Part shown: positions 1 to 64,000 of the stretch, one piece after another | Layout: every line of letters begins with the position of its first letter | Position numbering within the stretch: position 1 is the first letter of the stretch | Source of the DNA: Sulfurivermis fontis | GTDB taxonomy: Bacteria > Pseudomonadota > Gammaproteobacteria > Thiohalomonadales > Thiohalomonadaceae | Direction: 5' to 3' | DNA: 64,000 nt | Assembly (NCBI RefSeq): GCF_004001245.1 | Contig: NZ_AP018724.1 | Coordinates: forward strand, 2,844,501 to 2,908,500 | Program-made: the position numbers and the translations under genes | The notes under the pieces: generated by a model | What the model was told of the DNA's origin: nothing | The model's database searches: none | The model's input: only the letters and a program-made list of their open reading frames with translations

Positions 1-2
1 GA

Positions 3-620
3 CGACGCGGCGCGGCCACCCGCTCCGGCAGTGACTCCCGCGCCTACCAGCAGGTGGTGCAGGAGGCAGCTCGTCTGCTGGCGCAGGGTGAAGCCGCGGG
101 TTTCGACGACGCCAGGCGCAAGGCGGTCAGTCGCCTCGGCATCACCCTGCGCCAGACGCCTGACAATGCCGCCATCGAGCAGGCCATGCTGCAGTACCGC
201 ACCCTGTTCCAGGCAGACGGCCAAACCAAGCAATTGCGGCATTTGCGTCAGACGGCCCTGCAGGCCATGCGCCTGCTCGCCCCCTTCGAACCCCGTCTGG
301 TCGGTCCGGTGCTGGCCGGGACGGCACCGCCCCACTCACCCGTGCATCTGCACCTGTTTGCCGACACTGCAGAGGCCGTGGCACTGTTTCTGCTGGAACG
401 GAACATCCCCTGCGAGCATGACGAGCGGCGCGTCCGCTATACGCTGGAGACATGGGAGAACCTGCCCCTCTATCGCTTCGTCGCCGGCGATGTCACTGTG
501 GAGTTAACCGTCTTTCCGGCCCAGAGCCTGCGCCGCCGTCCCTTGAGCCCGGTGGACAACCGCCCCATGCAACGCGCCGATGCTGCGGCTGTAGCGCAAT
601 TGCTGGGTGGCACCACCTAA
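3..620 (+). CDS. Conserved hypothetical protein, 5' end outside the window
   Basis: The reading frame is open from the first bases of the window to a TAA at 618-620, giving at least 205 residues; a GTG at 54 could serve as a start but the frame upstream of it has no stop, so the gene probably begins outside. Visible conserved-looking stretches are FEPRLVGPVLAGTA and HLHLFADTAEAVALFLLE, followed by a C-terminal LSPVDNRPM. I recognise the style of a gammaproteobacterial conserved hypothetical protein, possibly nucleotidyltransferase-like in fold, but cannot assign a function. The stop codon lies at the edge of a dispersed repeat. Confidence 0.6.
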   Translation, partial: RRGAATRSGSDSRAYQQVVQEAARLLAQGEAAGFDDARRKAVSRLGITLRQTPDNAAIEQAMLQYRTLFQADGQTKQLRHLRQTALQAMRLLAPFEPRLVGPVLAGTAPPHSPVHLHLFADTAEAVALFLLERNIPCEHDERRVRYTLETWENLPLYRFVAGDVTVELTVFPAQSLRRRPLSPVDNRPMQRADAAAVAQLLGGTT

Positions 621-705
621 GGAAGGTCTGAACAAGTCCATCCGTGGACAAAACCACGCCATCCCTGTGCCGCGGAAGCTCTGAACTTATTCAAAGCGTC
701 CCTAA
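617..705. repeat. Dispersed inverted-repeat element, short copy
   Basis: The segment begins CTAAGGAAGGTCTGAA and ends near GCTCTGAACTTATTC followed by CCCTAA, so its ends are roughly inverted copies of each other. The same terminal sequences and an internal ATCCCTGTGCCGCGG are found in the longer copy at 24,488-24,648. This copy lacks the internal AT-rich hairpin of the long copy and is likely an internally deleted non-autonomous element. It starts at the stop codon of the upstream gene. Confidence 0.6.
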
Positions 706-733
706 CCTCCCGCGATGCACTTCAGTTACAAAT

Positions 734-771
734 GAACAAGGCCGCCGAATTTCCATCCGGCGGCCTTGTTC
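734..771 (-). terminator. Hairpin terminator downstream of maeB
   Basis: A perfect 14-bp stem (GAACAAGGCCGCCG and its complement) closes a 10-base loop 18 bases beyond the maeB stop. A long T-run is missing, so this is a strong hairpin rather than a textbook intrinsic terminator. Confidence 0.6.
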
Positions 772-789
772 ATTGTCCAGAAACAAAAA

Positions 790-2049
790 TCAGAGCGGAG
801 GATAATGCGCCGGCCACGGTGCCCGTGCCACCCCGGTAACAACGGCGGCACGCGCCACGGCAGGCGGCACATGGGTAATCAGGCGTGGATCGAACGGCTT
901 GGGAATGATGTAGTCGGGGCCGAAGCTCAGGCTCTCCAGGCCATAAGCCTGCAGCACCTCCGCCGGCACCGGCTCATGAGCCAGCTGGCGCAGGGCCTCC
1001 ACCGCCGCAATCTGCATTTCACGGTTGATGCTCTTCGCCTGCACGTCGAGGGCGCCGCGGAAGATGAAGGGAAAGCCCAGCACGTTGTTGACCTGATTGG
1101 GATAGTCGCTGCGGCCGGTGGCCATGATCAGGTCGTCGCGCACCTCGCGTGCCACCTCGGGGCGGATCTCCGGCACCGGATTGGACAGGGCGAACACCAC
1201 CGGGCGCGGCGCCATTGCCGCCAGCGCCTCACGGCTCACCAGATCGGGGCCGGACACGCCGATGAACACGTCTGCACCGGTCATGGCATCGAGCAGGGTA
1301 CGGCGCTCGGTGGTGAGGGCGAACTGCTGCTTGTAGACACTGAGATCGTCACGGCCACTGTGAATCACGCCCTTGCGGTCCACCAGCGTGATGTTCTCAC
1401 GCATGGCGCCGAGGGCCACCAGCAGATTCATCGAGGCGATGCCCGCAGCACCGGCACCGAGACAGACGATGCGCGCCTCGGCCAGACTCTTGCCCTGCAA
1501 TTCCAGCGCATTGAGCAGGCCGGCGCCGATGATGATGGCAGTGCCATGCTGATCGTCATGGAACACGGGGATATCCAGCCGCGCCTGCAGGGCCGCCTCG
1601 ATCTCGAAGCAGTGTGGCGCCGCGATGTCCTCCAGGTTGATGCCGCCGAAGGTGGGGGCGATGCGCGCCACGGTGTCGATGAAGGCCTGCGGCGACTCCG
1701 CCTGCACCTCGATATCGAACACATCCACGTTGGCAAAGCGCTTGAACAACACGCCCTTGCCTTCCATCACCGGCTTGCCGGCCAGCGGGCCGACGTTGCC
1801 GAGTCCCAGCACCGCCGTGCCGTCGCTGATCACCGCCACCAGGTTGCCCTTGCCGGTATAGCGGTAGGCGGCGGCAGGGTCGTCCTTGATGGCCAGCACC
1901 GGCACGGCCACACCGGGCGTATAGGCCAGGCTCAGCTCCGCCTGGGTGGCGCAGGGTTTGGTGATGGCCGTGGCGATCTTGCCCGGCATCGGCTGGGAAT
2001 GGTAATCGAGCGCGGCCTGTTCACGCGCAGTAAGAGTCGGGGTCGTCAT
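790..2049 (-). CDS. maeB: NADP-type malic enzyme (malate dehydrogenase, oxaloacetate-decarboxylating), short form
   Basis: Decarboxylates malate to pyruvate with reduction of NAD(P) in the cytoplasm. The 419-residue product starts MTTPTLTAREQ and contains the malic enzyme N-domain (LAYTPGVAVPV near residue 41, the KGNLVAVISDGTAVLG substrate loop) and a Rossmann domain (IVCLGAGAAGIASMNLL). It corresponds to the first ~420 residues of MaeB and has no C-terminal phosphotransacetylase-like domain, as in many short bacterial malic enzymes. The chosen ATG is where family similarity starts; the frame runs further upstream through non-homologous sequence that overlaps rpmE. The coenzyme preference cannot be decided from sequence alone. 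Confidence 0.92.
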   Translation of the reverse strand: MTTPTLTAREQAALDYHSQPMPGKIATAITKPCATQAELSLAYTPGVAVPVLAIKDDPAAAYRYTGKGNLVAVISDGTAVLGLGNVGPLAGKPVMEGKGVLFKRFANVDVFDIEVQAESPQAFIDTVARIAPTFGGINLEDIAAPHCFEIEAALQARLDIPVFHDDQHGTAIIIGAGLLNALELQGKSLAEARIVCLGAGAAGIASMNLLVALGAMRENITLVDRKGVIHSGRDDLSVYKQQFALTTERRTLLDAMTGADVFIGVSGPDLVSREALAAMAPRPVVFALSNPVPEIRPEVAREVRDDLIMATGRSDYPNQVNNVLGFPFIFRGALDVQAKSINREMQIAAVEALRQLAHEPVPAEVLQAYGLESLSFGPDYIIPKPFDPRLITHVPPAVARAAVVTGVARAPWPAHYPPL

Positions 2050-2102
2050 GTGGCTTGCGCTCCGCGAGGTCTGGCAGCCAAAAATGCCCGGCGCAAACGA
2101 CA

Positions 2103-2125
2103 AGGGGTGCCCACCGGACACCCCT
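2103..2125 (-). terminator. Hairpin between rpmE and maeB
   Basis: A 7-bp GC-rich stem AGGGGTG / CACCCCT with a 9-base loop lies 26 bases past the rpmE stop; on the minus strand it is followed by TTGTCGTTTG, a poor U-tract. Probable rpmE terminator. Confidence 0.5.
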
Positions 2126-2150
2126 CGTATCAGCGCCGGGACCGGTGCTG

Positions 2151-2357
2151 TTACTTCTTCATGCCGTACTTCTGGCGGAAGCGATCCACGCGGCCGGCGG
2201 TGTCGACAATCTTCTGCTTGCCGGTATAGAACGGGTGGCACATGGCGCACACGTCCAGGCTCAGGTCACGGCCCACGGTGGAGCGGGTCTTGAAGGTATT
2301 ACCGCAGCTGCAAGTCACGGTAATTTCATTGTATTCGGGGTGGATAGCCTGCTTCAT
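2151..2357 (-). CDS. rpmE: 50S ribosomal protein L31, zinc-binding type
   Basis: Small protein of the large ribosomal subunit. The 68-residue product starts [16 protein letters not shown] and keeps all four zinc ligands of the C+ form, Cys16, Cys18, Cys37 and Cys40 (CSCG ... CAMC), followed by the diagnostic HPFYTGKQK. This is the zinc-dependent paralogue; no zinc-free L31 copy is in the window. The start was set by family alignment since upstream codons in the frame are not L31-like. It is transcribed alone, with a hairpin before maeB. Confidence 0.97.
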
Positions 2358-2536
2358 GGTCACAACCTCTGTGTGGGGTTCCATGCGTGCCGCCACCCGT
2401 GCCAAGGCCGGGCACCGCACGCGAAAAAGGTGGTGATCATACGTAAAATCCCCGCCGTCAGCAAGCCGCCCGCGCCCCGCTATATCAGGGGCGCCATCCG
2501 GGTTATTCTAAGTCCAATCTCTTTCCCGCCCAGGCA

Positions 2537-5026
<2,490 letters not shown>

Positions 5027-5060
5027 CCGCAGGATGCCGCTGCCCCCCTGAAAACGCAGA

Positions 5061-5101
5061 GGGCGCAGGCAACACCGCATACCATGGTGTTGCCTGCGCC
5101 C
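5061..5101. terminator. Bidirectional hairpin between convergent glgP and rho
   Basis: A perfect 16-bp stem (GGGCGCAGGCAACACC and its complement) with a 9-base loop fills the 100-base gap between the two convergent genes. It could stop transcription from both sides. Confidence 0.65.
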
Positions 5102-5126
5102 GCGGTGCTTCCGCAACCGGTTCTGA

Positions 5127-6383
<1,257 letters not shown>

Positions 6384-6548
6384 GGTCAAGCCGTTGGATG
6401 GAGCGTGGATTGCAACGTGATATGGGGGTGTTCAGGATCGACAGTAGGGCCACTCTGGGGGCCTGCATGCTGTCTTGGGGAATGGCCGGGGGCCGGTGCT
6501 AGTTCTTGTATCTTAGGGGAACTGCGGGAAAATCTACCACCAACTGCT

Positions 6549-6578
6549 CACGGCGTCCAGCCCTGGCCGGACGCCGTG
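6549..6578 (-). terminator. Hairpin after trxA
   Basis: A perfect 10-bp stem CACGGCGTCC / GGACGCCGTG with a 10-base loop starts just past the trxA stop codon. No U-tract follows, so it may be an attenuator or mRNA end-protecting hairpin ahead of the rho leader rather than a complete terminator. Confidence 0.5.
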
Positions 6579-6585
6579 CCGTGGA

Positions 6586-6912
6586 TTACAGGTTGCTGTC
6601 GATAAACGCGGTCAGTTGCGACTTGGAAACGGCACCGACCTTGGTCGCCTCGACATTGCCGTTCTTGAACAGCATCAGGGTGGGAATGCCACGGATGCCG
6701 AACTTTGGCGGGGTGTTGGGGTTCTCATCGATATTCAGCTTGGCCACCTTGAGGCGGCCGCTGTATTCCTCGGCGATCTCGTCGAGGATCGGGGCGATCA
6801 TCTTGCAGGGACCGCACCAATCGGCCCAGTAGTCGACCAGCACAGGGCCTTCGGCCTTGATGATTTCCCGCTCGAAGGTGTCGTCGGTTACGTAAACGAT
6901 TTTGTCGCTCAA
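6586..6912 (-). CDS. trxA: Thioredoxin 1
   Basis: Cytoplasmic disulfide reductase. The product has the active site WCGPCK, the cis-proline loop [11 protein letters not shown] and ends [12 protein letters not shown] place the start at a TTG giving exactly 108 residues ([11 protein letters not shown]...), the usual TrxA length, because GGAGG sits 8 bases upstream of it. An ATG six codons earlier (MEAIPLSDK) would bury this ribosome site inside the gene and has no site of its own. The gene is divergent from rhlB and followed by rho. Confidence 0.96.
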
Positions 6913-7053
6913 GGGAATTGCCTCCATCGTGCCCGTGACCGCAGACCGCACGGCCAGGCTTGTTCGTTGTTGAGCCTTGGACCCACATTTGAGCCGAATC
7001 CGCCCGCCAATGCAAGCCCATAACCGATGCGTTTTTGGTATGCTCCTTGCCCC

Positions 7054-8322
7054 ATGAGCGAAACGCATCTGACGGACACCCGCTTCACGGACTTCGATCT
7101 CCCGGCATCGTTGCTGCAAGGTATTGAAGAAGCTGGATTTTCAAACTGCACGCCAATTCAGGCCAATACCCTGCCCTTGTCCTTGCAAGGCATCGATGTG
7201 GCCGGGCAGGCGCAAACGGGCACCGGCAAGACCGCCGCCTTCCTGATTGCGGTCTACAACCACCTGCTGCGCGATCCCGGTGCGCCGACGCGGCGCATCA
7301 ATCAACCGCGGGCACTGATTTTGGCCCCGACGCGTGAACTGGCGATCCAGATTCACCACGACGCTGCCATTCTCGGCCGCTACACCGGCCTCAAGCTCGG
7401 CCTGGCCTACGGCGGCACCGGTTACGAACAGCAGCGCAGCACCATCGAACAGGGCGTGGATATCCTCATCGGCACACCCGGCCGCCTGATCGACTATTTC
7501 AAGCAGCATGTCTTCGATCTGAAGGCCATCCAGGTGATGGTGGTGGACGAGGCGGACCGCATGTTCGACCTCGGCTTCATCGCCGATCTGCGCTACATGC
7601 TGCGGCGCATGCCTCCGCCACACCAGCGCCTCAGCATGCTGTTCTCCGCCACCCTGTCGTTGCGCGTGACGGAGCTGGCCTACGAACACATGAACAACCC
7701 CACCCTGGTGGAGGTGGAGCCGGACAAGGTCACCGCCGATCGGGTCAAGCAGGAGATGTATTTTCCCGCCAGCAATGAAAAGATTCCGCTGCTGCTCGGC
7801 CTGTTGCACAAATTGCGGCCGACGCGTGCCATCGTTTTCGTCAATACCAAGCGCGCCGCGGATCGTGTATGGGCCTATCTGGAAGGCAACGGTTACAAGA
7901 CCGCCATCCTCTCCGGCGACGTGCCGCAGCAAAAACGCCAGCGCCTGCTGGCCCAGTTCGAATCCGGTGCGTTCCCCATGCTGGTCGCCACCGACGTGGC
8001 GGCACGCGGCCTGCACATCCCCGACGTCACCCACGTATTCAACTACGACCTGCCGCAGGATGCCGAGGACTACGTACATCGCATCGGCCGCACCGCGCGG
8101 GCCGGCGCCAGCGGCGAGGCGATCAGCTTTGCCTGCGAGGAATACGCCTTCTCGCTGATGGACATCGAGGCCTATGTCGGCCACAAGATCCCGGTCAGCA
8201 GCATCAGCAGCGAGTTGCTGCGCGAACCGCTGCCACCGGTGAAGTCGGAACACCGCCGCCATCCCGACAAGCGCGGCGGCCCGCGCCGCTCCGGTGGCGG
8301 CGGAGGCCGTCGTCGCCGCTAG
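7054..8322 (+). CDS. rhlB: DEAD-box ATP-dependent RNA helicase RhlB
   Basis: RNA helicase that, in gammaproteobacteria, works in the RNA degradosome with RNase E. The 422-residue protein starts [11 protein letters not shown] like enterobacterial RhlB and has the Q motif ([13 protein letters not shown]), Walker [13 protein letters not shown] box in [13 protein letters not shown], the SAT motif and motif [12 protein letters not shown]. The tail is short and arginine/glycine-rich ([12 protein letters not shown]), typical for RNA contact. The start at 7054 is chosen by alignment. The stop overlaps the stop of the convergent kinase gene by three bases (a shared CTAG). Confidence 0.95.
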
Positions 8323-10694
8323 CCCAGTCGTTCCAGCAACGCCAGCAGCTGTTCCTGTTCCACCGGCTTGGACAGAAATGCATCCATTCCTGCCGCCAGG
8401 CAGCGCTCCCGATCTTCGACCGTGGCATTGGCCGTAAGCGCGACAATGGGCGTGCGCTGCCCGGCCGGCTCTTCCATGCGCCAGCGCCGTGTGGCCTCCA
8501 GGCCATCCACCTGCGGCATGCGCATGTCCATCAGCACCAGGTCAAAATGACCGCGCGCCAGCATCGCCAGCGCATCGGCACCGTTCTCAACCCAAACGAC
8601 GCGATGACCGGCCTGTTCCAGAAAACTGCGGATTACCAGGGCATTTATGCGGTTATCCTCCGCCAGCAGCACCCGGCGCTGTACTGCCGCGGGCAACACC
8701 GTGGGCAGCGCCATCCCGTTGCGGGCGGCACTCATCCGGGGCTGATGCTGCAACAGCGCTTGCAACGTGTCACGCAGCGACTCCAGTGTCACCGGCTTGT
8801 TCATCTGGCCGTCGAATAGAACGGCGTCGCTGTCACCATTGAAGAATGTCACGTGACAGAGCAAAACATGTTCCGTCTTCTTGTCCTGGCGCAACTGGTG
8901 CGCCAGTTCCAGCCAGGACGCTTCGCGACCGTGCTCCACCAGCATCACCAGCACCGGTGGTGCGCTGGACACAATCAACCCTGCCACTGCGGCTCCGTCC
9001 GCCGTGGCCTTCACATTCAGCCCGAGGCGTAGCGCCAGATCTTGCAGGGCACGCCGCCCCTCATTGTCCTGCTGGACGATCACCACAGACAGGCCGTGCA
9101 GCACGGCCGGCGCATCTGCTATCGCAGCCGTTGCCTCCACGGTCCACGGCAACTCGAACCAGAACAGGCTGCCCTGCCCCTCGGCACTGAACAAGCCTAT
9201 CCGTCCGCCCATCAGTTGAACCAGTTCACGGGCGATGGTGGTGCCCAAACCACTGCCGCTGTAGCGGCGGGTATTGGAGGAGTCGATTTGGGTGAAACTG
9301 TCGAAGATGCTCTGTTGCCGATCGGCCGGGATGCCGATGCCGGTGTCCTCGACCTCGAAACGAACCCAGCTGCGGGCATCCGGGGCAGATTCCCCTGCCA
9401 AGGAGAAGGCGCGCACCACCACCGAACCGGACTCAGTGAACTTGATGGCATTGGACACCAGATTGATCAGTACCTGGCGCAGGCGCAGGGAGTCGCCGCG
9501 CACCAACTCCGGGATATCTGCGGCCGTATGACAGATTAGATCGAGTCCTTTCTCATGCGCCGAACAGGCCAGCATCAACGCCACCTCGTCCAGCAACTGG
9601 CGGGGTGAAAAGGTCTGTTCCAGGAGCTGCAGCTTGCCGGCCTCGATGCGCGACAGATCGAGGATGTCGTTGAGCAGGGTATGCAACGCATCGGCCGCCA
9701 GTGACAGATTGGTTACATAGGCGCGTTGATTGGGCTGCAAATCGGTTTTCTCCAGCAAGCCCAGCATGCCGATGATGCCACTCAGCGGCGTGCGTATTTC
9801 ATGGCTCATGTTGGCCAGAAACTGGCTCTTGGCATGACTGGCGGCCTGGGCCCGCATGCGCTCCTCATCCAGGGCAAGATTCTTCTGCTCCAGGGACGAG
9901 AGGGTCTCGCGCAGTTGTGCCGTGGCGTGATCGATGCGCCGCAACATTTCGTCACGCCCGGAGGCCAACGAGGCAATCATGCCGTTTATGCCCTGAGCCA
10001 GCGAATTGATTTCACCGCCGCCGTTGACCTGGGTGCGCACGTCGAGGTTACCGCGCGCCACCTTTTGCACCGTTTCGGTCATGGCAACGATGGGACGGGA
10101 TATCTGGTAACCGATGTAGATGGCAAACAGGCTGGTAATGAACAGCAACAGGCTGGTCAGCACCAGCGACTGGGCCATGACCTCGACGCGGCGCCGGGCA
10201 TTGGCCTCGGTGGACATTTCCACGAACACCCAACCGATGATATCGTTCCCGGAGTGCTCCTGGTTCACATCCGGAAAGTCGCTCACCTGGAGGCGGGTCT
10301 TGCGTATCGGTGCGCAAAACAACAGCGACTTCCGGGATTCGGCACAGACACCATCGGCATCCGGATTGGTCGCGATGTTATGCCAGTCAAAACGCACCTG
10401 GCCCACCTGCTGATACACCGCGCCCTGGGTATCACGCACACCGATCCATACGACGTCACGGCGCTGCAGCATGGATGTCGCCAGGCGCGCCAGCATCTCC
10501 TGGTTGCCCGACACCACACCATATTCGCTCGCCGGCGCGAACTGTGTGGCCAGCACGGAACCTTCCTCGCGCAGGGCGCGGTCCAGAGCCTGCAGCTGCA
10601 GGGAGGTGAAATAGGCCGACAGCGTGAGGGCAATGACCGTCCCCGGCACCAGGGCGAGCAGCAACACCTTTCGTGTAATGCTCCAGGTCTTCAT
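8319..10694 (-). CDS. Hybrid sensor histidine kinase, BarA-like without HPt
   Basis: Membrane sensor kinase of 791 residues. Order of parts: transmembrane helix at about 10-30, a periplasmic loop of ~145 residues, second helix at about 176-197, HAMP linker, dimerisation/phosphoacceptor domain with His298 in [12 protein letters not shown], ATPase domain (N-box [11 protein letters not shown] near 409, G box VEDTGIGIP), a degenerate receiver-like stretch, and a C-terminal receiver with phospho-acceptor Asp723 in LVLMDMRMP and Lys776. No HPt domain follows, so phosphotransfer must go through a separate protein. Its start overlaps the substrate-binding protein gene by ATGA, making the signal partner likely that protein. 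Confidence 0.9.
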
Positions 10695-11626
10695 TGCGCC
10701 ACCTCCTGCTGCCGCACCAGGGCAGCCAGTCGGTCTTCCGGCGGCAGATTCAGCTCCAGCGCCCGCGCGACCTGATAATTCACCGAAACCGTGAAATAGG
10801 CCGGATGGCGCGCTGGCGGCAGATGTACCGGGCTGGCCGACAGAGCCGCCCGCACCATCTCACCCGCATCCTGACCGAACTGTTCCGGTGTTGAATGCAC
10901 TGCCATCAGGGCACCTGCCTTGGCCAGGGCCTGGGAATACCCCACCAGGGCAATGCCCCGGTGATAGGCCGTCATGATCAAAGTACGCGCCGTGTCGGCA
11001 TTGACGACGACCGGATCGGGCAGCGCCAGCAGCACCCCCGACGGTCGCATCACCTGCTCCATGGCCGCGGTCAGTTCGCGCTCGGCGGTGATGCTCGCCG
11101 TCGTGATCTGCAGCCGCTGCCGCTCACCGGCCTGGCGCAAGTCAGCGGCCAACGCAGCGGACACCGGCCCAAGTACGGCACCGACCTGATCGCGCTGCGG
11201 CAAGGCCAGACGTAACAGGGCCAGGTAACGCGACAATGGCTGTTCGAGGAACAGGCCGCTCATTTCCGTGCCCGCAGACCGCGCTAGTGCCAGATAATCA
11301 TCCCGCGGCAACAACACGCAAAGCAGCGGCGCGTCCTCCCGCGCAGCGCTCAGTGTGCGTGCCGCGGCCACACCCACCGCCACCCGCAAGACAGGCCTGC
11401 TGCCGCTGTCGGATCGATACTGCTCGACGGTGCGGTAGACCAGTTCATAGTGCGCGCTATCGCGCGCAAGGGCCTGGCGCATGGCGGCAAATACGGCCCA
11501 ATGATAGGTATTTTCTCCCCCCACCACCAACACACGAGGCAACTCGGCGACAGCCAGCAGCGGCATGGCCAGCAGACAAAACAGCAGCGCCAGCGCAGGC
11601 ATCCGGCCTGCACCCGATTTCGGCAT
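10691..11626 (-). CDS. Periplasmic ABC-type substrate-binding-like protein
   Basis: The 311-residue product has a signal peptide ([27 protein letters not shown]) and then a periplasmic binding protein fold of the ABC_sub_bind type ([52 protein letters not shown]). The ATG at 11626 is preferred over one seven codons upstream because GAGG lies 5 bases before it. No permease or ATPase accompanies it; instead it sits between a TonB receptor and a hybrid histidine kinase whose gene it overlaps by 4 bases. I infer that it presents a ligand to the kinase rather than feeding a transporter. Confidence 0.8.
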
Positions 11627-11682
11627 CCTTTCCTCAACTAAGCGCATGATTGGCGGGCTGCGTCCGGCAGCGTTCCCCTTCC

Positions 11683-13725
11683 TCAGGGCACCTGCAATTC
11701 GATGCCGAAGTAGACGCGCTTCTCGAGAAACACGTCATTCACGTAATCATAGTAGGGGCCGAGCAGATCGCGCACCGTGAAGAACATGGCGCCTTCCGCA
11801 CCATTATTCCTGAACTGCTTGCGCAGGGTGGCATCGGCAGTCGTAAAGCTGACCGGATCACCGGCACCGGGCCACTCGAAGTTGGTGACATGGTACAGCC
11901 CCAGGCTGCCATGCCAGTCGGCAGACAGACGGCTGGCCAGCAACAGGCTCAGGGTGTGCTCCGGTGTCGCCACCGACATGTCGATATATTCATCGGGCGT
12001 GACGCGGTCCAGCGTATATCCCCTGGCATGGGCATAGGCATAGGCCAGGCTGATCAGGCTGGCGTCCGTCGGCTGGACGCGGGCCTGGATCTCGAAACCG
12101 GTGATGTTGGTGCTGCCGTCATTGGTGAATTTGTACGCACCGAAGTTCATCAACTCGTCCTGGGTCTGTGCCGGGTCGATATACGGGGCGATGACGTCAC
12201 GTATTTCCTCGCGGTACAGCTTGATTTCGTACCCCACCCGGCGGTCGGCCGCATAGCTGCCGAAGCCCAGCTCATAGGAGGTCATGTGCTCCGGCCGCAG
12301 GTTGCCGGCGCTGTAATAGATCTGATCCATGGCCGTACCGGCCGGCAGCGGCGGAAAGGGCTGCTGCAGCAGCACGGCGGCATCGGCCCGCTGCTCGAAC
12401 ACCGCCGGGGTGCGGTAGGCCTCGGTATAGCTGGCACGCAGATAATGCGCCTCATCGACGCGGTAGTTCACAGCCAGACGCGGCGAGGTGTTGCTGCGAT
12501 TGAATTCATTGTGCTCCACCAGGGCACCGACGTTGACGGTCCAGCGCTCATCCGGCTGCCACTCACCATTGGCGAAGAGGCGATACAGATTGTGCTTGTA
12601 GGCATCGGGCGTGCCCAGATAACCGGGGGCGCGGCTGTAGTCGATACGCGCCTCGGCACCCCAGGCCAGACGCCAGTCATCCGCCGGGGCGAACAGGTGC
12701 TCGAACTCCAGGTTGTAGCGCTCGGTTTCGATGGTGTAGTCCAGGCCGAGCACAAACGGCGGGATATCCGCCACCACGCCGTCCGAGTGCAGCTGGTAGT
12801 TGCGGTAAACCTGCACGCTGAACTCTTCCGTCGAACTGTGGATGTGTTTCCAGCGCAACTGCTGATAATCGCCATGGGACTGCTGCCAACGGATGGGATC
12901 ATCCTCCGACGGCCCATAGCCACGCTCCCGCGGCCCGCGGCTCTCGCCGACATGGAAGGTCAGATAGTCATTCACCGTGGCGCGGTAGTCGGCACGCAGG
13001 GTCAGCGCCGTGGTGCGCTGATCGTCATTGGCCGCCTTGAGCGCACCATTATCCCAATTGAGATCGGTATGGCCGCTGTCCTCACGCTGCTCCACGGTAA
13101 GGCGATAGTCCAGGGCACCTTCAGTGCCGGCATAGCGCATGGTGCCCTTGCGGTACTGGTCCTCGCCCAGCGTAGTCTTGAAGGCAAAGCCCTGCACATC
13201 GGCCGGATGGAAGGTGATGATGTTGATGATGCCGAGGAAGGCGTTGGCGCCATAGGCCACGCCATTGGGGCCCCGCGTCACCTCGATGCGGGCGATATCC
13301 TCCAGCGATACCGGCAGGTCGACCCAGTCGACGCCGCCGGTGATGGGGGTATAGATGGAGCGCCCGTCCACCAGCACCTGCATGCGGCGGGAAAACTGGT
13401 CGCTGGCGCCGTGATAGGTCACCGTCACCCGCGACTCGCGGTCATGGCCCACCTGAAAACCGGCCACCAGCCGGAACAGCGAGGGGATATCGGTCACGCC
13501 GGCCGCCTCAATCATCTGCCGATCGATAACGGTCACCGCCGCCGGCACGTCGGCACGCTGCTGCGGCAGACGTGTGGCAGTGAGGATTACCGGCAGCTCG
13601 GCAAAGAAATCCTGCTCGCCGAGCGCCAAATCCAGTTCGTCCGCCGCCTGCGCGTGGCCGGTCCATGCCGCCAATCCCAGCAATGCACCGAGGACTTTAA
13701 CCCTGTTGTTATTTGTGCTCCCCAC
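11683..13725 (-). CDS. TonB-dependent outer membrane receptor
   Basis: 680-residue outer membrane transporter. It has a signal peptide ending in GHAQA, a short N-terminal region, a plug domain (ILTATRLPQQRADVPAAVTVID, QVLVDGRSIYTPITGG, IEVTRGPNGVAYGANAF) and a long beta-barrel with alternating aromatic strands; the last strand reads VYFGIELQVP, without the usual terminal aromatic residue. The substrate cannot be read from sequence; the plug is of the cobalamin/siderophore type. It is first in an operon with a periplasmic binding protein and a sensor kinase, which suggests uptake coupled to sensing. Confidence 0.9.
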   Translation of the reverse strand: MGSTNNNRVKVLGALLGLAAWTGHAQAADELDLALGEQDFFAELPVILTATRLPQQRADVPAAVTVIDRQMIEAAGVTDIPSLFRLVAGFQVGHDRESRVTVTYHGASDQFSRRMQVLVDGRSIYTPITGGVDWVDLPVSLEDIARIEVTRGPNGVAYGANAFLGIINIITFHPADVQGFAFKTTLGEDQYRKGTMRYAGTEGALDYRLTVEQREDSGHTDLNWDNGALKAANDDQRTTALTLRADYRATVNDYLTFHVGESRGPRERGYGPSEDDPIRWQQSHGDYQQLRWKHIHSSTEEFSVQVYRNYQLHSDGVVADIPPFVLGLDYTIETERYNLEFEHLFAPADDWRLAWGAEARIDYSRAPGYLGTPDAYKHNLYRLFANGEWQPDERWTVNVGALVEHNEFNRSNTSPRLAVNYRVDEAHYLRASYTEAYRTPAVFEQRADAAVLLQQPFPPLPAGTAMDQIYYSAGNLRPEHMTSYELGFGSYAADRRVGYEIKLYREEIRDVIAPYIDPAQTQDELMNFGAYKFTNDGSTNITGFEIQARVQPTDASLISLAYAYAHARGYTLDRVTPDEYIDMSVATPEHTLSLLLASRLSADWHGSLGLYHVTNFEWPGAGDPVSFTTADATLRKQFRNNGAEGAMFFTVRDLLGPYYDYVNDVFLEKRVYFGIELQVP

Positions 13726-13820
13726 CCGACTCTCCCCGGACGCCGCAAGGCGGGCGCCGTGCTACCATAGCACGGATCAGCCCTGCCGGGCCCGTCCCAA
13801 CTATCGTGAAGCAAGCTCCG

Positions 13821-14204
13821 ATGTCCGCCGAAAACAAGTGCAGCCTCTGCCGCAACTCCAAATGTTGTACTTATATCACCCAGCAGATCGATACGCCGCG
13901 CTCGATGCACGACTTCGACCACCTGCTGTGGCAGATTTCGCATCATAACGTTTGCATCTACAAGGATGAAGACGGCTGGTATCTGCTGGTCAACACCCCC
14001 TGCCGTCACCTGCTGCCGGGTGGAGGCTGCGGCATCTACGAGGAGCGCCCCGACATCTGCCGCCAGCATTCCAACGACTATTGCGAGTACGACGCCCCGG
14101 CGGAAGACAGTTTCAAGAAGTTCTTCGACAGCTACGAAAGCCTGCTGGCCTACTGCCGCAAGCGCTTCAAGAAGTGGGACAAGCGTTTCAAGAAGAGCAA
14201 ATAG
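13821..14204 (+). CDS. YkgJ family cysteine cluster protein
   Basis: 127-residue cytoplasmic protein with the cysteine pattern of the YkgJ family: CSLCRNSKCC at the N-terminus, then NTPCRHLLPGGGCGIYEERPDICR, and DYCEY. These cysteines probably bind zinc or an iron-sulfur cluster. The C-terminus is lysine-rich (FKKWDKRFKKSK). The ATG at 13821 begins the family-like sequence; the frame upstream is open but overlaps the divergent TonB receptor start. Function within the family is not established. Confidence 0.85.
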   Translation: MSAENKCSLCRNSKCCTYITQQIDTPRSMHDFDHLLWQISHHNVCIYKDEDGWYLLVNTPCRHLLPGGGCGIYEERPDICRQHSNDYCEYDAPAEDSFKKFFDSYESLLAYCRKRFKKWDKRFKKSK

Positions 14205-14233
14205 CCCGGGGCAATCCGGAATACGGCATCTGC

Positions 14234-14914
14234 CTATTCCGCCAGCGGCATGATATCGCCGAAATCGGCGATGGCGGGAAATTCGGTCACCTCACGCAAC
14301 GGCTGGCGGCTGTCCGGCTTGCTCACCGCGCGCAGGTGGGCGATACCGTAGCTCTGGGCGGCACGCAGCACCGGCAGGCTGTCATCCACCAGCAGGGTAC
14401 GGCGGGGCGCGAAGGGTTCGCGCTGCTGCATGCGCTCCCAGAACGCCGGATCCTCCTTGGGCAGGCGGAAATCGTGGGAACAGACGATGGCGTCGAAATG
14501 CCCGGCCAGGCGGGTGCGCTCCATCTTCAGCGCCAGGCTTTTCATGTGAGCATTGGTCACCAGCACCACCCGCTTGTCCATCCCCCGCAGCCGTTCCAGA
14601 AACTCCGGCACCTGCGGATGCACCGCAATGAGGTGGTCCACCTCCTCCTTGAGCAGGGCGATATCCAGCCCCAGCTCGCGTGTCCAGTAATCCAGGCAGT
14701 ACCAGTCCATGGTTCCCGCCACCGCGTGAAAACGGGGATAGAGCTGGGCCTTGGCCTGCTCCGGGGCAATACCGTTCTTCTCGGCATAGCGCTGCGGCAC
14801 ATGCTCGGTCCAGAAATAGGTGTCGAAATTGAGATCGAGCAGGGTACCGTCCATGTCGAGCAGGACAGTGTCGATCTCCTCCCAGGGCATGGGTTGGGTA
14901 GCGGAAATGGTCAT
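14234..14914 (-). CDS. yrfG: HAD-family GMP/IMP nucleotidase YrfG
   Basis: Haloacid dehalogenase-type phosphatase that hydrolyses purine nucleotides in the characterised homologue. The 226-residue product has motif I VLLDMDGTLLDL, the family-specific DTYFWTEHVPQRYAEKNGI and DWYCLDYWTRELGLDI segments, motif II LVTNAH and motif IV LLVDDSLPVLRAA. The start is uncertain: ATGs at 14923, 14914 and 14890 are possible, none with a clear ribosome site; 14914 gives the closest length to the family. Divergent from nudE, a common gammaproteobacterial arrangement. Confidence 0.88.
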   Translation of the reverse strand: MTISATQPMPWEEIDTVLLDMDGTLLDLNFDTYFWTEHVPQRYAEKNGIAPEQAKAQLYPRFHAVAGTMDWYCLDYWTRELGLDIALLKEEVDHLIAVHPQVPEFLERLRGMDKRVVLVTNAHMKSLALKMERTRLAGHFDAIVCSHDFRLPKEDPAFWERMQQREPFAPRRTLLVDDSLPVLRAAQSYGIAHLRAVSKPDSRQPLREVTEFPAIADFGDIMPLAE

Positions 14915-15030
14915 GGCCGGCATTGTACTGCGCCCTTGCCGGCGCATGTCACCCCAAAAGGGCAGGTTTCCCCTCCCTGGCGCCTCGGGTATCATCGGCC
15001 GGGCGGGACGGTGGCCGACGACTTGATCTG

Positions 15031-15588
15031 ATGCGCGAAAAACCCAGGATTCTGCATACCAAGACGCTGGTTCAGACGCGCCTGTTCCGTATCGAGCAGG
15101 TCGACCTGCGTTTTTCCAACGGCGTCGAGACCCGCTTCGAGCGGCTCATCGGCGGCCCGCGCGGCGCCGTCCTCATCGTCCCCCTGCTCGACGACGACAC
15201 CGTGCTGCTGATCCGCGAGTACGCCGCCGGGGTGGACCGTTACGAGCTGGGCCTGCCCAAGGGCCGCATCGAGGGCGAGGAGTCCATTGTCGATGCCGCC
15301 AACCGCGAGATCATGGAAGAGATCGGCTACGGCGCCCGCCACCTGCACCACCTCACCTCCCTCTCCCTGGCGCCGGGCTACCTCGGCCACACCACCCATG
15401 TGGTGCTGGCGCGCGGCCTCTATCCGCACAAGGTGCCGGGCGACGAACCGGAAGAGATCGAGGTGGTGCCCTGGCCGCTTGAGCGCCTGACAGAACTATT
15501 ACAACAAGATGATTTCACCGAGGCACGCAGCATCGCTGCGCTGTTCCTCACCCGGGAGCACCTTCAGCATGAGTCAGCACCCTCATAA
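15031..15588 (+). CDS. nudE: ADP compounds hydrolase NudE
   Basis: Nudix hydrolase acting on ADP-ribose, Ap3A and NADH in the characterised homologue. The 185-residue product starts MREKPRILHTKTLVQTRLF and carries the full Nudix box GRIEGEESIVDAANREIMEEIG followed by SLSLAPGYLGHTTHVVLA, the NudE signature. The start at 15031 is by alignment. The 3' end overlaps cysQ by 20 bases, so the two are translated as a unit; both handle small nucleotide metabolites. Confidence 0.93.
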   Translation: MREKPRILHTKTLVQTRLFRIEQVDLRFSNGVETRFERLIGGPRGAVLIVPLLDDDTVLLIREYAAGVDRYELGLPKGRIEGEESIVDAANREIMEEIGYGARHLHHLTSLSLAPGYLGHTTHVVLARGLYPHKVPGDEPEEIEVVPWPLERLTELLQQDDFTEARSIAALFLTREHLQHESAPS

Positions 15589-16378
15589 CGATCCCTGCAA
15601 CCTGCTGACGCCGGCCATCGAGATCGCCATCGAGGCCGGGCGCAAGATCATGGAGATCTACGAGAGCGACTTCGCCGTCGAGCACAAGGACGACAGCACG
15701 CCGCTCACCGCCGCCGACACCGCCGCCCACCACATCATCGACGCCGGCCTGCGCGAGCTGACCCCGGACCTGCCCATCCTCTCCGAGGAATGCGCCGACA
15801 TCCCCTACAGCGAACGTGCCGCCTGGCGGCGCTACTGGCTGGTGGACCCGCTGGACGGCACCCGTGAATTCGTCAAGCGCAACGGCGAGTTCACCGTCAA
15901 CATCGCCCTCGTCGAAGACCATATGCCCTTGCTCGGCATCATCTACGCGCCGGTCTTGGGTGTGTACTACTACGCCTGCCACGGCCAGGGCGCCTGGAAG
16001 CGGGATGCCGTCAACCAGCCGGTGCGCCTGCACTGCCGCCGCTGGACCGGCAACCGCGCCGTCATCGCCGGCAGCCGTTCGCACCGCGGCGCCGCGATGG
16101 AGACCTTTCTCGCCAATCTGGGGGAATATGAACTGATACCGATGGGCAGCGCGCTGAAGTCCTGCCTGGTGGCCGAGGGCAAGGCCGACATCTACCCGCG
16201 CCTCGGCCCCACCTCGGAATGGGACACCGCCGCGGCGCAGTGCATCGTGGAAGAGGCCGGCGGCCGCATCACCGACACCGCCATGCGGCCGCTGCGCTAC
16301 AACACCAAGGACTCGCTGCTCAATCCCTACTTCTTCGCCTACGGCGACGCCACGGTGGACTGGTCGCAGTATCTGTAG
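15569..16378 (+). CDS. cysQ: 3'(2'),5'-bisphosphate nucleotidase CysQ
   Basis: Magnesium-dependent phosphatase that removes 3'-phosphoadenosine 5'-phosphate produced in sulfate assimilation. The 269-residue product has the inositol monophosphatase-family motifs: DDSTPLTAADTAAH, ILSEE, WLVDPLDGTREFVKRNGEFTVN (metal site) and the late TSEWDTAAAQCIVEEAGG. It starts inside nudE (ATGAGTCAGCAC). Its TAG stop is the first three bases of a palindromic dispersed repeat, so the repeat insertion may have supplied the stop. Confidence 0.94.
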   Translation: MSQHPHNDPCNLLTPAIEIAIEAGRKIMEIYESDFAVEHKDDSTPLTAADTAAHHIIDAGLRELTPDLPILSEECADIPYSERAAWRRYWLVDPLDGTREFVKRNGEFTVNIALVEDHMPLLGIIYAPVLGVYYYACHGQGAWKRDAVNQPVRLHCRRWTGNRAVIAGSRSHRGAAMETFLANLGEYELIPMGSALKSCLVAEGKADIYPRLGPTSEWDTAAAQCIVEEAGGRITDTAMRPLRYNTKDSLLNPYFFAYGDATVDWSQYL

Positions 16379-16448
16379 GATGGGTGAAGCGCAGCGCAAC
16401 CCATCATGAACTTTGGCCGATGGGTTTCACTTCGTTCCACCCATCCTA
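16376..16448. repeat. Palindromic dispersed repeat at the cysQ stop codon
   Basis: A 73-base near-palindrome: TAGGATGGGTGAAGCGCAGC ... AACCCATC at the left and GATGGGTTTCAC ... CCACCCATCCTA at the right. The outer ends are TAG in both directions. A related, longer element lies at 26,053-26,248 between menE and menC. The sequence resembles repeats widespread in proteobacterial intergenic regions. Confidence 0.75.
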
Positions 16449-16534
16449 CCAAACCTGAAAATACCATCAGTCATAAGGCGGGCCGTGCCCGCCGCAACAC
16501 GGCGCCCATGGCGCGCCCTATGCCGGGCTAGTCC

Positions 16535-16767
16535 CTAGCCCCTGTCATACACCGCCATGATGGCCTTCAGCTCGGTCAGCACGCGCCGGCGCTGCTCCGC
16601 ATCCAGTCCGTCCATCTGGGCTACCGGCTGGCCGGCCTCCAGCGCGGCGATGGTGTTGCGCACGCTGTCGCAACCCAGCTGACACAGGGCCTCGATACAT
16701 TGGCTGGTGCCGTCGTTGTCACTCATGCAACCGGGATTCCTGGGGGTGGTGGTCATAGAAATATACA

Positions 16768-16771
<4 letters not shown>
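16535..16771 (-). CDS. Small hypothetical protein downstream of uup
   Basis: 78-residue protein, or 63 residues if translation starts at the internal MSDNDGTSQC. It contains two cysteines in CIEALCQLGC, then NTIAALEAGQPVAQMDGLDAEQRRRVLTEL and ends AIMAVYDRG. The first ATG overlaps the uup stop by ATGA, so coupled translation after uup is likely. I do not recognise a family. The regular helix-like C-terminus and coupling support a real gene. Confidence 0.6.
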
Positions 16772-18663
<1,892 letters not shown>

Positions 18664-18742
18664 GACCCACATCCAAACCAGAACAAAAGGAAACTATATT
18701 CTCTCACGTCAGCCCCCGACTTACCCCATGCGGAGAGAGCCG

Positions 18743-19168
18743 ATGCGTTACCTCTGGGCCGTCTGCCTCCTGTTCCTGCTGCCCGCGGCCAACGCCGCCG
18801 GCAGCGCCGAACTGATGGAATACCGCAGCCGCGTCATGGAAGGGGCCCAGCGCCACCTGCGCGCCGCCGCCTCCATCGTCAACGACGGCGTCGAACTGCC
18901 CGCCCACCTCGCCGAACACGCCCGTGCCCTGCAGGTCTTCAGCCGCATGATCCCCGAGATGTTCCCCCCCGGCAGCCACGGTGCCGGCAGCGACGCCAAA
19001 GCGGAGATCTGGCAGCGCTGGGAGGAATTCAGCGGACTGGCGCAACGGCTGGGGAAGAACGCGGCAGTGCTGGAAGAAACAGCGGCGGATGCAAAACGGC
19101 GCAAACAGGCCTACACCGACGTGCTGGAAACCTGCCGCACCTGTCATCGGGAGTTTCGCAAACAATGA
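18743..19168 (+). CDS. Periplasmic cytochrome c, class II (c'/c556 type)
   Basis: 141-residue exported haem protein. A signal peptide (MRYLWAVCLLFLLPAANAAG) is followed by a four-helix-bundle-type sequence and one haem-binding motif near the C-terminus, CRTCHREF, as in class II cytochromes. A GGAGAG site lies 7 bases before this ATG, so it is preferred over an ATG five codons earlier. Such proteins carry electrons or bind small gases in the periplasm. It is transcribed away from uup and has no obvious redox partner beside it. Confidence 0.88.
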   Translation: MRYLWAVCLLFLLPAANAAGSAELMEYRSRVMEGAQRHLRAAASIVNDGVELPAHLAEHARALQVFSRMIPEMFPPGSHGAGSDAKAEIWQRWEEFSGLAQRLGKNAAVLEETAADAKRRKQAYTDVLETCRTCHREFRKQ

Positions 19169-19468
19169 GGCGGTTTTCGGCCAGATGCGGACGCTTGAGT
19201 GAAACAATTGCCGGTCGACACCGAAATGCCGCGCGGCATATTGCGGATCAGGAGATGCAACTTGTTGAATTCTGGCAATCAAACGCTATCCCGCGGCCGC
19301 CACTGTGCGGCGCATATTCCTTTTTCGCTGCTATGCGGCCATTCAGCGGCATAGCGGCGGTAGAAAGCCGCACAGGAAATATTGGCAATCCATTGATACT
19401 GAAAGTAATATCGAAATTCAGCGCGGGCATCCCGTCCGCATATGCGGCGGATAGTTCGCCGAATAGTA
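19169..19468. other. Intergenic region ahead of the cassette, no gene seen
   Basis: Three hundred bases with short, repetitive GCGGCAT / ATGCCGC motifs in both orientations and several small hairpins. No convincing reading frame. It ends at a GTTAGAC site (19,469-19,475) that looks like an integron recombination site. No integrase gene lies nearby. Confidence 0.5.
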
Positions 19469-19475
19469 GTTAGAC
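19469..19475 (+). other. Integron core-site-like sequence GTTAGAC
   Basis: GTTAGAC fits the GTTRRRY core exactly and stands 3 bases before the start codon of the next open frame, where a cassette boundary would be. No matching upstream box was found within 250 bases, so it may be a secondary insertion site instead of a full attC or attI. Confidence 0.4.
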
Positions 19476-19478
19476 ACC

Positions 19479-19898
19479 ATGGGTCGTCGTCTCATACTCA
19501 CGCTATTTACTGCTTTCGTAGCCGGGGTGAGTTTTGCTCAACCCAAATCATTTGTCATCTGGCTCGTAACACCTGCTGAATCAAGCAGCGCAAGCGTCGA
19601 GGTCTGGCCCGCGCCAGGAGATCGGCAGTCGTTTGTTTGGCGGCTTGTCTCTGCGGGCGGCACCATACTGGCTGAAATGAAACAACCCGTGGTACCGCCC
19701 GGCTATTCCGTCAACTACGGAGACTGCAAAGTCAATGGCGTGCTCAGGCATGATGTCATTGCATTTGTCCGCCACGCCGAAAGCCGTGAATGGTCGAGCG
19801 ACATTCATAGTTTCTGGTTTGTCGACGCAAAGGCCAAGGCCTTTACCAAGTCACGGCCCAAACAAGTTACATGTCGTAATGAAGGCTATGGCGTCTAA
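19479..19898 (+). CDS. Hypothetical secreted protein on an integron-like cassette
   Basis: 139-residue protein with a clear signal peptide (MGRRLILTLFTAFVAGVSFAQ) and a small mature domain containing two cysteines (YGDCKVNG and QVTCRNEG). No family recognised. The gene is unusually AT-rich compared with its neighbours (many ATT, TTT, TCA codons) and its TAA stop falls inside the GTCTAAC box of an attC-like site, the layout of an integron gene cassette: one frame, no promoter, attC at the 3' end. Confidence 0.6.
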   Translation: MGRRLILTLFTAFVAGVSFAQPKSFVIWLVTPAESSSASVEVWPAPGDRQSFVWRLVSAGGTILAEMKQPVVPPGYSVNYGDCKVNGVLRHDVIAFVRHAESREWSSDIHSFWFVDAKAKAFTKSRPKQVTCRNEGYGV

Positions 19899-19964
19899 CA
19901 TCGCGGTCGAGAGGGACCTTCGGCAAGCTACACTTGCCTCGGCCCCTCACCTTAAACGTTCGGC
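19893..19964 (+). other. Putative integron attC recombination site
   Basis: The site begins GTCTAAC, a perfect RYYYAAC box, and ends AAACGTTCGGC, where GTTCGGC differs from GTTRRRY at one position. Between them the two halves form an imperfect palindrome around TACACT (GACCTTCGGCAAG and CTTGCCTCGGCCCC). Length about 72 bases is typical. Position directly over the stop codon of the preceding frame is as expected for a cassette. Confidence 0.6.
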
Positions 19965-20120
19965 ATTACACCATGATGTTCTAGGGATGCCCTGAACAAG
20001 TAATCCAATATGAGCAAGTCGTCGATATCAGCGAGTCATCACACGCCGAATCGCACCGGCAGCGCCGGTATTTGCTCATCCCGGCGGCCCGTGAGCCGCA
20101 TTTGGCGTAGTGCATCGGCA

Positions 20121-20270
20121 CTACGCCTCCAACGTGTGCAAGAGTTGCCTGCGCACCAGGTAGATGTTGGCCAGGGCGCAGGTGACAAACAGGCGGTTGG
20201 CATTCTTCTCCAATCCCCGGTAGCGGGTCTTGGCGAAACCGAATATCCGTTTGATGACACCGATGCTGCG
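20121..20270 (-). pseudogene. C-terminal fragment of an IS5-family transposase
   Basis: The minus strand reads RSIGVIKRIFGFAKTRYRG then LEKNANRLFVTCALANIYLV and RRQLLHTLEA before a stop, the typical C-terminus of IS5-type DDE transposases (FGFAKxRYRGL ... LFxxCALANLxLxRR). Only 49 residues remain; the upstream part is replaced by REP-like repeats at 20,278. A perfect 10-bp hairpin (GGCGTAGTGC, loop ATCG) overlaps the stop, and GGGATGCCCTGAAC at about 19,982 may be the element end. Confidence 0.75.
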
Positions 20271-20277
20271 AGCTCGG

Positions 20278-20333
20278 GGAGCTCGGGGTCAGAGTAAAAA
20301 CTCTCGGAGCTCGGGGTCAGAGTAAAAACTCTC
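20278..20333. repeat. Two tandem 28-base REP-like repeats
   Basis: Two identical head-to-tail copies, 20,278-20,305 and 20,306-20,333, each running GGAGCTCGGGGTCAGAG then TAAAAACTCTC. A partial third copy (GAGCTCGGG) precedes them. The phrase CGGGGTCAGAGTAAAA is common near REP-associated transposases in proteobacteria, but no such transposase is in the window. Confidence 0.75.
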
Positions 20334-20413
20334 ACCCATCCCCCTTGCTGCACTCCTGGCCCGGGTTCCCCAGCAATCCGCCATAGTCACGGAGCAAGGC
20401 TGAGGGCACCAAA

Positions 20414-21949
20414 CTACTCTGGACGTGACAAAGCCAGCGTATCCTGCCCTCCCAACAGCTGCGCATGAAGCGCGGCCGGCTGTTCCGTCACCGGATTGCC
20501 GTCGTGGTAGAGCAGCACCAGCTCCAGCGGCCCGCCGGGCAGCGCCTTCACGGCCACCTGATCGGGGCTGATGGTGGCGCGGCCGAGGGTTTTGGTGGTC
20601 GGCCAGCCGATGTCGGTGTAGGTGGCGTAGACCAGTTCCGAGCAGACGATGCGGTCGGTGGTTTCCACGTCGAAGTTGAAATCGTAGCCCTTGCCGATCT
20701 GGCGCAGGGCGTTGAGGATGCGCCCGATGCGCTGCTGTCGATCGTTGTCCCGCGCGCGCAGGACGGCGAGGTCGTCGATGTTGAGAAAGCCCGCCAGCGG
20801 ATTCAGCTCGACACCGGAGCGCAGGGCCTCGACCACGCCGGCGCCGGCGCGGATGGCCTCCTGGTGCGGCGCCACCAGCGGGTGGTCCCACAGGCCCAGG
20901 TCGCGCAGTTCCGCCTCGGTGCCGATCCAGATGGCGGCATGGCCCCAGTGGCCCGGGATCAGGGCGTCGGTCAGGCGGAACGGCGTCTTCTCCAGCAGGA
21001 TGTCGCCCGCCTGCAGCCGGGCGGCCACCACCGCCGCGACATCCGTGCGCTGGTACAGCTTGCCGTGGCGCGTCTCCACCAGGCCGACGGTGTTGCCGAA
21101 CAGCATGCTGAACACGCTCACGCCGCCGGCCGCTACGTCGGCCAGCTGATCCCCCGTCACCCGGCCCATGAAATTCAGCTTGCGCCCGACCACGTAGGCC
21201 GGCGAAAAGGCCTTGGTCATGTCATAGGAGGCGCTCTGCTCGATCAGGCTCTGCAGATAGCGCAGGCGTGGCGCGACATTGATTGCGGAGGCATGACGCC
21301 GCGCCCCCTCTTCATAAAAGCGGATGGCGCGCCGCACACGGGCGCGGTTGCCGATGGAGTTGTAGGAGCGGCCGATGGCGGCCAGGATCTCGCTGCCGAT
21401 GCCGTAGCCGGAATCGCTGGCGTTGAGCATGCGCCGCAGGCGCACGTCCTCCTCGAACAGGGTGATGGCGAGCAGATAGTTGTCGTACAGCACCAGGGCG
21501 GCAGACAGGGACAGCATCACCCCTTCCAGGCGCTGCTGCGGGGTAAGGAGGCGGTTCAGCTCGGCATCGGCATCGAGCCAGCACTCATGCTGCTCGGCCA
21601 TTTGCAGCAGCCGCTCGCGCAGATGCAGATGCAGCACCATGCCTTCGTTGAGCAGCTGCAGATCGGCACCGGTCAGCGGGCCGTTCACGCGCTTCAGGCG
21701 GCGCCCCTCGGCGATGGTATTGGCCCGATACACCAGGGCCTGCTCCACCAGTTGCTGGTAGTCCTCCAGCTCCCGCGCCAGCACCTGTTCCGCCTGCGCT
21801 ACCGCGCTGTGTTCCTGTTGCAGGTGCGTCGCGCACAGCGATGGCGCCGGCGGTGCCTCCCATCCCTCCAGGATCGGATCGATGCTGGCGTGCACCGGCC
21901 AGGCCAGCAGCAGCCACAATCCGCACAGACTCTTCCGCATGATGCTCAT
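20414..21949 (-). CDS. Secreted YiiX-like permuted papain-fold peptidase
   Basis: 511-residue protein with a signal peptide (MSIMRKSLCGLWLLLAWPVHA), a ~280-residue helical N-terminal part, and a C-terminal domain with the circularly permuted NlpC/P60-like order: His334/His337 in PGHWGHAAIWIG first, and the nucleophile Cys436 in RIVCSELVYATYTDIGW last. This is the YiiX / peptidase C92 pattern, often acting on amides or lipids in the envelope. The helical N-domain is not one I recognise. Start at 21949 or three codons later; two GGAGG-like sites overlap here. Monocistronic, near the REP-like scar. Confidence 0.75.
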   Translation of the reverse strand: MSIMRKSLCGLWLLLAWPVHASIDPILEGWEAPPAPSLCATHLQQEHSAVAQAEQVLARELEDYQQLVEQALVYRANTIAEGRRLKRVNGPLTGADLQLLNEGMVLHLHLRERLLQMAEQHECWLDADAELNRLLTPQQRLEGVMLSLSAALVLYDNYLLAITLFEEDVRLRRMLNASDSGYGIGSEILAAIGRSYNSIGNRARVRRAIRFYEEGARRHASAINVAPRLRYLQSLIEQSASYDMTKAFSPAYVVGRKLNFMGRVTGDQLADVAAGGVSVFSMLFGNTVGLVETRHGKLYQRTDVAAVVAARLQAGDILLEKTPFRLTDALIPGHWGHAAIWIGTEAELRDLGLWDHPLVAPHQEAIRAGAGVVEALRSGVELNPLAGFLNIDDLAVLRARDNDRQQRIGRILNALRQIGKGYDFNFDVETTDRIVCSELVYATYTDIGWPTTKTLGRATISPDQVAVKALPGGPLELVLLYHDGNPVTEQPAALHAQLLGGQDTLALSRPE

Positions 21950-22040
21950 GCCTCCCTGCCCTCCGCCGTGACACTATGCCTGCCGCCCAGTGTGCCAAAC
22001 ACGGCACGGCCGCCACAAGGACGGCCGCAGCAGGCGCCGC

Positions 22041-22694
22041 TCAGGACGGCTCCTTCATCGCCACCGCGCCGCTCTCGCGCAGATAGGCCTCCTCCACCGG
22101 GGTGAGGTCCACCTCGTCGTAGCCCGTGAGCATCGGCTTGACGTGTTCGGCGAAGGAATGGCCGGTGGTGAGCAGGTAGATGTGGGCGATGACGAAGGCG
22201 AGGATGGCGTAGGCGCTCAGCACGTGCACCGCGGCGACCCAGCCCAGCGCACCGCCCGCCGTGCCCCAGAAGTCGTAGGCGAGATAGAGCAGGCCCGACA
22301 GCCACACCGCCGGGAACAGCACCAGCTTGAGGCTGAGATAGGCCAGTGCCTGCAACGGATTGTGCTTGCGCCAGTAGGCCTTGCGGTAGGGATGGTGCTC
22401 GCCCTTGAAGATGCCCCAGGCATAGAAGCGTGCCACGGCCCACAGCCCCTGGGTCGTCGGCAGGTAGTGGCGCCAGGTGCCGGTGGTGAAGTGCCAGAAG
22501 ATCGCCAGCAGCCACAGCGCGATGAGCGCGAGGGCGCACCAGGTGTGCACCGTCACCGCCGTGTCGAAACCGATCATGCCGTGCACGCCGCGCACCGCGA
22601 GGCCGGTGAACAGCAGGGTGAAGATCAGCGCCATCTGCGTCCAGTGCCAGAAGCGCTCGAAGCGGCTGTAGACCATGATGATGCGCGTGCTCAT
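22041..22694 (-). CDS. Membrane cytochrome b (Ni-hydrogenase/thiosulfate reductase type)
   Basis: 217-residue integral membrane protein with about four to five helices and histidines placed to hold two b-type haems (RFERFWHWTQM, TVHTWCALAL, AAVHVLSAYAIL, AHIYLLTTGHSF). This is the cytochrome b561-like subunit of periplasmic reductases. It overlaps the octaheme cytochrome gene by ATGA, so the pair probably forms one quinol-linked complex: this subunit oxidises quinol and passes electrons to the periplasmic haem protein. Confidence 0.85.
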   Translation of the reverse strand: MSTRIIMVYSRFERFWHWTQMALIFTLLFTGLAVRGVHGMIGFDTAVTVHTWCALALIALWLLAIFWHFTTGTWRHYLPTTQGLWAVARFYAWGIFKGEHHPYRKAYWRKHNPLQALAYLSLKLVLFPAVWLSGLLYLAYDFWGTAGGALGWVAAVHVLSAYAILAFVIAHIYLLTTGHSFAEHVKPMLTGYDEVDLTPVEEAYLRESGAVAMKEPS

Positions 22695-24370
22695 GCGGCA
22701 GCCCTCCCCTTCGCAGACCAGACCCGCAACAGTGCGTGGCCGCCGACGCCGAGCAGCGCGCCGCCTACCAGCAACAGGCCGATCCAGTCGAGCCAGCGGC
22801 CGTCGCGGCCCGGCAGATAGAAATCCTTCAGTTCACTGAGGCGACCGTCGCGGCTGTGGCATTCGTTGCAGGCCAGCGCGTTTTCCTTCGGCGCCACCAT
22901 GTGGGTGATGGGCCAGTAGGACAGCGTCTCCACAAAACCGTATTCGCCGCTGTAGGGCAGGCCGCCGCGCTCCATGCCGGCGCGGATAGCGCGGCCGAAG
23001 TCGTAGTTGCCCCAGAAGGCGTCCGCATCGTCGCCCCACAGGTGCATGTACACCAGGGTGTTGTTGCCCTTGTCGTAGGGCTGCACCGTTTGCATACGCT
23101 TGAACGGCCAGATGCGTGCATCCGGATTGGCCGCCGCGCCGCTGAAACCGTTAATCGCCACCGGACCCTGCGCCGGATCGAAGCGGGTGTCGATGGTCGT
23201 GTACTGCATCTGGCCGTCGAACCAGGCGTAGTACGGGGTGAGATTCTCGCCGTAGACGAAGCTGCCTTTGATGGACTTGTAGGTGTCGCGCGCCGTGCCG
23301 TTGCCCTGGGTGTAGTCGTGCTCCTTGTAGCCCACGCCCTCTTTGGTGCGCCCGGCGGTGCGCCAGTCCCACTGCGTCATGGTGGCGACGCCGCCGCGCG
23401 CCATGGCCGGGATGTGGCAGGTCTGGCAGGCGACGCGATCGACGTGATCGTTGAGCTTCACGCGCGCCACGGAATCGTTGGGGTGGGGTTGCAGGCCATG
23501 ACAGGATTCACAGGTGGCGACGTCGCGGCGCATCCCCGGCTTGCCGGTACCTTCAATGTCCTTGGCGGTGATGTTGTAGCGGCTGCCGGCCCAGCGGTGA
23601 CGATCGGACACATGACACTGCGAGCAGGCGAAGTTGAGGCCCTTGGCATCCATGTGTACGTCCAGGGCGCGGTCGGGCCGCTTCAGCGAGGAATCGAGAT
23701 CGCCGTGCTTCACGCCATCGCCGCCGCCACCGTAGAAGTGGCAGGCGCCGCAGTTCTCGCGCCCCGGCGCACCGACGCTCTGCGCCACCTTGGCGAAATC
23801 GATGGGCGCCTTGCCCTCGAACATCACGCTGCACGCCTCGTTGCCCTCGGTGGGCGGCACCTTGTAATAGCCGCCGCTGCGGTCGTGGCACACCAGGCAA
23901 TCGACATGCTCGGCGCTGCCGGCATCCACCCGCTCCTGCCATTTCAGTCCCGCGGCCCCGAAGTCCTTTTTCTCATCCCAGCCGTAGCTGGCATGACACT
24001 GCGCGCACATCCCCTCGTTGCCGCGCGCATTGGTGCAGAAGTTATTCACCAGATGGCGCTTGCCGAGTTTGGCGCCGCTGCGCGGATCGATGTACTCCCA
24101 GGTCCAGTGGAGGGACGCCTGCACCTGCTTGCCTGCCTCGGTGTGGCAGGCCAGGCAGGCGCGCGTCACCGCCGGGCCGTCGGCGAACGGCCCTTGCAGT
24201 TCCTTGAACTTGGTGTGGTCGGCGGTGGAAGAGGAATCGCGCTGGCTCGGCGTGGTGTCATCCACGATGCGAAAACGCATGTCTGCAGCCGGTGGCGGCG
24301 TCTCCTGCGCCGGTACCGCAGCTGCCAGCCACAGGCCGGCCCATAACATCACTGCCAGTTTTCTAATCAT
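22691..24370 (-). CDS. Octaheme c-type cytochrome, tetrathionate reductase (OTR) family
   Basis: 559-residue periplasmic multihaem protein. After a signal peptide (MIRKLAVMLWAGLWLAAAVPAQ) there are exactly eight CxxCH sites: CLACH, CAQCH, CLVCH, CGACH, CSQCH, CESCH, CQTCH and CNECH. This count and the sequence around them match the Shewanella-type OTR family, which reduces tetrathionate, nitrite and hydroxylamine in vitro. A C-terminal transmembrane helix (WLDWIGLLLVGGALLG) anchors it next to the cytochrome b. The start at 24370 has GGAAG just upstream. The physiological substrate is not established. Confidence 0.9.
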   Translation of the reverse strand: MIRKLAVMLWAGLWLAAAVPAQETPPPAADMRFRIVDDTTPSQRDSSSTADHTKFKELQGPFADGPAVTRACLACHTEAGKQVQASLHWTWEYIDPRSGAKLGKRHLVNNFCTNARGNEGMCAQCHASYGWDEKKDFGAAGLKWQERVDAGSAEHVDCLVCHDRSGGYYKVPPTEGNEACSVMFEGKAPIDFAKVAQSVGAPGRENCGACHFYGGGGDGVKHGDLDSSLKRPDRALDVHMDAKGLNFACSQCHVSDRHRWAGSRYNITAKDIEGTGKPGMRRDVATCESCHGLQPHPNDSVARVKLNDHVDRVACQTCHIPAMARGGVATMTQWDWRTAGRTKEGVGYKEHDYTQGNGTARDTYKSIKGSFVYGENLTPYYAWFDGQMQYTTIDTRFDPAQGPVAINGFSGAAANPDARIWPFKRMQTVQPYDKGNNTLVYMHLWGDDADAFWGNYDFGRAIRAGMERGGLPYSGEYGFVETLSYWPITHMVAPKENALACNECHSRDGRLSELKDFYLPGRDGRWLDWIGLLLVGGALLGVGGHALLRVWSAKGRAAA

Positions 24371-24487
24371 CACTTCCACCCGGGTGCATGCACATGGCGC
24401 AAGTTTGGTACAGAAGCCCGTGACATGCATTGATAACTGTCAGTCCAGAGAACAAACCGGCAAAAATCCATGCTCAAGAAGCCAACG

Positions 24488-24648
24488 CTAAGGAAGCTCT
24501 GAATAAGTTCAGAGCTTCCGCGGCACAGGGATGTGCCGCCATTTTTCAACGACGATAAGTCGTTGAAAAATGAAGCCGAGCGAAAATCACACTTTTCGCT
24601 TGGCGTGGTCTGAGAAGTCCAGGATGGACTTATTCAGACCTTCCCTAA
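24488..24648. repeat. Dispersed inverted-repeat (MITE-like) element, long copy
   Basis: About 160 bases with terminal inverted repeats: CTAAGGAAGCTCTGAATAAG at the left and GACTTATTCAGACCTTCC at the right. Inside are strong hairpins: GCGGCAC/GTGCCGC around AGGGAT, and CAACGAC/GTCGTTG within TTTTTCAACGA...CGTTGAAAAA. It codes for nothing. A deleted copy is at 617-705. It fills most of the gap between the OTR gene and menE. Confidence 0.7.
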
Positions 24649-24708
24649 TATTCCCCCGAAAAATAACGGAGATCGTGCACCACGCTGCACGGCGTATGAT
24701 CGGCTGTC

Positions 24709-26055
24709 ATGCAGACCCACGACACCATCACACAGCTCGCCAGTGACCTGGCGCGCAAGACCGCAGCGGCCATCGCGCTGTTGCAAGCTGCCGGTGCCGG
24801 TGACGGCCGGCCGATCGCAGTGATCTCCGCCTCGCCCGCGGCGGTGTGCGTGCTGGCCCATGCCTGCGCCGCGCTCGGTCTGCCGCTGATGCCCCTGGAC
24901 CCGGGACTGCCGGATGCAACGCTCGCCGACCTGCTGGCACAGGCCGGAGTGAGCGTGGTCATCGCGGATCTCCGCTACCAAGGTTACGGCCATATCGACA
25001 CCGCGGCGCTGCTCGCCGCTGCCGAGAGTGAAGCCATACCGTCGTCACGTCTTGCGCCGAACGATATCGCACTGCTGATTGCCACCAGCGGCAGCAGCGG
25101 ACAACCCAGGGCGGTGATGCTGACGGCAGACAATCTGACAGCGGCGGCGCGGGCCTCGGCAACGCGCACGCCGCTGCGGCCCGGCGATCGCTGGCTGGCC
25201 TGCCTGCCGCTGTTTCACATCGGCGGTTTCTCCATTCTCACGCGCTGCGCGCTGGCCGGCGCCGAGGCGGTATTGCTGCCGGGCTTCGACGCTGCAACTG
25301 TGTGGCAGGCGCTGCGCACGGAACGCATCACGCATCTCTCGCTGGTGCCGGCGATGCTGGCGCAGCTGCTGGAGTGCAGTGCGGATGCGCCGCCGGCCAC
25401 CCTGCGCCATGTGCTGATCGGCGGTGCGGCCTTGGCGGCGGAGTTGGCGGAGCGCGCCGTGCAGCGCGGCTGGCCGCTGCAACCCACCTACGGCATGAGC
25501 GAAACCGCCTCGCAGGTGGCGACGCTGGAGCGGCTGCCATTGCCGTGGCGCACGGGGCAACTCGGTCGTCCGCTGCCGGGCGTCGAGCTGGCGGTGACGC
25601 ATGACGGCAGGCTGAAGATCCGCGGGCCGATGGTGATGGCCGGCTATGCCAATCCCGAGCTGCAGCGCGGCGACGGTCTGCAGGATGGCTGGTTCGTCAG
25701 CAACGACCTGGCGGAGATCAGCAACGCGGGTGAACTGCGGATCATCGGTCGCGCCGATGCGGTGATCATCAGCGGCGGCAAGAAGGTGCATCCGGCGCTG
25801 GTGGAGGAGCTGCTGCTGCGCTGTCCCGGCGTGACCACGGTTGCAGTGGTGGGGCGGCCCGATCCCACGTGGGGCGAGATCGTCACCGCGATCTACAGTG
25901 GCACGCCGGATGAAGCGGAACTGCTGGCGTGGTGCCGTGAGCACATCGCCGGCGCAGCACGGCCGCGCGCCGCGCTGCGCGTGGCGGCGCTGCCGCAACT
26001 GTCCAACGGCAAACCGGATCGCCAGGCCATCCGGCAACTGGCAGCATCCATGTAG
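24709..26055 (+). CDS. menE: o-Succinylbenzoate-CoA ligase MenE
   Basis: Adenylate-forming enzyme that activates o-succinylbenzoate with CoA in menaquinone synthesis. The 448-residue product has the AMP-binding motif LLIATSGSSGQPRAVMLT, the LPLFHIGG segment typical of MenE, QPTYGMSETASQ, and the C-terminal GRADAVIISGGKKVHP plus LSNGKPDRQAI with the catalytic lysine. It is convergent with menC and shares with it a repeat element whose two ends supply both TAG stops. It is the only men gene here on the plus strand. Confidence 0.92.
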   Translation: MQTHDTITQLASDLARKTAAAIALLQAAGAGDGRPIAVISASPAAVCVLAHACAALGLPLMPLDPGLPDATLADLLAQAGVSVVIADLRYQGYGHIDTAALLAAAESEAIPSSRLAPNDIALLIATSGSSGQPRAVMLTADNLTAAARASATRTPLRPGDRWLACLPLFHIGGFSILTRCALAGAEAVLLPGFDAATVWQALRTERITHLSLVPAMLAQLLECSADAPPATLRHVLIGGAALAAELAERAVQRGWPLQPTYGMSETASQVATLERLPLPWRTGQLGRPLPGVELAVTHDGRLKIRGPMVMAGYANPELQRGDGLQDGWFVSNDLAEISNAGELRIIGRADAVIISGGKKVHPALVEELLLRCPGVTTVAVVGRPDPTWGEIVTAIYSGTPDEAELLAWCREHIAGAARPRAALRVAALPQLSNGKPDRQAIRQLAASM

Positions 26056-26248
26056 ATGGGTGCAGCGGAGCGGAGCCCATCAATAGAAAAGGCACGAGGT
26101 ACAAGGAACAAGATACGAGGAATGAGCTCGCTGTGCCGTATTGTTTTGCATCAAGAAACCGTGCGCGCAGCATATGCGTTTCCCGCCCCGCATCTTGTGC
26201 CTCATACCTGGCTGTTTGATGGGTTGCGTTGTCGCTCCACCCATCCTA
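26053..26248. repeat. Inverted-repeat element bridging the menE and menC stop codons
   Basis: Left end TAGATGGGTGCAGCGGAGC ... GCCCATC, right end GATGGGTTGCG ... CTCCACCCATCCTA. The leftmost TAG is the menE stop and the rightmost CTA (TAG on the minus strand) is the menC stop. About 130 bases lie between, including GGCACGAGGTACAAGG and its rough complement, but no gene. Related to the compact 73-base repeat at 16,376. Confidence 0.7.
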
Positions 26249-27283
26249 CGGTACCGGCGTCAAACCCAGTCCGGGAGCCGTGTTGAGTATCAACTTACCA
26301 TCACATATCGCCGGTGGTATCGTTACATCGCGGGCCAGCCAATCCAGGGTGGCAAAACCGTGGGCAAGCTCTGGAGCGACGGCAGCCGCGAGGTGCGCCG
26401 CGGCAGCGACGCCGACGGCGGAATCGACCACCGAGGTAAGCACCACTTCCATGCCCGCATCCTGTGCGCGCGCCGCCAGATCGCGGCTGGCGATGATGCC
26501 GCCGATGCGCGCGGGCTTGATCACCAGCCGACGCACGGCACCGGCGGCCAGTAGCGCTGCACTGCCGAACTGCGGCAGCGATTCATCCACAGCGATGGCA
26601 TACGGCAGGGACTGCTGCAAGGCGCGCAACTGCTCCAATGTCGGCTGCGCCAGCGGTTCTTCCACCGCGTCGATGGGCAACGAACTGATCGCTCTCAGAA
26701 AGAGTTGTGCATCGCTCTCGTCCCAGGCGCGATTGGCATCGAGGCGCAGACGCAGGCGGCCGGCGGTTGCCGCATGTATTTCGTGCAGCAGGGTCAGTTC
26801 GTCAGCGACGCCGCCGACACCCACCTTGATCTTGGCGATGGCATAACCCTGCGCCAATGCCGCGACCGCCCGTTGCGCCGTATGTGCATCGAGCGCGCCG
26901 AGGGCGGCATTCACTTCCACCTTGCCGGTGAAGTTCTGCGCGCCGAGGTGCACGGCCAGCGGCACGCCACGCTGCCGCGCCGCCAGATCGAACAGCGCCG
27001 TCTCCAGCGCCCAGCGCACCTCGGGAACCGACACCTCGAGCGCCCGTACCGCTGCGTGATCACGACCGGGCAACTCCTGCGCCAGTGCCGTCAGCGCAGC
27101 GAGGATCTGCGCGGCGTTGCCGGCGCTGGGCAAGGGTGCGCAGTCGCCCCAGCCGGTGAGGCCGTCGTCACCGATCAGCGACAGCAGCATGCCGCGGCGC
27201 TCGTGCAACACCGCGCGCGCCGCCACCCAGGGCCGCCGCAGCGGCAAGGCATAGGAATGCAGGTGGGCCGCGACGATGCGCAT
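26246..27283 (-). CDS. menC: o-Succinylbenzoate synthase MenC
   Basis: Enolase-superfamily dehydratase making o-succinylbenzoate from SHCHC. The 345-residue product starts MRIVAAHLHSYALPLRRPW; catalytic-type residues are visible in AIAKIKVGV (KxK), LRLDANRAW, DAVEEPL, AVDES and LVIKPARIGG. It follows menB by 11 bases and ends on the repeat-derived TAG. The reading frame continues upstream over menB, but only the part from 27283 is MenC-like. Confidence 0.93.
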   Translation of the reverse strand: MRIVAAHLHSYALPLRRPWVAARAVLHERRGMLLSLIGDDGLTGWGDCAPLPSAGNAAQILAALTALAQELPGRDHAAVRALEVSVPEVRWALETALFDLAARQRGVPLAVHLGAQNFTGKVEVNAALGALDAHTAQRAVAALAQGYAIAKIKVGVGGVADELTLLHEIHAATAGRLRLRLDANRAWDESDAQLFLRAISSLPIDAVEEPLAQPTLEQLRALQQSLPYAIAVDESLPQFGSAALLAAGAVRRLVIKPARIGGIIASRDLAARAQDAGMEVVLTSVVDSAVGVAAAAHLAAAVAPELAHGFATLDWLARDVTIPPAICDGKLILNTAPGLGLTPVP

Positions 27284-27294
27284 GCGAGGATGGT

Positions 27295-28134
27295 TTACGG
27301 CCGGCGGCGATACTTGCCGAAATCGGGCGGGCGTTTTTCCAGCCAAGCGTTGCGCCCCTCCTGCCCTTCCGCCGTCATGTAGAACAGCCCGGTGGCATTG
27401 CCGGCCAGCTCCTGGATGCCGGCGAGGCCGTCGGTGTCGGCGTTGAAGCCGGCCTTGATCAGGCGCAGCGCGGTGGGCGAAAGTTTCAGCATGTCGCGGC
27501 ACCAGGCGACGGTTTCCTCTTCCAGCTTTTCCAGCGGCACCACCGCATTGACCAGGCCCCAGTCCAGCGCTGTCTGCGCATCGTACTGGCGGCACATGAA
27601 CCAGATCTCCTTGGCCCGCTTCATACCGATGGTGCGCGCCATCAGGCCGGCGCCGAGACCGGCATCGAAACTGCCGACGCGCGGGCCGGTCTGGCCGAAG
27701 CGCGCGTTGTCGGCGGCGATGGTGAGGTCGCACACCAAATGCAACACATGGCCGCCGCCGATGGCATAACCGGCCACCATCGCCACCACCGGCTTGGGCA
27801 GGCGACGGATCTGCATCTGCAGGTCGAGCACGTTGAGATGCGGCGTGGCGGTGGCGGCATCGTGATAGCCGCCGTCGTCGCCGCGCACCTTCTGATCGCC
27901 GCCGGAACAGAAGGCATCGGGACCGACGCCGGTGAAGATGATCACGCCCACCTGGGGGTCGCGGTGGGCGCGGGCGAAGGCATCCTGCAGCTCCATCACC
28001 GTCTCCGGGCGGAAGGCGTTGCGCACCTGCGGTCGGTTGATGGCGATGCGGGCGATGCCGTCGCAGGTGTGATAGAGGATATCGCCGTACTCGGCGCCGG
28101 CAACCGGCTGCCAATGGCACTGCGTTGTGCTCAT
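27295..28134 (-). CDS. menB: 1,4-Dihydroxy-2-naphthoyl-CoA synthase MenB
   Basis: Crotonase-fold enzyme that closes the naphthoquinone ring. The 279-residue product shows [21 protein letters not shown], the oxyanion-hole [32 protein letters not shown] and the MenB hallmark [16 protein letters not shown], and near the end [11 protein letters not shown]. Start overlaps the menD stop by ATGA. The protein is close to the bicarbonate-independent or -dependent types; I did not decide which. Confidence 0.96.
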
Positions 28135-29804
28135 GCGGGCAAACTCCTTGCTTGTGTGTGAAAACTGCGGATGCGCGCCAGGCTGTATGCGCGCTCGATG
28201 GGGACGTGGACGATGTGCAGGTGCGGCGACTGCATGGCGGAACGGAGCGCCGCCGGCAGTGCCGCGACGCAGTCCGCGCGCGTGTAGCCGAGACCGAAGG
28301 CCTGCGCGGCCCGCGCCGGGTCGAGGGCCTGCGGCGTCAGCCAGCCCTGCTCGTATTCCGCCAGCGTCGCCTGCGGCAGGTGATCGAAGATGCCGCCGCC
28401 GCCGTTGTCGAGCAGCACGACGGTGAGCGGGCAGTACTGTCCCAGGGCGAGGGCATTGAGGTCGTGCAGGAAGGCCAGGTCGCCCACCACGGCAACGGTC
28501 GGCCCCAGCGCCGCGGCGATGCCGCAGGCGGTGGCGATATTGCCGTCGATGCCGCTGACGCCGCGATTGCCGAACAGGCGCAGCGGCGCGGCGGTGACGC
28601 CGGCGAACCAGTCGGCGGCGCGCACGCTGAGCGAGTTGCCGAGGAACAGCGGCGTTCGCGCCGGCAGATCATGCAGCAGTGCGCGCAGCACCGCGCCTTC
28701 GAAGGGTTGTTCCCCGGAACAGGCCGCTGCCGCCGCCTTGCGCGCTACGGCATCTGCGGCGCTGAATCGCTGCAGCCAGGATTCCGTCGCCGGATTTCCA
28801 TGCAGGGCACGGCACAGCGCGCCAGGATCAGCCTGCAGCACGTGCGTGGCCGTAGCCACCGGATCGGCCAGGCGCGGCTGCGCGCTCACCACCACCTGCG
28901 CCGCCTGCGTGCAGCGCGCCAGCCAGTCGTTCACCGCGCGCGACACCGGCGCACCGCCCAGCCGCAACAGCCAGGCCGGCGCGGGCGCGCCGCGCGCCAC
29001 GCTGTCGGGGTGGTGCAACACCTGCGCCGCATTCGTGCCGCAGCGCAGGCCGGACAGCACGTCGGCGAACACCGGCACGTTGAGACGCTGCGCACAGTCG
29101 ATGATCGCCGCGCGCGCCGGCGCACCCAGGTCCTGCGGCCCGCAGACGATGGCGCCGGGACCGCAGGCGATGATCTGTTGCAGCGCAGTCAGGGTTTCCT
29201 CGGCCGGATGCAACACGGCGCGCAGTGCCTGCGGCACCCGCGCCGTCGCATCCAGTAGCGGCACCGGGTCCGGCACCAGCGGCTCGCGCAGCGGCACGTT
29301 GCAGTGCACCGGGCCGGGCAGCGGGCCGCAGGTCTGCGCGACGGCGCGCGCGGCGAACGGCGCCAGCCAGAGGCTGTCGTCCTCCGCCGGCGGCAACGGA
29401 TGGAAGGCGCGCACATGGCGGCCGAACAGGCCGTTCTGATCCATGGTCTGATTGGCGCCGCAGTCGTGCAGCTCGGGCGGGCGATCGGCAGAGAGCAGCA
29501 CGAGCGGCACACAGCCCATGTCCGCCTCCACCACGGCGGGCAGCCAGTTGGCGACGGCCGAGCCGGAGGTGGCGATGAGGACCACCGGCGCCGCCTCCGC
29601 CCTGGCGAGGCCCAGGGCAAAGAAACCGGCGGCGCGCTCGTCGACACAGACCTGCACGGTGAGATGGGGATGACGCAGCGCGGCCAGGGTGAGCGGCGTG
29701 GAGCGGGAACCGGGCGAGACGACGGCGCGGCGCACGCCGGCGGCGGCGAGGCCGTCGAGCAGGGCCCAGGCCCAGCGGTAATTGCGCAGGGCGATGTCGC
29801 TCAT
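28131..29804 (-). CDS. menD: SEPHCHC synthase MenD (thiamine diphosphate enzyme)
   Basis: Condenses isochorismate with 2-oxoglutarate using thiamine diphosphate. At 557 residues it equals the usual length. Visible are [14 protein letters not shown], the glutamate-containing [37 protein letters not shown] and the ThDP-binding [14 protein letters not shown]...[10 protein letters not shown]. Start codon overlaps the menF stop by ATGA and its stop overlaps menB likewise. Confidence 0.96.
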
Positions 29805-31144
29805 GCGCTGGAGCCCAGCACTTCCAGCATGGTTTGCAACTTCAATTCGGTTTCCGCCAGTTCGGTGGCCGGATCGGACTCGGCCATGATGCCGGCGCCG
29901 GCCCACAGCACCGCGCTGTCGTCTTCGAGATACGCGGCGCGCAACACCACCACCGCATCGCCGTCGCCGCGGCGATCGATCCAGCCGACGACGCCGGTGT
30001 AGAGGCCGTCGCGCCGCTCGCCGCATTCCTCCAGCCAGGCCTGCGCCGCGTCGGTGGGCGTGCCCAGCACCGCCGGCGTCGGATGCAGCGCACGCACCGC
30101 GTCGAGCAGGCCGACGCCGTCATGCAGGCGCCCATGCACCCGCGTCCACAGATGCTGCACGAAACGCAGCGACAGCAGCGACGGCACCGCCGCATGCTCG
30201 ACGCTGCTGCACAGCTGCAGCATACGCTCCTTGATGCTCTCCACCACCAGGGCATGCTCACGCCGCTCCTTGGGGGAGGCAAAGAACTGCGCCACCGCCA
30301 GCGCCTCCTCCTGCGTGCCGCGGCGGCGCCGCACCGTACCGGCGAGGGCGTGACTGACGAGCTCGCCGCCGCGCTTGATGGCGAGCTGCTCCGGCGTGGC
30401 CGCCACCACCTGCCCCTTGCCATGGGGCAGGGACAGCACATGACAGCCGGGATACATCTGCGCCAGGCGCGCCAGCACGCCGCCCACATCCACCGCGTGC
30501 GACAGTTGCACACGCAGGCGCCGCGCCAGCACGGCCTTGGCGAAACGGCCGGCGCGGATCGCCGCGCACGTCGCCGCCACTCGCTCGCACCAGGTAGCGG
30601 CATCGGGCGTGATCTGCTGCGCCACGAGCCGGCTGTGACCCGGCGACGCCGGCGCGGTGAACAGCGTGCGCACCGCATCGAGCCAGGCTGCCGCCATTTG
30701 TGCCGGTGTGCGGCCAGCGCGCCGTGCCGTCAGGGTGAGGACAAAGCCGGCGCCATCGCGGCGCAGCAACACCTGCGGCAACCACACTGTCGGTCGTGCC
30801 GGCTCGGTGGCCGGCGGCACGGAGAAGAAGGTCAGCGGAACGGCATCGCCGCAGCAGTGCCACTGCGCGCAGTCGCGCCGGTAGTGCGCCTCATCGACAT
30901 AACTCACCACCGTGCCCACAGCCCACCATTCCAGCTCACCGTGCGGCGCCCGCCAGCGCGTATCGCCGCCGATCACGGCGCCATCGAGCAGGGCAACGGG
31001 CAAAGGCAGTGCGAGTGACACGAGATCGGCGGCGCCGGCCAGTTCCGGCGCCGCGGCATCCACCGCCTGCCGCACCAGACGACACACCGTATCGGCCAGC
31101 GGTTCCAGCGCCGTGATCGCACCCGGCCCCATCACCGCCGCCAT
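29801..31144 (-). CDS. menF: Isochorismate synthase MenF
   Basis: Magnesium-dependent chorismate-utilising enzyme that commits chorismate to menaquinone. The 447-residue product ends with the conserved catalytic region: HALAGTVRRRRGTQEEA, HALVVESIKERM, LHPTPAVLGTPTDAA, GLYTGVVGWIDRRGDGD and VLWAGAGIMAESDPATELAETELK. The pattern lacks tryptophan-site residues of TrpE/PabB. Overlaps menD by ATGA and starts in the menA stop (TGATG). Confidence 0.93.
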   Translation of the reverse strand: MAAVMGPGAITALEPLADTVCRLVRQAVDAAAPELAGAADLVSLALPLPVALLDGAVIGGDTRWRAPHGELEWWAVGTVVSYVDEAHYRRDCAQWHCCGDAVPLTFFSVPPATEPARPTVWLPQVLLRRDGAGFVLTLTARRAGRTPAQMAAAWLDAVRTLFTAPASPGHSRLVAQQITPDAATWCERVAATCAAIRAGRFAKAVLARRLRVQLSHAVDVGGVLARLAQMYPGCHVLSLPHGKGQVVAATPEQLAIKRGGELVSHALAGTVRRRRGTQEEALAVAQFFASPKERREHALVVESIKERMLQLCSSVEHAAVPSLLSLRFVQHLWTRVHGRLHDGVGLLDAVRALHPTPAVLGTPTDAAQAWLEECGERRDGLYTGVVGWIDRRGDGDAVVVLRAAYLEDDSAVLWAGAGIMAESDPATELAETELKLQTMLEVLGSSA

Positions 31145-32043
31145 CAGTACAGCACTCCCAGGGCGAGCAGCAGGGCAAAGCCCAGGGCCGCCTGTGCAGT
31201 CTGCGCCAGTTGCCGGTTGAGCGCCACGCCGGTGGTGCCGGTCAGCAGACGGCGCACCAGCAGCAGGCTATACGGCAACAGCAACAGCGCCAGCCAGGCG
31301 CCGCCGCGGCCGGACTGCGCCAGCAGCGGCAACACCGCATACGGCAGCAGCATCATCACGGCATAGGCATAGCGCGCGCCGCCCTCACCCAGCCGCGCCA
31401 CCAGCGTGCGCCGCCCGGCGCGGAGGTCGGTGTCCCGATCGCGCAGGTTGTTCACCAGCAGCACCGCCGCCGCCGGCAGCCCCAGCGCCGCGCCGGCCAG
31501 CCACGCCGTGGCGGACACGCCGGCCGCCTGCAACCAGTAGCTGCCGGCCACCGCCAGCAGGCCGAAGAACATCCACACGAACAACTCGCCCAGCGGCGTG
31601 TGCGATATCGGGCGCGGTCCGCCGGAATAGGCCAGCGCGGCGAGCAGCGAGGTGACGCCGATGGCGAAGATGAACCAGCCGCCGACGGCGACCAGATACA
31701 GGCCGAGCAGCAGGGCCAGGGCAAACACCGCGCGGGCGGCGAAATGCACCGCGCGCGCACTGGCCCAGCCGGCGGCGGTGACGCGCAGCGGGCCGAGGCG
31801 ATCGGGCAGGTCGTTGCCGCGCTCGTGATCGGCGGCGTCGTTGTGCAGATTGGTGCCGATCTGGATCAGCAGCGCCGCCAGCAGCGCCGCCAGCGCCGGC
31901 CCCCACAACAGGGCCGCGCCCTCCGCCCAGGCCAGCGCCGTGCCGGCCAGCACCGGCGCCGCGGCCAGCGGCAGCGTGCGCGGCCGCACAGCGGTACTCC
32001 AGATGCGCCAGGCAGACGGTGTGACAGCGGCGGGCAGGGTCAT
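31144..32043 (-). CDS. menA: 1,4-Dihydroxy-2-naphthoate polyprenyltransferase MenA
   Basis: Integral membrane UbiA-superfamily prenyltransferase that attaches the isoprenoid tail. The 299-residue protein has about eight to nine hydrophobic helices and the two aspartate-rich motifs NLHNDAADHERGND and NNLRDRDTDLRAGRRTL. It overlaps menF (1 base) and the thioesterase gene (4 bases), so it is translated within the men operon. Confidence 0.93.
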   Translation of the reverse strand: MTLPAAVTPSAWRIWSTAVRPRTLPLAAAPVLAGTALAWAEGAALLWGPALAALLAALLIQIGTNLHNDAADHERGNDLPDRLGPLRVTAAGWASARAVHFAARAVFALALLLGLYLVAVGGWFIFAIGVTSLLAALAYSGGPRPISHTPLGELFVWMFFGLLAVAGSYWLQAAGVSATAWLAGAALGLPAAAVLLVNNLRDRDTDLRAGRRTLVARLGEGGARYAYAVMMLLPYAVLPLLAQSGRGGAWLALLLLPYSLLLVRRLLTGTTGVALNRQLAQTAQAALGFALLLALGVLY

Positions 32044-32453
32044 GTCTCGGCCTGGAAGGCGGCGAATCTGCCGCGCCAGAGATCGTCGATGGGCACGGCG
32101 CGGAAACTGTCCAGCGAGGTCAGCACGATCGTCAGTGCGGCGCGCAGGCAGGGCGTCTCGCCGCGCCGGGCCTCGATGGCCAGCTGCACCGACGAGCCGC
32201 CGACGGCGCTCACCGCAAGGCGGAAGGTCAAGGTGTCACCGAAACGGGCCGGGGCGAGAAAGTCGCACTCCAGACGCACCACGGGCACGCCGAGCCGATG
32301 CTCCGCGATGAGGGTGCGGAAATCGATGCCGATGCCGTCGGCGAACCAGTCCTCGACGACTTCGTTGAGCAGCTCGGCGTAGCGCGGATAAAAGATGATG
32401 CCGGCGGGATCGCAATGGGAGAAACGGATCCGTTTGGCGCGCTCGAAAACCAT
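32040..32453 (-). CDS. menI: Hotdog-fold acyl-CoA thioesterase, probably DHNA-CoA thioesterase MenI
   Basis: 137-residue 4-hydroxybenzoyl-CoA thioesterase-type protein: IRFSHCDPAGIIFYPRY with the catalytic Asp near residue 15, ECDFLAPARFGDTL and the final strand TIVLTSLDSF. It is the first gene of the men operon and overlaps menA by ATGA, which strongly suggests hydrolysis of 1,4-dihydroxy-2-naphthoyl-CoA before prenylation. AGGAG 8 bases upstream fixes the start at 32453; the frame extends further upstream without family similarity. The symbol rests on context more than sequence. Confidence 0.78.
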   Translation of the reverse strand: MVFERAKRIRFSHCDPAGIIFYPRYAELLNEVVEDWFADGIGIDFRTLIAEHRLGVPVVRLECDFLAPARFGDTLTFRLAVSAVGGSSVQLAIEARRGETPCLRAALTIVLTSLDSFRAVPIDDLWRGRFAAFQAET

Positions 32454-32940
32454 GGACAGCGCTCCTTCATAATGGTGTCGGCCCGTCGCCGCAGTATACC
32501 GGCCGGCCCCGACATCGGCCAACGGCACGCCCGGCCTGCAGCGAGCCTCTGCAATCACGCTAGAACGACAGGGGATTGGACGTAGCCGAACACAGCTTAC
32601 TTGGCGCTGAGGCCGGCCACCTTGATGCGCGTCAGGTGGCGAAGGCGGTCCTGAAAGCCAAAGAGGCCCGCAATCGCTTGCAGGCCTCTTTGGCAGAATG
32701 AAACGAAGATGGTGGTGGTGGGGTGGCAGCCTGCGTCAAACCGTGCTCGCAGAACACGATACCGGGGTTCCGGCAAGTTGATAAGTCCTGATGGCTACTG
32801 CGAAAAGCGGGGCTTGACGTGCCGGAATCGGTGATTGGTCAGGCGGTTCTTCTGGTGGATTGGTTACCGGAATGGCCTTTCAACCGCGTAGGCTTTCCGA
32901 GGCCGGCTCGATTCCCAAACCGGAATCGAACCCGCGACCG
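32454..32940. other. Core/accessory junction, no gene seen
   Basis: Contains a strong hairpin (CCAAAGAGGCC / GGCCTCTTTGG, 32,658-32,693), a 26-base sequence at 32,717 repeated with two mismatches at 35,763, and a near-palindrome GGCTCGATTCC / GGAATCGAACC at 32,907-32,934 that recurs in inverted orientation at 35,926. A minus-strand frame ending at 32,597 (FQDRLRHLTRIKVAGLSAK) might be a gene tail but I cannot identify it. This is where gene content changes from core to accessory. Confidence 0.5.
32658..32693. terminator. Hairpin upstream of the accessory region
   Basis: An 11-bp perfect stem CCAAAGAGGCC / GGCCTCTTTGG with a further GCAA/TTGC pairing inside the loop. T-richness is slight on both sides (CTCTTTGG), so it is terminator-like but orientation cannot be set. 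Confidence 0.4.
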
Positions 32941-33435
32941 TTATGGCCGGGTGGCATCCAACCGCAGCATCAGTGTGAACGGCTCGGTCGGCGATGTCTG
33001 GAAGCCGTAGTGCTCGTAGAACTGCCTCGCGCGATCATGAAGGGCATGGACGAGTAGCGCCCGGACGCCGGCGTTCTGCGAGACCACCACCGCCCGTTGA
33101 ACGGCATCCTGAAGCATAGCCCCGCCCAGCTTTTGCCCCTGGGCGCGGGTGTCGACGGCCAGCCGGGCCAGCACCAAGACCGGAACGGGGTCCGGCATGT
33201 TGCGGCGAACTGCGCCGGTAGCCAGACGGTGTGCGACCGCCCCCGCGGCCATCGCGTAGTACCCCTGAACGCGGTCGTCCTGATCCACGACGACGAATGT
33301 GCGACTGGCGCCGCTTTGCTGATTGACCATCGCCCGGCGTTTGAGCCACTCATCAAGTGCTGGCTCGCCGCAGGAAAAGTCGTCAAGACGGTGGGCAGCG
33401 GTCAGCGGTTGAGGCGCGCTTAAGCGTGCACTCAT
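32941..33435 (-). CDS. GNAT-family acetyltransferase toxin (TacT-like)
   Basis: 164-residue GCN5-type acetyltransferase with FSCGEPALDEWLKRRAMVNQ at the N-terminus, LARLAVDTRAQGQKLGGAML (acetyl-CoA binding Q/RxxGxG/A region) and the C-terminal FYEHYGFQTSP. These are hallmarks of TacT/AtaT toxins that acetylate aminoacyl-tRNA and stop translation. It overlaps the upstream DUF1778 antitoxin gene by ATGA, the standard layout of the pair. Confidence 0.9.
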   Translation of the reverse strand: MSARLSAPQPLTAAHRLDDFSCGEPALDEWLKRRAMVNQQSGASRTFVVVDQDDRVQGYYAMAAGAVAHRLATGAVRRNMPDPVPVLVLARLAVDTRAQGQKLGGAMLQDAVQRAVVVSQNAGVRALLVHALHDRARQFYEHYGFQTSPTEPFTLMLRLDATRP

Positions 33436-33698
33436 TCCTTGACCCACGGGGCCCTCAGCGCCATCAGCCGTTCAAGGCCTGGATTGGGCGCGGGCGGTGC
33501 GTCGAGCAGGTCAATGAACTGCTGAAACTTGTCGGCGTCGAGGTTGAAGTAAACCTGATCCAGCAGCACCGCCTGAGCCTTGTCGCAGGCGGCCTCGAGC
33601 ATGAAATCCGAACGGTTCTTGCCCAGGAGCTGGGCGGCACGGTCGATCAGAGCGCGCTGCTCAGGCAATGCCCGCAGGTTGATGGCGGCGTCACGCAT
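33432..33698 (-). CDS. DUF1778 antitoxin (TacA-like)
   Basis: 88-residue antitoxin. The N-terminal ribbon-helix-helix reads INLRALPEQRALIDRAAQLLGKNRSDFMLEA, and the C-terminal half (LDQVYFNLDADKFQQFIDLL) is the toxin-wrapping segment of DUF1778 proteins. GGAG lies 6 bases before the start. It likely represses its own promoter, together with the toxin, through the repeats just upstream. Confidence 0.9.
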   Translation of the reverse strand: MRDAAINLRALPEQRALIDRAAQLLGKNRSDFMLEAACDKAQAVLLDQVYFNLDADKFQQFIDLLDAPPAPNPGLERLMALRAPWVKE

Positions 33699-33710
33699 GA
33701 TTCACTCCGA

Positions 33711-33732
33711 GTATGCATACACGTTAGATACA
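33711..33732 (-). promoter_or_regulatory. Probable operator of the DUF1778/GNAT pair
   Basis: Directly upstream of the antitoxin start the minus strand has GTGTAT twice, 11 bases apart (GTGTATCTAACGTGTATGC), and a perfect palindrome GTATGCATAC. Repeats one helical turn apart suit a ribbon-helix-helix repressor. Confidence 0.5.
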
Positions 33733-33787
33733 CAAATCCTAGGGGCGAGTGTAGCTGTTGTCAATACGCGCCTACCGCTTATGGCGG

Positions 33788-34085
33788 TCACTCGTACCCC
33801 ATCTTGAGCGCCTGGGCTCGCTCGGCCAAGGCGTCGAGGGCCTTGTTGCGCTCGGCGTCGATCCGCTTCTTTAGGCGATCACGTCCTGGTAGCGGACACA
33901 GCGGTGGGGGCCGATCTTGTGGAACCGGATCTCGCCGCGCTCCAGCAACTGCAACAGGAACGACCGCCAGACATTGAGCACATCCGCTGCGTCCTGGGTC
34001 GCCAGTTCGGCATGGATCGGGATAATGCTGACCGCGTTGCCCTCGCCGATCTCGATGCGGCAACGGCGCCAGTATTCACCGCGTA
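33788..34085 (-). pseudogene. Decayed excisionase/HTH-type antitoxin of a PIN toxin pair
   Basis: One frame reads EIGEGNAVSIIPIHAELATQ then DAADVLNVWRSFLLQLLERG and IRFHKIGPHRCVRYQDVIA before a stop at about 33,872; the continuation LKKRIDAERNKALDALAERA with QALKMGYE lies in another frame down to 33,788. Together these make the C-terminal two thirds of a well-known antitoxin type (IPIHAELTTQEAADLLNVSR...). The N-terminus and any start codon are missing, a frameshift splits the tail, and the expected PIN-domain toxin is absent downstream. Confidence 0.75.
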
Positions 34086-34136
34086 ATGCGCGGCGATTGC
34101 CTTGCGCATGCGGAGAATAAGGCCCATAATCTCCGC

Positions 34137-35264
34137 ATGAATAGCGGTGATTACAAATACCTCTGGCAAGCCGGTGACTGGCCCAGCTTCCGCTATGACC
34201 TGACCCGGCTTGCCGGTCCTCTGTCCGAAGTCAGCCGTACCCAGGGTCTGCTGCTCGGGCGTCTAGCCGATGTCGGCATGGCTTTGCGCGAGCAGGCAAG
34301 CCTCTCGGCACTCACCGAGGACGTGGTCAAGACCAGCGAGATCGAGGGCGAGCGGCTCGACGTCGAGTCCGTGCGCTCAAGCATCGCCCGTCGCCTGGGT
34401 GTGGACATAGGGGCCCGGGCGCCGGTGGATCGGCATGTCGAAGGCGTGGTCGAGATGGTGCTCGATGCCACGGCCAACTGCGTGGACCCGGTCACGCGGG
34501 AGCGCTTGTTCGGCTGGCATGCCGCGCTTTTTCCTACCGGGTACTCAGGCCTCTCCAAGATCAAGGTCGGCGGCTGGCGCGACGAAGCGAGCGGACCGAT
34601 GCAGGTGGTGTCGGGTCCCATAGGCCGTCAGCGCGTACATTTCGAAGCCCCACCGGCCGATCGCCTGGAGACAGAGACGAGGCGCTTTCTCGACTGGATC
34701 AATGGCGAGTCGGGCGAGCCGCCGCTCATCAAGGCGGGGCTGGCCCATCTGTGGTTCGTCACCTTGCATCCCTTCGACGACGGCAACGGCCGCATCGCCC
34801 GCGCCATCGGCGACCTGCTGTTGGCGCGCGCCGACGGCAGCCCGCAGCGCTTCTATAGCCTGTCGGCGCAGATCCAGCGCGAACGCAAGGCGTACTACGA
34901 CATCCTGGAGCGCACCCAGAAGGGGACGCTCGACGTCACCGACTGGCTCGCCTGGTTTCTCGACGCCTTGCACCGTGCCGTCGATCAGGCGCAGCACCCC
35001 CTCGACGCCGTGCTGACCAAGGCGCGCTTCTGGCAGCGCTTTGCCGGTACGCCGATGAACGCGCGCCAGGTGAAGCTGCTCAACCGGTTGCTGGGCGGCT
35101 TCGAAGGCAAGCTCACGTCCAGCAAGTGGGCGGCCATCGCCAAGTGCTCGCCGGACACGGCACTACGCGACATCAACGAACTACTGGCCCACGGCGTATT
35201 GCGCAAATCCGCCGCCGGCGGGCGCTCGACATCCTACGAGCTGAACCAACCGCCCGCAGGGTAA
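34137..35264 (+). CDS. Fic-family AMP-transferase with DUF4172 N-domain
   Basis: 375-residue protein that probably transfers AMP to a protein target. The N-terminus YKYLWQAGDWPSFRYD is the DUF4172 type. An inhibitory helix with TSEIEG (residues 66-71, fitting (S/T)xxxE(G/N)) precedes the Fic motif HPFDDGNGRIAR starting at His211, so activity is self-restrained (class II). The C-terminus is a winged-helix-like region (SSKWAAIAKCSPDTALRDINELLAHGVL). Family knowledge predicts auto-inhibition; the target is unknown. Starts ATGAATAGC; no strong ribosome site. Confidence 0.9.
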   Translation: MNSGDYKYLWQAGDWPSFRYDLTRLAGPLSEVSRTQGLLLGRLADVGMALREQASLSALTEDVVKTSEIEGERLDVESVRSSIARRLGVDIGARAPVDRHVEGVVEMVLDATANCVDPVTRERLFGWHAALFPTGYSGLSKIKVGGWRDEASGPMQVVSGPIGRQRVHFEAPPADRLETETRRFLDWINGESGEPPLIKAGLAHLWFVTLHPFDDGNGRIARAIGDLLLARADGSPQRFYSLSAQIQRERKAYYDILERTQKGTLDVTDWLAWFLDALHRAVDQAQHPLDAVLTKARFWQRFAGTPMNARQVKLLNRLLGGFEGKLTSSKWAAIAKCSPDTALRDINELLAHGVLRKSAAGGRSTSYELNQPPAG

Positions 35265-35344
35265 ATGCGCCTCGGAACGACTTGGCTCGCTGGCCAAACA
35301 GCGCCTTCATGGACGCCTGCCAACTCGTTCGGAAGGAGACCAAG

Positions 35345-35611
35345 ATGGAAGTTGTTCACCTCAACCAGAAGCAACTGGCCACCCGCTGGAGTGTCAGCGA
35401 GGCCCGGCTTCCGCGCTGGCGCAGCGCGGGGATCGGCCCCAAGTTCCTGAAGCTATGCGGTCGCGTCCTCTACCGCCAGGTCGACATCGAGGCCTACGAG
35501 GCGTCGTGTCTGGCGACCTCGACCAAGAGCCGTGGAGCGCAGAGTGAAGTGTTGCGTTTTGTCGGCAACAAACAACAAATACCGACGTTTCAGAACAGGC
35601 GGCCGGCCTGA
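35345..35611 (+). CDS. Small helix-turn-helix (excisionase-like) protein
   Basis: 88-residue protein with a MerR/excisionase-type HTH: LNQKQLATRWSVSEARLPRW, then GRVLYRQVDIEAYEASCL, the usual shape of HTH_17 proteins that bind DNA near mobile-element ends. GGAAGGAG lies 6 bases upstream of the ATG. It follows fic by 80 bases on the same strand. It may be a leftover excisionase or regulator of this small island. Confidence 0.75.
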   Translation: MEVVHLNQKQLATRWSVSEARLPRWRSAGIGPKFLKLCGRVLYRQVDIEAYEASCLATSTKSRGAQSEVLRFVGNKQQIPTFQNRRPA

Positions 35612-36074
35612 ACGCAGCTTGTTGACTCGTCAAATACCTCACCGGAATCCTGCCGCGCTATCGATCTGCTTCATGAGAATCAACGGGTTGCTGCCAAGCC
35701 ATACGGATGAATGCGGGTTCCTGCGTGTCGGTGCGGAAGGATTCGGGTAAATACGGGGAAAAGGTGGGGCGGCAGCCTGCGCCAAACCTATATAACTCAG
35801 CGCCTTAGAACCGCCGCAAACTCCTGCGGAAAGGAGCGGAATCCAGCCCCCAGTGCCGGCAATCGTATCAGTTCCCGCCGGCCGTGGCATCAGCCAAGTG
35901 CCTCAGGTCGATGTCCAGTTCGATTCCGGGTTTGGGAACCGAACCTGCCTCCACCTATCGGGTCGCGCCGTCCTTCGGCGGAAGTGAGCTTGGGTGCGTG
36001 GGTAACCATCACTGATAGTGAGGATTCGGGGCGGGCCCACTGAGCAGTAAAAGAGTGCATCCGGCCCTCGCTAG
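35612..36074. other. Intergenic repeat-bearing region, no gene seen
   Basis: Contains the second copy of the 26-base repeat (35,763-35,788; first copy 32,717-32,742) and GTTCGATTCC ... GGGAACCGAAC at 35,926-35,952, related in inverted orientation to 32,907-32,934. A short hairpin CGCCGTCCTTCGGCGG follows at about 35,966. No frame looks like a protein. Confidence 0.5.
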
Positions 36075-36929
36075 TTAGGCAGGAATCTCACCAACGGGAA
36101 GAAAATCCCCTTGCTCGTCGTCGCGTAAGCTGACGTACTCGAGTCGCCACTGATCTACGCGTCGAAGATCGGCAAGCGTCATGTGCGTGTCGGGCACCGC
36201 TTCGCAGGCATCGAGTGCGATTTCGGTGGCTATGTCTGGTGTCCCGTAGGCCTTCTCGAAAAGGTCGCGCAACTGCTGTGCGACGCGTTCGGCGGATTCA
36301 CGTGCAGATGAGCCCCCATTGACGGCGTCGTAAACCACGGATATGGACAGCACGTATGGTTCATCCTCTGCTACTTCAGTCCAGCGCTGCTCCCCCAAAT
36401 CAAAGAACAGACCAACCAGATGCCTTGCTTCCGGCTCCAGAATCCTTCCAACCCAGTTCTTGACCTCTCGTTTGCCGGAGCGCTTGCTCAGGCGGTTCTC
36501 GAATGCATTTTGAAACGCCGGCCTTCCATAGCGGGCGGCAAGCCACTGTTTCAAAACTCGCTTCGATTCGGTTGGGAGCAAGACGCTATCGTCCCTCGCC
36601 GCGTACTTGGCAAAGGTGTCTTTGGTGATGGCGTGTCGATTCCCTTGCCGAAGCTCTAGTATCAGTGAACTGCCATCCGCAGCGTCGTACGCAAGATGGA
36701 GTCGACGCGGGTTCTTGGCATAAGAGAGCTGCGGGTCAAGGGTTGCATCGCCGATTACGTCAGCGAGGATGACCTCGATGCAATGCTCGGCTTCATGTGA
36801 GATGTCACAGTCATGCGTGATGATGACGGCACGGACCTCGTCATCCGCCGTCTCGACCAAACCCAGTAGTGCCGCAGTTTGGCGAGTGAGTATGTCGCCC
36901 TGTCGCCAATCCGTATCCCGTGCCAGCAT
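36075..36929 (-). CDS. Unknown protein with THDCD motif, defence-island associated
   Basis: 284-residue soluble protein beginning MLARDTDWRQGDILTRQTA, then VRAVIITHDCDISHEAEHCIEVILAD. The QGDIL...THDCD pairing recalls a group of uncharacterised proteins found beside restriction and other defence genes; I know no function. Acidic and cysteine/histidine residues in THDCDISHEAEHC could form a metal site. GGAGG 7 bases upstream sets the start. It is the third gene of a three-gene unit, 16 bases after the HTH gene. Confidence 0.65.
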   Translation of the reverse strand: MLARDTDWRQGDILTRQTAALLGLVETADDEVRAVIITHDCDISHEAEHCIEVILADVIGDATLDPQLSYAKNPRRLHLAYDAADGSSLILELRQGNRHAITKDTFAKYAARDDSVLLPTESKRVLKQWLAARYGRPAFQNAFENRLSKRSGKREVKNWVGRILEPEARHLVGLFFDLGEQRWTEVAEDEPYVLSISVVYDAVNGGSSARESAERVAQQLRDLFEKAYGTPDIATEIALDACEAVPDTHMTLADLRRVDQWRLEYVSLRDDEQGDFLPVGEIPA

Positions 36930-36945
36930 TCATCTTCCTCCCAGG

Positions 36946-37614
36946 TCATTGCTCGGGAGACCCGGGAATGGAAGCCTCGGTACGCCAATCGTCCGAAGGT
37001 TCGGCTTTGGTTCGCGCCAGCCCGGAACGGTCGTATGCCATATCCATGGCCCGAGCTTCGGAAATCAATGACTGAACGTGCGATGGCGAAAGCTGGTCGG
37101 ATGTGATTAGATCCATCAGCGACCGGCCTTCGAACGCCTTCATTTTCAGCATCGCAGGCGCACGTGTGATTCCAGCTTCGTAAAAAGCATCGGCCACATG
37201 GCTGAGCGATTGGATTCGCTTGAAATTATCGGCCTCAGGCATCGACTCGCCGCCAATCCACTTGTAGATCGCTTGCCTGGAGACACCAAATACCGCCGCC
37301 AGATCAGCGATGGCAGGATTGAGTACCTGCCGGATGTTGGCCAGGTGTTCCGAAGCGGAACGAAGATCCGGACGCTCGACGACGTCGTCTGTCGCTCCAA
37401 TATCGACATGGACCGGAACGCGAGCCTCGACCAGCTTGCGCCACTCCCCGGCGCGGGAGATATCGAACACGCTACCGGTACCGCTGACAGCGAGCGTCGA
37501 GCCGATCAACGCGAACGCTGCCGTGGCGGCAGCACTGATTGGCACGACGAACGGCGCACTTCGATGTGTAGGCAATGCTTCGGTGTACATAGCAGATGCC
37601 TCCAATGAGCTCAT
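36946..37614 (-). CDS. HTH protein with hydrophobic N-terminal segment
   Basis: 222-residue protein. The N-terminal third holds a hydrophobic stretch (FVVPISAAATAAFALIGSTL) that could be a membrane helix; the middle has an HTH resembling XRE/MerR types (IADLAAVFGVSRQAIYKWI); the C-terminus is helical (HVQSLISEARAMDMAYDRSG). The ATG at 37614 overlaps the TIGR04255 stop by ATGA and has AAGG seven bases before it; an ATG two codons earlier is also possible. The combination suggests a membrane-linked or partner-bound regulator; this is inference. Confidence 0.65.
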   Translation of the reverse strand: MSSLEASAMYTEALPTHRSAPFVVPISAAATAAFALIGSTLAVSGTGSVFDISRAGEWRKLVEARVPVHVDIGATDDVVERPDLRSASEHLANIRQVLNPAIADLAAVFGVSRQAIYKWIGGESMPEADNFKRIQSLSHVADAFYEAGITRAPAMLKMKAFEGRSLMDLITSDQLSPSHVQSLISEARAMDMAYDRSGLARTKAEPSDDWRTEASIPGSPEQ

Positions 37615-38423
37615 GCCCATGCCTTGCGTGCGTGACCCGTCGTGGTTGCTTCGAACACGGATTTGATCGTCGCATGAAGCGAAAGCAGCTGCTCTCCAAG
37701 TTTGTCCATATCGATTGGCATACGCCCTTCGGTGTAATGATCCGTGTCGATCACGCCATGTTCGCGAGGTTCTTTCATCTCGAACCGTGGATTTACCGCC
37801 AGACCGCTAGGTAGCATGTCTGGAGGGAAGCCGAGCGGTGCAGTCATTCTGTACACGCGGGCCACCAACGTCCCAGTTGGTAGGAGTGGGCGAGTTGCTG
37901 TAGTAAACACAGACTCGGTCATCGTGTGCCGGCGAGTTGCATTGAAGTCCACGCCATGCAGTCCACCGACCAGGTACTGTTCGACGGTTTCGCCAGCTTG
38001 TGGCAATACGGCATCCAGGTAGCGCAGTCCCAGTCGGCCAACGTGGTCGAGGGTTACGGTTTCATGCACTGCATTCAAACCGCGCAGCAGTTCCGGGATG
38101 AACTCATTGTGGGTTTCGTAATGAGTCGTGTGGAAGGTGATCGCCGAGGGCGAAAGGATGTAACCGGCCGTCCGGTCGCTCCTGGTCATGAGCCAGGAAA
38201 CCGTCTGCTGGATCTGCGGCTCGACGCGCTGTGCCTGTCCAGGACCCGGGACCACCAAGTGAGTGATCTGCTGCGGCTCGAATAGTGGGTAGCCCTCGCG
38301 CCGCAGCCGATCCTGGATCTGGTCGACGTACTTGGCCATCGCGGCAACAGGATTGAAATGCGCCTGTGCCAGCGCATAGTAAACAGGCGCGTTCGACATT
38401 CGCTCGCTCACAGGCTGCTCCAT
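37611..38423 (-). CDS. TIGR04255-family protein
   Basis: 270-residue protein starting MEQPVSERMSNAPVYYALAQ and containing HLVVPGPGQAQRVEPQIQQT then VSWLMTRSDRTAGYILSPSA, the pattern of TIGR04255 proteins (N-terminal xxPVxxALxxxxFxPV, a central strand-rich part and a C-terminal helix LGEQLLSLHATIKSVFEA). The family has no established function and is often found next to small regulators. It heads a three-gene operon divergent from hsdM; a second possible start is at 38399. Confidence 0.75.
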   Translation of the reverse strand: MEQPVSERMSNAPVYYALAQAHFNPVAAMAKYVDQIQDRLRREGYPLFEPQQITHLVVPGPGQAQRVEPQIQQTVSWLMTRSDRTAGYILSPSAITFHTTHYETHNEFIPELLRGLNAVHETVTLDHVGRLGLRYLDAVLPQAGETVEQYLVGGLHGVDFNATRRHTMTESVFTTATRPLLPTGTLVARVYRMTAPLGFPPDMLPSGLAVNPRFEMKEPREHGVIDTDHYTEGRMPIDMDKLGEQLLSLHATIKSVFEATTTGHARKAWA

Positions 38424-38532
38424 TTCATTGGTTGACACTTCAGTTGTCAGTTTACACTGTGGTTGACGATGGCGCCAGGTGAGTTTGGTCTTCGGTGTTG
38501 GTCGCGAAAAGTATTTTTGGTTGACGCTGTGC

Positions 38533-38564
38533 TTGACAAGGCGATGCGATATTGCAAATATCGC
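38533..38564 (+). promoter_or_regulatory. hsdM promoter with inverted-repeat operator
   Basis: TTGACA at 38,533-38,538 is followed 17 bases later by a weak AAATAT. Overlapping that hexamer is a perfect inverted repeat GCGATATT-GCA-AATATCGC (38,546-38,564) ending four bases before the hsdM ATG. Transcription would start at or next to the ATG, which has no Shine-Dalgarno, so a leaderless mRNA is plausible. The operator fits autorepression by the HTH domain of HsdM. Confidence 0.5.
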
Positions 38565-38568
38565 AAAC

Positions 38569-40394
<1,826 letters not shown>

Positions 40395-40398
<4 letters not shown>

Positions 40399-41638
40399 AG
40401 ACAGTGAAGCTCGGTGAGGAAAATGTTGCCGAGGTGATTCTTGGCCAGTCTCCACCCTCGTCGGCGTACAACGGCACAGGTCATGGGTTGCCGTTTTTTC
40501 AGGGTAAGGCCGATTTTGGGCTCCTTCACCCTATACCCAGGGTGTGGTGCGATGCTGGCCAAAAGTTCGCGAAGGCAGGGGACGTGCTCATGTCCGTCCG
40601 TGCACCTGTCGGCGACGTCAATGTCGCACTGGGTGATTGCGTCATCGGTCGAGGCATTGCAGCGATTCGTGCCGGAATTAGAAGTGATCCGTGGTTCTTG
40701 TATTTCGCCTTGGCTTACTCCAAGCCGATACTCGAAAGCAGGGCAACCGGGTCCACTTTCGCCAGTGTAAACAAAGCGACCCTGGTCGATCTGGATATCC
40801 CGCTCCCCGAGATGCCTGAGCAGGTGGCCATTGGCTCAGTGCTTCGCCTGATTACTGAGAAAATCGAGCAAGAGAACCTCCTCATCACAACCGCCCAAGA
40901 CATCAAGCGTGTCTCCATGCGGGATCTGTTCACGCGCGGACTCCGCGGCGAGCCGCAGAAGGAGACCGAGCTCGGCTTGGTGCCAGAGAGTTGGGACATC
41001 GTCACTCTTGGGACGCTCGGAAGAATCGGTAACGGTTCGACGCCGAAGAAATCGGTCCGCGACTATTGGGAGGGCGGTACCTTCCCGTGGCTGACAAGCG
41101 CAAAAGTCTACGATCGGGACATCGAAGCGGCTGACCAGTTCGTCACGAAGACCGCGCTAGACGAATGTCACCTCCCCATCGTGAAGCCCGGGGCCGTACT
41201 CGTAGCGATTACCGGTCAGGGCAAAACGCTGGGACATTGCGCCGTTCTGAGAATCGAAGCGACGATCAATCAGCACGTGGCCTACCTCCAAACCGACACC
41301 TCTAAGGCCGACTCCGGATTCATCCGTGGGTACCTCGAAACACAGTACGACTATCTACGGCAGGTGGCCGCCGGGGGCGGCAGTACGAAAGGTGCGCTGA
41401 CCTGCTCATTCTTGCGTAGTCTGTCCCTTCCATTGCCAGAAATTAAGGAGCAACGCGAGATCGTTGCCGTCCTCGACGCTATCGATCGCAAGATCGACCT
41501 GCATCGCAAGAAGCGGGCGGTGCTGGAAGAACTGTTCAAGGCCCTGCTGCACAAGCTGATGACGGGCGAGATCCGGGTCGATGAGTTGGACCTGTCGGCG
41601 CTGGACCGCGTCGAGGCCGAATGCGAGGAGGCCGTGGC

Positions 41639-41642
<4 letters not shown>
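40395..41642 (+). CDS. hsdS: Type I restriction-modification specificity subunit HsdS
   Basis: 415-residue DNA-recognition subunit with two target recognition domains separated by conserved helices: first TRD in residues ~1-140, spacer around [20 protein letters not shown], second TRD ~190-350 (starting [17 protein letters not shown]), final helix around [20 protein letters not shown]. Codon use is more AT-rich than in hsdM, as is usual for exchanged specificity genes. Overlaps hsdM and hsdR by ATGA each. The recognised sequence cannot be predicted by eye. Confidence 0.93.
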
Positions 41643-44574
<2,932 letters not shown>

Positions 44575-44578
<4 letters not shown>

Positions 44579-44949
44579 TGAAGGCTGGTGGTGCAGCGCA
44601 TCGCGACTCCCGAGCGAGAAGGAGTATAGGGCCCGGAAAAGGCTCGCTCTATCCGGCTCAGGAGCTCAAGCGCCGCGCCATGGCCTGGGCGGTGATGCTG
44701 CGTGTCAACCCGAAGGTGATCCGGGTGCAGGAGATGCGCAGGAAGTGGGGATCATGCTCCTCTGCGGGTACCGTCACCCTCGCATCCGATCTCGTCGAGC
44801 AGGAAGAGCGGTTCCAGGATTACGTCATCGTCCATGAACTGCTGCACCTCCGTTTCTCGACGCACGGCAGGATGTTCAAGGCGCTGATGAGCGCGCATGT
44901 GCCGGGGTGGCGTCGCTGGGAAGTGGCGCGACGCTGCAACGCCGACTGA
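44575..44949 (+). CDS. DUF45 (YgjP-like) zinc metallopeptidase of the R-M operon
   Basis: 124-residue protein with zinc-peptidase motif HELLH (His87, Glu88, His91) and a third ligand candidate His97 in STHGRMF, preceded by [15 protein letters not shown], the DUF45/YgjP signature. Such genes often follow hsdR, as here with ATGA overlap, but their role in restriction is not established; control of HsdR level by proteolysis is one idea. It is shorter than YgjP (167), lacking part of the N-terminus. Confidence 0.85.
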
Positions 44950-44963
44950 AGGGGAACCGGCAC

Positions 44964-45668
44964 GTGGATCCGAAACACCTCTTCGTGGATGAGCGCCTGA
45001 AAGGAAGCTGCGTCTACTGTGGTGGCCGACCCGATACCGTCGACCACGTGCCATCGCGCATCTTCCTCGACGATCCGCTACCTGAGAACCTTCCGGTCGT
45101 CGAAGCCTGCCGGGAGTGCAACGGCGGCTTTTCGTTGGACGAGGAATATCTGGCGTGCCTGCTGGAGTGCGTCATGGCCGGCACGACCGAGACCGATGGG
45201 CTTGCGAGAGAAAAGGTCAAACGGGCGCTATCGAGGAATCCTCGGCTCACTGCTCAATTGGATGCGTGTCGCTGGGATGATCTCTTCGGCCGCCCCTGGT
45301 GGCGGCCCGATGAAGCGCGGGTACGCAACGTCGTCTTGAAATTGGCGAAGGGGCATGCCGCCTATGAATTGAGCGAGTCCTGTCACGACGAGCCCGACGC
45401 TTATTCGGTTCGTGCAATTCCTGCGATGCTGGAGGCGGAGAGGCAGGAGTTCGAATGCATAGGGGGAGAAGCCCAGTGTTTATGGCCAGAGCTGGGAAGC
45501 CGCGCTTTCCTGCGTGCCTTGGGAAAATCCGTCCCTCCGGCCCAGGTCGGAGCGTGGCTGATCGTACAGCCAGGTCGTTATAGATATTCGGTCGACTGGC
45601 AGACCGGGGTCGATGTCCGCATGGTGATCGGTGAGTATCTCGCCTGTAGGGTCGTGTGGAACCGATAG
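44964..45668 (+). CDS. HNH-like zinc-motif protein
   Basis: 234 residues. The N-terminus holds [19 protein letters not shown] then [17 protein letters not shown]: two CxxC pairs around DHVP, the arrangement of HNH nucleases (His in DHV; Asn in CN). The later catalytic histidine is not obvious, so activity is uncertain. The rest ([37 protein letters not shown]) is unknown. I chose a GTG at 44964 with AAGGGG nine bases upstream, 14 bases after the peptidase stop. From this gene on, codon use turns to more CGA, TCG and AGG than in hsdR, suggesting separate origin. Confidence 0.65.
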
Positions 45669-45690
45669 GCAGGCACGCGTGGGAGGGGGC

Positions 45691-46845
45691 GTGGAAGAAA
45701 CCAAGGTAGACAGGGTCGTCAGAGACTTGGTCGCGGACCATGATCGACTGGATGGTTTTCTATCCAAGGCCCATGTGGAGAGGTTGCTTGAGAAACGACA
45801 GCTGACCGTCGAGGAAGGCGCAGAGGTTTATCGACAGCTCGATGCGCTCGGCATCAGTGTCGAGGACGAATCCGAGAACCCGGATGAGACCGAAGGCCCG
45901 AACGTCGATGAGGTCGACTCTGACGACGCCGGCGTCGATGGTTCGTTTGAACGCCTCGACGTCAGGCTGCGCAGTCTGAGCTCCAGGCTTCTGACCGCCG
46001 AGGAAGAAGTCGAACTGGGGCGGCGGATGGAGCTCGGTCGCCGCGCCCTACGTGAGCTCGAAGAAGGCGTTCCCCGATCGGAGGAGCACGACAGGATCAT
46101 CGAACGAGGTAGGAATGCGAAGGAGACGATGATCATGGCGAATCTCCGGCTCGTGCTCCACATCGCGAAGCCGTACGTCGGCCTTTCCGATCTCAGCCTG
46201 GATGATCTCTTCCAAGAGGGAGTGATGGGACTGATACGCGCAGTGGACAAGTATGACCATACGCTCGGGTACAAGTTTTCCACCTATGCGACATGGTGGA
46301 TCAGGCAGTCGATCACGAGGTCTCTCGCCGATCGCGGAGCGACGATACGTCTTCCTGTACACGTGTATGACGACGTGCTCAGGCTGAAACGCGCACACAA
46401 ACTCTTGGGCCAAGCACATCCAGAACGACGGACGAGCATGGCCGAGCTGGCCGACGAGCTCGCCTGGACGATCGACAAAGTCCATTTCATACAACAGATC
46501 GCTGCCTTCGTTCCTGCGTCGTTGGACGAGAGGATCAACGGGCATGACGATCTCACGCTGATGGACACGCTGGTTTCCGGGCTCCCGTCGCCGGAGGAGC
46601 ATCTGGATCATGCCGATCTGGCGAGGTGCATCGACGGTGCCCTGAGTGGCCTGAAAGAGCGAGAGAGCAAAGTGTTACGCCTCCGATTCGGTTTGAGTGA
46701 TTCCGGTCACGGGGCGACGCTGGAAGAAATTGGGCAGATGTTCGGTCTGACCCGCGAACGGATTCGCCAGATCGAAGCCAAAGCCCTCGGTCGTCTCAGG
46801 CATCCAAGTCGAGGAGATGTGCTTCGCGACTTTCTGGACTCGTGA
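45691..46845 (+). CDS. Sigma-70 family RNA polymerase sigma factor in a defence operon
   Basis: 384-residue primary-type sigma factor. The N-terminus (LDGFLSKAHVERLLEKRQLT, ending LDALGISVEDE) resembles sigma region 1.1; then an acidic linker; region 1.2 (LLTAEEEVELGRRME); region 2 with ANLRLVLHIAKPY, LDDLFQEGVMGLIRAVDKYD and GYKFSTYATWWIRQSI; region 3 (TSMAELADELAWT); region 4 (ATLEEIGQMFGLTRERIRQI). All core and promoter-binding parts seem present. Start taken as GTG 45691 (GGAGG close by); a GTG at 45679 and ATG at 45631 are alternatives. It lies 22 bases after the HNH gene and 49 before drmA. Confidence 0.88.
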   Translation: MEETKVDRVVRDLVADHDRLDGFLSKAHVERLLEKRQLTVEEGAEVYRQLDALGISVEDESENPDETEGPNVDEVDSDDAGVDGSFERLDVRLRSLSSRLLTAEEEVELGRRMELGRRALRELEEGVPRSEEHDRIIERGRNAKETMIMANLRLVLHIAKPYVGLSDLSLDDLFQEGVMGLIRAVDKYDHTLGYKFSTYATWWIRQSITRSLADRGATIRLPVHVYDDVLRLKRAHKLLGQAHPERRTSMAELADELAWTIDKVHFIQQIAAFVPASLDERINGHDDLTLMDTLVSGLPSPEEHLDHADLARCIDGALSGLKERESKVLRLRFGLSDSGHGATLEEIGQMFGLTRERIRQIEAKALGRLRHPSRGDVLRDFLDS

Positions 46846-46894
46846 GGAGTGCAGGGAGTGTGGCGAGGGCAGAGCTTCATAGAGGAGAACGAGA

Positions 46895-49800
46895 ATGAAC
46901 GCAGAAACGGCTCGAGAGAAATTCGTCGATTGGTTGGCAAGGCGCATGACCCTGGCCGGCAGGGGCGACTGCGACGACGTGTTGAAGGTCGAGCCGTCAG
47001 GGAAGTATTGGTTGGGAAGATTGCAATCCGCCGAGGCCGTGGCCGAAAGCGACTGGGGTGATCGGGGGGAACGGCTAGAACCCTGCGCATTCGGGATCAA
47101 GGTCAAACCCAGAGGGGCGGGACCCTGGCGCTTCCGTGTCGTCACGAGTTTTCGGGTTTGGCTGTGGGACAAGTCGGCGAAGATGTGGAAGAAGACCGGG
47201 CCCGTCCGCGTTGGATTCGCGATCGAAGTGCCGGCACGGATAGGGATGCATCGATATGGAGAGGAGGAGATCGCGAGTGCCCTGGCCAGCGTGACTGGGC
47301 GTGACGGACTCGCCGCGCGGATCGATGTCGAAGCCGACACCGGACAGTCCGGTGATCATGAGCTGAGCGTGTCTCTGGTCAATTGCTCCCCCAAGGAACA
47401 TCCGGACTTCAAAGACACACGTTTATACCAGTGTGAGTTACGAGTCGAGGGCCTCGACACGCTCCCCTTCATGCTCGAAGCACTCGAGGATTCGTTCAGA
47501 TACGACAGGTGTATCGAAGCGTATGGCATCAACTGCGGCGTACGTACAGAGTCTGGTGCCATCGTCACGGAAGATGCGGTCACGGTCGACCGCCATAGAC
47601 CTCGGTACTGGAATGTCGACGATCCGATGCCAACCATGCGGTTCCTGGATTTGGCGGCCGATCCGATCGGGCCGGCGGAAGCTCTACTTTCGGCGCTGAG
47701 GAGTTGGGGAGGCGCCAACTGGGCTGCCGATGTTCTGGAACATCGGGCGGACGCAGAGAGATGGTCGACCGAGATGCAGCAACAAGCGACCAGAGCCGCC
47801 GAGGAATTCGAGCGAGAGTGTGAGCGACTCGCGAAAGGCATCGAGCTATTGAAGTCTGACGAAGCCTTGTTTCGCGCGTTCACCGGAATGAATCGCGCGA
47901 TGTCATTCAGTGCCCGGGGCAAGTATGACTCCTGGCGTCCGTTCCAGTTGGGGTTCTTGCTCGCGAACCTTTCGTCGGTCGTGGACAAGGAGCATGAGCC
48001 GGATGTCGTCGACGTCGTCTGGTTCGCGACGGGCGGAGGCAAGACGGAGACGTACCTCGGCCTTCTGGTGACGGCTGCGTTGTACGACAGAATGACCGGT
48101 AAAGTTTCGGGAATCACTGCGTGGAGTCGTTTCCCTTTGAGGATGCTGTCCTTACAGCAGACCCAGCGTTTCGCCGACGCAATCGCCTCGGCAGAGATGG
48201 TACGCCGCGAGATGGGTTTGGCAGGAGATGGTTTCTCACTTGGATTCTTCGTTGGGCAGGGTGCGACCCCCAATCGCATCCTCGAGAACCCCAAGCCGGG
48301 CGAGCCGGATCCCGACGACGACCAGATGCCGCGCCGATACCAGGTACTGGAGTACTGCCCTTTCTGTCATGAGCGTTCGATAACGATGGACTTCGACAGG
48401 CGCTCGTGGAGACTCGAACACCGATGCGGAAACACGGACTGTGTAGCGAATGGTGACGCCCTGCCGGTATACGTAGTCGACGAGGAGATCTACAGATTTC
48501 TGCCTACGGTGGTCGTCGGCACCCTCGACAAGGCGGCCTCGATCTCCCTTCAGGCGTCCATGCGCGGCATGGTCGGCGCGCCTCTGGGAATGTGCTCCAA
48601 AGAAGGACATGGATACACCTATGCCCCGAGGAGTTCACGTCCTTCGGGATGTCTCGTACCCGGTTGTCGGGGGACTCGTCAGGCGCTGCCCATGGAGGAG
48701 GATAAGTATGGACCGTCCTTCCGACTCCAAGACGAACTTCACCTCCTGCGGGACAGTCTCGGGGCTGTCGACTCACACTACGAGGCTTTGTACGACGCGC
48801 TGCAGGACGAACTCTGCGGCAGGAAACCAAAGGTACTTGCATCCTCCGCGACCCTTACGGGTTACGAAAAGCAGGTAGACGTTTTGTATCGGCGAGCGGC
48901 GCGTGTTTTCCCCGTTCCGCCACCGCGAGTCGGCGGAGGCTTCTGGACTGCGGATTCGGAAAGTTTGATGCGCCGGTTCGTGGCGATAGCGCCGCGGGGT
49001 GTGACCATTGAGTACACGATCGATCGATTGCTGACCGAGTTGCAGATCGCTGTGCGGGATCTGGCGCTAGATCCCGTATCCACGTGTGCCGATATCGGGA
49101 TCGATCCGCAGTTCTCGGCGGAGTTGCTCTCTCTGTATGGAACGAACGTCGTCTATGGGAATACGTTACGTGATCTCGAGGCAGTGATGCGCTCGATGGA
49201 AACGCAGGTGCTCGTTCCTGGTGCGATCAATACTGCATCACTCACGGGCAAGACCGACTTCTCGGAAGTGCGCGAGATACTCGAAAGATTACAAAGCCCC
49301 GAGGACTCGTTCGAAGAGCGGCTGCACATCGTATCAGCATCCTCGATGATGTCCCACGGCGTGGATGTCGATAGGTTGAACGTGATGGTGATGCTCGGTA
49401 TCCCGCTGTCGGCTGCCGAATTCATCCAGGCCACAGCCCGGGTGGGACGCCGCTTCCCGGGCCTCGTGTTCGTCGTCCACAAAATCGGACGGGAACGTGA
49501 CGCAGGGGTCTTTCGCTCCTTCAGACAATTCGTCGAGCAAGGGGATCGATTCGTCGAACCCATACCGGTTACGAGGCGCAGCCGCCGAGTCTTGGACCGA
49601 ACCGTTGCCGGCCTGGAGCTGGCTCGCTTGCTGGTAATCCATGAGGGGTCATCGGGAACCGCTCTGACGACTTTGCGCACTTTCAAGGACTATGTGTCGT
49701 CCGGGAAATTCGATGTCGACGTGGAACTCGATGCACTGGTCGAAGCGCTTGGTTTGCAGAGCGAGCTCGACGAGCCGTTAAGAAAGGACCTGCGAGTATG

Positions 49801-49939
49801 GTTCGACGAGTTGCGCCACAACATCCTCGTGCCACCCAATGACGCGCGTTTCCCTTCAGATCTGTCGCCATCTGGTCCACCCATGCTGTCGCTGCGGGAC
49901 GTCGAGAAGCAGGTCCCGGTCATCGGGACCAGGGTCTGA
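46895..49939 (+). CDS. drmA: DrmA-like SF2 helicase (DISARM core)
   Basis: 1014-residue helicase. Walker A is WFATGGGKTETYLGLL (Lys near 383); motif II is the unusual DELH in FRLQDELHLLRDSLG at 613, as in DISARM DrmA; then SSATL, and motif VI FIQATARVGRRFPG. A cysteine cluster between (CPFCHERS and CGNTDC) could bind zinc. GAGGAG 7 bases upstream sets the start. Followed by drmB after 12 bases. In DISARM, DrmA works with DrmB against incoming phage DNA. The assignment rests on motif pattern and on drmB alongside; sequence is clearly diverged. Confidence 0.82.
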   Translation: MNAETAREKFVDWLARRMTLAGRGDCDDVLKVEPSGKYWLGRLQSAEAVAESDWGDRGERLEPCAFGIKVKPRGAGPWRFRVVTSFRVWLWDKSAKMWKKTGPVRVGFAIEVPARIGMHRYGEEEIASALASVTGRDGLAARIDVEADTGQSGDHELSVSLVNCSPKEHPDFKDTRLYQCELRVEGLDTLPFMLEALEDSFRYDRCIEAYGINCGVRTESGAIVTEDAVTVDRHRPRYWNVDDPMPTMRFLDLAADPIGPAEALLSALRSWGGANWAADVLEHRADAERWSTEMQQQATRAAEEFERECERLAKGIELLKSDEALFRAFTGMNRAMSFSARGKYDSWRPFQLGFLLANLSSVVDKEHEPDVVDVVWFATGGGKTETYLGLLVTAALYDRMTGKVSGITAWSRFPLRMLSLQQTQRFADAIASAEMVRREMGLAGDGFSLGFFVGQGATPNRILENPKPGEPDPDDDQMPRRYQVLEYCPFCHERSITMDFDRRSWRLEHRCGNTDCVANGDALPVYVVDEEIYRFLPTVVVGTLDKAASISLQASMRGMVGAPLGMCSKEGHGYTYAPRSSRPSGCLVPGCRGTRQALPMEEDKYGPSFRLQDELHLLRDSLGAVDSHYEALYDALQDELCGRKPKVLASSATLTGYEKQVDVLYRRAARVFPVPPPRVGGGFWTADSESLMRRFVAIAPRGVTIEYTIDRLLTELQIAVRDLALDPVSTCADIGIDPQFSAELLSLYGTNVVYGNTLRDLEAVMRSMETQVLVPGAINTASLTGKTDFSEVREILERLQSPEDSFEERLHIVSASSMMSHGVDVDRLNVMVMLGIPLSAAEFIQATARVGRRFPGLVFVVHKIGRERDAGVFRSFRQFVEQGDRFVEPIPVTRRSRRVLDRTVAGLELARLLVIHEGSSGTALTTLRTFKDYVSSGKFDVDVELDALVEALGLQSELDEPLRKDLRVWFDELRHNILVPPNDARFPSDLSPSGPPMLSLRDVEKQVPVIGTRV

Positions 49940-49951
49940 AGGAGGAGAAAA

Positions 49952-51661
49952 GTGAAAGAATCTAGAAGCGCTTCCCAGATCCTCTTCGGATTCCTTCCGG
50001 AACAGACCGTCGACCTGCGCGGCGGAGTGTGGAAAGTCAAGGACTGGCGGCATCCCAAGGTTCGCGGCGAGATCGATTCGGCATCGCTTCGGCGGGAAAT
50101 CATCCGGCAGGCGACGCCGTGGAATGCAGTGGGAATGGACGCCGGTTTCGTCGCCCATTTGCATGCGGGCGCACCCATCACAGTGTTGACGCTCGACGAG
50201 AACAACGGCGTCGAAGTGGAGCCGTTTCCGAAATCGTGGATATGCAAATCCTGTAAGAGGGTACACGATACGCCGGATGCGACGTGTCCTTGCGGGGCAA
50301 AAGGTCAGAAGGGGCAGCTGTTCTTCGTAGGCTATCACGACAAGTGTGGAACACTCCGAGCACCGTGGATCCCCAAGTGTCCCGAGCACAGGCAGGTGCG
50401 CATCGTGTTTCCTGGGACTTCCTCCGCGACCGAAATCCGATTCGAGTGTCCGGTATGCGATCGAGAACTCCGGAAAGGGTTCGGACACGTCCCGTGCGAT
50501 TGTGGTCAGGGCAATCTCGCCTTTCAGCCACATCGTGCGTCTTCTGTCTACACGCCCCGCAACGTCGTGATCGTCAATCCGCCTTCGCGGGAGCGCATAC
50601 GGGCGATCGCCGAAGCGGGTGGGCCACCCAAGGCGTTGAGCTGGGTCGTGGATGGCATGAAGACCAAGACGGTCGAAGAAGTCCCAGCCAGTCGTGAAAT
50701 CCTGAGGCGGCAACTGGAGGCGCAGGGACTGCCCCCGGAGATCATCGACAAGATGCTCGACATCGCCGGGACGGCATCTGGAGCGCTGCAGAGTGAAGAC
50801 ATCGTGCTGCCATCGGGTCAACGAGAGGATGCAGAGGCCCAAGCAGTGACCATCGCCCTAGCGACAATGGAGTCCAGGATCAGAATCGACGATTTGGTGA
50901 CGGCGACCGATCCTTCCAGCGAGCTCGGTCTACTCTACCGCGTGCGATATGCGCATGCGCTGCGTTCGGCGGGATTGTGCGCAGTCGACCTGATCGAGCG
51001 TTTCCCCGTGCTCACGGGGCACTTCGGCTATACGCGAGGTGACCACGAGCCTGGCAAGGGGCGGCTCGTCCCATACAAGGGGCGCCATGGACAAGGTTAC
51101 AAGGTGTACGCGGACATCGCCGAGACGGAGGCCCTTTTCGTCAGGTTGGATCCGATGAGGGTCGCGAAATGGTTGGTCGATGCAGGTCATCCACTCGCCG
51201 AGTGGCACGACGAACGAACGGCTCGATCGGCCATATTGGAGGCGGCACGCCTGCCTTCGTCGACGGACGAGAAGGACGGGGCCGTCGGCGCTGCACTACT
51301 CGAGCTGGTCCATTCCTATGCGCATCGTTTCCTGAGGATATCCGCCGTTCACGCGGGCATCGACAGAAATGCCCTTTCAGAGCTACTGGTTCCCCTGCAT
51401 CTGGGGTTCTTCATCTATGCCGCCGCACGGGGCGACTTCGTGTTGGGAGGACTCCAGGCCGTGTTCGAGACCGAACTGCACCGTCTGCTCGACGCCATCG
51501 TGTATGACGAGCATCGTTGCGCACTGGATCCGGGTTGCTCCGACGCCGGGGCGGCTTGCATGGCTTGCCTTCATGTCGGAGAGCCATCCTGCCGCTATTT
51601 CAATCGGTACTTGAGCCGTCTGACGCTCTTCGGACAACATGGGTATCTGCGAAGCCCATGA
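49952..51661 (+). CDS. drmB: DrmB-like DUF1998 protein (DISARM core)
   Basis: 569-residue protein with a C-terminal DUF1998 domain: ELVHSYAHRFLRISAVHAGI, LVPLHLGFFIYAAARGDF, GLQAVFETELHRLLDAI and the cysteine set CALDPGC, CMACL, CRYFN. Additional CxxC sites occur near residue 90-110 (CKSCKRVH, CPCGAKG) and around 160-180. The start is GTG with GGAGGAG close upstream. In DISARM DrmB forms a complex with DrmA. It ends 8 bases from the end of the convergent NERD helicase gene. Confidence 0.82.
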   Translation: MKESRSASQILFGFLPEQTVDLRGGVWKVKDWRHPKVRGEIDSASLRREIIRQATPWNAVGMDAGFVAHLHAGAPITVLTLDENNGVEVEPFPKSWICKSCKRVHDTPDATCPCGAKGQKGQLFFVGYHDKCGTLRAPWIPKCPEHRQVRIVFPGTSSATEIRFECPVCDRELRKGFGHVPCDCGQGNLAFQPHRASSVYTPRNVVIVNPPSRERIRAIAEAGGPPKALSWVVDGMKTKTVEEVPASREILRRQLEAQGLPPEIIDKMLDIAGTASGALQSEDIVLPSGQREDAEAQAVTIALATMESRIRIDDLVTATDPSSELGLLYRVRYAHALRSAGLCAVDLIERFPVLTGHFGYTRGDHEPGKGRLVPYKGRHGQGYKVYADIAETEALFVRLDPMRVAKWLVDAGHPLAEWHDERTARSAILEAARLPSSTDEKDGAVGAALLELVHSYAHRFLRISAVHAGIDRNALSELLVPLHLGFFIYAAARGDFVLGGLQAVFETELHRLLDAIVYDEHRCALDPGCSDAGAACMACLHVGEPSCRYFNRYLSRLTLFGQHGYLRSP

Positions 51662-51669
51662 GTCTCGGT

Positions 51670-53271
51670 TCATGGGCCCCAGACAATGGCGTCTTTGATC
51701 TTTCGGCTGGCAACGACATAGAGACCCACCTTCGCCCGACTCAACCCGACATAAGCAACGGCGCGGAGGTCTTCGATCGTCGCGGTATCCGATAAAGCAA
51801 GGACGACCACGTCACGTTCAAGCCCCTTGAAACGGTAAACGGTTTCGACGGGGATACCATGACCGTCCAGTGTGGTGAATAGATGCCCAGCCACGCCGGT
51901 CGATCTCAGTTCGGAGACCACCGATGTGGAATCCGTCAGGACGATCAGCTGGGTTGGCTCGATCTTGTCTTCGAGGACTATGCTCTCGACCAGGCCGACG
52001 ACGTAGGGTGCGAGCTGCTCTCGACGGTCCACCTCCACGAACCTCGGCTCCGGTCCATCGACAAACTTGCCATCGAGGCGATCGTCGAAAATGCTGGCTA
52101 CCCTTCGAGCTATCGGACCCGTGTTCCGGCAATTCACGGTCAACTCGAGTTCGACCAGTCCTTCGGGTATCGACCATCCTCGACGATACAAATCTTGGTG
52201 AGAGTCGGCGAATAGGTATAGAAGACCATCGTCGGCAACGAGAGATTGTGTCACTGAAAGCCATTCCATGGCGAAATCCTGAGCCTCATCGACCAGTACT
52301 GCATCGTACTGCGTGCCGTTGCGAGCGGTAGCCTCGCCCAGAATGCGAGGGGCTTCGATTTCGTACCACTCGCTCGTCGGGTCGAAGGGGGTCTTCGATT
52401 TGGCGCGTCGTGCCTCACGAAGTACGAGGCTGTGAAAGGTCTCGACGTCGACCGATGAGCCATGCAGTGTCGACGCGAGATGCTGTCGCAGTGGTGCGTT
52501 GTAGCAGAGCAGCAGTACGCGAAAACCAGATGAAGCGAGCTGACGCGACTTCTCTACGGCCAGCACCGTCTTCCCCGTCCCGGCGCCCCCGAGGATCATG
52601 GCGCGCTTGACGCGTCTGATCGCTTGCAGCACCACCATCTGTTCGCTCGTCAAATCGAGCAACGCTTGCCCGGCGTCTCCAACGTCGTCTCGCAGGAGGC
52701 GTCTTACTCGAATGGTAGGTGCCAAATGGTCAACGATCCGCTGGACGTCACTCTTGGACAAGGCTCGATTCTGTCCCCAATGGCGGAATATCCGTTCTAT
52801 CGCCTCCATTGGCCGAGCCAGATCGACACGGTCGACGACGATTTCTCTGGGTGCATTGAGCCCGAGAAGCTGAGTGACTTCTATGTCCGGGAACACGACG
52901 GCATGCACGATCGGATACCGTGTTAGGGTGGGATCGACCGCCTTGAAGAAGTTGAGCAATGCGTATTTGGAGTCTTTCGCCTGATCGAACGGGTTTTTGA
53001 TGGGACGGCGGATTCCATCGCCCCCAGTCGAAAACCAAGTGCCGTCAATGGCTTCGATCCCGCCGCCCTTCACCTCCAAAACGAGGACGCCGAGGTCGGG
53101 AGCCAGCACGACGAAATCGGCTTCGCCGTCGCCCTGCTTGCCCCCACGACGTGATTGCCAGGCAACCGAATGGAAAACAACGAGATCATCAGCGGTGGAC
53201 AAGCGCTCGCGCACCTTGATCTCCGATCGCGGGCTGCTCGGTGATGCTTCACGGGGGTAGAAGGTCGTCAT
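51670..53271 (-). CDS. NERD-domain UvrD-type helicase
   Basis: 533 residues. The N-terminal nuclease-related domain has GEADFVVLAPDLGVLVLEVK (D-x(n)-E-x-K core); the helicase part has Walker A ILGGAGTGKTVLA, Walker B AVLVDEAQDFAMEW, VNCRNTGPIARR and the late motifs ETVYRFKGLERDVVVLAL and AYVGLSRAK. Such proteins probably unwind and cut DNA. It is last in an operon with HTH, C5-methylase and vsr genes and overlaps vsr by ATGA. Converges on drmB. Confidence 0.88.
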   Translation of the reverse strand: MTTFYPREASPSSPRSEIKVRERLSTADDLVVFHSVAWQSRRGGKQGDGEADFVVLAPDLGVLVLEVKGGGIEAIDGTWFSTGGDGIRRPIKNPFDQAKDSKYALLNFFKAVDPTLTRYPIVHAVVFPDIEVTQLLGLNAPREIVVDRVDLARPMEAIERIFRHWGQNRALSKSDVQRIVDHLAPTIRVRRLLRDDVGDAGQALLDLTSEQMVVLQAIRRVKRAMILGGAGTGKTVLAVEKSRQLASSGFRVLLLCYNAPLRQHLASTLHGSSVDVETFHSLVLREARRAKSKTPFDPTSEWYEIEAPRILGEATARNGTQYDAVLVDEAQDFAMEWLSVTQSLVADDGLLYLFADSHQDLYRRGWSIPEGLVELELTVNCRNTGPIARRVASIFDDRLDGKFVDGPEPRFVEVDRREQLAPYVVGLVESIVLEDKIEPTQLIVLTDSTSVVSELRSTGVAGHLFTTLDGHGIPVETVYRFKGLERDVVVLALSDTATIEDLRAVAYVGLSRAKVGLYVVASRKIKDAIVWGP

Positions 53272-53762
53272 TGGCTCGATTTGTCCGGTTTCCGTGGCGG
53301 CCGACGGAGCCCCCGATTGGTGGTGATCGCCGGCTGCCTCGTGTGCTTGCGCATCTCGACGATCTTGGAAACATGACGCGCTGCGTCGGCGGGTGATTCA
53401 TGCGCCCAAATCCTCACCACTTCCCAGCCGAGCTCACTAAGGCGTCGATCGGTGTCGGCATCACGGGCGCGATTGGCCTCGATCTTCGCTCGCCAGAATT
53501 CGGCGTTTTCCTTGGGCCAAGTGGCGTGTAGTGGGCAGCCATGCCAGAAGCACCCATCGACGAACACTGCGACGCGCGGACCCAGGAAAGCAATATCCGC
53601 GACCCGCCGCGGTTTCGAAAGTAGTGGTACTTGCAGGCGATATCGTAGACCCAATGCGTACAGGGCCTTGCGAAGTTCTATCTCGATGTCGGTGCCGCGC
53701 TGGCGCACACGCGCCATACGACGACTTGCCTCAGGCGACGAGGGGGTTGCGCGCGACACCAC
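53268..53762 (-). CDS. vsr: Very short patch repair endonuclease Vsr
   Basis: 164-residue endonuclease nicking T:G mismatches that arise from deamination of 5-methylcytosine. Motifs: SPEASRRMARVRQRGTDIEI, RYRLQVPLLSKPRRVADIAF, VAVFVDGCFWHGCP (catalytic Asp and zinc ligands) and the late ELGWEVVRIWAHE. A GTG start within the methylase gene is favoured (AAAGGGGAAAC just upstream; a second GTG follows immediately), overlapping dcm by 32 bases. An internal ATG at 53717 is less likely since family sequence starts before it. Confidence 0.9.
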   Translation of the reverse strand: MVSRATPSSPEASRRMARVRQRGTDIEIELRKALYALGLRYRLQVPLLSKPRRVADIAFLGPRVAVFVDGCFWHGCPLHATWPKENAEFWRAKIEANRARDADTDRRLSELGWEVVRIWAHESPADAARHVSKIVEMRKHTRQPAITTNRGLRRPPRKPDKSSQ

Positions 53763-54819
53763 GTTTCCCCTTTGTGCCCGTCATCAATGGTTGAATGGCG
53801 AGATGCTGGAGGATGCTACGACCAATGATCTTTCCAAGTGTCACCGGCACGGCATTGCCGATCATGCGCCCCAAGGCCTTGAACTGGATCGGTGCACCAT
53901 CCGGGACGAAGGAGTAATCCTCCGGAAAGCCCTGCAAGATGGCACCTTCACGCAGTGAGATCGCGCGGTCCTGCTCGGGGTGACCAAAGCGACCATTGCC
54001 GAAGCCGTAATACTGCGTGGTGAGTGTTGGAGCAGGCTCGTCCCAGACCATGCGCCCGTAAACACCGGGATAGGTGCGCCCCGTATCACGCTGGTGGCAC
54101 TCCGCAATCAGACTTTTGGGCCAGTCTCGCCATGTTCCACCAGGGCGCGATGCCCGGATCCGCTCGAGGTTGAGTTTCGACAGTTTGGAAGCCGCGTGCA
54201 GCGGATCACGCGGCAGAGAGTCGCCTGCGGCGATCGCTGGGAGCTTGCCAATCGTTTCACGTACCGTCACTGGGCGATTGTGAGTGGACTCGATGAGTTC
54301 GATGGGGCCGAGTCGCGATGCGAGTAGCACCATTCGACGTCGACGTTGAGGCAAACCATAGCCAGAGCAGTCCACGACATCGTGCCAAACTTTGTAGCCG
54401 AGCTTTTCCAAAGTGGCTACGAAATCACCATACACCTCGTGTTTCTCTACCGTCGGTACGTTTTCCATGGTGACGATGTCCGGGCGCACACCTTTGACCA
54501 ATCGTGCGAACTCATACAACAACGCCCAGCGCGGGCTACCCACGGTGTCGTAGCGTTGTGCATAAGTCGAGAACGGCTGACAGGGCGCGCATCCGGCGAG
54601 GATGCGGATGTCCGCGTCCCCGAAGAGATTCTTGAGAACCACTGGTTTCGTTCTCGAGACGTCTTCCTCGATGAACCGAGCGCCGTTGTTGGTTTCGAAT
54701 GGATGGCGGCACGCAGGATCGACATCGATGCCAGCGACCACAGGAATCCCTTCTGAAGTCAGACCGTGAGTGAGCCCACCCGCACCACAAAACAAATCAA
54801 TGCAGGCCAAGGTCGTCAT
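53731..54819 (-). CDS. dcm: DNA cytosine-5 methyltransferase
   Basis: 362-residue C5 methylase. SAM motif LACIDLFCGAGGLTHG, catalytic Cys80 in AGCAPCQPFS, ENV motif at 119-121, YGLPQRRRRMVLLASR, and the C-terminal RMIGNAVP. All ten-motif landmarks I looked for are there. It may protect self DNA for a nuclease in this operon, or be the DrmMII-like marker for the neighbouring DrmAB. The recognition sequence is unknown. Preceded by a HTH gene, followed by vsr with overlap. Confidence 0.94.
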   Translation of the reverse strand: MTTLACIDLFCGAGGLTHGLTSEGIPVVAGIDVDPACRHPFETNNGARFIEEDVSRTKPVVLKNLFGDADIRILAGCAPCQPFSTYAQRYDTVGSPRWALLYEFARLVKGVRPDIVTMENVPTVEKHEVYGDFVATLEKLGYKVWHDVVDCSGYGLPQRRRRMVLLASRLGPIELIESTHNRPVTVRETIGKLPAIAAGDSLPRDPLHAASKLSKLNLERIRASRPGGTWRDWPKSLIAECHQRDTGRTYPGVYGRMVWDEPAPTLTTQYYGFGNGRFGHPEQDRAISLREGAILQGFPEDYSFVPDGAPIQFKALGRMIGNAVPVTLGKIIGRSILQHLAIQPLMTGTKGKRGVARNPLVA

Positions 54820-54874
54820 TCATGATCTCCCTTGGTCGGCCAGAACGAGCTTGGCACCGTGACGCTCCTCTCCA

Positions 54875-55075
54875 TCATCGGCTCGACGCATCGTCGGGTT
54901 CTTCCGACGCCTTGCCGGATCGCACCCATTCGTCGACTTCATCGGCCTTGAACTTCCAGAACCTCCCTACTTTGTGGGCCGGCATGTCCTTTTTCCCGAT
55001 CCACGCATAGACCGTGTCCCTGCTGACCCCAAGGTATTCGGTGATTTCCTCGACGGACAACCATCGGTCGGACAT
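54875..55075 (-). CDS. Small excisionase-type HTH regulator
   Basis: 66-residue DNA-binding protein: WLSVEEITEYLGVSRDTVYAW then KVGRFWKFKADEVDEWV, the HTH_17 pattern common in small regulators ahead of C5-methylase/Vsr operons. ATG 55075 starts MSDRWLS. A 10-bp palindrome AAACCGGTTT (55,137-55,146) and a TATGCT hexamer (55,088-55,093, minus strand) lie upstream. 55 bases before dcm on the same strand; probably controls the operon. Confidence 0.8.
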   Translation of the reverse strand: MSDRWLSVEEITEYLGVSRDTVYAWIGKKDMPAHKVGRFWKFKADEVDEWVRSGKASEEPDDASSR

Positions 55076-55145
55076 GGTGGTTCCCACAGCATAGACACCC
55101 ATGATCGGTGATTCTGCCATAGCTTCAGCGGGATTAAAACCGGTT

Positions 55146-55670
55146 TCATGCCGAACTGTCCTGATTAGGCTGGGTCGAGTCGGAGGTCGTAGGTCTATAT
55201 GAGAGTAGAAGCGTGGTCTCGGCACTCCGCCTTACTACCAACCCGGGCAGCACCTTCCCGCTGCCATACACCCACCGGCGCAGCTCCTTGGCTGCGCTCG
55301 ACCAATCGCGCTGATTCACCCTGCGCCGCAGTGTCGAGGTCTGCAACCGCCCTGCGCCGAGGTTGAACGTAAAGTCCACGATTGCCGCGAGCCGGCCCTC
55401 CGGCTCGGTGGCTAGCACCGGACAGCAGCGCAGCGTGGCGTCGAGCGCGGATCGCAAATCGCCTGTCAGATAGACCTCGCCCTCTTCTTCGGTGATCGGC
55501 GGATGGTCCGGCCTGCAGAGGTGCCCGTAGCCGATCGTCCAATACCCTGCCGGGCAGATGTAAGGGTGCGCGCGGCGCTGCGGATCGTGCTTGGGAACAC
55601 GATGGAATCCCTCGAAGCGTTTGGCCAGATCGATGGCGGCCTGGGGCACACGAATCAGAGGTGCGTCCAT
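55146..55670 (-). CDS. Phage-type lysozyme (GH24 endolysin)
   Basis: 174-residue peptidoglycan hydrolase. Glu20 in AKRFEGFHRVPKHD is the catalytic acid; PAGYWTIGYGHLC and VDFTFNLGAGRLQTSTLRR are GH24 landmarks. GAGG 8 bases upstream sets the ATG at 55670. It has no obvious signal sequence, so a holin should release it, and a holin gene lies upstream. Part of a decayed lysis cassette on the minus strand. Confidence 0.9.
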   Translation of the reverse strand: MDAPLIRVPQAAIDLAKRFEGFHRVPKHDPQRRAHPYICPAGYWTIGYGHLCRPDHPPITEEEGEVYLTGDLRSALDATLRCCPVLATEPEGRLAAIVDFTFNLGAGRLQTSTLRRRVNQRDWSSAAKELRRWVYGSGKVLPGLVVRRSAETTLLLSYRPTTSDSTQPNQDSSA

Positions 55671-55686
55671 CGCTCGCGCCTCTTGA

Positions 55687-56121
55687 TCATGCCGATGGCG
55701 ATACACCGAACCGTCTGGCAAGGTCGCGGTAGGGCCTATCGTCGGCGCGGATGTCCTCGACGCACTGTCGGTTCAACCGTGCGGCACCGTTTCGTTCGCC
55801 TGTGAGTCGCGCTGAGCGCCCCTTGGCGACCATGTCGGCCGCGTTGTCGCGAGCAGTTCCGATAAACAGGTGCCCCGGTCGAACGCAGCTTGGGTTGTCG
55901 CATCGATGACAAACCTGTATGCCATCCGGAATCGGCCCGTGCGCCAACTCGTAGGCCAGCCGATGCGCACGAAGTTGTACGCCATCCTTGCGCTTGATGA
56001 GCCCATAGCCTTGTGGATGTCTGGCACCCGTCCAAACCCAGCAACCGCTGTCGGGCGCGAAGTCAAACTTGGTCAGGAAACGCCAACGCAACGACGTCTC
56101 GGGACTGCCGGTACGCGCCAT
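55687..56121 (-). CDS. HNH endonuclease (HNH_3 type), C-terminus frameshifted
   Basis: 144-residue phage-type HNH nuclease: SGCWVWTGARHPQGYG, RAHRLAYELAHGPIPDG then IQVCHRCDNPSCVRPGHLFI (the HNH core) and a C-terminal helix (VEDIRADDRPYRDLARRFGV) for DNA contact. The frame ends SPSA*, but one frame away the sequence continues GMIKRRERWTHL to a stop at 55,656, the usual end of such proteins; a one-base loss near 55,690 explains it. Its ATG overlaps the ancestral TAA of the holin frame (TAATG). In the current sequence the holin frame also runs into it. Confidence 0.8.
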   Translation of the reverse strand: MARTGSPETSLRWRFLTKFDFAPDSGCWVWTGARHPQGYGLIKRKDGVQLRAHRLAYELAHGPIPDGIQVCHRCDNPSCVRPGHLFIGTARDNAADMVAKGRSARLTGERNGAARLNRQCVEDIRADDRPYRDLARRFGVSPSA

Positions 56122-56604
56122 TACAGCCCTCCGCGAGCCTTTTCCAGAGTCCTGTTCAGAAACCAGTAGTTCAGGATGAACTGCAAGCAAAGCCTGATCA
56201 GCTTCGGTCCAAGCTGCCAGTAGTGCCGGCCCGAAACCCGACCCCGCCAGTGCCGAGCCGACGAAGGTCGAAAGCTTCACCCCGGCATACATCAGCACAA
56301 AGAGGTAGGTGACGACGGGCCTCACTGTCGTGGACAAGGCATCCGCCCACTTCACACCCGAAGGCCGCCCCTGCGCTGCAACCGACTCGCGTAACGCTTC
56401 AATCGCCCCGGTATTCCACGCAGCATCCGCTGCCGCACCGATCTCGGCCATCCGCTGTGCACCGCGCAGTTTCTCGAACTCCAGCGCCTTGTCCTGCATC
56501 GCGAGCTCGTGGCCACGCTCGCCCTTGCGGTCGAGCCACTTGAGTATTTCCGGGGCGAGACGGAAGGCACCGCCCAGCAGCCCACCGAGCAGCGTCTCGA
56601 TCAT
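56121..56604 (-). pseudogene. 3TM holin (GTA_holin type) with frameshift
   Basis: The product starts MIETLLGGLLGGAFRLAPEI and keeps the family features LKWLDRKGERGHELAMQDKA, AQGRPSGVKWADALS and AWTEADQALLA. Here the frame slips: an extra base at about 56,181 leads into the downstream HNH frame, while the next frame reads FILNYWFLNRTLEKARGGL and a TAA at 56,121-56,123, the expected holin tail. As written, the holin frame gives a 305-residue holin-HNH fusion. Mutation, sequencing error or programmed shift cannot be told apart here. Confidence 0.75.
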
Positions 56605-56891
56605 TGCCCACCTCCGAACAGCTTGAGTTTCAGGAACGCGCCGGCCAGCAGCGCCATTACCAAGCCCGTGACCAGCATCTTCACGATGGTGAGTCCGGCG
56701 GTTTTCTTGGCCTCATTGAAGGCATCGAGGAGACTCCTCAGCTCACGAATGTCGTGCGCTGCCTCCGGCCCGTCGAGGCCCACATCGGCGAGCGCATGAC
56801 GCGCACCGCGCTCGGCGGCACGCTCCAACAGTTCCTCGAATTCATCGCGCGGCATGACGACCATGCCGTCGTGCAGGGTGGGCGTGTTCAT
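56601..56891 (-). CDS. DUF6127-family phage protein
   Basis: 96-residue protein with MPRDEFEELLERAAERGARH, HDIRELRSLLDAFNEAKKTA and a C-terminal membrane helix ending LKLKLFGGG, as in DUF6127 proteins of prophages and gene transfer agents. GGAGG 7 bases upstream fixes the start. It overlaps the holin gene by ATGA, so both belong to the lysis/structural cassette. Function unknown; small membrane partner of the holin is possible. Confidence 0.8.
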   Translation of the reverse strand: MNTPTLHDGMVVMPRDEFEELLERAAERGARHALADVGLDGPEAAHDIRELRSLLDAFNEAKKTAGLTIVKMLVTGLVMALLAGAFLKLKLFGGGQ

Positions 56892-57063
56892 TATTCGTCC
56901 TCCAGAAATGCGAAACCCACCTCGTGGGTGGGCTCGCGGGTGTGAAATCGGTTTTGTGTGGGCGCTACGGCTTTTTGCTACGTCCCTTGGCCTGCTGGTT
57001 TCCGGCCCTTCTGCTGGCCACAGCAGCAGCGCCGCCCACCAGCCGGCGCATGGCCAGCGCTCG

Positions 57064-57201
57064 CTACTTCGGATGTACGTCGCCACGCTCGATGGTGTCC
57101 TGCGCCTCGGCCAGTGCCAGCAGGGTGTCCTTGTCCGCCCCATCGGGCAGGGCGTCGATGGCGGGTCGCACCCGCTCCAGAAATGTCGTCGCTTGCTGCA
57201 T
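57064..57201 (-). CDS. Short phage-associated hypothetical protein
   Basis: 45-residue frame MQQATTFLERVRPAIDALPD to ERGDVHPK with GAAGGA six bases upstream. Helical and acidic. It is in line with the lysis cassette on the minus strand, 172 bases upstream of the DUF6127 gene. No family recognised. Confidence 0.45.
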   Translation of the reverse strand: MQQATTFLERVRPAIDALPDGADKDTLLALAEAQDTIERGDVHPK

Positions 57202-57652
57202 TTCGATTCCTTCAATCGTCGTCAGACGGGAAACACCTGCCTGGCCACCGGTGCCTTGGTGGCGATGCCGTTCTTGATCTGCACCCGCTCGCCAATGGCC
57301 ACCGCATCGAGCGTCCGGGCAGTGACCGCACCCCGTTCGGCCAAGCTTTGGTTCCGCAACGCCCCCGAGGGCGAGATGCTGCGCGAGATGAAGCACACCT
57401 CGGACAAGTTCGAGCGCGTGCTGTCCCTTTTGATCGTGCCGAAGTTTGATTTACTCTGGACACCCGATGGGGACGATCACGATTGCGACACTTTCGATCG
57501 GTTCATCGAACGTAGGCAATTGCCCGTCCGCTAGGCGTCGAAAAAAAGAAGCGTCGCGCTTTTACACCTACGCATCACTCCCAAATACGCCGGAGTGACC
57601 CAACGGCGGCAATATCATCCCTGACGGTTTGAACAAGCATTGGGATGCCGAA
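57202..57652. other. Junction between phage remnant and recombinase module
   Basis: A minus-strand frame 57,222-57,407 (ending DAVAIGERVQIKNGIATKAP and VARQVFPV) may be the tail of a phage protein, cut off near 57,345. On the plus strand a frame to 57,534 ends FERVLSLLIVPKFDLLWTPD and RFIERRQLPVR, perhaps the tail of another lost gene. The switch between the two at about 57,340 looks like a recombination joint. The last 110 bases hold no frame and should contain the promoter of the following operon. Confidence 0.4.
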
Positions 57653-57841
57653 ATGACCGTCGAACTTCCATCTCCAGAATCGCTCTCCCCCGCCGCCCGC
57701 GCCGGTGAGATCGTGACAATCCTCGCCGCCGCCATCGTCCGCACGCTCGCCGGCGACGATCAAAAGCAGAGAGAAGTTGGACTTGGCTTCCTACCCGACC
57801 AGCGCGTTCATACAACCCCCTATCAACAGGAGAAGTTGTGA
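57653..57841 (+). CDS. Small hypothetical protein of the recombinase operon
   Basis: 62-residue protein MTVELPSPESLSPAARAGEI followed by VTILAAAIVRTLAGDDQKQR. Its stop overlaps the DUF2924 start (TGATG). Small proteins of this look regularly precede DUF2924 and serine recombinase genes in mobile elements; function unknown. Confidence 0.65.
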   Translation: MTVELPSPESLSPAARAGEIVTILAAAIVRTLAGDDQKQREVGLGFLPDQRVHTTPYQQEKL

Positions 57842-58296
57842 TGAACGACACGCTGACCAAGCAACAAACCGTGGCCCGAAAAATTGCCGACCTGAGCCAA
57901 ATGTCCATGGCCGAGCTGTGGCCGCTGTGGGATCGCTACTTCCCGCGCCGCCCCCAGTATCCCAATCGCACGCACGTCGAATCGCGCATTACCTACAAGC
58001 TGCAGGAGGAAGCCTTCGGCGGACTGTCTCGTGAAACCCGCAAGCGGCTCGAAGCGATCGGCGCACTGCACTCCAAGATCAAGCTGCGCGCTCGTCCTCG
58101 GGAATTCCATTTCGCGCCGGGCACGGTCATTCTGCGCGAATGGGGCGAGCGCGAGCACCGGGTAACGGTCAACGCCGAGGGTCGTTTCGAGTACGAGGGC
58201 CACACCTTCAAGAGCTTGACGGCGGTGGATCGGCACATCACCGGCCAGCACTGGAGCGGGCCGCTCTTCTTCGGCCTGAAAGGAGGCGCTCGGTGA
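57841..58296 (+). CDS. DUF2924 protein
   Basis: 151-residue basic protein: LSQMSMAELWPLWDRYFPRR, RITYKLQEEAFGGLSRETRK and the C-terminal FEYEGHTFKSLTAVDRHITG, all typical of DUF2924. The family accompanies large serine recombinases in phages and integrative elements and probably assists recombination or binds DNA. It overlaps both neighbours. Confidence 0.85.
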   Translation: MNDTLTKQQTVARKIADLSQMSMAELWPLWDRYFPRRPQYPNRTHVESRITYKLQEEAFGGLSRETRKRLEAIGALHSKIKLRARPREFHFAPGTVILREWGEREHRVTVNAEGRFEYEGHTFKSLTAVDRHITGQHWSGPLFFGLKGGAR

Positions 58297-59750
58297 CCGG
58301 GATCGCCTCTCCCAAGCCCCGCAAGCGCTGCGCGTCTATTGCCGGGTATCCACGGACGAACGTCTCGACCAGGAGTTCAACTCCATCGATGCCCAGAAGG
58401 AAGCGGGGCATGCTTACATCGCCAGCCAACGGATCGAGGGCTGGATTCCGGTGGCCGACGACTACGACGACCCCGGCTACTCCGGCAGCAACACCGAGCG
58501 CCCTGCGTTGAAGCGTCTGCTGGCCGACATCGAGGCGGGGAGAATCGACATCGTGGTGGTCTACAAGATTGACCGCCTGCCCCGGAGTCTGACCGACTTC
58601 TCGCGGATGGTCGAGGTGTTCGAGCGTAACGGCGTCTCCTTCGTATCGGTTACCCAGCAGCTGATACGCGCACATCCCTGTGCGCGTCCCCAGCGGGCGG
58701 CTCCGCCGTCCAAATCGGCAACCCTGCCGATTTGTCAACACCACCACCTCCATGGGGCGGCTGATGCTCAACATCCTGCTCTCCTTCGCGCAGTTCGAGC
58801 GCGAGGTGACCGGCGAGCGCATCCGCGACAAGATCGCCGCCGCCAAGAAGAAGGGGCTATGGATGGGTGGTGTCCCGCCCCTGGGCTACGACGTAGAGAA
58901 CCGCCAGCTGGTCATCAACGAGGCCGAGGCGGCGGCGGTGCGACGCATCTTCGAGGAAATGCTCACCATCGGCTCGCCAACCCGGATCGCCGCCAACTTG
59001 ACTCTCGAGGGCATCACCACCAAGGCCTGGACGACACAGGAGGGCCACTCTCGGGCAGGCACCCGCATCGACAAGAAGTATCTGCACAAGCTGCTGCGCA
59101 ACCGCATCTATCTGGGCGAGTTGCCGCACAAGGGCAACTGGTATCCGGGCCAGCATCCGCCGATCATCGACCGGGAACTGTGGGACAAGGTTCACGCGGT
59201 ACTCGCCAAGAGCGGTCATGCCCGCTCGGTGGAAACGAAGCTTCGCTCACGCACCGATGCCTTGCTGCGCGGTCTGCTCTACGCGCCCTCGGGCGAGCGG
59301 ATGTATCCGACCTATTCCAAGAAACGCGACGGGCGGGTCTATCGCTACTACGTGTCCAAGTCGGAAAGCCGCTTCGGCGCGCCGGGCAAGCACTACGAGC
59401 GCCTGCCTGCACCAGAGATCGAGGCAGCGGTGGTCGCCCAAATCCGCACGGTGCTGATCAGCCCGGAATCCATCGCGGCTGTCGTGCAGCATCTCCGGAA
59501 AGGCCCCGCGCCGGTCGACGAGGCTACGGTCGTGCTGGCGATGGGCCGGCTCAACGATGTGTGGGATCAGCTGTTCCCGGTCGAACGTCACCGCATCGCC
59601 AATCTGATGATCGAACGGATTGATCTCGTCCATCGCGGGGAGGTGCAGGGCATCCAGGTGAAATGGCGCCCATTGGGCTGGAACAAGCTGATCGGTGAGT
59701 TCGCACCGGAATCGATCGGTGCGGAACTGTTGGAGGCCGAGGCCGCATGA
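58293..59750 (+). pseudogene. Large serine recombinase, interrupted
   Basis: The pieces together make a site-specific serine recombinase: N-terminal catalytic domain YCRVSTDERLDQEFNSIDAQ, DYDDPGYSGSNTERPALKRL, VYKIDRLPRSLTDFSRMVEV; then LNILLSFAQFEREVTGERIR; zinc/recombinase domain GVPPLGYDVENRQL and YLGELPHKGNWYPGQHPPI. The likely start GTG 58293 reads VTGIASPKPRKRC and then needs a one-base shift near 58,335 to join YCRVST. A 74-base hairpin insertion at 58,661 breaks VTQQ/NTTTSMGRL and causes a second shift. From 58,737 the frame is intact to 59,750. Probably inactive unless frames are bypassed. Confidence 0.85.
58661..58734. repeat. Triple-hairpin insertion inside the recombinase gene
   Basis: Relative to the conserved recombinase sequence VTQQFNTTTSMG, 74 bases replace one. 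They fold into three perfect hairpins: ACGCGCAC/GTGCGCGT with loop ATCCCT, GGCGG/CCGCC with loop CT, and AAATCGGC/GCCGATTT with loop AACCCT. GCACATCCCTGTGC of the first hairpin also occurs (as its complement) in the dispersed repeat at 24,522. REP-like extragenic element is the likeliest identity. Confidence 0.7.
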
Positions 59751-60106
59751 ATGCGACAGACACCTTCGTGCCTTTCGAACTCAAGCGGAAGAAGGGCAAG
59801 CTGCTGGTCGATAGGGAAACCCCTGTTCCCGACGTCAAGATCATCTCGGCCGTCGCCCGGGCCCAATACTGGCACGATCTGCTCGATGCCGGCATCTTCA
59901 AGAGTGTGGTCGAGATCGCCCGGGCCGAGGGGTTGATGCCGACGACGGTGGGCCGACTGCTGCGACTGGCGCGGTTGGCGCCCGATATCGTTGAACAGTT
60001 CATGAGGGGTTGCCAGCCCCGAAGGCTGACGCTGCTGTGGCTGATGCGAAACGACATCCCCCCACTCTGGCCAGACCAGCGCCAGATGTTTGAACGATTC
60101 CGGTAG
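59747..60106 (+). CDS. HTH protein of the recombinase operon
   Basis: 119-residue protein, ATGA overlap with the recombinase end. The middle, ARAQYWHDLLDAGIFKSVVE then IARAEGLMPTTVGRLLRLAR, is an HTH of ParB/KorB-like style; the end reads PRRLTLLWLMRNDIPPLWPD. It resembles the next gene across this part. These proteins commonly follow this recombinase type; role unproven. Confidence 0.7.
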   Translation: MNATDTFVPFELKRKKGKLLVDRETPVPDVKIISAVARAQYWHDLLDAGIFKSVVEIARAEGLMPTTVGRLLRLARLAPDIVEQFMRGCQPRRLTLLWLMRNDIPPLWPDQRQMFERFR

Positions 60107-60114
60107 GAGGAAAG

Positions 60115-60612
60115 ATGGGTAACCGGAAGCACCGAGGCAAGCTGACCGGGCCGGCGACGACGAGGGCGGTGCCATTACCGGCGGGCGGGGTGCGGTTGGA
60201 GACTTTCGTGCCCTGGACGCTGGTGCGGCGGGGGGTGAAAAAGCAGGTCATTACGCCTTTCGGCGCACCGCAGGCGTTCCTGGCAAAGGCCAAGCGGGAA
60301 AGGGTGGCCGACGAAGAAGTGCAAGAGAGCGCGCTGATGCGGGCGCTTGGCCTCGCGCACCATTGGCAGAGGCTGCTGGATGAAGGGCGTTTCGCGTCAC
60401 TTTCTGAAATCGCGGCAGCCGAAGGCTTAGTCCTCAGTCACGCAAGCCGTATCGCTCGGCTGACGCTGCTCGCACCCAGCATCGTGATGGCATCCCTCGA
60501 CGGGAGGAGAGATGCGCCGACACTCGATCGGCTCATGCGCGCGAAGTTCGCTCATGAATGGGCATGGCAGGAAAAAGCCCTGCTCGGCGCTTCCGAGGAA
60601 AAATGCAAATAA
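60115..60612 (+). CDS. Second, related HTH protein
   Basis: 165 residues. Segment LGLAHHWQRLLDEGRFASLS then EIAAAEGLVLSHASRIARLT aligns with the preceding gene, so the two are probably tandem duplicates. The N-terminus is basic (NRKHRGKLTGPATTRAV) and followed by LETFVPWTLVRRGVKKQVIT. AGGAGG lies just before the start at 60115. Likely DNA-binding partner in recombination. Confidence 0.7.
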   Translation: MGNRKHRGKLTGPATTRAVPLPAGGVRLETFVPWTLVRRGVKKQVITPFGAPQAFLAKAKRERVADEEVQESALMRALGLAHHWQRLLDEGRFASLSEIAAAEGLVLSHASRIARLTLLAPSIVMASLDGRRDAPTLDRLMRAKFAHEWAWQEKALLGASEEKCK

Positions 60613-60652
60613 GGCTCGTATTTTGAGCCACTCGCTGTAGCATCCTTCTAAC

Positions 60653-62221
60653 ATGGACACATCCCGACTCGATTTCACCTTACCCGATTGGCTTGCTGAC
60701 GCTGGCGCGGTCAAGCTCGACGCGCCACCTGAATTTTCGCCGTCACCACCCGATGCGGGCTGGATTCGGCTTGCCGTCGAACATCCCGATGCGGATTTCC
60801 CCGCAGTGATGATGAGCAAATTCTTCTCGCCGCTTGCGCCCCTGTGGGCCTGGTCGCTGGCGGTCGCCTTCGGCCTCGAGCCGGCGGCATGTCGCATCGA
60901 CGAAGAAGGCAGCGCCGTCTATCTCTGCGTGCAGGCAGGCACGGCAGGGCATCTTTCCTTCACCCTCGCTCGCATACAGTACGGGTGCCGCAACGAACCC
61001 GAACGGCTGCTGCATGCACTTACTTGGGAAGAAAAGCGCGCGGAGTTCCTGCACCGCTGGAGCGCATTGTGGGCAGCGTACTTTGCCGATGAAACGCTAC
61101 CCTGGATCGAATGGGAGCACCGTGAGGAGACGAGCATCCCGGAACCGATGCGCGACATGCCGTGGGAGAGACTACCCGACCTCGCCACCTTTGCAACGGT
61201 CAAGCCCGCTCCCTGGCCGCGCGAGGCGTTGATCGCCTGGTTCTGGCTGCTCATGGCGCATCACCTGCGTTCGCGCGGGCATGGCTGCGAATTCACCCAA
61301 GATCCAAACCGCTACATCTTGCGCGAAATGGCCTTTGCTCGTCACGTGCTCGATGCGCTTGATGCCGCGCGGCAGGCGTTGGAACTGGAAACTTCGGACG
61401 ACGACAAACCCTGCCGGGCGCTGATCCTGCGCGCGCAGGACATCGCGCTTTATGGCCCGGACGAGGCAAAGGAGCCGGACGATGAATTCGCCGGCTTTTC
61501 GTCCAAGCCGCTCGAGCGCGCCTATTACCGCGCCCAGCAGGCGATGTATGAACTTCAGGCCGAGACGGTGCGCGCCCTGTTGTCGCGGCTGCCGATCGGC
61601 GAGGGGAGCGCCTTCATCGATGAGCAAAGCCGTCGGGCGCGGCTCGTGCATCAGGACGGCCGCCGCTGGGTGCTCTATTGGGAGGACGGGCGGCTGTCCG
61701 AAGGCGACGCGTTCTATGCGAGTCACGAACCTGTTTGTCGCTGGCCGGTGGCTGAAGGGCCGGTGTTCGACGAGGCGGCGCTCGATGCCATCGACCGGCG
61801 GCGGCTTGCCTTCATGCGCCTGGGTGTGTCGCCGCTGTGCGTGGTGTGCCCGTGCTGTGGCTATCCGTGCATGGAAGAGGAAGAGCTTGAGGCCGATGTC
61901 TGCGACATCTGCCGCTGGCCGGTCGGGTCCATGCTGAGCCGTTTGCCGCCGCCACTCGACGCCGAGACGGATGAGGAGGGCGATCCGATCTCGCCCACGC
62001 TGCGGCAATGCCGGCAGAAGTTCATCGACCATCTCGATGCCGATCCGCCCGAAGAACGGGAAGATGATTGGAACTTGGACTACTGGCGCCACCCGCAAAG
62101 GCAGGCGTTTGCCCGCGAGGCGATGGCCGAATGGGACGCCTGGCTGCAAAACCCCGATCTCGAGCACACGCCGGAGCCGGTGTGGGTGCGCATGAGCCGC
62201 TGGCGGGAGAAAAACCGATGA
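60653..62221 (+). CDS. Unknown 522-residue protein with CPCC zinc motif
   Basis: Soluble protein. Near residue 400-425 it has VCPCCGYPCMEEEELEADVC DICRWPVG: the cysteine-rich CPCC pattern, usually a short zinc-binding module at protein ends and often seen in putative immunity or toxin-linked proteins. The remainder (MSKFFSPLAPLWAWSLAVAF, EAKEPDDEFAGFSSKPLERA) is rich in Trp and acidic residues and unfamiliar. It is translationally coupled (ATGA) to a membrane protein gene. Function not known; cargo of the mobile element is likely. Confidence 0.6.
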   Translation: MDTSRLDFTLPDWLADAGAVKLDAPPEFSPSPPDAGWIRLAVEHPDADFPAVMMSKFFSPLAPLWAWSLAVAFGLEPAACRIDEEGSAVYLCVQAGTAGHLSFTLARIQYGCRNEPERLLHALTWEEKRAEFLHRWSALWAAYFADETLPWIEWEHREETSIPEPMRDMPWERLPDLATFATVKPAPWPREALIAWFWLLMAHHLRSRGHGCEFTQDPNRYILREMAFARHVLDALDAARQALELETSDDDKPCRALILRAQDIALYGPDEAKEPDDEFAGFSSKPLERAYYRAQQAMYELQAETVRALLSRLPIGEGSAFIDEQSRRARLVHQDGRRWVLYWEDGRLSEGDAFYASHEPVCRWPVAEGPVFDEAALDAIDRRRLAFMRLGVSPLCVVCPCCGYPCMEEEELEADVCDICRWPVGSMLSRLPPPLDAETDEEGDPISPTLRQCRQKFIDHLDADPPEEREDDWNLDYWRHPQRQAFAREAMAEWDAWLQNPDLEHTPEPVWVRMSRWREKNR

Positions 62222-63126
62222 GCATGCAGGCACGCCCTTTCCCCTGGCGCGTCTTTCTGCGCCGGCGCTTCCCTGTCCATGCCGAGGGGTGGGTCTATGC
62301 GCAAGTGCCGCTGTGGTGGACGGCGCTGCTGTTCGATCCGGCAGCGGGTCTGGCGGTGGATGCGTTCTACGCGCTGGCCTGCCTCTTCGTGGCGGCGGGG
62401 GTTGCGGGGGCGCTCGTCCTACTGGCCGCGTTGCTGCGCTTTCCGTGGTGGCTGCTCATGCCGCCGTGTCTCGCGTCGATGGGTGCGGAGGCGCTGTGGC
62501 GCAAGCTGGTTGCGCGCCCCTGGACTCGTCACCCCATGCGCAAGCGCTGGTATCTCTCCAACGCGGTAGCGTTGTGGCAGTGGTGGGACATCAAGGCGCA
62601 ACGGCGGCTGCGGCAACTGTTCCGCCGCCGGCCCGCCTGGTCGCTGCAGCCTTCCGCCACGCCGTTGTCCGAGCGGCAGCGCGAGGTTCGCATCCAGCCT
62701 GCGACGGTCGTGCGCTTTCCCGATCCGCCTGGATCAGGGCTTCTCGACTATGCGTTCACGGTGCTGGCAGGGCACGTAATGTTTTGGTATGTCGTCAGCT
62801 TCGTGGGGACCTGGATCTATTTCGCCTGGGACGAGCAAACGGACTGGCTGCTGGCTTTCTTCATTGCCTTGGTGCTCTTCGTCGCGGGCACAGTGTTCAT
62901 GCTGCTGCCCATCGTGTTGGGCGGTGTCGCGCTGATCTCGGCTTTGCTGGTGGGGTCGATGCTCCCGCCCGTGGAACGCGCGCGCACCGTGCGCGCGCTT
63001 CAACCGCCCGCGCCACCCCCCGCCCAACAACTCAAGGCGATCGAGCGACTAACCAACTGGTTGTTGCCCTTGGCGCTGGGGCTCTTGATCGGGTCGGCGT
63101 GGGGTGGGGGCGAGGGGAACCACTAG
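62218..63126 (+). CDS. Polytopic membrane protein, unknown
   Basis: 302 residues. Hydrophobic helices are visible at PLWWTALLFDPAAGLAVDAF and LACLFVAAGVAGALVLLAAL near the N-terminus, and YVVSFVGTWIYFAW, WLLAFFIALVLFVAGTVFML, LLPIVLGGVALISALLVGSM and a final WLLPLALGLLIGSA. A basic cytosolic middle (RRLRQLFRRRPAW) separates the two groups. Overlaps the CPCC gene by ATGA, so the two likely act together. No family recognised. Confidence 0.65.
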   Translation: MSMQARPFPWRVFLRRRFPVHAEGWVYAQVPLWWTALLFDPAAGLAVDAFYALACLFVAAGVAGALVLLAALLRFPWWLLMPPCLASMGAEALWRKLVARPWTRHPMRKRWYLSNAVALWQWWDIKAQRRLRQLFRRRPAWSLQPSATPLSERQREVRIQPATVVRFPDPPGSGLLDYAFTVLAGHVMFWYVVSFVGTWIYFAWDEQTDWLLAFFIALVLFVAGTVFMLLPIVLGGVALISALLVGSMLPPVERARTVRALQPPAPPPAQQLKAIERLTNWLLPLALGLLIGSAWGGGEGNH

Positions 63127-63144
63127 GACATCGACGGAGGAAGG

Positions 63145-63513
63145 ATGCTCGCGCAGCTTTTCACCTGGCTGTTCGTGCTGACCCTGCTGGCGATCTACCC
63201 CCGCGCCACGACCGCCGTGATCGTCCTGACGTTCCTCTTGGCCTGGGCCTTCAGAGACAAAGCGCCAGAGTCCGGCAAGGCAAAGACGCCCTCGGTAGAG
63301 CTGCTAACCTCCGCCAACGGCCTGCCCGCGCTCAACGAAGACTGGATTGGCGAGGAAGTTTTGTCGATCGACGACGAACGCATTCCGCCACCGGTTCGCG
63401 CGCACGGCGCGCGTTTTCGCAACCCGGCCCGGTATGTGATCGTGGTCAGCCCAAACGAATACGTGCTTTATGGCGGCGACGGCGAGCTGCTGGATCTGTG
63501 CTGCTTGAGATGA
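63145..63513 (+). CDS. Small membrane-anchored protein, unknown
   Basis: 122 residues with two N-terminal hydrophobic stretches (LFTWLFVLTLLAIYP and TAVIVLTFLLAWAF) and a hydrophilic C-terminal domain ending YVIVVSPNEYVLYGGDGELL. GGAGG precedes the ATG by six bases. Third gene of the CPCC operon, 18 bases downstream. Confidence 0.6.
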   Translation: MLAQLFTWLFVLTLLAIYPRATTAVIVLTFLLAWAFRDKAPESGKAKTPSVELLTSANGLPALNEDWIGEEVLSIDDERIPPPVRAHGARFRNPARYVIVVSPNEYVLYGGDGELLDLCCLR

Positions 63514-63525
63514 CCGACCTCGGCG

Positions 63526-64000
63526 TTATCTCGCGGTGTTATCCCGCTCACAGACCGCCACGACGATGCGGCCCCTGTCGGGCCTGAGAAGAAAGCCGCG
63601 CCGGATCACCCGCACGACGGGGCCCTGTTGCAAGATCAGCCGCGTGCGCAATGCCGCATCGCCGTACAGGTTGAATGTTCCCAGGAACTGCCCTTGCCAG
63701 CGCAAGGCCACACCATAATCGCCTCTGGCTTCGCCGGTGGCCGTGAGCGTTTCTCCCTCGCGCAGTTGCATGGCGGTCGCTATGTTGAGATCACCATCCC
63801 ACAGCGTTCCCACATGAACCACACGCTCGCCGGGCAGCGTGAACCGCTCGGCGCAGCGATGAATGAAGGCTTTGCGGGTAAAGCCGATGGGAAAAGGTTC
63901 TTCGGCATCAAGAAGAAGGAGGGTGCTCAGGTGTGTGCCGCCCGGCGGCAGCCAGCCAGTCAAGAGGCGGTCGAAGGGCAGGAAGCCGGCTGCAAAGCCT
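63526..64000 (-). CDS. Unknown protein, 5' end outside the window
   Basis: The frame ends at 63,526 and is open to the window edge (GFAAGFLPFDRLLTGWLPPG at the visible start), so it is 5'-partial; a TTG at 63,963 is only a formal start. Visible parts: HVGTLWDGDLNIATAMQLRE, GEARGDYGVALRWQGQFLGT, RVIRRGFLLRPDRGRIVVAV. Beta-rich, no family recognised. Convergent with the 122-residue membrane protein gene and may belong to the same functional block. Confidence 0.55.
   Translation of the reverse strand, partial: GFAAGFLPFDRLLTGWLPPGGTHLSTLLLLDAEEPFPIGFTRKAFIHRCAERFTLPGERVVHVGTLWDGDLNIATAMQLREGETLTATGEARGDYGVALRWQGQFLGTFNLYGDAALRTRLILQQGPVVRVIRRGFLLRPDRGRIVVAVCERDNTAR

Follow-up and report, generated by a model that had tools for sequence, protein, structure and literature searches.

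GTAG-type REP palindromes at the stop codons of menE, menC and cysQ in Sulfurivermis fontis

RAYT transposases are believed to move miniature elements of the REPIN/BIME type. Among the described systems, the GTAG-tagged REPs of Di Nocera, De Gregorio and Rocco (2013, PMC3733652) resemble the repeats of the present study in that their termini, according to the available text of that paper, "often provide" flanking ORFs with the TAG stop. The same text mentions species without REPtrons; neither a rate of stop overlap nor a comparison with REP-less orthologues was found in it, and GTAGGATGGG as the start of a word is absent from the main text. The REPINs of Bertels and Rainey (2011, PMC3116915) are, as far as the available part of the article describes them, units of two inverted REPs of about 70–80 bp, and loss of the sequence between the two REPs is described there as giving a long palindrome; the term 'stop codon' is absent from its main text. 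In E. coli, REPs no more than 15 nt away from a stop codon are presented in the accessible portion of the RepRanger study (PMC12306157) as translational regulators. The provision of stops by GTAG REPs is already published, going by the available text of PMC3733652, and the repeats described below belong to an ordinary element class, the quantitative addition made here being new but modest. A passing remark of 2013 is now tested with numbers for the frequency of heads serving as stops, for changes of the protein and for letters derived from the element.

REP pairs at the men and cysQ loci

The window, meaning the whole analysed stretch of 64,000 nucleotides, belongs to the source genome G000, which comprises one contig of 3.25 Mb. 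Bases 26052–26249, located where menE and menC converge, contain two GTAG-type REP palindromes inverted relative to each other (Table 1). The initial annotation described this region as one inverted-repeat element with the TAG stops of both genes as its ends. The stops are indeed the ends of the structure, but instead of a single element with long arms there are two REPs and a spacer of 136 bp. The menE gene ends in ATG-TAG, with GTAG at 26052–26055, and the head of its REP is one G short of the consensus (GTAG-ATGGGT); menC ends in CCG-TAG, its GTAG running from 26249 downward. The score of menE against TIGR01923 is 305.6 bits, under the cut-off of 330. The closest named relative found was a gammaproteobacterial MAG (L015) with 82% identity over MenC.

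The compact repeat behind cysQ was said to start at the TAG of this gene, and this is the case: cysQ ends in CTG-TAG, and the GTAG head at 16375–16378 holds the stop. The head of the inverted partner (16449, minus strand) lies 89 nt past the stop of the minus-strand gene 16535–16768, so that the earlier count of "three of three" ends at stops becomes three of the four heads in the window. In this form, the coincidence with stop codons in the window is confirmed as a fact.

Table 1. Coordinates of genes and repeats, given as window positions or as fetched stretches of the source genome (L numbers)
Feature	Position	Strand	Remarks
cysQ-like gene, inositol monophosphatase family (Pfam Inositol_P)	15509–16378	+	stop TAG 16376–16378 = REP head
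REP 3 (GTAGGATGGGTGAAGCGCAGCGCAACCCATC)	16375–16405	+	head = cysQ stop
REP 4	16419–16449	-	inverted partner of REP 3; 75-bp pair
menE, o-succinylbenzoate-CoA ligase	24709–26055	+	TIGR01923, best NCBIfam hit
REP 1	26052–26081	+	GTAG head and imperfect palindrome; TAG 26053–26055 = menE stop
Spacer between REP 1 and REP 2	26082–26217	.	136 bp
REP 2	26218–26249	-	inverted; GTAGGATGGGT head; TAG 26248–26246 = menC stop
menC, o-succinylbenzoate synthase	26246–27283	-	TIGR01927, above cut-off
Miniature element copies	window 618–704, 24489–24647; L009, L013, L126, L252, L259, L261, L262

GTAG is terminal in all four REPs of the window. In the folds it is unpaired in REP 3, while part of it is paired in REP 2; in REP 1 the stem takes in its last G, the same base that ends the menE stop. 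The three stop-supplying REPs are palindromes of 30–32 bp that fold at −13.2 to −14.2 kcal/mol, which is better than shuffled sequence (z from −2.9 to −4.6, n = 3). Their stems begin at the stop or right behind it, and the whole cysQ pair folds at −40.6 kcal/mol. Both the cysQ pair (16375–16449) and the men pair (26052–26249) are inverted with the heads directed outward. GTAG REPs constitute a dispersed, mostly extragenic multicopy family with about 14 copies in the source genome, a number made up of 13 of 21 palindromes judged REP-like by eye and a copy at 440787 found by its head; in the congener G004, 111 heads were found versus 3 with a reversed control. We classify the repeats as REP palindromes of the GTAG type, arranged in inverted pairs (REPIN/BIME).

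With the GTAG-tagged REPs they share, as far as the accessible text of PMC3733652 describes these, the unpaired terminal GTAG, a palindrome of 20–40 bp, the inverted dimers and the preference for convergent and downstream positions. The cysQ pair, at 75 bp, is similar to the two-REP units in the part of PMC3116915 available, but the copy number in G000 is very low and no RAYT was found near its REPs. As with the E. coli REPs in the available portion of PMC12306157, a hairpin stands directly 3' of the stop; the difference is that the stop in G000 belongs to the repeat itself. By analogy, the hairpins could plausibly protect 3' ends or act in translation.

Frequency of REP heads on stop codons

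Stretches around REP heads were taken from G000, G001–G004, G009, G011 and G014, and genes were called by our own Markov-model caller. The offset was defined as the distance from the TAG of a head to the stop of the upstream gene on the same strand. G001 has the same cases as G000 and was excluded from the pooled count, which left seven genomes of the family. For G004, 100 of the 111 heads were listed and fetched, and for G009, G011 and G014, 20 stretches each, being part of the listed places; the heads of G010 and G019 were listed and stand outside the offset count. REP-rich genomes were picked for their many heads, i.e. the sample is non-random. A strict stem test removed non-palindromic heads at stops from the main count, namely those of menE (G000), of TmcA and DinB (G001) and one each in G011 and G014.

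Counted against stop codons across the seven genomes, the copies are enriched: offset 0 was found for 7 of the 114 palindromic heads that point at the 3' end of a gene (8/115 including menE), compared to 0.55 expected from the 33 heads at offsets 1–60 in total. The excess is about 12-fold, with a Poisson p of about 2e-6 that is optimistic, like the other Poisson value below, because the heads of one array are not independent. It would be conceivable that a four-letter head containing TAG sometimes meets stops and that the sample was a lucky one; indeed, only a minority of the copies coincide with stops, and none of 53 do so in G004. Chance is already disfavoured, however, and seems highly improbable, since the excess at offset 0 persists without G000 and G001 (4/106 versus 0.53 expected, p 0.002). 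The excess is real, yet carried by a small number of copies.

The genomes contribute unequally. Stop-flush heads account for 3/8 of the palindromic heads in G000 (4/9 under a looser test counting menE, and 4/13 of the pattern-matched heads) and for 3/7 in G001, where the three stops are those of the window; the shares are 0/3 in G002, 0/2 in G003, 1/17 in G009, 2/15 in G011 and 1/16 in G014. In G004, which has the family in its greatest abundance, none of the 53 palindromic heads facing a 3' end lies on a stop, and those heads are at least 10 nt away. By heads, G000 differs from G004 with a Fisher p of 0.0016, the true support being weaker because of array dependence. Insertion targeted to stop codons, which the initial annotation had offered as one explanation, does not agree with this zero in a genome with 111 heads and two RAYT genes among its REPs, and as a general rule it is ruled out by G004. 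The count of "three of three" should accordingly not be read as targeting. The zero in G004 means that landing at stops is rare while the family is active, and a high retention must be assumed for the stop heads of G000. A second GTAG motif of the source genome, GTAGGTCGG, has 18 sites versus 112 with a reversed control, and most of these sites are therefore due to chance; they include four palindromic heads, none of them at a stop, and two non-palindromic ones at stops.

Protein ends and the origin of the last letters

Fourteen family genomes were searched with menE and cysQ. Rows below 33% identity, rows without a stop and matches ending more than 60 residues short were dropped from the C-terminal comparison, and one 33% paralogue match to an ABC ATPase of G011 was left out of the count. 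In cysQ, the stop (TAA, TAG or TGA) follows the same residue in 7 of 11 REP-less relatives; these seven include the two closest ones, in G004 (88% identity, TAA) and G003 (71%, TAA). The ferredoxin of G011 has the same end position in 10 of 13 REP-less relatives. The S-methylthioinosine phosphorylase of G011 has the same end in 2/14 and an end within one residue in 12/14, and the ABC-F ATPase of G009 the same end in 1/13, with 9/13 relatives being 1–3 residues longer than the REP-bearing protein. Truncation or extension by the insertion was not seen for cysQ and ferredoxin. The ABC ATPase of G011, whose head is non-palindromic, falls short of its two relatives by 4 and 9 residues, and the tail of the ADP-ribosylglycohydrolase of G000 is variable (five relatives: −9, +12, −7, −9 and +146); judging by these alignments, the tails of the two proteins may have been altered. 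For menE, the only close match was in G001 (78%, repeat present), and three others showed 31–38% identity. REP-less MenC relatives found by a contig scan (52–60% identity) end two residues earlier (L017, L018), four residues later (L020) and five residues later (L016). The alignment of C-termini with REP-less relatives thus gave an unchanged end for cysQ, and distant relatives only for menE and menC.

The last codon is ATG in four of eight independent stop-supplying heads, at menE and at the genes for ABC-F (G009), ferredoxin (G011) and BCCT (G014), as compared to 4 of 643 other genes, or 2.5% of the 162 that end in NNG. This bias has p values of 2e-5 against NNG-ending genes and 6e-4 against TAG-stopped genes, which are optimistic, as it was spotted before testing. 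Palindromic heads at any location are preceded by AT in 34% of cases in G004, 31% in G009 and 38% in G014, and less commonly in G011 (20%) and G001 (7%). With the repeat, the ferredoxin ends in Met; of 13 relatives lacking it, 10 end in Ile. It is probable from these comparisons that the element, or its preferred junction, wrote the last letters at the old position. The view of the stops as created by insertion consequently holds in part: the letters (GTAG, often ATGTAG) look element-borne, but the cysQ stop did not move, the end residue being the same in 7/11 relatives.

A tetranucleotide is the insertion target of IS200/IS605 elements, and GTAG (or TAG) could be such a target here, stops being hit as they belong to the few GTAGs where an insertion is tolerated in a GC-rich, gene-dense genome. 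Consistent with this, 5–14% of non-REP GTAGs outside coding sequence are stops, which is near the 7/114 of the heads, and some REP-less relatives end in GTAG at that place (S-methylthioinosine phosphorylase in G013, cysQ in G011). We nevertheless regard such targeting as unlikely. The closest two REP-less cysQ relatives end in TAA, the GTAG end is missing in most REP-less relatives of ferredoxin and ABC-F, and four roughly alignable repeat-less sites are without an in-register GTAG head; as two of them have CTAC (GTAG on the opposite strand) nearby, these sites do not decide the matter. The ATG-TAG bias, pointing to letters borne and written by the element, likewise speaks against a GTAG stop that was already there as the target. 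Moreover, according to the biochemistry in the available part of PMC8266576, cleavage occurs at CT, and GTAG is an internal motif of the element that serves for recognition or as a guide.

The unchanged protein ends would also be accounted for if a REP landed tens of bases past a TAG-stopped gene and a TAG-TAG deletion subsequently fused the head with the stop. Several flush copies in G000 and G001, versus copies at least 10 nt away in G004, fit this course of events, and the men site of G001 has likely experienced a short-repeat deletion at a REP, of 164 bp between two CCCATC copies, provided that the direction was that of loss. Against such joining, which appears improbable, no intermediate was found, several relatives stop with TAA or TGA and not with TAG, and an ATG ahead of the TAG is not predicted.

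The explanation that we favour, and hold to be reasonably probable, is that old orphaned REP pairs were tolerated at gene ends since the head re-makes the stop, and were then kept. The element would bring a fixed head, GTAG, which AT precedes in about one third of the copies in three better-sampled genomes. We infer that it landed at the very end of a gene, where the head would re-make the last codon and TAG in frame; as protein length would be kept or nearly kept, the insertion would be tolerated. The TAG would then be held by selection, with the rest of the element free to decay or be deleted. Presumably, selection rather than chance keeps the heads, and the survivors would be enriched for stop-supplying heads. 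In addition, the hairpins may give the transcripts of the convergent men genes a structured 3' end. For core metabolic genes, the findings suggest that mobile repeats can donate stop codons and last residues with function kept.

Persistence of the repeats, a parallel element and transposases

The men site of G001 contains a single 35-bp GTAG...CTAC palindrome, GTAGGATGGGTGCAGCGCAGCGCAACCCATCCTAC, both ends of which are the two stops. Compared to the window, this genome is without 26082–26245 (164 bp, the spacer and REP 2 up to 26245), a piece bounded by the CCCATC ends of the two REPs. The site looks like the internal REPIN deletion in the available part of PMC3116915, and the G001 form would be the derived one, having arisen by deletion; an outgroup for this site was not found. 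Both men heads are present in G000 and G001, which is expected if they are needed as stops. Three REP loci are common to the two genomes, two of them stop-supplying, and these are too few to show retention. The cysQ pair has 0/74 mismatches between G000 and G001, compared to 25/289 at third positions and 4/75 just downstream; it may be regarded as weak evidence of constraint, because the last 90 coding bases of cysQ also differ at one site only. No clean empty site was found among nine G000/G001 locus pairs (blastn) with seven junctions inspected, the latter being diverged, replaced or occupied.

A 26-bp palindrome with GTAG at both ends, GTAGGTCGGACTnnAGTCCGACCTAC, occurs twice in the source genome, at 217129 (L250, ~2030–2055) and 537608 (L252, ~2009–2034), and the G001 counterpart of the site at 537608 has a different REP pair. 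In G001, tmcA is convergent with another gene, and both stops are TAG within GTAG...CTAC (L111, ~3004–3031). The tmcA gene of G000 (L265) also ends at GTAG, with CTAC about 40 bases on and a different intervening sequence.

The source genome has a second repeat, unrelated to the REPs, which is a dispersed miniature element with the ends TA(A/G)GGAAG(C/G)TCTGAA. Four of the eight ends that face a gene 3' end lie exactly at stops (17 ends seen), the window gene 3–620 included. TAs within stops represent 11% of the TAs in stops or outside coding sequence, and under this null four hits have p 0.02 for 10–11 elements and 0.10 for 17 ends. The copies are flanked by CTAA...CTAA (window 617–620 and the other end), CTAG...CTAG (L013) and TTAG...TTAG (L261), and in our reading the element would make a 4-bp YTAR duplication. 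YTAR is the target of IS5-group elements, and we take the miniature element to be IS5-like, as the flanking duplications fit. An insertion at YTAR duplicates the stop codon, and therefore the gene would keep its stop automatically. This parallel supports the idea that ends that re-make a stop render gene ends safe sites. A broader proposition, which we put forward tentatively as possible though rather doubtful, is that in one compact, GC-rich genome two unrelated families, GTAG REPs and IS5-like elements, re-make TAG or TAA on entering a gene's end, making gene ends safe and long-lived sites, rewriting last codons (ATG-TAG) and setting the 3' boundaries of core genes.

Two RAYT genes (L071, L076) are located in G004 among its own REP variants, as is expected of cognate transposases. 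G000 has two Y1_Tnp genes, neither of which is within 1.5 kb of such REPs. A comparison of the two G004 RAYT proteins with 32 stretches of G000 (185,833 bases, the surroundings of REPs and other repeat copies) matched only these two known genes. The genome-wide transposase search relied on the Pfam model Y1_Tnp. At 1e-5 this model does not detect one of the two RAYTs of G004, and therefore a distant RAYT elsewhere in G000 may have been missed. As no RAYT lies near them in the fetched stretches, the REPs of G000 are apparently relics, few and orphaned. The missing cognate RAYT does not exclude membership among REPs, because species without REPtrons are in print in the available text of PMC3733652.

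The two RAYT-related Y1 transposase genes of G000, at L006 1462–2160 (genome position 426174) and L007 1459–2316 (91764), score 71.4 and 80.8 bits, respectively, against NF047646, which has a cut-off of 80. Each is placed between GGGGTCAG-type terminal inverted repeats, both stretches carry long direct repeats, and the transposases resemble the TIRtrons as these appear in the accessible text of PMC3733652. Upstream of the L007 gene, at a distance of about 1 kb, there is a GTAG palindrome of a different kind (GTAGGGCCGACTTCAGTCGGCCC). In the window, a tandem 28-bp repeat at 20273–20328, ending GGAGCTCGGGGTCAGAGTAAAAA and consisting of two copies that are 93% alike, resembles the terminal repeats of the L006 transposase gene.
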